Shown: in pieces, positions 1 to 32,659 of the stretch
Layout: each line of letters starts with the position of its first letter
Numbering within the stretch: the first letter of the stretch is position 1
Source of the DNA: Alistipes sp.
Lineage (GTDB): Bacteria > Bacteroidota > Bacteroidia > Bacteroidales > Rikenellaceae
NCBI GenBank assembly: GCA_017408825.1
Contig: JAFQTX010000019.1
Coordinates: 1 to 32,659 of the forward strand
Length of the DNA: 32,659 nucleotides
Reading direction: 5' to 3'
Made by a program: the position numbers and the translations under genes
The notes under the pieces: model-generated
Databases searched by the model: none
The model's input: the letters and a program-made list of their open reading frames with translations, nothing else
Told to the model about the DNA's origin: nothing

Positions 1-2496
1 ACCGAAGTCGAGAACAAGCTTAGCAGGAGTACAGTTCTTGCCAGCGAAGCCCCACTGCAAGTAGGTGAACTCCTCGAATGAGGTTACACCCACCTTAGGA
101 TCGAAGTAGAAGGGATCGTCAGCAGCACCCTCCAAGCCGTTACATAGCTTGATGGTGATGGCGTCAGCCTTCTGGTCAGTCTCCGAGTAGAGCTTAACCT
201 GGAAGTCATACTTCTTACCCTCCTCAGTGTTGATGTCGGTAAGGATCGCTACCTGACCAGTCCACTGAGCACCACCAATCTCATTAGGGATAGTGAGCTT
301 GAAGTTAGCACCGTCGAACTCTACCTCTGGATCAGCAATCTGAGTCCAAGCACTGTTTGCAAACCAATAGGTTGTTGTGTAGCCACCCTTCCAAAGGTTA
401 GTAGCAGCTGCTGGGTCGAGCTGCGAAGGCTTCTGTGCGAGCTTCTTAACCTCCATATCGAGGATACCGTCGTTGTCAGTGAAGAAGAATGTGTAGTAAC
501 CAGGCTCAGTACCCTCGATAGTGTGGATGTTACCATCATCACCAGGGATGTGGAAGAGACCATTGTCAGTTACAGTACCATACTTATCCTTTGTCCACTC
601 AACGCCCCAATCTGACTGACCAAATACCTTAACAGAGCCACCCTCAGCCTTCATAGCCAAAGTGATGCGGTAGGTATTCTCACCAATCTTAGCACATGGA
701 AGTGGAGCCTCGCCAGTTACCCAGCCGATAAGGTTATCTACAGTAGGCTTACCACCACCGTCACCGATGATCCACAAAGCCTTACCATTGTCGTAAGTAG
801 CCTTCTCGCCGTTGAACATAGGAACAACCTTGAACCACTTGCCGTCCCACTTAACTCGGTAGTCGCCATCTACAGCCAAGAACTTCAATGTAGAGTCGTT
901 TACAATCTCGAAGAAGTCTGGGTCAATCCAAGCATCAGCGAAATTAACGCCTGTTACGGCAATCTCCTGACCCTGTGAGAGTGAGAGCTCAGCGCCAACA
1001 CCCTCGGCAACATCCTGGCCATCGAATGCAACGGCGGGAGCCTTCACATCACGAGCCTTGAAGATCATCTGCCAGTAGCAACCAGGATTCTCGGCTACTA
1101 CAACGAGCTTGGTCTCCGAAATCTCAGTTACGTGGAATACTGGATTATCCCAAACATAATCTGAAGGTACGTATACCATAGGAGTATTAGCTGCAAGAAC
1201 GATATCAGTGCCATCGAACGTATAAGTGCTCTCGGTGAGTTGCCACTCGATGTCGATATCAGGCTCAGCACCTGGGTTAGGACCAATCTTAGTTACACCC
1301 CAGTTGATGTACATCAAGCCATCAGGACCAGGGTTGTAGATATACTTACCATCAGGAGTGAAGGTAATCTCATCGTCGTACATACCGTATGCTGCCTTAT
1401 CCTGTGGAGGTGCTGACCACCAGCCTGCAGGATTAGCTACTGAATCACCACAACCGAGGTGACCCTGAGCATCAGCATCCATTACCCATACCTTACCCGC
1501 TGCGTCAGTACCTGCGAGCAACTCCTCAGGACCTGCAACGTGAACAAATGGCACGAACTGATACTTCCAAGCGATACCGCCACCGCCATTCTCAGTAGGC
1601 TCCTCATTAACCAGCGACAAGGTCTTGCGGATGTTACCTACGTTAGTCTCAAGGAAACGGTAACGTGGGTTGTCGATAGCTGTCTGGTGAGGGATGTATG
1701 AGAGGTTGTGACCTGGCTCAAGAACGAGGTAGATCTCCTCGATACCAGCTGAGTTCCAATTATTCTCGATAGTGTAAGCACAAGTAAAGGCCTCGATAGG
1801 AGCCTGGTAGTCCTGCTCATCGTCGGCATAGTTGCCAGGATACTTACCACCAGCAGCCATACCCCAGTTTACGTATACAACACCATCATCACCTGGGTTG
1901 TAAGTGTACTCACCACCCTCAGTGAATGTAATAGTATCGTCGTACATACCTGCGCCATCCTTACCGTTAGGACCGCACTTCCACCAGTCAGTACCATCAG
2001 TTGCAGCCTGACCTGTCTCAGCGTTGATAGAACCGCAACCAAAGTGGCCGTCAGTCTCCTTATCCCACTGCCAAGTGTTGGCCAAAGCCTTCATATAAGG
2101 CGAAGCATCGAATGGGTCACGATAGGTATTCTCCATAGTAAACTCCACAACCTTAGAGCCTACAGAGACACCATGAGCGTTGTATGCCTTAACCTCGACG
2201 CTATATTTACCAGCATCGCGGAAACGCAGTGAGATGCCGTTGCCGGTGTAAGCATAGGTCTTGTTAGCCTTGCCATCAACAGCCTGATCGCCGAAGATGA
2301 ACATAGGAACCATACCCTTATTGTTTAGGGTGAAGGTAGCATAGTTGGTCTCCTGGTCGATGTCGATGATCACATCGAAATTCTCGGCATTGGGGGCTAA
2401 GGTCTGGTCAGGCTCGATGTAGTCGGCAGTACAACCGACAGCGAGCATCGACACTGCCATAAGCGCCGCAGCCATATATTTATACAATCGTTTCAT
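1..2496 (-). CDS. Large surface lipoprotein of a Sus-type locus (glycan-binding, 3' end outside window)
   Basis: The reading frame is open from the ATG at 2496 to the window edge (832 codons, no stop), so the protein is partial. The N-terminus is a lipoprotein signal ending MLAVGC (Cys22). A PKD-like beta domain follows at about 40-122. Two related segments, at about 141-215 and 336-402, share the pattern GH(F/L)GCG ... WW ... GMYDD.ITFT..G.Y.YNPG.DG..Y.NWG. A further module near 510-680 begins WIIGDGGGKPT and resembles SusE/F-type or DUF5121-type repeats. The last part (from about 690) looks like a CBM4/9-like jelly roll. It lies 48 bp after susD on the same strand, the usual place for a surface glycan-binding protein. 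No catalytic motif was recognised. The glycan is unknown; a hydrolase domain beyond the edge cannot be excluded. Confidence 0.85.
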   Translation of the reverse strand, partial: MKRLYKYMAAALMAVSMLAVGCTADYIEPDQTLAPNAENFDVIIDIDQETNYATFTLNNKGMVPMFIFGDQAVDGKANKTYAYTGNGISLRFRDAGKYSVEVKAYNAHGVSVGSKVVEFTMENTYRDPFDASPYMKALANTWQWDKETDGHFGCGSINAETGQAATDGTDWWKCGPNGKDGAGMYDDTITFTEGGEYTYNPGDDGVVYVNWGMAAGGKYPGNYADDEQDYQAPIEAFTCAYTIENNWNSAGIEEIYLVLEPGHNLSYIPHQTAIDNPRYRFLETNVGNIRKTLSLVNEEPTENGGGGIAWKYQFVPFVHVAGPEELLAGTDAAGKVWVMDADAQGHLGCGDSVANPAGWWSAPPQDKAAYGMYDDEITFTPDGKYIYNPGPDGLMYINWGVTKIGPNPGAEPDIDIEWQLTESTYTFDGTDIVLAANTPMVYVPSDYVWDNPVFHVTEISETKLVVVAENPGCYWQMIFKARDVKAPAVAFDGQDVAEGVGAELSLSQGQEIAVTGVNFADAWIDPDFFEIVNDSTLKFLAVDGDYRVKWDGKWFKVVPMFNGEKATYDNGKALWIIGDGGGKPTVDNLIGWVTGEAPLPCAKIGENTYRITLAMKAEGGSVKVFGQSDWGVEWTKDKYGTVTDNGLFHIPGDDGNIHTIEGTEPGYYTFFFTDNDGILDMEVKKLAQKPSQLDPAAATNLWKGGYTTTYWFANSAWTQIADPEVEFDGANFKLTIPNEIGGAQWTGQVAILTDINTEEGKKYDFQVKLYSETDQKADAITIKLCNGLEGAADDPFYFDPKVGVTSFEEFTYLQWGFAGKNCTPAKLVLDFG

Positions 2497-2544
2497 AATT
2501 TCACTGTTTTAGATTATCTAATGATTATCCCTAAAGCAAGGCTT

Positions 2545-4056
2545 TTAGTAGCCTACGTTCTGAGTGAGGTTAGGATCTTTGTCGATCTCGGCCTGTGGCA
2601 ATGGCCAGTACTTCTTGCCTGAGTGCCAACCCTCGGTACGCCACTCGTGAGTACCTGCTGCCAAAACTGTCTCAGCCATACCTGTACGAACCAAATCCCA
2701 GTAGCGCTTACCCTCACCAAGGAACTCCTTACGGCGCTCTGCGATGATAGCTGCCTGGTCACTACCTGTATCCTTACAGTTGGCACGATCACGCACCTGC
2801 TGCAAATACTGTGAGCCATCCTTGCCTGTGAGAACTGCCAACTCAGCAGCGTTGAGCAATGTCTCAGCATAGCGATATACACGGATGTTGTTGCAGTGGT
2901 TCATATCGGCATCGGCGATCTGACCATGGTTACCATTACGGCGTGCCACATACTTAAGCAAGTAGTAGCCTGTACCCTGCCAACGCCACTTATCCTCTAG
3001 AATAGGATCGTAAACAGCGTTATAGTTAAGGATACCACCATCACGACGGATATCATCCTCGGCATACATATCGTAAGCGTGCTTAGCAACAGGACCGAAG
3101 CCCCAGCCATCAGAGAAACCGCTGGCCTCAGTAGCACCAGGGATACCGATAAGCATAGGATAAACAGTACCACCAGTAGTCAAAGGAGAGCCCCATGAAC
3201 GTGGAGCACCCTCAGAGGTGTAGTTGATCTCCCATACTGACTCTGAGCCCCACTCGCCAGACTCCAACCAGATACCAGCGAAGTCAGCAACCAAAGCATA
3301 CTGTCCAGAGTTGATAATCTCCTCCATATAGGCCAATGCCTGTGGGTAGCGCTCTGCATCGTTCTGATACATCACCATCTCGGCATAGAGCATATATGCC
3401 ATAGCCTTAGTTACACGGCCCTCCTCGCCAGCAGCAGCCTTCATAGGAAGAGCATCCATTGCAAATACATTCTCAAGGTTCTCTACGCACTTTGCGTACA
3501 CCTCGTCAGCCGTGAGCTGCTTGGTGATGTAAGGAGCTGTAAGGTTCTTATCGTAGTAAGGGATATTGCCCCAATACTTCCACATAATGTTGTAGTAGAA
3601 TGCCTTCAAAACAGTAGCCTCAGCGATGTAACGATTCTTCAACGCCTCGTCCATGTTAGGCACTCTATCGACATACTCCAACACGATGCACGAACGGTTT
3701 ACGCCCGAGTAGCAGATTGTCCAAATACGGTCGAGCTGCTCGGTAGATGTAAGAGTGTAGTAGTGAGTCTTCACGATTGAAGGCTGGTCACCCTCGTTCG
3801 AACCACCAGCATAGATATCGTCAGCCATAACATCTGAAGTGAGTGTCAAGGCATTAACATACTGATCGAAGTAGTCGAGCCAATTGAGTGAGTCATAGGC
3901 AGCAACCAACGACTGATACATACGATCCTGGCTGATGAAATACTCGTCCATAGGCTCCTGAGAGTTGTGCTTCACGGTAACGAAGTCCTTACCGCATGAC
4001 GAGAGCAATACTGCGATTGCGCTAAGTGCAAAAAATATCTTTTTCATAGTCATCAT
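2545..4056 (-). CDS. susD: SusD/RagB-family outer-membrane glycan-binding lipoprotein
   Basis: This is the extracellular lipoprotein that caps a SusC porin and helps capture glycan; the two work as a pair. The signal peptide MKKIFFALSAIAVLLSSC ends in a lipobox. The C-terminus reads YWPLPQAEIDKDPNLTQNVGY in short, which is the classic SusD ending (P.P..EID.NPNLTQN.GY). The length of about 500 residues is normal. Three ATGs are possible (MMTMKK); the one at 4047 gives the most normal signal peptide, and the longest frame from 4056 is given here. It starts 11 bp after the susC stop, so the two are co-transcribed. The binding specificity cannot be read from sequence. Confidence 0.96.
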   Translation of the reverse strand: MMTMKKIFFALSAIAVLLSSCGKDFVTVKHNSQEPMDEYFISQDRMYQSLVAAYDSLNWLDYFDQYVNALTLTSDVMADDIYAGGSNEGDQPSIVKTHYYTLTSTEQLDRIWTICYSGVNRSCIVLEYVDRVPNMDEALKNRYIAEATVLKAFYYNIMWKYWGNIPYYDKNLTAPYITKQLTADEVYAKCVENLENVFAMDALPMKAAAGEEGRVTKAMAYMLYAEMVMYQNDAERYPQALAYMEEIINSGQYALVADFAGIWLESGEWGSESVWEINYTSEGAPRSWGSPLTTGGTVYPMLIGIPGATEASGFSDGWGFGPVAKHAYDMYAEDDIRRDGGILNYNAVYDPILEDKWRWQGTGYYLLKYVARRNGNHGQIADADMNHCNNIRVYRYAETLLNAAELAVLTGKDGSQYLQQVRDRANCKDTGSDQAAIIAERRKEFLGEGKRYWDLVRTGMAETVLAAGTHEWRTEGWHSGKKYWPLPQAEIDKDPNLTQNVGY

Positions 4057-4067
4057 TCGGTTTTAAG

Positions 4068-7000
4068 TTAGAAAGTAAGATTAACACCAACCGAGTAGGT
4101 ACGTGACTGTGGATATACACCACGGTCGATACCAGCCTCAGTACCGAAGCCATTACCACCGTTTACCTCAGGATCGCAACCTGTGTAACGTGTCAATGTG
4201 AAGAGGTTCTCTGCCATTACGAATACACGAAGACGTGAGATACCAGCCCTCTTTGTAAGGTTCTGTGGCAAAGTGTAACCGAGCTGCATATTGCGGCAAC
4301 GCAAGAATGAACCATCCTCCAACCAGAGGTCAGATACGCGGTAGTTCTCGTTAGCCGAGTCGAACATAAAGCGAGGATACTTATTAGTAGAGCCCTCACC
4401 AGTCCAACGGTTCAAGATAGACTTGTTAAGGTTCACGTAGTAGAGGTCAGTACGGCGTGATACGTTGAATACGTCGCAACCTGCCTGGCCCTGCAACAAC
4501 ATATTGAAGTCGAGGCCCTTCCACTCGAAACCGAGATTCATACCGAATGTCCAGTCAGGCATACCCTTACCGAGCATTGTACGGTCGTTATCGTCGATTA
4601 CGCCATCACCATTGAGATCCTTGAAGCGAACATCGCCAGGAGCAGCCTTAGGCTGAAGTAGCACACCGTCAGCATTTACGTGAGCATCAACCTCTGCCTG
4701 GTTCTGGAAGATACCATCAGTCTGGTAGCCATAGAAGTATGGGAATGGGAGACCGATTGAACCACGTGTGAGCTGGCCAATCTTATGGTTAGAGCCATAG
4801 AGGTGAGTAGAGTCGTCACCCAGATAAGTAAGCTTATTCTGGTTGTATGTAGCGTTGAGCGATACGTGGTACTTGAACTCGCCAGCAGCATCTCTCCAAC
4901 CGAGGTCAAACTCAATACCGCTATTAACCATATCACCGAGGTTACCCGTAGGCGCTGAGTCACCAGCATAACCTGGAACAGGCATTGAGAGAAGCATACC
5001 TGCAGTCTCCTTACGATACCAGTCGAATGTGAATGTCAAACGGTTGTCGAAGAAACCAGCATCCAAACCAACGTTTGTCTGACGTGACTCCTCCCAACGA
5101 GCATCAGGGTTAGCAAGGCCAGAAGGCTTAGCACCAAGGTGGATGCTCTCTGAGCCATTACCGCCAGAGCCGAATACGTAGTTGTTACCATAGTTCATGT
5201 AAACGGCGTATACGAAGTTACCGATAGCGTCGTTACCGTTGATACCCCAAGATGCACGAAGCTTCAATGCTGACAACCAATTAACGTCGTCCATAAATGC
5301 CTCGTTCTTGATGTTCCAACCTGCCGATACTGATGGGAAGTTACCCCACTTATTGTTATCACCGAAGCGGCTTGAACCATCACGACGGAAGGTTACCTCA
5401 GCCATATAGCGCTCGTCGTAGTTGTAAGATAGACGACCGAAGTATGATGCCAAACGGTAAGGAATTGAGTTCCAAGAGCCCCAACCATTACGATCGCCAT
5501 CAGCCTGCTGGCCAAGAGTATTGTTTACAGTGATCTTATAAGGATCATATGGATACATAATACCACGAGCAGAAGCACCTACGTTCTGCGATGTAGAAGA
5601 GATTGCTGACTGACCCAAAAGAACTGCGATAGAGTGCTTACCGAAGGTCTTGTCGTAAGAGAGGACGTTCTCAACCTGATACTGGAAGCCACGGTTCATC
5701 TCCTGCGATACAGACTCTGCGTAGTTGGTCTTCTCGGTAACTGTTGCGTTACCATCCTTATCATAAGTAGTCTCCGAAGCCACAGTGTTATAGCTGTAAC
5801 GCTTTGAAGAGAGGAAGTACTGCTTGTTATAGCCGTGGTTGCCCCAGAATGCGAGGTCGATACCTACTGATGAGCGGAACTTAAGGCCGTCAAAAATCTG
5901 AAGCTCGCCAGCAAAGTTTGTGATGAACTTATCAGTCTCATACTTTGTGCCTGGCAATGATAGGAATGCCAATGGGTTGGTCTGCTCGTTGTAGACACCA
6001 CCATCTACAACAGTGTATGCACGACCCTCGGCATCACGTACGATGTGCTGGTAGCCCTCTGGATATAGAGTCTTGTATGACTCCTCCTCCTCAGGTGTTG
6101 CGTATACGTCCAACAGTGGCGACATTGAGATTGCCGAGCCAAGTGGCGAACCATACTCCGAGTTAGCCTCGATACCTGTAGCTAATATACGCGCGTACGA
6201 GGCAGAGGTCGATACAGTGAGTTTGTTGAGCCAGTTGCGATCCTTAGACTTATCCCAAATAGTTACGCCGATGTTGGCACGAGCAGTGATACGCTCATAG
6301 TTTGAACGATCGAAGTTACCACCCACAGTACCCTCACGTGTGAGATAACCTGCCGAGAGAGCATATGTTACGTTGTCAGTACCACCCGAGATTGAGAGGT
6401 CGTGCTTCATAACAGGAGCATTCTTGTTGATAACCTCACTTACCCAGTCAGTACCCTCGCCAAACTCATAAGGATTATCATAGATAGGGGCCTGGCCAGC
6501 GTTGATGTAACCCTCGTTCATGATGATTGCATACTCAGTGGCGTTGAGCACGTCGGGCTTACGCCAAGGATTCTGCCAACCATAAGAGAAGTCGTAGTTT
6601 ACAGTAGCCTTACCCTTCGAACCCTTCTTTGTTGTCACGAGGATAACGCCATTAGCAGCACGTGCACCATAAACAGCACCAGAAGCGGCATCCTTCAACA
6701 CCTCGATACGCTCGATATCGTTAGGGTTGAGGTAGTCGATACCACCCGAAATTGCCATACCATCAACGATGTATAATGGCTCAGAGTTGTTGATTGAGCC
6801 GACACCACGTACACGCACCTGAGCGGCTGCATCAGGAGCACCTGAAGGCGATGTGATAGTCACACCAGAGGTCATACCCTGGAGTACGCTCTCGATACGG
6901 CTGTTCGACTGAGCCTTTAGATCGTCAGAGGTGATTGACGAGATAGCTGCTGTTACAACGCTCTTCTTCTGAACGCCGTAACCAACAACAACAACCTCAT

Positions 7001-7310
7001 CAACACTAAGTGCATCTTCCTGAAGAACAATATCATAAACTGTTCTTCCCCCCCCCACAGATATTGTCTCTGTGGTGTAACCGATGAAAGATACCACCAA
7101 TGTCTGGCCCTCTCGAGCTGCGATTACGAAGCTACCGCTCGAGTCTGTCGAGGTGCCGACTGTTGTACCATCGACAACAACAGCTGCTCCGATGATTGGA
7201 GAGCCTGCTGCGTCCTTAACGGTACCCTTCACTTGTTGAGCAAATGCCGAAACACTGCTCACGCAAATGATCGCAATGATCAAAGCGATTCTGTGAGTCA
7301 AGTTTTTCAT
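4068..7310 (-). CDS. susC: SusC/RagA-family TonB-linked outer-membrane transporter
   Basis: It imports oligosaccharides across the outer membrane using TonB energy. A Sec signal peptide (about 1-24, ending AFA-QQ) is followed by a carboxypeptidase-regulatory-like domain (about 26-97), a TonB box DEVVVVGYG at 104-112, a plug domain with YIVDG (residues about 180-184), and a long beta-barrel ending in ...VGVNLTF with a terminal Phe. The length of 1080 aa is typical. No ECF sigma/anti-sigma pair, hybrid two-component system or SusR is visible in the window, so its regulator is elsewhere or lies past the left edge. Codons 85-88 are written in an uninterrupted run of nine G, an unusual feature that could cause frame slippage. 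Confidence 0.97.
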   Translation of the reverse strand: MKNLTHRIALIIAIICVSSVSAFAQQVKGTVKDAAGSPIIGAAVVVDGTTVGTSTDSSGSFVIAAREGQTLVVSFIGYTTETISVGGGRTVYDIVLQEDALSVDEVVVVGYGVQKKSVVTAAISSITSDDLKAQSNSRIESVLQGMTSGVTITSPSGAPDAAAQVRVRGVGSINNSEPLYIVDGMAISGGIDYLNPNDIERIEVLKDAASGAVYGARAANGVILVTTKKGSKGKATVNYDFSYGWQNPWRKPDVLNATEYAIIMNEGYINAGQAPIYDNPYEFGEGTDWVSEVINKNAPVMKHDLSISGGTDNVTYALSAGYLTREGTVGGNFDRSNYERITARANIGVTIWDKSKDRNWLNKLTVSTSASYARILATGIEANSEYGSPLGSAISMSPLLDVYATPEEEESYKTLYPEGYQHIVRDAEGRAYTVVDGGVYNEQTNPLAFLSLPGTKYETDKFITNFAGELQIFDGLKFRSSVGIDLAFWGNHGYNKQYFLSSKRYSYNTVASETTYDKDGNATVTEKTNYAESVSQEMNRGFQYQVENVLSYDKTFGKHSIAVLLGQSAISSTSQNVGASARGIMYPYDPYKITVNNTLGQQADGDRNGWGSWNSIPYRLASYFGRLSYNYDERYMAEVTFRRDGSSRFGDNNKWGNFPSVSAGWNIKNEAFMDDVNWLSALKLRASWGINGNDAIGNFVYAVYMNYGNNYVFGSGGNGSESIHLGAKPSGLANPDARWEESRQTNVGLDAGFFDNRLTFTFDWYRKETAGMLLSMPVPGYAGDSAPTGNLGDMVNSGIEFDLGWRDAAGEFKYHVSLNATYNQNKLTYLGDDSTHLYGSNHKIGQLTRGSIGLPFPYFYGYQTDGIFQNQAEVDAHVNADGVLLQPKAAPGDVRFKDLNGDGVIDDNDRTMLGKGMPDWTFGMNLGFEWKGLDFNMLLQGQAGCDVFNVSRRTDLYYVNLNKSILNRWTGEGSTNKYPRFMFDSANENYRVSDLWLEDGSFLRCRNMQLGYTLPQNLTKRAGISRLRVFVMAENLFTLTRYTGCDPEVNGGNGFGTEAGIDRGVYPQSRTYSVGVNLTF
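7048..7056 (-). repeat. Nine-G homopolymer inside susC
   Basis: Nine C on the plus strand read as nine G in the susC sense strand, encoding GTG GGG GGG GGA (Val-Gly-Gly-Gly, residues 85-88) in a loop at the end of the regulatory-like domain. Gain or loss of one G would break the frame before the TonB box. I did not notice another G or C run of this length while reading the window, but I did not count them systematically. Confidence 0.9.
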
Positions 7311-7477
7311 AGGCTTTAATTGTTAGTTAGTTGTATGTGTGTTTGAGTTTTGTCTGTAGGCTGACAATCAGGTATTTTTGAGCCTTGAAATCTATGATTT
7401 CTGTACTATAAAGTTATAACATTTTTTTGGAAATAATACAATTTTTCTCTCCAAAAAATTTATAGTTTTAGGCCTTA

Positions 7478-7514
7478 CAAAGATACCTTAAACAACTATG
7501 TCCCTGATTATCAG
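7478..7514 (-). promoter_or_regulatory. Putative susC promoter with palindrome in the -33 region
   Basis: On the minus strand TATCTTTG (7485-7478) fits the Bacteroidetes -7 box TAnnTTTG. There is no TTTG at the expected -33 spacing. That position is instead occupied by the perfect palindrome CTGATTATCAG (7504-7514). A missing -33 box is common in activator-dependent promoters, so the palindrome could be an operator. This is inference from position only. Confidence 0.45.
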
Positions 7515-7582
7515 ATATTAACACACGCGCGCACATACACAATAAAGTGGATGGAAAGTTGCTGTTATTTTAGCAACTAAAA

Positions 7583-7610
7583 AGGCGAAGAGTTTTACAA
7601 CTCATCGCCT
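7583..7610 (-). terminator. Rho-independent-type hairpin upstream of susC promoter
   Basis: The arms GGCGA-A-GAGTT (7584-7594) and AACTC-A-TCGCC (7599-7609) pair with one A/A mismatch and a 4-nt loop. On the minus strand the stem is followed directly by five T. It would insulate susC from read-through; it is the second hairpin after the HMA gene. Confidence 0.65.
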
Positions 7611-7755
7611 CTAAAAAAAGTGGATGTGTGTGGAATACATCAAATATTTATATCACTAATAATAAACACGTTAGCTACTGTTATAAGATTTCTAAAAAGT
7701 GGATTATACAGATGTCTTCAGGGCCAAATTTAGGGTTTATAACCGCACTAAAACC

Positions 7756-7796
7756 ACATATGGGATGCTCAACGCATTGTTGAACATCCCATATGT
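7756..7796 (-). terminator. Strong terminator hairpin after the HMA gene
   Basis: An 18-bp stem with a single mismatch: arms 7756-7773 and 7779-7796 around a 5-nt loop. It begins about 14 bp after the HMA-gene stop on the minus strand and is followed by GGTTTTAG, a modest T-rich tail. Confidence 0.75.
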
Positions 7797-7809
7797 CGGC
7801 TTTACTCTA

Positions 7810-8265
7810 TTAATGAGAGTGGTTGTGGCCATGATTGTGCTTATGGTCGTGACCGTGATTGTGCTTATGGTCGTGACCGTGGTCGTGACCCTCGCAGCAG
7901 GCATCGTCACACTTCTTGGCCTCGGCCTTATGGTCGTGACCCTCGCAGCACTTGCCAGCACACTCGCCCTGTGGCTGAGCATTAATCTTCACCTTGCCGA
8001 AGGCCTTCACGAGTGTCTCGTTGTTGGTCTTCGCAGGGTCGAATGTTACAGTAACAGTCTTAGCATCAACATCTACCTTAACATCCTTAACACCCTTCTC
8101 ATAGGGGATAGTATCGTTCACCTTCTTGGCGCAACCAGCGCAATCAATATCGGTCATAAATACGGTTGTTGTAGTAACCTTCTTGTTGCTCTTCTGAGGT
8201 TTCTGAGCCTCTGCATAGCCAAAGCTTACAAGTGCCATAAGGCACATCAAAATAATCTTCTTCAT
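7810..8265 (-). CDS. Secreted HMA-domain metal-binding protein with His-rich tail
   Basis: This 151-aa protein has a Sec signal peptide (about 1-20, ending AEA-QK), so it probably acts in the periplasm or outside the cell. Residues 33-97 form a heavy-metal-associated fold with the metal site DCAGC (Cys42, Cys45). The C-terminal third is a metal sponge: Cys102, Cys106 and Cys107, CCEGHDH twice (106-112 and 123-129), then GHDHKHNH repeats. Family knowledge suggests Cu(I) for the CxxC site, while His/Cys tails can hold Cu, Zn or Ni. It is the last gene after the His-rich protein and TonB-dependent receptor, which points to a shared metal uptake or buffering role. I saw no promoter of its own, so it probably depends on the upstream genes through the repeat-bearing gap. 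The tail contains a 24-bp tandem repeat. Confidence 0.92.
   Translation of the reverse strand: MKKIILMCLMALVSFGYAEAQKPQKSNKKVTTTTVFMTDIDCAGCAKKVNDTIPYEKGVKDVKVDVDAKTVTVTFDPAKTNNETLVKAFGKVKINAQPQGECAGKCCEGHDHKAEAKKCDDACCEGHDHGHDHKHNHGHDHKHNHGHNHSH
7831..7890 (-). repeat. 24-bp tandem repeat encoding the His-rich tail
   Basis: Two near-identical 24-bp units (7831-7854 and 7855-7878; one base differs) plus a half unit (7879-7890). Each unit codes for eight residues, GHDHKHNH. The unit is a multiple of three, so copy-number change would lengthen or shorten the metal-binding tail without a frameshift. Confidence 0.85.
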
Positions 8266-8350
8266 AGTCTTTGTATAGTTTTATTAATTAACGTCTTAAT
8301 TTGCTGTTTATTATATTAATGGGGCTAACCTTATTATTAGTACCCTCAAC

Positions 8351-8475
8351 TTGGTTGTCAGAAGGGTGGCATATTTGACCTCGATCAAGAGTCTGGGCTA
8401 GATGGGACATACTTGAGGTATTTCCCATTCAGCACAGCGATTGAGACGCCGCAGATACCCCATTATCACGACAAA
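8351..8475. repeat. 125-bp structured repeat, copy 1
   Basis: This is the first of two related elements filling the 343-bp gap between the HMA gene and the TonB-dependent receptor gene. It begins TTGGTTGTCAGAAGGG and ends CCATTATCACGACAAA. It contains the hairpin-forming stretch 8402-8428 (ATGGGACATAC / GTATTTCCCAT around TTGAG) and the block AGACGCCGCAGATACCCC. The bases at 8266-8350 hold an AT-rich leader for the HMA gene and nothing else that I recognise. Confidence 0.8.
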
Positions 8476-8482
8476 GAACCTA

Positions 8483-8608
8483 TTTTGTTGTCAGAATGGA
8501 GCAGCTGTGAGGCTGGTCGAAATTGACTCGGATGGGGACATACTTAAGGTATTTCCCCATTCGGGACAATGAGCCAGACGCCGCAGATGCCCCATTATCA
8601 CAACAAAA
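8483..8608. repeat. 126-bp structured repeat, copy 2, with terminal inverted repeats
   Basis: The ends TTTTGTTGTCAGAATGG (8483-8499) and CCATTATCACAACAAAA (8592-8608) are inverted repeats matching at 15 of 17 positions. The internal palindrome at 8532-8560 is the same as in copy 1 but with one extra G on the left arm and one extra C on the right, so pairing is kept. The element ends exactly at the stop codon of the receptor gene (8609). It could be a MITE-like element, a REP-like repeat or a structured RNA in the operon; no transposase is present. Confidence 0.8.
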
Positions 8609-10957
8609 TTAGTAGATGTTAAGGCGAATACCCACATAACCCTTAATGCCTGTGAGTGGTCCCCACACCATTGACGAGTTAAAGCCAGGAGCATATGGGC
8701 CACCCTCAGGGACTACAATAGGCTTAGGCTGCTTGTAGTTACCGATATTCTCGCAACCTGCGTATATTGTGAGGTTACTAATCTTGTAGCTCACCTGCGC
8801 AAAGAACATAGGGTACACGGGAGAGAGATCTGGGTTATCAACAGCATCCACCATATTACCATCGAGCTCAGGGAGTCGCATAGGGCCATTGAGCTGTGCT
8901 GTAACGTCAAAAATCCAGCGACGCACGGCATACTGAATGTTGATAAGTCCCTTATATCGAGAGGTCAATGGACGCTCCACGAGGTAGCTCTCGCCATCAC
9001 GCTCAAGAGTCATCTTGGCGTTGGTATAGCGGAAGGTGGCAAAGAGGTCAAAGCCTCTGAATGGGGTCCAGTTGAAGTCGATCTGGTAGTTATCAGTAAA
9101 CGACTTACCCGTGCTATTATATATGAGTATGGTATTGTCGGCAGTCTCCTGGTCAAAGACCATGGTATTGAAGAACTGCGTACGGAAGTAGTCGAAGCTG
9201 ATTGTCGCCTGGTCGTCATTAGCAAGATGGAAGGTCTGCGAGATACTACCACCAAACGTTGCTGCACGCTCCATATCATCGGTAAGGCCGTTGAACTTGA
9301 TATCACGTGATGTTGTCATCATCCAGATATTATCGGTAACGAGGTTTTGGCGGCGATAGCCCATACCTGCCGAGGCACGCAGCGTAGTGCGTGGTGTGAT
9401 GCTCCAGCGGATGTGCGAACGAGGTGTTACGAGGAATTGGCCCTTGTTAGCACCCTCGTAGTAGTAGTCACCATTGATTTTTGAGTAGTCGCCACGAAGG
9501 CCGACAACCAACGAGAACTTATCCTTAATCTGGTAGGTATACTCAGCAAATATGCCTGGCTCGATGAGCATCGACTCATCATCAAACTTCCAGTTCTCCG
9601 TAGGCTTACTATTTGCCACACGCTGCTGGAGGTAGTCGTTCTCCATAGCACGGAGGTAGAACGATGCACCAGCATTGAGCGACGAGCGCTCGGTGAAGTA
9701 GTGAGCATACGTGGCGTTGAAGCGTGTAGAGTGCTCCAAAACATCTACCGTATTGATACCGAAGTATGAGTCTGTGAGATAGTTATCGTAGTCGAGCACC
9801 ATCGCAAAGTTGTTCTGCACAGCGTCATTAGGATCACCCGTAAAGGTGCGCTCAGGGCCAATAGGCAAGCCTAACTTAGCATAGGCATTGATATTGCGGT
9901 TATGGATATTTGAGCCGTAGGGGTTCTCCAATGGATTGGCGATCATCTCCTCGTAGAGATCCTTCTTATAGCCGTGAGCACCACCTAAGCGGTTCTCCTG
10001 CAAGTACTTCCAACCCCAACGAAGCTGCACACCCTTCTCTGTCTGCCACAACCACTTGTTAGCCACATTGATCTGGTGCGACTTAGGCATATCCACAAAG
10101 CCATCGCCATTGTCGTCGTGCGACATAGGGTGCATCGAGCCATGTGCCATAATCACTGTCGAGAGGCTCTTATCCTTGGTCAGAGGTATTGCAGACGATA
10201 GGTTGATCTCGGGACGGAGCTCCGAGTCGAAGTAGAGGTTAAGGAATAGGCGCTCATCATCAGTAGGCTTGCGGTGCTCGAGGTTAATCTGGCCTGTGAT
10301 AGCCTCATGGCCAGCAGTTACCGACGCTACGCCCTTAGAGACCTGGATAGAGTTCAGCCACATACCAGGGGTGTAGCTAAGGCCGTAGGCAGCACCAGCG
10401 CCCTGCATAATAGGGCGATTCTCGTCGAGAATCTGTGTGTAGGTACCTGCCAAGCCGAGCATCTTAATCTGTCGTGCGCCCGAGATAGCGTCGCTATAAC
10501 CTACGGTCACAGAGGCTGAGTTCTCGAACGACTCGGCCAATGAACAGCAAGCCATCTTACAGAGACCCGCAAACGAGATCTGCTCCTGGCGGGTGATGCC
10601 GCTCGTCTTAGCATAGTTACCACGCTGAGCACTCTCGATGACCACAGCGTCGATATCTACTGCCGAGGGCTTGAGCTCGATGGTGATAGTATTCACATCA
10701 CGGTCCGAAAGCTCCTGCTCCCAAATATCATAGCCCAGATAGTCTACTACCAATGTATCGAAACCGTGCACACGCTTAAGCGTGAAACTACCATTGACTG
10801 TCGTAGAGGCACCCGCCGTAGTATTCTTCCAATAGAGTGATGCACCAACAAGAGGCTCAGAGGTATTGGCATCAATGACCCTACCTGTAAGTTTCTGTGC
10901 CGAAGCCACGAAAGGCAGGCACAAGATTGCTAAAAATATAATGATTGATTTCTTCAT
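8609..10957 (-). CDS. TonB-dependent receptor, probable metal transporter
   Basis: A 782-aa outer-membrane receptor. It has a signal peptide (1-20, VASA-QK), a carboxypeptidase-regulatory-like domain (about 21-97), a TonB-box-like DIDAVVIE at about 101-108, a plug domain and a C-terminal barrel. The plug carries GLCKMACCSLAESFE with Cys133, Cys137 and Cys138, followed by the conserved GARQIKMLGLAGTYTQIL stretch. I associate this Cys-bearing plug with the subfamily that sits beside HMA proteins in Bacteroidetes and is thought to carry copper or another thiophilic metal. At 782 aa it is much shorter than SusC and has no SusD partner. The neighbouring HMA and His-rich genes support a metal substrate; which metal is not shown. 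Confidence 0.93.
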   Translation of the reverse strand: MKKSIIIFLAILCLPFVASAQKLTGRVIDANTSEPLVGASLYWKNTTAGASTTVNGSFTLKRVHGFDTLVVDYLGYDIWEQELSDRDVNTITIELKPSAVDIDAVVIESAQRGNYAKTSGITRQEQISFAGLCKMACCSLAESFENSASVTVGYSDAISGARQIKMLGLAGTYTQILDENRPIMQGAGAAYGLSYTPGMWLNSIQVSKGVASVTAGHEAITGQINLEHRKPTDDERLFLNLYFDSELRPEINLSSAIPLTKDKSLSTVIMAHGSMHPMSHDDNGDGFVDMPKSHQINVANKWLWQTEKGVQLRWGWKYLQENRLGGAHGYKKDLYEEMIANPLENPYGSNIHNRNINAYAKLGLPIGPERTFTGDPNDAVQNNFAMVLDYDNYLTDSYFGINTVDVLEHSTRFNATYAHYFTERSSLNAGASFYLRAMENDYLQQRVANSKPTENWKFDDESMLIEPGIFAEYTYQIKDKFSLVVGLRGDYSKINGDYYYEGANKGQFLVTPRSHIRWSITPRTTLRASAGMGYRRQNLVTDNIWMMTTSRDIKFNGLTDDMERAATFGGSISQTFHLANDDQATISFDYFRTQFFNTMVFDQETADNTILIYNSTGKSFTDNYQIDFNWTPFRGFDLFATFRYTNAKMTLERDGESYLVERPLTSRYKGLINIQYAVRRWIFDVTAQLNGPMRLPELDGNMVDAVDNPDLSPVYPMFFAQVSYKISNLTIYAGCENIGNYKQPKPIVVPEGGPYAPGFNSSMVWGPLTGIKGYVGIRLNIY

Positions 10958-11046
10958 AATCTCCCTTAATTTTAACTATTTACGCCTCACAACGAGGCTC
11001 TTTGGCCCTAAAAGAGTGTAGAGCCAGACACTTGCTCCATACGAAA

Positions 11047-11484
11047 TTAGGCAAGTGCGGGAGGTGCACGTAGTGATTCGTGCGATATGAATGCCGCCAC
11101 AAGCGGCCTATGTTCATCGCCACCGTATGACGAGATATTTACGGTCGGCACACCATCCAACTCTCCTACAACGGCACTAAGCACCGCAGGCAGAAGCATG
11201 AGCATAAGGCCCTGGCCAGCACGTGAGTCAAAGCGCTGTGTCGAAGCGATATAGTCGGTATGGTTCTCACCCAGGAGATGGTGGTGATGGTTGCAACAGT
11301 CACCCTCAAAGGTTAGAGCGTCGCAACAACACTCCTGCGCAGAGTTATGATGATGGTGGGTGGTATGATCGTGGTGGTGGTGGTGATGATGATCGCAGAG
11401 GATGACAGATAGCGACGAGCATAGGGTAGCAGCCGTATAGATAGCCACCAAGAGTGTCGCAAATATGATCTTTCTACTCCTCAT
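11047..11484 (-). CDS. Small His-rich membrane or secreted protein of the metal operon
   Basis: The start at 11484 (MRSRKIIFATLL...) was chosen because it begins a hydrophobic leader and falls 13 bp after the stop of the upstream PqqD-like gene; the longer frame from 11589 would overlap that gene. The 145-aa product has a leader or membrane anchor (about 5-30), then His and Cys clusters: seven consecutive His at about 32-38, HHHH, CCC, CC and HHHH. A second hydrophobic stretch (about 90-110) precedes a conserved-looking end SLRAPPALA. The clusters point to binding of divalent or Cu ions in the periplasm. No named family is claimed. It sits 89 bp before the receptor gene, and a short GCCTC/GAGGC inverted repeat lies in that gap. 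Confidence 0.82.
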   Translation of the reverse strand: MRSRKIIFATLLVAIYTAATLCSSLSVILCDHHHHHHHDHTTHHHHNSAQECCCDALTFEGDCCNHHHHLLGENHTDYIASTQRFDSRAGQGLMLMLLPAVLSAVVGELDGVPTVNISSYGGDEHRPLVAAFISHESLRAPPALA

Positions 11485-11497
11485 CCCACACTTCAAT

Positions 11498-11764
11498 TTA
11501 CTCAAGCAAGCCGCACTCGGCAAGTTTATCAATCCATCGTGCTGCATCACGCTCGGCAATCTGGTCGTCAATACCATAGTGCTCGGCAAGTAGCTCAGCT
11601 ACACGATTTAGGTCAAACTCCTCACCCTCGACCGACTGCCACAAATAGAGGGCACTGTCGTTTAGCGAGATAATGCGTGTAAGGTCACTTCCAAGGCGGC
11701 CCTGCATGATAACCACGTGCTCGCCAGCCATTTCGCGGACCTTGTATTGCTCCTTAATTCTCAT
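11498..11764 (-). CDS. PqqD-family small protein
   Basis: An 88-aa protein with the PqqD-like winged-helix pattern: an N-terminal beta region (VREMAGEHVVIM), then ISLNDSALYLWQSVEGEEFD, then helices ending IDKLAECGLLE. PqqD-like domains bind precursor peptides for radical SAM enzymes, but many stand-alone Bacteroidetes members have no known partner. Here it is the first gene of the minus-strand metal operon. There is no adjacent radical SAM gene; the two SPASM enzymes of this window are more than 11 kb away. Its job in this operon is unknown. It overlaps nothing, and its start at 11764 follows a -7-like box by about 22 bp. Confidence 0.8.
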   Translation of the reverse strand: MRIKEQYKVREMAGEHVVIMQGRLGSDLTRIISLNDSALYLWQSVEGEEFDLNRVAELLAEHYGIDDQIAERDAARWIDKLAECGLLE

Positions 11765-11786
11765 CTATACATCAATAAATACGGCG

Positions 11787-11794
11787 CAAAGATA
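11787..11794 (-). promoter_or_regulatory. -7 box of putative metal-operon promoter
   Basis: TATCTTTG on the minus strand fits TAnnTTTG and would start transcription about 15 nt before the PqqD-like ATG. No TTTG was found at -33, so the promoter may need an activator, or the match may be chance. Confidence 0.4.
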
Positions 11795-11889
11795 ATAAAA
11801 TTTCTGAAACATCACTACTTTTTTCCATCTTTAGCCTCATTAATGACGCCACCCCTACGACATTCCCCTGCAACTATTACCCCGCAAAG

Positions 11890-11921
11890 TGTGGTTAGCT
11901 AAATTCTTTTTACTACCTTTG
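11890..11921 (+). promoter_or_regulatory. Putative recQ promoter abutting the start codon
   Basis: TACCTTTG (11914-11921) fits the -7 consensus, and TGTG (11890-11893) lies 20 bp upstream, one mismatch from TTTG. Transcription would begin at or within a few bases of the GTG start at 11926, implying a leaderless or nearly leaderless mRNA. Confidence 0.5.
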
Positions 11922-11925
11922 TAGG

Positions 11926-13848
11926 GTGAATCGGGCTAACGAACATAAGCAGACGCTCTCGATCGACGAGATATTAGAGAGGTGGTGGGGGTATAAGACC
12001 TTCCGCCCGATGCAGCGTGAAATCATCGAGTCGTTGCTCGCTGGGCGTGACACCTTAGCACTGATGCCCACAGGAGGTGGCAAGTCGCTAACATTTCAGG
12101 TGCCGGCGCTCGCTGTCGAGGGCCTAACGATAGTCATCACCCCGCTCATCGCCCTTATGAAGGATCAGGTGGATGGCCTACGCCGACGTGGAATATCGGC
12201 TGTTGCTGTACACTCTGGAATGGACCCTCACCGCATAGAACTCACCCTGGACAACTGTACGTTTGGCGACGTAAAACTGCTATACCTCTCGCCCGAACGT
12301 CTGGCGACTGACGCCTTCCGACTACGCCTTAAGCGTATGAACGTCAGCCACATAGTTGTCGATGAGGCACACTGCATATCACAGTGGGGCTACGACTTCC
12401 GACCCTCGTATCTCAACATTGCACAGATTCGCGACATTGTCCCCAACGCCACATTCTTAGCACTCACAGCCTCGGCAACCGAAGTGGTGGCAAAGGATAT
12501 AATGTCGCACCTGCGATTTGCCGAGGAGCACGTGCTGATGGCGAGCTTTGCACGCCCCAACCTATCGTATGTCGTACGCAAGGATGGCAACAAATACGAC
12601 CAACTGATGCGTGTGCTACGTGGTGTCGAGGGCTCGGGAATTGTCTACGCCCAGACACGAGATATGTGCGAGGACCTATCTCGTGCCCTAACAAAAGATG
12701 GCATCAGCGCAACATTCTATCACGCTGGTCTACCTGTGGTTGAGCGCTCGATACGTCAAGATGAGTGGCAGACGAACAAAGTGCGAGTGATGGTTGCAAC
12801 CAACGCCTTTGGTATGGGTATTGACAAGGGCAATGTGCGTTTCGTAATACACTATACGATGTGCGACACGCTCGAGGCCTACTATCAAGAGGCTGGTCGT
12901 GCAGGTCGTGATGGTGAGCGCAGCTATGCGATGCTCATATACGATGATAACGACATATCGATACGCCGACGAATACTCGAGTCGGAGTTTCCCCCTATCG
13001 ACGAGGTAAAACGCATATACGAGCGCATAGCCAACTACCTGCAAATACCTATCGGCGATGCCGCAGGAGCATCCTTTGCGTTCAACATCCACGACTTTTG
13101 TATGCGTGAGCGCATATTCGTAAATCGTGTGCGCAGCGCCATAGCCCTGCTCGAGCAAAATGGATATATAACACTTACGGACGAGCACGACGACCCTGCA
13201 AAGATGATGTTCGAGTGCAGCCGTGATGCGCTATATAGCGTGCACGCTGGAGGCAACGATATGGATCTACTACTACGCACCATACTGCGCAAGTACGACG
13301 GACTATTCACCCGCTTTCGCTCGATCAACGAGCTGGAGATAGCCGCCGAGGCGGGGCTAAAATACGAGCGAGTACACGAACTTATGAAGGTGCTATGGCG
13401 TATGAAAGTTATACGTTACATACCGGCGAACACCTCGCCGATGATATACTTCAACATCGAGCGCCTACCCACCAAAGATATATACATAGCACCTGAAACA
13501 TACCAGCTACGCCGAGAGCTTATCCTCGAACGCTATAACAATATGATTCAATACGTTACAAACGTAGACCAGTGTCGTAGCCAGATCATCGAGCGCTACT
13601 TTGGCGATCGTGATGCCAAGCCCTGCGGCGTGTGCGACATATGCCTGCGTAAGCGCCGCTCAAAGCGTGACAACGTATCTATCAAAGAGTGCGTACTAAG
13701 ACTCCTACAAGATGAGGAGCTCGACATCAAAGAGCTTGTCGCCAGGCTCGACTTCGACTCGGAACAGATCGTCGAAGTGGTCAATGAATTGGTCACATAT
13801 GACAAAATTTATATGTCGAAGTACGGTAAACTAAAAATAAATGGCTAA
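11926..13848 (+). CDS. recQ: ATP-dependent DNA helicase RecQ
   Basis: A 3'-5' DNA helicase for recombinational repair. Walker A MPTGGGKS lies at about 47-54 and the DEAH box at 146-149, followed by the RecQ aromatic-rich loop HCISQWGYDFRPSY. The second helicase domain includes QEAGRAGRDGE. The zinc-binding Cys are 550, 567, 570 and 573 (CGVCDIC). A winged-helix region follows, but a clear HRDC domain is not evident in this 640-aa protein. The start is GTG at 11926: the frame has a stop at 11896-11898 and no ATG before the helicase domain. It is the first gene of a plus-strand run that continues with an exonuclease, an rRNA methyltransferase and two small envelope proteins. Confidence 0.95.
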   Translation: MNRANEHKQTLSIDEILERWWGYKTFRPMQREIIESLLAGRDTLALMPTGGGKSLTFQVPALAVEGLTIVITPLIALMKDQVDGLRRRGISAVAVHSGMDPHRIELTLDNCTFGDVKLLYLSPERLATDAFRLRLKRMNVSHIVVDEAHCISQWGYDFRPSYLNIAQIRDIVPNATFLALTASATEVVAKDIMSHLRFAEEHVLMASFARPNLSYVVRKDGNKYDQLMRVLRGVEGSGIVYAQTRDMCEDLSRALTKDGISATFYHAGLPVVERSIRQDEWQTNKVRVMVATNAFGMGIDKGNVRFVIHYTMCDTLEAYYQEAGRAGRDGERSYAMLIYDDNDISIRRRILESEFPPIDEVKRIYERIANYLQIPIGDAAGASFAFNIHDFCMRERIFVNRVRSAIALLEQNGYITLTDEHDDPAKMMFECSRDALYSVHAGGNDMDLLLRTILRKYDGLFTRFRSINELEIAAEAGLKYERVHELMKVLWRMKVIRYIPANTSPMIYFNIERLPTKDIYIAPETYQLRRELILERYNNMIQYVTNVDQCRSQIIERYFGDRDAKPCGVCDICLRKRRSKRDNVSIKECVLRLLQDEELDIKELVARLDFDSEQIVEVVNELVTYDKIYMSKYGKLKING

Positions 13849-13893
13849 CTTTGCGCTTTGACTTGTATCAAGTTTAGCAACATAAACCCGAAG

Positions 13894-14613
13894 ATGACAT
13901 TTCGACCAACCATAGATAACGATACAGTAGCGACGCTCAGTGCGGCACGCTTCGATGGCCGCATAGTCATCGTCGATAGTGAGGAGATGGTCGAAGAGGC
14001 GTGCGAAGATCTCGAGCGATGCGATATCATCGGCTTTGACACCGAGACACGCCCATCGTTTCGTGCAGGAGTGAGCTACAAAGTATCCCTGCTTCAGCTA
14101 TCTACACCCACAACGTGCTATCTGTTTCGTCTTTGCCGCATACGCCTTAGCAACCGTATTCTCAAGCTTCTTGGCTCGAAACGTACGCTCAAGGTTGGCG
14201 CAGACGTAGGTGGCGACATCCGCTCGCTACACGCACTGCGTGAGTTCAAGGCCGAAGGCTTCATCGACCTACAAAACGAGGCCTCACGATGGGGTATCGA
14301 AGAGCGTAGCCTACGCAAGCTATCGGCAATAGTCCTTGGACAGCGAGTATCTAAAGCCCAGCGACTTAGCAACTGGGAGGCGGGCAAACTCACCGAGCAG
14401 CAGTGCGACTATGCAGCAACAGATGCGTGGATATGCCTAAAGATCCTCGACGGGCTACAAAGTGTAGAACCTGTGGTCGAGGGCAAGATCAATATAATGT
14501 CGTTCACTCAGCAAAACGAGCAACCCAAAAAGCGGCGTCACCGACCTCCACACGCCTCAAAAGCCAAGGGCGAAAAGGAGGGTAACACAACGCACAAAGC
14601 GAAAAAACAGTAA
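13894..14613 (+). CDS. DEDD-family 3'-5' exonuclease
   Basis: A 239-aa nuclease of the DnaQ/WRN/RNase D type. Motif I is FDTET (Asp49, Glu51), motif II lies around Asp104/Asp108 (GADVGGDIRSL), and motif III is CDYAATDAW (Tyr173, Asp177), giving the DEDDy set of acidic residues for two-metal catalysis. A basic Lys/Arg-rich tail of about 40 residues may bind nucleic acid. The frame could start at TTG 13858, but I prefer ATG 13894 because a -7-like TAACTTTG box lies at 13846-13853, overlapping the recQ stop, which would put the transcript start near 13860. It lies just after recQ and 6 bp before the methyltransferase. WRN joins such an exonuclease to a RecQ helicase in one protein, so these neighbours may act together. 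Confidence 0.88.
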   Translation: MTFRPTIDNDTVATLSAARFDGRIVIVDSEEMVEEACEDLERCDIIGFDTETRPSFRAGVSYKVSLLQLSTPTTCYLFRLCRIRLSNRILKLLGSKRTLKVGADVGGDIRSLHALREFKAEGFIDLQNEASRWGIEERSLRKLSAIVLGQRVSKAQRLSNWEAGKLTEQQCDYAATDAWICLKILDGLQSVEPVVEGKINIMSFTQQNEQPKKRRHRPPHASKAKGEKEGNTTHKAKKQ

Positions 14614-14619
14614 TCAAAT

Positions 14620-15828
14620 ATGAGAGAGCAGAGAAGAGCATCGATACATCTACGCCGTGGCAAGGAGGAGTCACTCTTGCGCCGCCACCCCTGGGTATTC
14701 TCAGGTGCTATTGAGCATATCGCCGAGGGCGACAAACCTCTTGCCGAGGGTGACATCGTTGATGTTATCACCAAGCAGGGCGAGTTTATAGCTCGTGGCC
14801 ACTATCAGATTGGCTCTATTGCAGTACGTGTGCTCAGCTTTGAGGATGAGGATATTACGCAGCAGTGGTGGAACGAGCGCATCGCTGGAGCACGTAGCCT
14901 TCGTGAGGCTATGGGACTTATCCGCAACGACTCTACAACCTGCTACCGTCTTGTACACGGCGAGGGCGACCTACTCCCAGGTCTTGTAGTCGATATATAT
15001 GAGCGCACTGCCGTGGTACAGTGCCACTCGGTGGGTATGTACCTCTCACGCCTGAGTATTGCCGAGGCTATACGTATGGCCTATGGCGAGGAGATCGAGG
15101 CAATCTACGACAAGAGTTCGCAGACGCTCCCCTTCAAGGCCGACCTTGGGGCTATCGACGGATATCTATGGGGACGCAGCAGCAAGCCTAATGCCGTGGT
15201 ACTGGAGAATGGTCTTAAGTTTAAGGTAAACTGGGAGGAGGGACAGAAGACAGGCTTCTTTATCGACCAGCGTGTAAATCGTGACCTTGTGCGCCAATAC
15301 TCTAAGGACCGCAAGGTGCTCAATACATTCTGCTACACTGGTGGTTTCTCAGTTGCGGCGCTTGCAGGAGGTGCTCGTGAGGTGGTATCTATCGACCTAT
15401 CGGAGCGTGCCGTGAAGCTCGCCGACGAGAACGTACGCCTCAACTTTGGCGACAAGGCCAACCACGAGGCCATAGCTTGTAACGCTGTGGAGTATTTGAA
15501 GGGTATCGACGACAGCTACGACCTTATAATACTCGACCCACCAGCCTTTGCTAAGCACCATAAGGTGTTGGGTAATGCGCTTCAGGGCTACAAGAAGATT
15601 AACGCTCGTGCGATGCAGAAGATACGCCCTGGAGGTATTCTGTTTACCTTCTCGTGCTCGCAGGCGGTAAGCCGTGAGCTCTTCCGCACAACGATATTCA
15701 CGGCGGCAGCCATCGCCGGACGTAAGGTGCGCATCATCGGCCAGCTGACACAGCCCGCCGACCACCCGATAAACATCTACCACCCTGAGGGCGAATACCT
15801 TAAGGGTTTAGTGGTATACGTAGAGTAA
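14620..15828 (+). CDS. rlmI: RlmI-like class I 23S rRNA (cytosine-C5) methyltransferase
   Basis: A 402-aa protein with an N-terminal PUA domain (about 5-75, RRHPWVFSGAIE), a central region with KTGFFIDQR at 210-218, and a Rossmann SAM-binding fold with NTFCYTGGFSVAALAGGA near 235-252. The LDPPAF motif lies at 305-310 and the catalytic-type Cys in SCSQ at 346. This matches the YccW/RlmI family, which makes m5C1962 in E. coli 23S rRNA; the exact target base here is inferred. It starts 6 bp after the exonuclease stop, so translation is likely coupled. Confidence 0.92.
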   Translation: MREQRRASIHLRRGKEESLLRRHPWVFSGAIEHIAEGDKPLAEGDIVDVITKQGEFIARGHYQIGSIAVRVLSFEDEDITQQWWNERIAGARSLREAMGLIRNDSTTCYRLVHGEGDLLPGLVVDIYERTAVVQCHSVGMYLSRLSIAEAIRMAYGEEIEAIYDKSSQTLPFKADLGAIDGYLWGRSSKPNAVVLENGLKFKVNWEEGQKTGFFIDQRVNRDLVRQYSKDRKVLNTFCYTGGFSVAALAGGAREVVSIDLSERAVKLADENVRLNFGDKANHEAIACNAVEYLKGIDDSYDLIILDPPAFAKHHKVLGNALQGYKKINARAMQKIRPGGILFTFSCSQAVSRELFRTTIFTAAAIAGRKVRIIGQLTQPADHPINIYHPEGEYLKGLVVYVE

Positions 15829-15855
15829 ATAACAGACATATAAAATATAGAGCGA

Positions 15856-16134
15856 ATGAAAAAGTTTTTGACGGTCGTTGCCACAGCCTCACTATTGGCG
15901 GGTTGCTGCTCAGACCATAACAAGATTGAGATTGAGGAGGCTAATGCTTTGGCCCTTGCCGCAGAGAAGAGCGTTGAGCTCGCTACCAAGGTGATTGAGG
16001 CTAAGAGCTATGAGGAGTTTTGTGCTGCACGCAAGGAGCTGGAGGCCTACGAAGAGGCCTTCCGCACACAGATTGGCGGCGAGGAGTATGAGTTGTTTAT
16101 GACTCAGTGCAACGAGATATTGAGTAACATTTAA
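15856..16134 (+). CDS. Small helical lipoprotein, unknown function
   Basis: A 92-aa protein with signal MKKFLTVVATASLLAGC (lipobox LAGC, Cys17), followed by an almost entirely alpha-helical, Glu/Ala/Lys-rich body. It begins 27 bp after rlmI. Its body resembles the N-terminal half of the next gene's product (ELATK... and ...YEEAF versus ELASQ... and ...YERAY), so the two look like diverged tandem paralogues. No named family is recognised. Confidence 0.8.
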   Translation: MKKFLTVVATASLLAGCCSDHNKIEIEEANALALAAEKSVELATKVIEAKSYEEFCAARKELEAYEEAFRTQIGGEEYELFMTQCNEILSNI

Positions 16135-16147
16135 TTTGCAGTGAACA

Positions 16148-16900
16148 ATGAAGAGAAAGATAGTTACAATATTGGCATATACGCTACTTGTTGTTGTCAT
16201 ACTACTAATGTCGCAGTGCGAGGGTAGCGTTACTCTTACCACCGTAAAGAGGGATGCTCACCACATTATCGAGCTTGCCTCACAGATCGAGAGCGAGGAG
16301 GACCTCAAGGCTGTTGAGAAACTCGCAACCCAGTATGAGATTGGCTACGAACGAGCATACAACAAGGCCAAGTCTCTTGAGTTTAAGCGCCTTACAGAGC
16401 AGGCTCTGCTTGAGGCCAGCGCAGCGTGCGAAGATATTCACGCCGAGAACGAGCGCCGTGCAGAGATCAACAACCGCTTCCATAATGCGCTCAATGATCT
16501 CGATGCAGCGTGGAACTATGATATCACAACTGTTGAGGGCGATGTAAAGCGCATACAGAATAACAACGACCAGATTAGCAAGCTATCTGCCGACAAAGCG
16601 AAGCTCGAGGGGGAGATTGAGGCCTTGGCCGATAAGCTTATCGAGGCTAACTACCAACCAGAGATGCTTGCCGAGCTTGGCGTGCTGCGTGACCAGATTG
16701 ATGCTCTTGACGCTCAGATTGCCGACATCGAGAACGACAACCGCATCATCCGCTTCACCTATAAGCTTCACGGCGTAGAGCTTCCAGCAGGCGCTCACGC
16801 ACGTATGCTACCCGCCGAGGAGCCAACGCCCACCGAAGAGGCTACTTCTGAGGAGGTTACTACCGAAGAGACTACCTCTGAGGGTGATAAGGTAGAGTAA
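16148..16900 (+). CDS. Coiled-coil envelope protein with Thr/Glu tail, unknown function
   Basis: A 250-aa protein with one N-terminal hydrophobic segment (about 5-22). The Cys in LMSQCEG follows Gln rather than a small residue, so lipidation is doubtful and a membrane anchor is more likely. Residues 30-100 are helical and similar to the preceding lipoprotein. Residues 120-200 are a strong coiled coil with heptads of Ile/Leu/Ala (ISKLSADKAKLEGEIEALAD). The last 25 residues are an acidic Thr/Glu low-complexity tail (EEATSEEVTTEETTSEG). It follows the lipoprotein by 13 bp and ends the operon. It may be a periplasmic spacer or scaffold; this is inference only. Confidence 0.8.
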   Translation: MKRKIVTILAYTLLVVVILLMSQCEGSVTLTTVKRDAHHIIELASQIESEEDLKAVEKLATQYEIGYERAYNKAKSLEFKRLTEQALLEASAACEDIHAENERRAEINNRFHNALNDLDAAWNYDITTVEGDVKRIQNNNDQISKLSADKAKLEGEIEALADKLIEANYQPEMLAELGVLRDQIDALDAQIADIENDNRIIRFTYKLHGVELPAGAHARMLPAEEPTPTEEATSEEVTTEETTSEGDKVE

Positions 16901-16920
16901 TCATAGCACACATATAAAAT

Positions 16921-16958
16921 GGAGGTGACTAAACGTTAATTAGCCGCCTCCGTTTTTG
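16921..16958 (+). terminator. Rho-independent terminator of the recQ-to-coiled-coil run
   Basis: GGAGGTGACTAA (16921-16932) pairs with TTAGCCGCCTCC (16940-16951) apart from one mismatch and a G-T pair, followed by GTTTTTGTT. Confidence 0.75.
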
Positions 16959-16960
16959 TT

Positions 16961-17084
16961 ATGAGGTTGAATAAAAAGATGTAGTTTTAGGCCTGCGAAG
17001 CCCGAAAAAGCGGAGTTTACTATGCGTAAATGAGCATTTTGAGGGCGAGCATAACGACAAAATACACTTTTTATTCAGCCTCAT
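16961..17084. repeat. 124-bp element with terminal inverted repeats
   Basis: The left end ATGAGGTTGAATAAAAAG (from 16961) and the right end CTTTTTATTCAGCCTCAT (to 17084) are inverted repeats with a single mismatch over 18 bases, and partial pairing continues a few bases inward. The core has no ORF. It sits between two convergent genes, just after a terminator. It resembles a MITE or REP-like intergenic repeat; I recall similar core sequence in Bacteroidales intergenic regions but cannot verify it here. Confidence 0.7.
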
Positions 17085-17103
17085 TTTATACACGATAGGC
17101 CTT

Positions 17104-19179
17104 CTATCGCACTACAATCTCATCTATAAACAGGAAGCCACTGAACTTGCTACGATGGGCCTTATAGCGAATGTAGCGCACCTCGGTCTCGCCCTCCCAG
17201 CCAAAGTTCATAAACGATGGAGTATCCTCGTACGTAACCTCATGGTCGATAGTCGTAAGTGGCTCGAAATTCTCGCCATCCAACGACCCCCAAATCTCCA
17301 CCTTGCAGGGCATATAGACTCCTGGGCCGCAATACTGCATAAAGTCTGCCTTAACGGAGTGTATCGTCGTAGGCTCACCCATATCAATGGTAATATCCAC
17401 GCCACCACGCCCTAAAAAGCCCTGCCAGCGACCATCAGCATAGGTCCACGTACCTCGTAAGCCATCCGTAAGTGCCACATCGCCCGCTGCCGCATACTGT
17501 GGGCCGTAGTAGAACGATGGGTAGTTATAGGTCACACTCTTGCCCAGAGCGAGGTGCTGAATAGGCTCACGCGACTCGGGGCGATCACCAATCTCATTCT
17601 TAAGATCGAAGGGGTGATACCCCTCACTCTGCATACGCTCGACGATATCTAATGCACGACCACGGAATATACCAAACTCCTTATTCTCAGGCTTGCTCCA
17701 GCCCACCTCAGCGATGGCAATAGCACGTGGCCACAACATCATCTCGTAGTGCTCGTCGGTAGGTATAAACTCTGCCCATAGGTTGGCCTGGACACCCTTG
17801 ATGTGGCGTGCTACCGTAGCATCCATAGTCTCGGGTGCTGGGTCGTAGGAGTAGACCTTCTCGAGAGGTAGGTAGCCACCAATAGCCTCGGGCTGCGTGG
17901 GAGGGGCATCCTGAGGAGCGTCGATATAGCAGTAGCCGTGGGGCGACATTATGGCATCGTGGCCAGCCTCGGCAGCAGCGATACCTCCCTCCTCGCCACG
18001 CCACGACATTACGGTAGCGTTAGGCGCAAGGCCGCCCTGAAGAATCTCATCCCAGCCGATAATCTGGCGGCCGTGGGCATTGAGATAGCGCTCCATACGC
18101 TCAATCATATAGCTCTGAAGCTCCTCGACCGACTCCAAACCCTCCTCTCGCATACGACGCTGGCAATCCTCGCAGAGCTTCCAGTTCTCCTTGCTCGCCT
18201 CGTCGCCACCGATGTGTATATACTCCGAGGGGAACACCTCCATAACCTCGTCGAGGATGCGCTCCATCATCTCGAAGGTAGCCTCCTTGCCGATACACAA
18301 CTCCCCCTGACGCTCAGGAAGATGTGTGCATCGTAGCTCGGGATATGCCGCCAGCACCTCGTCGGAGTGGCCAGGCATCTCAATCTCGGGGATAATTGTT
18401 ATGTAGCGTGCCTGGGCATAGGCTACCAGATCACGAAGTTCCTCCTTTGTGTAGTAGCCACCATAAGCCCCTTCGCTACCCTCCTCGACATACTTACGAT
18501 CGCCATACCACCACTCTTTCCATGTTGCAGGGGTACGCCAAGCAGCATAGCTCGTAAGGCGTGGATAGCTCTCTACCTCCATACGCCAGCCAGCAGCATC
18601 CGTAAGGTGGAGGTGCAGATGGTTAAACTTAAGGCGCGCCATCATATCTATCTGTCGCTTAAGGAAATCCACCGAGCGGAAGTGGCGTGACACGTCGATA
18701 AGCAGGCTGCGATACTTGAAGCGTGGATAGTCGATAATAGCGCCTGTCTGCCACTCACCACTCTCAACCAACTGACGCACCGACTGCAAAGCATAGAAGG
18801 CTCCGGCAGCACTCCTTGCAGTAATATCTACGCCGTGCTCCGATGTAAATATCACATATCCCTCATCATAGCTCATACTTTCGGGCTCGATAAAGATATT
18901 GATAAATCCTCGCTTTGCGGTGTGTTTGATGCGCTTAACATCGAGACCCGCAGCCTTTACAGCGGCCTCGAGACGCTTCACGTCAATACCCTTAACGCCC
19001 TTAATATAGAGCTTGGATATCTGCGAAAAATCAAAGGGTATAGCGGGCTCACAACAATCCTCGCCACATGTTCCGCCCTGCACTCTCACTGGGGCTGGGG
19101 TGATGATATTCTCTTGTGCCGAGAGCTCAGCGTAGAGCATCGTGGCGATAACGGTAATTATAAGTGTAAATCTTCTCAT
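17104..19179 (-). CDS. GH20 beta-N-acetylhexosaminidase, secreted
   Basis: Removes terminal beta-linked GlcNAc/GalNAc from host or microbial glycans by substrate-assisted catalysis. From ATG 19179 the 691-aa protein has a signal peptide (about 1-21, AELSA-QE), a Cys-rich stretch TCGEDCCEP, a GH20b-like alpha/beta domain (about 50-150), and the GH20 TIM barrel. In the barrel HLHLTDAAGWRMEVESYP (187-206), PEIEMPGHS (264-272) and HIGGDE with catalytic Asp326-Glu327 are clear. The C-terminal 130 residues resemble an F5/8-type or other beta-sandwich domain. The longer frame from 19254 is rejected because it begins upstream of a consensus promoter. It is a single gene between convergent and divergent neighbours. 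Confidence 0.94.
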   Translation of the reverse strand: MRRFTLIITVIATMLYAELSAQENIITPAPVRVQGGTCGEDCCEPAIPFDFSQISKLYIKGVKGIDVKRLEAAVKAAGLDVKRIKHTAKRGFINIFIEPESMSYDEGYVIFTSEHGVDITARSAAGAFYALQSVRQLVESGEWQTGAIIDYPRFKYRSLLIDVSRHFRSVDFLKRQIDMMARLKFNHLHLHLTDAAGWRMEVESYPRLTSYAAWRTPATWKEWWYGDRKYVEEGSEGAYGGYYTKEELRDLVAYAQARYITIIPEIEMPGHSDEVLAAYPELRCTHLPERQGELCIGKEATFEMMERILDEVMEVFPSEYIHIGGDEASKENWKLCEDCQRRMREEGLESVEELQSYMIERMERYLNAHGRQIIGWDEILQGGLAPNATVMSWRGEEGGIAAAEAGHDAIMSPHGYCYIDAPQDAPPTQPEAIGGYLPLEKVYSYDPAPETMDATVARHIKGVQANLWAEFIPTDEHYEMMLWPRAIAIAEVGWSKPENKEFGIFRGRALDIVERMQSEGYHPFDLKNEIGDRPESREPIQHLALGKSVTYNYPSFYYGPQYAAAGDVALTDGLRGTWTYADGRWQGFLGRGGVDITIDMGEPTTIHSVKADFMQYCGPGVYMPCKVEIWGSLDGENFEPLTTIDHEVTYEDTPSFMNFGWEGETEVRYIRYKAHRSKFSGFLFIDEIVVR

Positions 19180-19197
19180 AGATAGGTTAATTTTCTG

Positions 19198-19228
19198 CAA
19201 ATATACAAAATTTAAGTTCCTATTCAAA
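19198..19228 (-). promoter_or_regulatory. Consensus Bacteroidetes promoter of the GH20 gene
   Basis: On the minus strand TTTG (19228-19225), a 19-bp spacer and TATATTTG (19205-19198) give a full TTTG-N19-TAnnTTTG match. The expected transcript start, near 19191, is about 12 nt before the ATG at 19179. This fixes the gene start. Confidence 0.8.
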
Positions 19229-19277
19229 GCAAATGTCTCTGTTGTTAGGGACAAAGTCCCTCCGTCGTGCTCTATTA

Positions 19278-19309
19278 TTTGTTATTCTGCTGTTTTTTTT
19301 CTACCTTTG
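19278..19309 (+). promoter_or_regulatory. Consensus Bacteroidetes promoter of lysS
   Basis: TTTG (19278-19281), a 20-bp spacer that includes an eight-T or longer run, and TACCTTTG (19302-19309). The leader to the lysS ATG at 19346 is about 30 nt. Confidence 0.8.
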
Positions 19310-19345
19310 CCCCAAATGTGAAATAACTAAAAAACAATATATCGT

Positions 19346-21076
19346 ATGATTGAACTTAGTGAACAGGAAGTATTGCGTCGCCAATCGCTAAAGGCGTTGC
19401 GTGAGTTGGGCATCAACCCATATCCAGCAGCACGCTTCGAGGTGAACGCAACAGCAAAGGAGATTGCCGAGAACTACGATGCCGAGAAGGGTAACTACTC
19501 GGAGGTGTCTATCGCAGGCCGTATTATGAGCCGCCGTATTATGGGCTCAGCATCGTTCTTCGAGCTTCAGGACTCAACAGGACGTATTCAGGTGTACATC
19601 CGTCGTGATGACATATGCCCCGAGGGCGACCCAACACTCTACAACACAGTGTTCAAGAAGCTCTTGGACATCGGTGACTTCATCGGCGTAGAGGGCTTCG
19701 CATTCCTCACCAACACTGGCGAATTGTCGGTACACTGCCGCAAGTTTACCGTACTCTCAAAGTCTGTACGCCCTCTTCCTGTTGTTAAGCAGAAGGATGG
19801 CCAGACATTCGACGCTCTGACCGACCCCGAGGTGCGCTACCGCCAGCGCTACTTGGACCTTGTGGTGAACCCACACGTGAAGGATACCTTCGTGAAGCGT
19901 GCCAAGATTATGCAGACGATGCGTGATTTCTTCAACGAGCGTGGATACCTTGAGGTGGAGACACCTATCCTTCAGCCTATCCCTGGTGGTGCTGCAGCAC
20001 GTCCATTCATCACCCACCACAACGCCCTCGACATCGACTTCTACATGCGAATAGCTACCGAGCTATACCTCAAGCGTCTTATCGTGGGTGGCTTCGACGG
20101 TGTATATGAGTTTGGCAAGAACTTCCGCAACGAGGGTATGGACCGCACGCACAACCCAGAGTTTACATGTATGGAGATATACGTAGCCTACAAGGACTAC
20201 ATCTGGATGCAGGAGTTCACCGAGCAGATGCTCGAGCGTGTCGCCTTGGCAGTAAATGGCACTACCGACGTGGTTCTTGACGGCCGCACAATATCGTTCA
20301 AAGCACCATTTAGACGTGTTACTATGACCGATGCTATCCGTGAGAAGACAGGCTACGACATCACAGGCCAGTCGGAGGAGCAGTTGCGTGAGGCTTGCAA
20401 GCGTCTTAATGTGGAGATTGACGACACGATGGGTAAGGGTAAGCTCATCGACGCTATCTTCGGACAGTACTGCGAGGAGGATTTGGTGCAGCCTACATTC
20501 GTTACCGACTACCCTATCGAGATGTCGCCACTATGCAAGCGCCACCGTGACAACGAGGAGCTTACAGAGCGTTTCGAGCTATTCGTAAATGGTAAGGAGT
20601 TGTGTAACGCCTACTCGGAGCTTAACGACCCTATCGACCAGCTGGAGCGTTTCCAGGAGCAGATGCGACTCTCGGAGAAGGGTGACGACGAGGCTATGAC
20701 CATTGATATGGACTTTGTACGTGCCTTGGAGTATGGTATGCCATCATGCTCTGGTATGGGTATCGGCATCGACCGCCTCACGATGTTTATGACCGGCGAG
20801 ACATCTATTCAGGATGTGCTTTTCTTCCCAACAATGCGTCCAGAGAAGAAGGTTGTCGCTGACGCTGAGGAGGTTTACACCGCAGTAGGCATCCCAGCTG
20901 AGTGGGTAGCCGTAATCCAGAAGATGGGCTACATCACCCTTGAGGCATTCAAGAATACCGCTACCACAGGTGGCATGAAACTCTTCAACGACCTCTGTGG
21001 CTTTAACAAGAAGAACAAGCTCGGCCTTGCCACTGCCGAGATCAAGGCGTGGATCGAGAGCTGCAAGGAGGCATAA
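19346..21076 (+). CDS. lysS: Lysyl-tRNA synthetase, class II
   Basis: Charges tRNA-Lys with lysine. It has an N-terminal OB-fold anticodon-binding domain (about 50-150, with [14 protein letters not shown]...FFELQD) and the class II core. Motif 2 is [14 protein letters not shown] (from Phe260) and motif 3 is [12 protein letters not shown] (Asp476, Arg477). After the usual end of the catalytic domain ([10 protein letters not shown]) there is an extension of about 70 residues ([15 protein letters not shown]...), which makes the protein 576 aa against 505 in E. coli; I recall such an extension in other Bacteroidetes LysRS. It is the first gene of a tight run with the RhuM-Fic gene (12-bp gap) and tpiA. 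Confidence 0.97.
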
Positions 21077-21088
21077 CGAGCAGACTTA

Positions 21089-22078
21089 ATGCTGGATAAC
21101 GATAACAACATAGTGATATATCAGACCCCCGATGGCGAGACATGTGTAGATGTCCGCCTCGAGGGGGATACTGTGTGGTTATCACAAGCCGAGATAGCAC
21201 GTCTTTATAATACTGACCGAACATCAATTAGTCGCCATATACGCAACATTTACAATAGCGAGGAGTTGGATGAAGCTGCAACCTGTGCAAAAATTGCACA
21301 AGTTCGATTTGAGGGCAAACGACGCATTGAGCGTACGATATATGCATATAATCTTGATATGATTATATCGATTGGCTATAGAGTAAACTCGAAGCATGCT
21401 ACTCAGTTCCGAATATGGGCAAATCGCATACTCAAGGAGTATTTTATAAAGGGTTACGTAGTAAATCACAACGCTCAAATCGAACAGCTTGACGAACTCA
21501 AGCGCACGATAAACATAATGAGCAACGTGATTGCAGCACAGCAAGTTTCTAAGGATGAGGCAATAGGTTTGCTTAATGTTATTAGCGACTACACGTATGC
21601 TCTTGAAACGCTTGATAAGTATGATTATCAACAACTTGAGATATCACACACCACTATATCTAATAGGTTTATAGCGACCTATGAAAATGCCATTGAGGCT
21701 CTTGAAATACTAAAAAACAGGTTTGGTGGTAGTGCATTGTTTGCCCATGAAAAAGATGACTCATTCAAGAGCACAATGGGCGTGATATATCAAACTTTTG
21801 ATGGCCAAGAGCTTTACCCAAGCATCGAGGAAAAGGCTGCTAATTTATTATACCTAACAGTTAAGAATCATTCGTTTAGCGATGGCAACAAACGTATTGC
21901 AGCATTTCTTTTCTTGTGGTTCTTGGAGAATAATGGCATTCTATACCGCCAAAATCGCACACCTCTTTTAGATAATAACACGCTTGTTGCTCTTACATTG
22001 ATGATTGCAGAAAGTGATGTTAATGAGAAAGATATAATGACAAAGGTTGTTATCAACCTTATTAACCATAACAACTAA
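21089..22078 (+). CDS. RhuM-type N-terminal domain fused to Fic/Doc domain
   Basis: A 329-aa protein. Residues about 8-120 match the virulence-associated RhuM type: VDVRLEGDTVWLSQAEIARLY with an HTH-like stretch (LSQAEIARLYNTDRTSISRH) and YRVNSKHATQFRIWA. A linker leads to a Fic/Doc domain with motif HSFSDGNKR (His261, Asp265, Lys268, Arg269). Lys in place of the second Gly of the AMPylating HxFxxGNGR motif resembles Doc, which phosphorylates EF-Tu, so AMP transfer should not be assumed. The gene is visibly more AT-rich than lysS and tpiA on either side (many ATA and TTA codons), suggesting later acquisition. It is inserted in frame-tight spacing (12 and 18 bp) between two housekeeping genes. 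No separate antitoxin gene is visible; the N-terminal domain may be regulatory. Confidence 0.88.
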   Translation: MLDNDNNIVIYQTPDGETCVDVRLEGDTVWLSQAEIARLYNTDRTSISRHIRNIYNSEELDEAATCAKIAQVRFEGKRRIERTIYAYNLDMIISIGYRVNSKHATQFRIWANRILKEYFIKGYVVNHNAQIEQLDELKRTINIMSNVIAAQQVSKDEAIGLLNVISDYTYALETLDKYDYQQLEISHTTISNRFIATYENAIEALEILKNRFGGSALFAHEKDDSFKSTMGVIYQTFDGQELYPSIEEKAANLLYLTVKNHSFSDGNKRIAAFLFLWFLENNGILYRQNRTPLLDNNTLVALTLMIAESDVNEKDIMTKVVINLINHNN

Positions 22079-22096
22079 TTATTAAAACATAAGATT

Positions 22097-22849
22097 ATGA
22101 GAAAGAAGATTGTTGCAGGTAATTGGAAGATGAATACACTCCCTGCTGAGGGTGTGGAGCTTGCTAAGGGTGTAGCTCGTGGCAAAGGCGAGGTTTGCGA
22201 CTGCGTGAACTTTATCGTTTGTCCTCCATTCACACACCTGTCAAGCGTTATAGAAAGCCTCAAGGGCACAGGCGTAGCCGTAGGTGCTCAGGACTGCGCC
22301 ACTGAGGTTAAGGGTGCCTATACTGGCGAGGTATCGGCCCAGATGATTGCTGCCCTCGGTTGCGAGTATGTTATCCTCGGCCACTCGGAGCGTCGTCAGT
22401 ATTATGGCGAGACCTCAGAGACTCTAAACAAGAAGATGGAGCGTGCCTTCGAGAACAACCTCAAGCCTATCTACTGCGTTGGTGAGAACCTCGAGGAGCG
22501 TGAGGCAGAGCGTCACTTCGACGTTGTTAAGGCACAGATCGAGGAGGTGGTATTCAACCTCTCGGAGGAGCAGTTCGCCAAGCTCGTTATCGCCTATGAG
22601 CCTGTATGGGCTATCGGCACAGGCAAGACAGCCACTGCTGAGCAGGCTGAGGAGATTCACGCCTTCATCCGCGAGGTGCTTCGATCAAAGTTTGGCGCAG
22701 CAGCCGATGATTGTGCTATCCTCTACGGTGGCTCATGCAAGCCTTCAAACGCTGGCGAGATATTCTCTAAGCCAAACGTAGACGGTGGCCTTATTGGTGG
22801 CGCAGCACTCAAGGCTGATGACTTCTTGGCTATCGGCAAGGCGTTCTAA
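22097..22849 (+). CDS. tpiA: Triosephosphate isomerase
   Basis: Interconverts dihydroxyacetone phosphate and glyceraldehyde 3-phosphate in glycolysis. All hallmarks are present: AGNWKMN with Lys11, GHSERRQ with catalytic His96, [11 protein letters not shown] with catalytic Glu168 and the flexible loop, and the phosphate-binding YGGS near residue 213. The length of 250 aa is normal. It is 18 bp after the RhuM-Fic gene and is followed by a bidirectional terminator. Confidence 0.98.
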
Positions 22850-22873
22850 GCCAACATATAACGTAAAAAACAG

Positions 22874-22902
22874 ATGAGAGCTGCCCTCGGGACAGCTCTC
22901 AT
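22874..22902. terminator. Bidirectional terminator between tpiA and the radical SAM operon
   Basis: ATGAGAGCTG (22874-22883) and CAGCTCTCAT (22893-22902) form a perfect 10-bp stem, and an inner CCC/GGG can extend it. The minus-strand side is followed by six T soon after the stem (CTGTTTTTT), and the plus side by ATTATATTAT. It ends both convergent transcripts. Confidence 0.82.
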
Positions 22903-22906
22903 TATA

Positions 22907-23983
22907 TTATCGCAAGATGCGCTGGTAGTGGCATAGCAGCAAGTTCTCATCATCATCGTATAGATGCATACCGTTGCCCTCGCAGTATTGCCACATCTTA
23001 CAGTCGGCACACTTACCCCTCTTTGCCCACGCTCGGTTGCGGAACTTCTGGAAGCGATTTTGCCATACATCCCAGAAGTTATCCTTGTAGATATTTCCCT
23101 GGGTGAAGTTGGCACGCACCGACGTACATCCCGAAATATCGCCATTAACACGTATCGAGGCAGTACCCACACCGGCGTAGCACTCAAACGGATTGGTGCG
23201 TACACGCATCTCATAGCCCGCCAGGAAACCCTCACAACCATACGAGGCCATAATACGACCCTCCTTACGGCACTGCTCGATAAACTGCATCACATAGGTA
23301 AACTCCTCATCGTTAAGCTGCAGCGTGGGATCAGTCGCGGCACGTCCCACGGGGAAGATGGTAAACAATCGCCAGCGACGCACGCCCAGCGAGTACAAAA
23401 ACTCCTTGAACTCCTCCAGACGAGGAAGTAGCGCTGGGGTCACGCACGTAACCACATCCGAGGCGAGCTCCTTATCGGCAGATATCATATTTACAGCCTC
23501 TACGGCACGCTTGAAGCTCTCGGGGTTTTGGCGTATGTGGAGGTGTTGCTCCTCAAAGCCATCCAGCGACACAGTTATAGAGTGCAGACCAGCACGCACC
23601 AACGAGTCAAAACGTTGGCGTGTAAGGCCCATACCATTGGTCACCATACCCCAAGGATAGCCACGGCGATAGAGGTTGATGCCTATCTCCTCAAGATCCT
23701 TACGCACAAGCACCTCACCTCCCGAGAGGATCACGAGCACCTTATTGGGGTTTACGTGTGGTGTGATATCATTGTCGAGGACTCGGAAGAAATCCTTTGC
23801 TGGCATATCTTGCAGCGTTGTATCCACCTTACAGTCGCTACCACAGTGGCGACATTGCAGGTTACAGCGTAGTGTACACTCCCAAAATAGCGTGTTCAGC
23901 ACGTGCTCATCACGACGTATCTGACGCAGTTTCTTGAAGAGTTTAAGTGCTATCCATTGGCGCACTCCAAGGCGTTTTCCCAT
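22907..23983 (-). CDS. Radical SAM/SPASM enzyme of a lipoprotein-associated operon (1)
   Basis: A 358-aa enzyme. The radical SAM [4Fe-4S] site is CNLQCRHC (Cys40, Cys44, Cys47), and SGGE occurs at 87-90. The C-terminal SPASM region holds Cys268, Cys286, Cys325, Cys328, Cys334 and Cys351, enough for auxiliary Fe-S clusters (FECYAG; DISGCTSVRANFTQGNI; CADCKMWQYCEGN). SPASM enzymes usually modify ribosomally made peptides or proteins. Here it is the last gene of a seven-gene minus operon whose first five genes encode small secreted proteins with a shared motif, so these are its likely substrates. It resembles the radical SAM member of the rSAM/lipoprotein system (TIGR04133 as I recall). The chemistry is not known. 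It starts 6 bp after the preceding radical SAM gene. Confidence 0.92.
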   Translation of the reverse strand: MGKRLGVRQWIALKLFKKLRQIRRDEHVLNTLFWECTLRCNLQCRHCGSDCKVDTTLQDMPAKDFFRVLDNDITPHVNPNKVLVILSGGEVLVRKDLEEIGINLYRRGYPWGMVTNGMGLTRQRFDSLVRAGLHSITVSLDGFEEQHLHIRQNPESFKRAVEAVNMISADKELASDVVTCVTPALLPRLEEFKEFLYSLGVRRWRLFTIFPVGRAATDPTLQLNDEEFTYVMQFIEQCRKEGRIMASYGCEGFLAGYEMRVRTNPFECYAGVGTASIRVNGDISGCTSVRANFTQGNIYKDNFWDVWQNRFQKFRNRAWAKRGKCADCKMWQYCEGNGMHLYDDDENLLLCHYQRILR

Positions 23984-23989
23984 AGTTGG

Positions 23990-25030
23990 TTATTTACAGT
24001 TTTCAATATTTAGTATCGGATCGACACGATCAAACGTGCCATAGAGCTGTTCGGAGGCGGCACGACAGCCTCCACGACACCTCTCCCAAAGTTTGCATAG
24101 CGTACACTCACGTGGTAGAGAGCGAAAGTAACCATCCGACTGCGAGCGGCTAAGGATGCTGTCAAGGCTCTCGGTGTGGATATTACCCAACACTCGTGGC
24201 GAGTGGTTACAGAAGCGCACATCGCCTCGATAGTTGATGGTAATTGGTCGAGAGCGTAGGTCGGTGGTGCAGTGCGTAAAGGTGATGTTTCGATAGTGCT
24301 TGGGATCGAGCACACATATCGGCGTACATACTCCGCTATGCGCCCGTAGGCCAAGCTCTTGCAACTTGCTATCCACTCGACCAAAGGCCTCACGCAGCTG
24401 GCTATGCGAGAGGTTTAACTGCGCAGCATTAGCTATGCCAAGTCCTCCAATATTAAAGCGATTGACGAGGATGTTTGTAGCCCCTAACTCGGCATATAGC
24501 TCTAACGTAGGCTCTATCGTCGCAAGGTTTTGGAGCGTAAGTATCAGCACAGGAGCCAACCACCCAGCACGCTTCGAGGTTATCTTACGTGCCGCAGCCA
24601 CAGCACGCTCCCACGAGCCTGGTAGCGATGTTAGCGAGTCGTGGATGGAGCTTTCAGCAGAGAGTATCGGCACCTGGATAATCCCTATGCCTATATCATC
24701 AAATATAGCAATATCATCATCCGAGAGCAGCGTGGCATTGGTCAGCAGGTTTACGTTCGAGCCTGCGAAACGAGCCCTAAGCGCCAAGTCGTGAACCTTA
24801 GGTAGTAGCATCGGCTCGCCACCTGAGAGCGAGAGGCTGGCTATGGTCGCCTCGCTCAGCAGCCGCTTTAGGGTGCGCTCAGCAAGGCGATGGTCGGGAG
24901 GCTCAGGGGCGCAGTAGCCAGGAGCGCCCTTAAAGTGGTTGTAGCAGAACTTACACGCCTGGTTACAGGCATCCGTAAGTTCGAATACCACCACGCCAAG
25001 CTCCAACCTTTTTCGTCGTGCGAAGAGCAT
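23990..25030 (-). CDS. Radical SAM/SPASM enzyme of a lipoprotein-associated operon (2)
   Basis: A 346-aa enzyme with radical SAM motif CNQACKFC (Cys22, Cys26, Cys29), followed by Tyr30, and SGGEP at 69-73. The C-terminal SPASM-like region has Cys235, Cys239, Cys254, Cys274, Cys309, Cys312, Cys318, Cys322 and Cys345. The pattern CTLCKLWERCRGGC is typical of an auxiliary-cluster twist domain. It is clearly different from the downstream enzyme, so the two may act one after the other or on different substrates. Its ATG lies 3 bp after the stop of the upstream protein gene (25034), which suggests translational coupling of substrate and enzyme. Confidence 0.92.
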   Translation of the reverse strand: MLFARRKRLELGVVVFELTDACNQACKFCYNHFKGAPGYCAPEPPDHRLAERTLKRLLSEATIASLSLSGGEPMLLPKVHDLALRARFAGSNVNLLTNATLLSDDDIAIFDDIGIGIIQVPILSAESSIHDSLTSLPGSWERAVAAARKITSKRAGWLAPVLILTLQNLATIEPTLELYAELGATNILVNRFNIGGLGIANAAQLNLSHSQLREAFGRVDSKLQELGLRAHSGVCTPICVLDPKHYRNITFTHCTTDLRSRPITINYRGDVRFCNHSPRVLGNIHTESLDSILSRSQSDGYFRSLPRECTLCKLWERCRGGCRAASEQLYGTFDRVDPILNIENCK

Positions 25031-25033
25031 AGA

Positions 25034-25573
25034 TTAGTCTACAATAGATACAAAGATACCTGCAAACGGCCAGAAGTTCTCGTCGCCATCCTCGTACTTA
25101 TCATACTCCACGCATAGCTCTGCACGGCCACGATAGTCACCCGCCTCGATAGTAAACTCAAGTTGATTGTCGCCCGTCTCTACCGCATATGTCTGACTGC
25201 AAAGCACTCTATCCTCGCTATCGTCATCGGTAATTAGCGACACCTTTACCTCGCTACCAAATCGACATTCGTAGTAAAGCACAACCTTATCGCCATTGCG
25301 CAACTCACTATTGGCCACATCCTTATTCCAACGATGGTCGTTCTCTGGAGGTGGTGCTGGGTCGTAACATGACACGCCATACTCGTCGCCAGCGCCAGAC
25401 CCACACGCCGAGAGCGAAATCATTGTCGTGAGTGTGAGCATAATACCGCCAAGACGGAACTTCGTACGCACAGCACGTGCGCTACGGCCCCCACTTAGCA
25501 TCACCCAAAGCGACACCACCGCAAAGGCTACACCAAGAAAGGCTAAACCCATTAATGCAAATGTCCGTTTCAT
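25034..25573 (-). CDS. Radical-SAM-associated protein with membrane segment and internal lipobox
   Basis: A 179-aa protein. An N-terminal hydrophobic segment (4-26) is followed by a basic stretch (RSARAVRTKFR, 30-40), then a second hydrophobic stretch (about 42-56) ending in ISLSAC, a lipobox at Cys57. Just after it comes DEYGVSCYDPAPPP (63-76), which matches the YGVP...Y region of the neighbouring lipoproteins, with Ser-Cys in place of Pro. The remaining 100 residues look like a beta-sandwich. The natural start might be the internal Met45 (LTLTTMISLSAC), which would give a normal lipoprotein; the RR...K run could also mark a signal start. It lies between the short lipoprotein and the two radical SAM genes. 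A modified substrate is my inference; no named family is certain. Confidence 0.82.
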   Translation of the reverse strand: MKRTFALMGLAFLGVAFAVVSLWVMLSGGRSARAVRTKFRLGGIMLTLTTMISLSACGSGAGDEYGVSCYDPAPPPENDHRWNKDVANSELRNGDKVVLYYECRFGSEVKVSLITDDDSEDRVLCSQTYAVETGDNQLEFTIEAGDYRGRAELCVEYDKYEDGDENFWPFAGIFVSIVD

Positions 25574-25615
25574 GATTGGTTATTAGTTGTTAGTAGTTAG
25601 TTGATAGAGGTGGGG

Positions 25616-25801
25616 TTAGCGATTTATCTCCATCGTATCATCCTCCGTAGCGACATTCTCATCATATGTGACACGCTCCGAATCTCGATACTCACTATAA
25701 GGGACACCATAGGCATCAAGATTTCCGCCACCTTCAAGCTCTTCGCAGCTCACAGCACCAAATCCCAATAGGGCTAATAGCGCAAAAATTAGTCGTTTCA
25801 T
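25616..25801 (-). CDS. Short 61-aa lipoprotein with YGVP motif (minimal radical SAM substrate candidate)
   Basis: Signal MKRLIFALLALLGFGAVSC places the lipidated Cys at 19. It continues EELEGGGNLDAYGVPYSEYR, then an acidic tail to residue 61. Compared with its neighbours it keeps the lipoprotein leader and the YGVP...Y motif but has no folded domain after it. It may be a complete short precursor or a truncated paralogue. It has a normal start and stop and clean 41-42-bp gaps, so it is not obviously a pseudogene. Confidence 0.78.
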   Translation of the reverse strand: MKRLIFALLALLGFGAVSCEELEGGGNLDAYGVPYSEYRDSERVTYDENVATEDDTMEINR

Positions 25802-25811
25802 ATACCTAACG

Positions 25812-25845
25812 AATTAGAAATTAGTAATAGTTGTTAGTTATTTTA
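25812..25845 (-). repeat. AT-rich leader motif, copy B
   Basis: On the plus strand it reads AATTAGAAATTAGTAATAG and then GTTATTTTA a few bases later. It matches copy A at 27274-27301 except for one base and a 6-base insert. It overlaps the stop codon (25843-25845) of one lipoprotein gene and precedes the next (ATG at 25801). Confidence 0.6.
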
Positions 25846-26187
25846 CTCTTTGCGGCTGAGCGTTATGTTGCCTATCTCGCCATCACTACCACTTAGGTCA
25901 ATCATATGGGACTCAAACTCGCCACCATTCTCCTCGCCATCGACATCCTCGAACTTCAAATATGGAGTATCGCCCATGGCATAGAAGCGACCATCCTCCC
26001 CGGAATAGGTCTTTATATCTCCCAATACTACCTTAATACCCTTAATGGCCTCGCCCTCAGGGTCTACCACACGCCCATTGGCCCTCCACGCTGGCTGGTA
26101 CTCAGCCTCAGGAACACCATAGCATGCCACACACGTGAGCGTCATACCAAACAGCGCAAATAGTCGTGTTAAAATCTTGCCTATCAT
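25843..26187 (-). CDS. Radical-SAM-associated lipoprotein with YGVP motif and regulatory-like domain
   Basis: A 114-aa protein. The hydrophobic leader ends in TCVACYGVPEAEY, so the probable lipid Cys22 is followed directly by Tyr-Gly-Val-Pro (23-26) and EAEY. The lipobox is imperfect (Cys at -3). The body, NGRVVDPEGEAIKGIKVVL, looks like a carboxypeptidase-regulatory-like beta-sandwich, with LKFEDVDGEENGGEFES in common with the next upstream paralogue. The putative modification motif lies next to the membrane anchor. It starts 4 bp after that paralogue's stop. Confidence 0.85.
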   Translation of the reverse strand: MIGKILTRLFALFGMTLTCVACYGVPEAEYQPAWRANGRVVDPEGEAIKGIKVVLGDIKTYSGEDGRFYAMGDTPYLKFEDVDGEENGGEFESHMIDLSGSDGEIGNITLSRKE

Positions 26188-26191
26188 AATA

Positions 26192-26611
26192 TTACTCCTC
26201 CTTTAACGTCATAGTCACATCGCCTAACTCGGCCTTAAAGGCACCATCGTACCAACTTCCGGAGCCATCTTCGGTCTTCTCAACCTTATCAGTAATATCG
26301 AGCGTCAAGGTCTCAAACTCGCCACCATTCGCCTCGCCATCGACATCCTCGAACCTAACCCTATTCTGAGAACCTGTGAAGACTGATTCATTAACATTGA
26401 TTTCACCATTCGGATCGGTATACTCCTCAATCCAGTCAACACGCACCTTAATGCCTTCGATAGGCTCGCCAGCCTCATCAACAACACGTGCCCTAAGGCT
26501 GAAGTTCACGTGAGGACAGCCATACTCTCCCGCAACATCCTCCCCAATCTCTTCACACGAAATAGCACCAAAGCCCAAGAGAGCCAGCAACAAATAAATT
26601 AGCTTTTTCAT
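26192..26611 (-). CDS. Radical-SAM-associated lipoprotein with YGCP motif and regulatory-like domain
   Basis: A 139-aa protein with leader MKKLIYLLLALLGFGAISC (Cys19) and then EEIGEDVAGEYGCPHVNF. Here the motif is Tyr-Gly-Cys-Pro, which adds a thiol at the position of Val. The domain RARVVDEAGEPIEGIKVRV and the stretch VRFEDVDGEANGGEFET show it is a paralogue of the 25843-26187 product. Both the leader and the motif are close to those of other Bacteroidales radical SAM-linked lipoproteins as I remember them (TIGR04134). It is the second gene of the operon. Confidence 0.87.
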   Translation of the reverse strand: MKKLIYLLLALLGFGAISCEEIGEDVAGEYGCPHVNFSLRARVVDEAGEPIEGIKVRVDWIEEYTDPNGEINVNESVFTGSQNRVRFEDVDGEANGGEFETLTLDITDKVEKTEDGSGSWYDGAFKAELGDVTMTLKEE

Positions 26612-26639
26612 AGTTCTATACCTTTATATACTATATGTA

Positions 26640-27260
26640 TCACTTTGGACACCCTGCCTCTGTTGCAAAACATATTCGGCAGTTGGTAAACTTACCCTGG
26701 CGCACCTCTATCTCATCGCCGTCCGTAGTACGCCCCCTAAACTCAAACTCGCCACTTAGGAGGTAGTCCTCGCCATACTCCTCACGACTCGTGAAGATGA
26801 TATAGCCATCAACGGCACGATAGCAGAGGGTGATGATGTCTGTTACGGTAGTGCCACTCGGAAGGGTTGTTGTTGCGCCTCGCTCCTGAAAATCGACACA
26901 AGCACGCCCCTTGCCAAGCAGCGTTAGGCTATACACCTTATCCAACTCGAAATCTGAGTGGAGGTTCTCGAGGTAGAAGTAGAGAGTTGCTTCCTTGCCC
27001 GAAGCGGACTCAAGACCACGACGCAGGTCAAACTTAAAACCACCATCGCTATTAATAACCATCTCGGGATGGTTACGATTAGTGAATACACCACCATCGC
27101 TCGTAAACTCCTCGCCCTCCCACTCATAGCGTGAGCCATAGAGCGTAAGCGATATTGGCGCATCGGTATCCAAGCCAATAATGTAGCCGAAGTCCTTAGC
27201 GCATGCCGAGAACACAACAACCGAGATTGCGACAAGAGAGATGCGAAGTAGTCGTTTCAT
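26640..27260 (-). CDS. First lipoprotein of the radical SAM operon, Cys-rich C-terminus
   Basis: The start at ATG 27260 gives MKRLLRISLVAISVVVFSAC with lipid Cys20; an upstream ATG at 27275 would add five residues before the leader. The 206-aa protein has a beta-rich body and no YGVP just after the Cys, although YGSRY occurs at about 41-45. It ends NCRICFATEAGCPK with Cys194, Cys197 and Cys204 within the last 13 residues, with further Cys at 121 and 146. A C-terminal Cys cluster would be a natural target for a thiol-directed radical SAM enzyme, but this is inference. It is the first gene after the operon promoter. No named family was recognised. Confidence 0.82.
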   Translation of the reverse strand: MKRLLRISLVAISVVVFSACAKDFGYIIGLDTDAPISLTLYGSRYEWEGEEFTSDGGVFTNRNHPEMVINSDGGFKFDLRRGLESASGKEATLYFYLENLHSDFELDKVYSLTLLGKGRACVDFQERGATTTLPSGTTVTDIITLCYRAVDGYIIFTSREEYGEDYLLSGEFEFRGRTTDGDEIEVRQGKFTNCRICFATEAGCPK

Positions 27261-27273
27261 AGCAGAGTTTATC

Positions 27274-27301
27274 AATTAGATATTAGTAATAGGTTATTTT
27301 A
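27274..27301 (-). repeat. AT-rich leader motif, copy A
   Basis: On the plus strand AATTAGATATTAGTAATAG, then GTTATTTTA. It lies in the leader of the operon between the promoter and the first ATG. It is nearly the same as copy B at 25812-25845 upstream of the 61-aa lipoprotein. Confidence 0.6.
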
Positions 27302-27316
27302 TCGATTTTTCTTTTA

Positions 27317-27348
27317 CAAAATTACTTCATTATATTGTGCAAACCAAA
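27317..27348 (-). promoter_or_regulatory. Consensus promoter of the radical SAM/lipoprotein operon
   Basis: On the minus strand TTTG (27348-27345), a 20-bp spacer and TAATTTTG (27324-27317) match TTTG-N19/20-TAnnTTTG. The transcript would start near 27310, giving a leader of about 50 nt. No other strong promoter was seen down to the terminator at 22874-22902, so one mRNA may carry all seven genes. Confidence 0.75.
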
Positions 27349-27563
27349 TTTTTGGAGCAAAATTATTTCCGAAGCACCAGGCGTAATATATTGATTTTCA
27401 GGGCGTTGCAAAAGCGATTTTTGCCAATTTTTCAACTCGCTGATTATCAGCCAATTACAAACACCCCACTAAACGCCATTATTAACTCACTGAACTACAA
27501 ACACTTAAACAACCAAAAAGTCTAATTTACGGAGTAGGATGCATATTTCCGAAAAAAAAGAAT

Positions 27564-27571
27564 TAACTTTG
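27564..27571 (+). promoter_or_regulatory. -7 box of putative ispG promoter
   Basis: TAACTTTG fits TAnnTTTG and lies 20 bp before the ispG ATG. There is no TTTG at -33; an eight-A run occupies part of the spacer. Confidence 0.5.
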
Positions 27572-27591
27572 TAGTATAAACTTTTCGAACA

Positions 27592-29070
27592 ATGCAACAT
27601 ACACTAAAATATAGTCGCCGCAAGGCCCACGAGGTGCGCATCGGCCAAGAGATTATCGGAGGCAACCACCCTATTGCCGTACAGTCGATGACCAACACAC
27701 CAACAGCCGACGTGGAGCGTTCCGTGGCACAGACAAAGCGTATTGCCGACGCTGGCGCCGAGATAGTACGTCTTACGGCGCAGGGTCGTCGTGAGGGCGA
27801 GGCACTCGCACCCATCGTAGCACGTCTACGCGAGGATGGCTACTCGACAGCCATCGTTGCCGACATACACTTCACACCCGAGATAGCGATGATTGCAGCC
27901 GAGGCGGTAGACAAAGTGCGCATAAATCCTGGTAACTTCCGAACGTCGGGAGGTGAACTTGAGCGTCTGGTGGAGATCTGTCGCCGTCGTGGTGTGGCAC
28001 TGCGCATAGGCGTAAACCACGGCTCGTTGGCAAAGCGCATATTCGACGAGTGGGGCGACACCCCCGAGGGTATGGTGGCCTCGGCAATGGAGTTTTTACG
28101 TATGTGCCGAGAGTTAGAGTTCCACGACGTGGTAGTATCTATGAAGTCGAGCAACACACGTGTGATGGTACACGCCTACCGACTCTTGGTCGAGGCAATG
28201 GAGCGTGAGGCGATGACCTATCCGCTACACCTTGGCGTTACGGAGGCGGGCGACGGCATCGAGGGACGCATAAAGAGTGCTGTGGGCATTGGTGCTCTGC
28301 TTGCCGACGGCATTGGCGACACGCTACGTGTATCCCTAACGGAAGATCCTGAGAACGAGGTGCCCGTAGGCAAGATTATCGCCGACCACTTCGCTGGTCG
28401 CACGGCAGAGTTTAGTGTAGAGTCGCTCGACGAGTACCACCCCACCGAGTTCCGCCCACGCACCACGGCAAAGCCTATAACACATAGTGAGCTTACCGCC
28501 GAGTACGACATCATAGATGCAACGTCGGATAACCCTACACACGAGTGGCGAGCAGCGATACTCAACAGCAAGGAGCATCGCCCTGTGGTACTACGTCGCC
28601 GCTATGACACGTCAGACAAAAATCTTGTGGCGATATACGCAGCAGCAGATATGGGATCACTGCTCCTTGACGGTCTTGCCGAGGGCGTCTGGATAGATGC
28701 ACCACATATCGACCAAGAGAGCATTAACGAGATAGAGCTTATGCTCCTTCAGGCTGCACGCCTACGCTTCAGCCATACGGAGTATATCGCCTGTCCAAGT
28801 TGCGGACGCACGCTCTACGACATACAATCTACACTGGCCGCAATCAAAGCACGCACCTCACACCTCAAAGATCTCAAGATAGGCGTTATGGGGTGTATCG
28901 TCAATGGTCCTGGCGAGATGGCCGATGCCGACTACGGCTATGTAGGCTCGTCGCCCGAGCATATCACACTCTACCGTGGCAAGGAGATTGTCGAGCGCAA
29001 CATCCACCAAAGAGAGGCTCTCGACCACCTCATTGAGATCATCAAACGTGACGGCCGCTGGCACGACTAA
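27592..29070 (+). CDS. ispG: 4-hydroxy-3-methylbut-2-enyl-diphosphate synthase (IspG/GcpE)
   Basis: Converts MEcPP to HMBPP in the MEP isoprenoid pathway, using a [4Fe-4S] cluster. The N-terminal TIM barrel begins with GGNHPIAVQSMTNTPTADV and contains GVTEAGDG. The cluster ligands are Cys401, Cys404 (ACPSCGRT), Cys435 and Glu442 (MGCIVNGPGEM). The length of 492 aa lies between the short E. coli form (about 370) and the three-domain form of about 600 residues that I associate with many Bacteroidetes and plants, so the central insert (about residues 280-395) is short here. It leads a plus-strand pair with recO (34-bp gap). Confidence 0.95.
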   Translation: MQHTLKYSRRKAHEVRIGQEIIGGNHPIAVQSMTNTPTADVERSVAQTKRIADAGAEIVRLTAQGRREGEALAPIVARLREDGYSTAIVADIHFTPEIAMIAAEAVDKVRINPGNFRTSGGELERLVEICRRRGVALRIGVNHGSLAKRIFDEWGDTPEGMVASAMEFLRMCRELEFHDVVVSMKSSNTRVMVHAYRLLVEAMEREAMTYPLHLGVTEAGDGIEGRIKSAVGIGALLADGIGDTLRVSLTEDPENEVPVGKIIADHFAGRTAEFSVESLDEYHPTEFRPRTTAKPITHSELTAEYDIIDATSDNPTHEWRAAILNSKEHRPVVLRRRYDTSDKNLVAIYAAADMGSLLLDGLAEGVWIDAPHIDQESINEIELMLLQAARLRFSHTEYIACPSCGRTLYDIQSTLAAIKARTSHLKDLKIGVMGCIVNGPGEMADADYGYVGSSPEHITLYRGKEIVERNIHQREALDHLIEIIKRDGRWHD

Positions 29071-29104
29071 GGTTATCAAGGCTGATTACTAATTAAACAG
29101 AGCG

Positions 29105-29833
29105 TTGGCACTAAAGAGCTATAAGGCACGTGGCATTGTTCTCGGCACACTGAAGTATGGCGAGAAGGGGGTCATCGTGCATATGCTCACCGACGTATGT
29201 GGCCGCCAGAGCTATATGATACAGGGTGTACGCCCTACGGCTAAAGGGTCGAAATTAGCACTGCTGCAGCCAATGTTTACCGTAGAGTTTGAGGGGCTTA
29301 CATCAACAAAGATGTCGCTACACCGAATGAAGGACATCACCCCCGGTATAGTATTGCAATCGACCCCCTTCGACGTGCGCAAGTCTACAATGGCACTCTT
29401 TATGGCCGAGGTGCTATACCGCCTAATCCGCGAGAACGATGACAGCGAGGGATTATTCGACTTCGTATGGGGCTCGATAGCAGCACTCGATGCTCTGGAG
29501 GAGGGCATTGCCAACTTCCACCTATGGTTCCTGGCAAACCTCAGCCGCCCACTCGGCTTCTCGCCCGACAACGAGTATAGCGACGGAGCGTGGCTCGACA
29601 TCCGAGATGGTCACTTCACACCCCACGCCCTACTCCCCAGCCTTGCACTCACACCCGAGAATGCACGCATCCTCCACGATATGCTCGAGTGCGATGTGCG
29701 CTACCTCGGCGAGATAGGCCTCAACCGCAACGAGCGTGTCGAATTTCTCGAGGCAATGCTCAAATACTACAGCTTTCACCTCGACTCAATACGCTCTGTA
29801 GAGTCGATACGTGTTCTACGTGAGGTGTTTTAG
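29105..29833 (+). CDS. recO: DNA repair protein RecO
   Basis: A 242-aa RecO homologue: an N-terminal OB-fold (KARGIVLGTLKYGEKGVIVHMLTD..GRQSYMIQGVR) followed by a helical domain. RecO works with RecR to load RecA on SSB-coated gaps. The start appears to be TTG at 29105. An in-frame stop lies at 29090-29092 with no ATG between them, and the next ATG is inside the OB-fold. No zinc-binding Cys cluster is seen. It ends before a bidirectional hairpin. Confidence 0.93.
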   Translation: MALKSYKARGIVLGTLKYGEKGVIVHMLTDVCGRQSYMIQGVRPTAKGSKLALLQPMFTVEFEGLTSTKMSLHRMKDITPGIVLQSTPFDVRKSTMALFMAEVLYRLIRENDDSEGLFDFVWGSIAALDALEEGIANFHLWFLANLSRPLGFSPDNEYSDGAWLDIRDGHFTPHALLPSLALTPENARILHDMLECDVRYLGEIGLNRNERVEFLEAMLKYYSFHLDSIRSVESIRVLREVF

Positions 29834-29854
29834 CAAATACACATATATGTAAAA

Positions 29855-29885
29855 AGAGGGCTGCTCCACGTTGGAACAGCCCTCT
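29855..29885. terminator. Bidirectional terminator between recO and the GH13 gene
   Basis: The arms AGAGGGCTG-C-TCCA (29855-29868) and TGGA-A-CAGCCCTCT (29872-29885) form a 13-bp stem with one mismatch and a CGT loop. The minus strand continues with a T run (CCCTCTTTTTAC), so it mainly serves the GH13 gene. Confidence 0.82.
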
Positions 29886-29901
29886 ACAGTTGTGTTACTG
29901 C

Positions 29902-32424
29902 TTACTCACGAACAAGCACAATATAGTCGCTTGCGCCGAGTGAGAAGTTGTATGAAGAGCCGAGAGTAAGCGTTGCGCCTGTCATAAGGTTGGTCCACTC
30001 ACCCTGACACGCCGATGGGATGGTTACCTCGGTAATCTTGTGCTCGTTGGTGAAGTTTGCGACAACGATAACCTTATCCATCACAAGCACCTTGCCGTTC
30101 ATACTATCATCGCCAACCTTCCAAACGTGAACCGAGAGGTTGTCCTGACCGTAGTACTCCTCGTGGTCGGTACGCCAAGAGATAATCTTCGATAGGGCGT
30201 CGTACATTGCCTTGCGGTTTGTATCCTCGAGGTAGTTCCAGCGCACAGGCTTACGACCAGTACGGCCATTCTCCTCGATAGATACGTCGTAGCCAAGCTC
30301 ACCAAACTGCCACAACATCTTAGGATATGGAGTGAGGAAGTGGAAGGCATAAGCAGCCTGCAAGCGCTTAGAGATAACAGCCCAATTACTCTTAACCCAT
30401 GACTGACCATACGTAATAGCCTTATAAGCAACACGCTCCTCATCGTGGGTCTCGATGTTGTTTACACGACCACGCTTAAAGTCGGCAAAGCTACTCTTAT
30501 TGTTACCAGTCCAGCCCATTACAGACTCCATATATCCATTCATCTGGTTGTTGTTCCAACAGAGTGCGCCTACTGACTCATAAAGCTCGTTCTCCTCCTT
30601 CTGGTCACAGAAATGCTCGAAGATAATGTATGCATCCTCCTCTACCGAGCGAATGGTCTCAGCATAGTGCTTCAAGATACCTACACGCTCTGACGAGTAG
30701 CCCCACGCATCGTAGTTAGCAGGGTGCTGCACGAAGCCCTTGGTAAGGTCGAAGCGGAAACCATCGACGTTGTACTCCTCTAACCAATACTTAAGCACAT
30801 CGTCGAAGTAGTTTACAGTCTCGGCATATGTGTGGTTGAAGTCGTGGAAGACACTAAAGTTGTGAGGTGCTGACACGTTGAAGAATGGGTTGCTGGCTGT
30901 GGTACAGTTCTTACCCGAATCCCACCACATCTTAGCATATGGCGCCAAGCCTGTGGCGTGGTTAAACACCACATCAACAATAACAGCAATACCACGCTTG
31001 TGACACTCGTCGATGAATGTCTTATAGGCATTTGTTGTGCCATAAGCCTTGTCGGCAGCGAAGTAGTAACATGGGTTATAGCCCCACGAATCGTTGCCGT
31101 CGAACTCCTGAATAGGCATAAGCTCGATAGCGTTAATACCCAAGGTCTCGAGGTAGTTGAGCTTGCCAATTACATCATTGATAGTACCACCCGACGTAAA
31201 GTCACGGATGAGCAACTCATAAATAGCCAGCGAGTTCTCCTCAGGGCGATCAAAATCTGGAATCGACCACTGATACTCGTTAGGGTTAATCTCAAACACC
31301 GATACTACATCTGTCGTGTACTCAGCAGGATAGGGTTTGAGGTTTGGATATGTCGATGACTTAATCCACTTATCGTTCCAAGGGTCGAGGATCTTCGTAG
31401 AGTATGGGTCGCCAATCCTTATCTCGCCATCGACAAGGTATTGATAACCATACTCAACACCCTCCTCGAGGCCTGACACGGTAGTCCAAAAGTAGTCACC
31501 ATCACGCTTCATCAGATACTCGTTCGAAGGGGCATAGTTGTTAAAGTCGCCAAGAAGCACCACGAAGTCCTTACCTGGGGCAAAGAGAACAAACGTAGCC
31601 TCGCTACCATTCACCGTAACGCCGTTATCGGCATCGGCGGGACGTGGAGCACTCTCAGGCTCTGCCAAAACAGTCACGGCAACGCTATCCTCGGCACTCT
31701 CAACGCCATCGGTTGCCACAGCCTTAAATACAACATCCTCGGCCTCCTTGGGGACATACGTATATGTGAGTGATGCTTCGGTAGTCTCAGCCACAACCTC
31801 ATCGTTCTTAAACAGCTGAAGGCCTATCGCACCATTCTGATTTACAAGCACTTCATACTCATTACCAACCGAGAGCATTGCACCGTTTTTGGGTGATGCG
31901 ATTTTAACAGAGAGACCCTCCTGAACTACCTCGATAAGTATATCGGCGCCATTATCCTTAACCTCAACCTTGTTATCAGACGAGCGGAATACAAAGGCCA
32001 AGTGAGTGATTTTCTCACCATCCGAAACACCATAGTGGGCACGAGGGCCACCCTTGATGGTGTAGTGCCACACGTTATCATTAACACGCTTAAGTTTGCA
32101 CTTGTCGGTATTTACGCCCCAATTTGCCAACACGTGCTTCCAATCGCCAGATGTTGCACTTGCTGATGTGAGGACACCTGTGTGAGCATAGAGATCACCA
32201 GTAAAGCCATCGGCCGCAGTACCCTTCGTATTGAGGATAATGGTCACATCCTCAGTAGTTGTCTCGGGGATTAATGCGGGATAGGTCGAGATGAATGGGA
32301 GTTCAGATGGATCATCTGGAACTGGGATTGGAGGAGTAGGTACATCATCTACTAAAGAGTCACCACAACCTACCATAACAATAGCCGCCAGCAGCGACAT
32401 CATCAAAATGCGTAGTGTTTTCAT
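29902..32424 (-). CDS. GH13 alpha-amylase-family surface lipoprotein
   Basis: An 840-aa enzyme from ATG 32424. The leader MKTLRILMMSLLAAIVMVGC ends in lipid Cys20, and a Pro/Asp-rich spacer follows. There are beta-sandwich domains at about 40-170 and 175-255, an Ig-like stretch, and a CBM48/isoamylase-like domain at about 270-355 (VTVNGSEATFVLFAPGKDF; LLGDFNNY). The GH13 barrel then shows motif I DVVFNH (484-489), motif II GFRFDLTKG with nucleophile Asp559, motif III FEHF with acid/base Glu603, and motif IV ETHDEE with Asp661. All three catalytic acids are present. The order of domains fits a cell-surface starch/glycogen hydrolase. It is a single gene about 22 kb from the susC/D genes here. 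The longer frame from 32583 is rejected because a promoter lies downstream of that start. Confidence 0.94.
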   Translation of the reverse strand: MKTLRILMMSLLAAIVMVGCGDSLVDDVPTPPIPVPDDPSELPFISTYPALIPETTTEDVTIILNTKGTAADGFTGDLYAHTGVLTSASATSGDWKHVLANWGVNTDKCKLKRVNDNVWHYTIKGGPRAHYGVSDGEKITHLAFVFRSSDNKVEVKDNGADILIEVVQEGLSVKIASPKNGAMLSVGNEYEVLVNQNGAIGLQLFKNDEVVAETTEASLTYTYVPKEAEDVVFKAVATDGVESAEDSVAVTVLAEPESAPRPADADNGVTVNGSEATFVLFAPGKDFVVLLGDFNNYAPSNEYLMKRDGDYFWTTVSGLEEGVEYGYQYLVDGEIRIGDPYSTKILDPWNDKWIKSSTYPNLKPYPAEYTTDVVSVFEINPNEYQWSIPDFDRPEENSLAIYELLIRDFTSGGTINDVIGKLNYLETLGINAIELMPIQEFDGNDSWGYNPCYYFAADKAYGTTNAYKTFIDECHKRGIAVIVDVVFNHATGLAPYAKMWWDSGKNCTTASNPFFNVSAPHNFSVFHDFNHTYAETVNYFDDVLKYWLEEYNVDGFRFDLTKGFVQHPANYDAWGYSSERVGILKHYAETIRSVEEDAYIIFEHFCDQKEENELYESVGALCWNNNQMNGYMESVMGWTGNNKSSFADFKRGRVNNIETHDEERVAYKAITYGQSWVKSNWAVISKRLQAAYAFHFLTPYPKMLWQFGELGYDVSIEENGRTGRKPVRWNYLEDTNRKAMYDALSKIISWRTDHEEYYGQDNLSVHVWKVGDDSMNGKVLVMDKVIVVANFTNEHKITEVTIPSACQGEWTNLMTGATLTLGSSYNFSLGASDYIVLVRE

Positions 32425-32507
32425 TGTGTGTAGAGTTATAATTGTTAATCTTATTGTTCTTCGGCATGACCCATAGCGTGCCCCTGAGCACACTTGCGTA
32501 ATCGATG

Positions 32508-32539
32508 CAAAGTTACAGAAAAACGCTGGAATAATCAAC
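32508..32539 (-). promoter_or_regulatory. Putative promoter of the GH13 gene
   Basis: On the minus strand GTTG (32539-32536), a 20-bp spacer and TAACTTTG (32515-32508). The -7 box is perfect and the -33 is one mismatch from TTTG. The leader to ATG 32424 is about 75 nt. The remaining bases to the window end (32540-32659) show no gene. Confidence 0.65.
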
Positions 32540-32659
32540 CGAAATCGGAATAATAGTGCATCTTGCACTGATAATAAATACATTACGCTGAAAATCTCGG
32601 AAATACGGGAAATAGCAATTTAGCAAAGAAACGCAAGGTAATGAAATAGAACGGTTGCC

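What the first reader, a model, noticed from the sequence alone, without database searches (positions are those of the whole stretch)
22907..27260. Seven-gene operon of secreted proteins plus two different radical SAM/SPASM enzymes
Seen: five tightly spaced small secreted-protein genes are followed on the same strand by two SPASM-type radical SAM genes, with one consensus promoter in front and a strong terminator at the end. Two of the gaps next to the enzymes are 3 and 6 bp. Known: SPASM enzymes mature peptides or proteins, and an rSAM/lipoprotein pairing has been predicted in Bacteroidales (TIGR04133/TIGR04134 from memory). Inference: the enzymes modify the lipoproteins before export, which would give surface lipoproteins with unusual crosslinks. 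Two distinct enzymes and five possible substrates in one operon make this version rich.
Basis: partly seen in the sequence, partly recalled or inferred. Interest (0 to 1): 0.85.

Follow-up and report, generated by a model that had tools for sequence, protein, structure and literature searches.

The report
Gut bacterial enzymes that rebuild lipoproteins
This gene cluster pairs two radical enzymes with small membrane-anchored proteins that carry short tagged motifs; one motif matches the site where a known enzyme family cuts a piece of tyrosine out of a protein backbone, so these bacteria may build reactive chemical groups into their surface proteins.

Summary
Seven minus-strand genes (22907-27260) run from a Bacteroidota-type promoter to a strong terminator: five small secreted proteins, then two radical SAM/SPASM enzymes. 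"Five substrates, two enzymes, crosslinks" needs correcting. (1) TIGR04133 goes with lipoproteins bearing X-Tyr-Gly-x-Pro: 90 of 97 genes surveyed against 1 of 161 control genes. (2) X-Tyr-Gly is the site of the PlpX splicease, which excises tyramine (PMC10533398 passages). Three trees place TIGR04133 beside the TIGR04103/TIGR03913 group, apart from the other SPASM enzymes sampled, with shared residues. My leading reading is a lipoprotein splicease; the chemistry is inferred, not shown. (3) The second enzyme belongs to an unnamed pair: in 22 of 22 testable loci its upstream neighbour carries a Cys-Tyr motif. That pair also stands apart elsewhere in Bacteroidales. In this operon its partner carries Tyr-Gly and Cys-Tyr. 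The protein at 26640-27260 carries no conserved motif.

The parts
27317..27348 (-). Bacteroidota-type promoter, TTTG-N20-TAATTTTG
   Evidence: pattern scan, 56 nt upstream of the ATG at 27260; consensus recalled
26640..27260 (-). P0007, 206 aa lipoprotein; no conserved Tyr-Gly site, probably not a substrate
   Evidence: homologues in L037, L039, L042 have SG or NG where the window has YG
26192..26611 (-). P0006, TIGR04134 lipoprotein, motif GEYGCP (Y30)
   Evidence: 95.3 bits, cut-off 39.8; alignment A3
25843..26187 (-). P0005, lipoprotein, motif ACYGVP directly after the lipobox Cys
   Evidence: TIGR04134 33.3 bits, below cut-off; 9 orthologues read CYG[TV] followed by P in 6, A in 2, E in 1
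25616..25801 (-). P0004, 61 aa mini-lipoprotein, motif DAYGVP
   Evidence: TIGR04134 26.6 bits, below cut-off
25034..25573 (-). P0003, 179 aa, two-segment hydrophobic leader then DEYGVSCYDPAPPP: carries Tyr-Gly and the Cys-Tyr motif
   Evidence: no Pfam match at E <= 1, only a below-cut-off NCBIfam match (15.4 of 37 bits); family signature
23990..25030 (-). P0002, radical SAM/SPASM enzyme of an unnamed family, partner of the P0003 type
   Evidence: best NCBIfam match GeoRSP 88.7 bits, cut-off 400; neighbourhoods
22907..23983 (-). P0001, TIGR04133 radical SAM/SPASM enzyme, proposed lipoprotein splicease
   Evidence: 578.4 bits, cut-off 425; trees; model pLDDT 94
22874..22902 (-). intrinsic terminator
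   Evidence: 13-pair stem and T run

Best explanation
The operon holds two enzyme-substrate modules. Module 1: the TIGR04133 enzyme (P0001) acts in the cytoplasm on the X-Tyr-Gly-x-Pro site that lies between the lipobox cysteine and the rest of the lipoproteins P0004, P0005 and P0006, and possibly on the YGVS site of P0003. [quoted passage not shown] The proteins are then exported and lipidated, so an electrophilic ketoamide sits close to the membrane anchor and could act as a covalent protease trap or crosslinking handle. Module 2: P0002 modifies the Cys-Tyr site of P0003 (VSCYDP), chemistry unknown. Shown by computation: operon, families, coupling, motifs, kinship. Inferred: that modification happens, tyramine excision, biological role.
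For: Coupling: a small codirectional YGxP neighbour for 90 of 97 TIGR04133 genes (81; 89 when joined; L041 added), against 1 of 161 other genes in the same loci and 3 of 91 other signal-bearing proteins. Three loci that my gene caller had dropped also have it (L106, L112, L119). Without motif filtering, 89 of 101 homologues of P0004/5/6 have YGxP, 7 have YG only (in L039 a chance YG in a motif-less paralogue), 5 neither. YG outlasts P: CYGTA and CYGTD in L148 and L153, CYGVVYTEF in L269, EYGVR upstream of the enzyme in L270, outside the order. XYG is the published PlpX site, and relatives of a TIGR04103 enzyme in cyanobacteria have it in their precursors: 162 YG sites in 95 cores, 62 of 80 loci. 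TIGR04133 groups with TIGR04103/TIGR03913 at 100/99, 98/92 and 98/89 support, apart from MftC, TIGR04053, TIGR04347 and P0002-type rows in all three trees, PqqE in the first two, NirJ and an AhbD-like row in the last two. Residues G48, S49, W204, G252, G255, Y257, E258, R262 are shared and occur in at most 2 of 8 other SPASM rows and at most 2 of 28 P0002-type rows (NirJ and AhbD-like were not in that alignment). Another member of the joint clade, from Agathobacter, has a small unannotated upstream ORF ending GPVMYGTGVRM. Module 2: 22 of 22 loci with intact upstream sequence have Cys-Tyr in the adjacent gene; control 6 of 91.
Against: TIGR04133 falls far below the TIGR04103 cut-off (96.3 of 725 bits), I saw no PlpY-like partner, and there is no nif11 leader match. 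It lacks the last Cys of CX2CX5CX3C and has invariant C51 and C250 that TIGR04103 lacks, so the auxiliary cluster may be bound differently. HMM cross-scores alone do not single out TIGR04103: AhbD and NirJ2 score as high or higher. Flanking preferences differ: TIGR04103-type sites are mostly [LM]YG[VAI][VI], with Pro in 23 of 162. L162, L163 and L164 of the joint clade, and L161, which falls among TIGR04133 on a long branch, have no convincing XYG neighbour; nor has the TIGR04133 gene of L145. In L269 only one of five TIGR04134-like genes has YGxP, two more have YG, two have neither. Comparators in the trees are few and several branches long. No mass data exist here.
Confidence: 0.55

Rival explanations
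1. TIGR04133 acts on the same tyrosine but with other chemistry: a Tyr-centred crosslink (cyclophane or ether over Tyr-Gly-x, or Tyr to X), or backbone or side-chain oxidation, with net loss of 2 Da or a similar small change.
For: Tyr, Gly and Pro are conserved together; other SPASM enzymes crosslink aromatic residues (recalled). The changed cysteine set leaves room for a different reaction.
Against: X and x vary widely: X is Glu, Cys, Met, Lys, Ala and others; x includes Gly and Pro (2 each of 137), poor crosslink partners. The enzyme groups with the XYG side in the trees. Cyclophane maturases were not among the rows, so this is not excluded.
Confidence: 0.3
2. The enzymes make cysteine-based thioether crosslinks in the lipoproteins, the usual sactipeptide or ranthipeptide chemistry.
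For: x is Cys in 11 of 137 sites and X is Cys in 25; P0003 has Cys-Tyr.
Against: The mature parts of P0004 and P0005 have no cysteine beyond the lipidated one, and Tyr-Gly, not Cys, is what is conserved. It remains open for the P0002/P0003 module.
Confidence: 0.06
3. The pairing is not enzyme and substrate: the lipoproteins are structural or nutrient-binding and the radical SAM proteins act on something else.
For: No experiment ties them together; seven TIGR04134-like genes with YGxP have no TIGR04133 gene in the stretch fetched (L262-L268), two of them in genomes (G009, G012) where no TIGR04133 was found (82 and 85% complete).
Against: Neighbours that differ strongly elsewhere share YGxP in 90 of 97 cases, some with the motif repeated, such as L097 and L102 and L112 and L119.
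Confidence: 0.09

Closest known systems
TIGR04133/TIGR04134 radical SAM-lipoprotein system (NCBIfam, hypothetical equivalogs)
   Same: P0001 and P0006 pass the curated cut-offs; adjacent codirectional genes
   Different: In other families mostly one enzyme with one to three such lipoproteins. Here three YGxP proteins plus a second, unnamed enzyme and its partner share the operon; the second enzyme stands beside TIGR04133 in 9 loci, all in one genus
PlpXY spliceases (by my inference TIGR04103, nif11-class rSAM maturase 3)
   Same: X-Tyr-Gly substrate core, SPASM enzyme, sister position in three trees, shared HCGS and G-[FYW]-x-G-x-Y-E-x3-R residues
   Different: Secreted lipoprotein substrates with a signal peptide instead of nif11- or NHLP-type precursors; no PlpY seen; different cysteine set; Pro after YGx
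GDL-motif system (TIGR03913 with DUF1843 peptides)
   Same: Same tree clade; DUF1843 peptides carry a Tyr near the N-terminus followed by Gly, Ala or once Met
   Different: Short peptides without a signal peptide; TIGR03913 cut-off not met by P0001 (93.8 of 591.75 bits). I did not verify that these are spliceases
GeoRSP and related SPASM enzymes (for P0002)
   Same: Domain layout; best NCBIfam match (88.7 bits, cut-off 400)
   Different: Far below cut-off; the partner is a membrane-leader Cys-Tyr protein, sometimes fused to TonB_C

Membership tests
TIGR04133 | score over curated cut-off (425 bits) | tested here: met
   578.4 bits
TIGR04134 | score over curated cut-off (39.8 bits) | tested here: met
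   P0006 95.3 bits; but P0005 33.3 and P0004 26.6 fall short, P0003 and P0007 have no match
PlpX-type splicease | X-Tyr-Gly site in the partner protein | tested here: met
   90 of 97 genes have a YGxP neighbour; 3 more keep YG
PlpX-type splicease | membership of TIGR04103 | tested here: not met
   96.3 bits, cut-off 725
PlpX-type splicease | PlpY-like recognition partner encoded alongside | tested here: not met
   by inspection only: no conserved small partner besides the lipoproteins in the neighbourhood tables; no PlpY model was run
PlpX-type splicease | nif11 or NHLP leader on the substrate | tested here: not met
   no leader family among matches of P0003-P0007; they start with hydrophobic signal regions
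[quoted passage not shown]
   needs mass spectrometry
PlpX-type splicease | common clade with TIGR04103, apart from other SPASM enzymes | tested here: met
   100/99, 98/92, 98/89; few comparators, AhbD represented only by a below-cut-off relative, NirJ, PqqE and MftC by one row each
GeoRSP rSAM (for P0002) | score over curated cut-off (400 bits) | tested here: not met
   88.7 bits

The most novel reading that the evidence does not exclude
Bacteroidales carry out backbone splicing on their own membrane lipoproteins: TIGR04133 is a lipoprotein splicease that installs ketoamide warheads next to the lipid anchor, and in this operon a second, undescribed radical SAM enzyme modifies a neighbouring Cys-Tyr site, so that one protein (P0003, DEYGVSCYDPAPPP) may receive two different radical modifications within about six residues.
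Probability: 0.4. Interest if true: 0.9.

Novelty: new variant of a known kind. Interest (0 to 1): 0.74.

Why it matters
TIGR04133 passed its cut-off in 87 of 393 genomes sampled from the order and in 47 of 61 of the window's genus, yet no paper in the held library names it. If it is a splicease, ketoamide-bearing proteins, so far described as peptide natural products and engineered tags in the passages I saw, would be ordinary membrane-anchored proteins of these bacteria, with a natural chemical handle for proteomics and a possible protease-trapping role. One co-expression and one intact-mass measurement would decide it. The P0002/P0003 pair is a separate new lead.

Tried and rejected
Sigma-70 promoter scan: close to chance; replaced by the Bacteroidota pattern. 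Direct search for PlpA2-type precursors by a DNA pattern: 0 matches in genome contigs; TIGR04103 was reached instead through a plasmid hit and a protein scan (best 80 of 198 kept). TIGR04103 in the phylum: 2 of 198 genomes at E <= 1e-60, none over cut-off. P0007 as a substrate: rejected, its Tyr-Gly is not conserved. One uniform chemistry for both enzymes: rejected, the substrate motifs differ. HMM scores as proof of kinship with TIGR04103: rejected, AhbD and NirJ2 score alike, hence the trees. Y/G/P invariance in alignment A3 is by construction, because I picked rows with YGxP; the unfiltered count is. In one search the second motif count returned 0 in every group: my pattern was faulty and it is not used. 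His340 looked shared but lies beside a gap (my reading of the sequences) and is not counted. Rows: of 101 sources given to (20 genus loci, some chosen because P0002 lies there; 80 order loci; the window), L106, L112, L119, L161 and L162 gave no TIGR04133 row; 97 genes remain because L143 has two; five of the 97 (L156-L160) scored below the TIGR04133 cut-off. Checked afterwards, L106, L112 and L119 do hold the enzyme and a YGxP neighbour, L161 and L162 score 148 and 135 bits against P0001 and have none. Solved structures: only distant SPASM relatives.
Full report
What is there. On the minus strand, 27260 down to 22907, seven genes follow each other with gaps of 28, 4, 41, 42, 3 and 6 bp. A Bacteroidota-type promoter precedes them (consensus recalled) and a 13-pair terminator ends them. 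The operon sits between tpiA and ispG. The last gene is a TIGR04133 enzyme at 578.4 bits; the gene before it (P0002) has no NCBIfam family over cut-off among the 25 best shown. P0006 is TIGR04134 over cut-off, P0005 and P0004 below it, P0003 and P0007 unassigned.

Distribution. The same genome has a second TIGR04133 gene on another contig, beside a single lipoprotein with LMYGVPFPDGE. Over cut-off: 47 of 61 genomes of the genus, 87 of 393 of the order. In a phylum-wide sample at E <= 1e-100 only 2 of 296 had it, one being the window's own genome. Named examples are Parabacteroides distasonis and, outside the phylum, a Treponema saccharophilum plasmid with the lipoprotein motif SCYGMP.

Coupling and motif. 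I surveyed 97 TIGR04133 genes from 96 of 101 sources given (a chosen set; dropped rows are in Tried and rejected). Of these, 81 had a codirectional neighbour under 300 aa with YGxP. A second method that reads all frames found 77 of 96 within 1.3 kb upstream (one gene at a contig edge), and the same method 1 of 161 for other genes of 250 aa or more in the same loci. The two together cover 89; L041, whose YGCP lipoproteins lie further upstream, makes 90 (overlap recounted). Of the other seven, L137, L148 and L153 have YG without Pro, L035 has AYAP, L121 and L124 seem to have a truncated upstream gene, L145 has nothing. Three loci missed by my gene caller (L106, L112, L119) also have YGxP, repeated in two of them; L270, from outside the order, has EYGVR upstream. 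Without any motif filter, 101 homologues of P0004/5/6 split into 89 YGxP, 7 YG only and 5 neither; the five, and the L039 one counted as YG only, look like one paralogue type with YYVL or YFVL. Thus Tyr-Gly is the core and Pro a common companion. The residue before Tyr varies: Glu 50, Cys 25, Met 17, Lys 15, Ala 13 of 137 sites. Where it is Cys, it is mostly what looks like the lipobox cysteine itself. Seven TIGR04134-like genes with no TIGR04133 gene in the fetched stretch all keep YGxP (L262-L268); five of their seven genomes have the enzyme elsewhere, G009 and G012 have none detected. In the small contig L269 only one of five such genes has YGxP, two have YG (MYGPL, CYGVV) and two neither.

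Why a splicease. PlpX excises tyramine from X-Tyr-Gly and rejoins the chain; natural sites are MYG and LYG, and tags used with it include LYGLPI (passages of PMC10533398; passage of PMC11002830). A Nostoc plasmid locus of the TIGR04103 family has a nif11 precursor ending LYGLPPELF, the enzyme and a 71 aa protein where PlpY would be expected. That TIGR04103 is PlpX's own family is my inference from its name, this gene order and these motifs. Eighty relatives of that enzyme (73-100% identity, best 80 of 198, cyanobacterial by their titles) gave 162 YG sites in 95 distinct cores from 62 of 80 loci, mostly [LM]YGV[VI], Pro at +3 in 23 of 162 (a looser filter found 69 of 80 loci, with some unrelated ORFs). 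In three maximum-likelihood trees (59, 45 and 38 rows) TIGR04133 joins the TIGR04103/TIGR03913 group with supports 100/99, 98/92 and 98/89, apart from MftC, TIGR04053, TIGR04347 and the P0002 type in all three, PqqE in the first two, NirJ and an AhbD-like protein in the last two. Residues G48, S49, W204, G252, G255, Y257, E258 and R262 (P0001 numbering) are shared by both sides and occur in at most 2 of the 8 other SPASM rows and 2 of the 28 P0002-type rows of that alignment. An Agathobacter enzyme of the joint clade has a short unannotated upstream ORF ending GPVMYGTGVRM.

Against it. L162, L163 and L164 in the joint clade, and L161, which falls among TIGR04133 on a long branch, show no convincing XYG neighbour. 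The family score is far below the TIGR04103 cut-off. I saw no PlpY. The cysteine set differs: the last Cys of CX2CX5CX3C is missing while C51 and C250 are invariant; the Agathobacter enzyme has cysteines at both of these places (sequence). Comparators were few and some branches long. I therefore put tyramine excision at a little over even odds and modification of the Tyr-Gly site by this enzyme considerably higher.

The second module. P0002-type enzymes occur in 10 of 61 genomes of the genus, nine of them beside TIGR04133, and at 35-41% identity over most of their length in 13 further genomes of the order, plus one fragment, out of 295 searched. In all 22 loci with intact upstream sequence the adjacent gene encodes a protein with a hydrophobic, basic leader followed by Cys-Tyr, usually CY[DE]; two more loci were truncated. 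Four more distant relatives (L295, L296, L298, L299; 24-28% identity) have no such motif and L297 has Cys-Tyr without the leader. In 91 control proteins 6 had Cys-Tyr. Several partners come in tandem, and the four tested from L281, L284 and L293 end in a TonB_C domain. The three partners tested without TonB_C and P0003 have no NCBIfam match over cut-off, and the four enzymes tested had none over cut-off among the 25 best shown. In the window and in L040, L041 and L042 the partner also has a Tyr-Gly (EYGVSCYD), four of nine in the genus-type operons, so the two enzymes may meet on one protein.

How it would work. The enzymes are expected to act before export (inference). The YGxP site lies in a spacer of variable length between the lipobox cysteine and a domain with weak, below-cut-off CarboxypepD_reg similarity. 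After splicing, a ketoamide would sit near the membrane anchor. Spliced peptides are described as protease inhibitors in two reviews (passages of PMC10373908, and PMC11002830), so a protease-trap role is my first guess, unproven; X would set the specificity.

Literature. No held paper names TIGR04133, and none holds TIGR04134 or four related names. Two broader searches listed three papers and one paper, none of which by its listing is about this pairing; I saw passages of one of them, PMC10352776. A search for splicease found 11 records, 7 listed; no listing mentions lipoproteins. Scott et al. 2022 may already include this group.

Noticed in passing
window 21089-22078 (+): A RhuM-Fic fusion protein (PF13310 and PF02661) lies just upstream of tpiA, a possible toxin-type gene.
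   Followed up: no
L037, L038, L039, L041, L044, L045: A TIGR04134-like paralogue in these operons has YYVL or YFVL where others have Tyr-Gly, a natural non-substrate control.
   Followed up: partly
L262-L268: TIGR04134-like lipoproteins with YGxP and no TIGR04133 gene in the fetched stretch; two of the seven genomes (G009, G012) have no TIGR04133 detected.
   Followed up: partly
L162 5525-5878 and L163 2733-3041: Enzymes of the joint clade stand beside similar small proteins sharing [IL]YL..WQKRM instead of XYG, perhaps another Tyr-directed substrate type.
   Followed up: no
L281, L284, L293: Cys-Tyr partners of P0002-type enzymes end in a TonB C-terminal domain.
   Followed up: no
L112, L119, L129, L130, L131, L140: Some TIGR04133 neighbours carry YG motifs repeatedly and near the C-terminus, for example REGAAVYGSPE repeats ending in LYGVPVP or LYGVPMP or TKYGIP with TKYGVLP.
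   Followed up: no
L261 153-1641: A P0003/P0002-type pair stands at a contig start in genome G028, on a different contig from that genome's over-cut-off TIGR04133 gene.
   Followed up: partly
L166 3794-6086: TIGR04133 and its lipoprotein on a Treponema saccharophilum plasmid beside an invertase-type recombinase, suggesting transfer between phyla.
   Followed up: no
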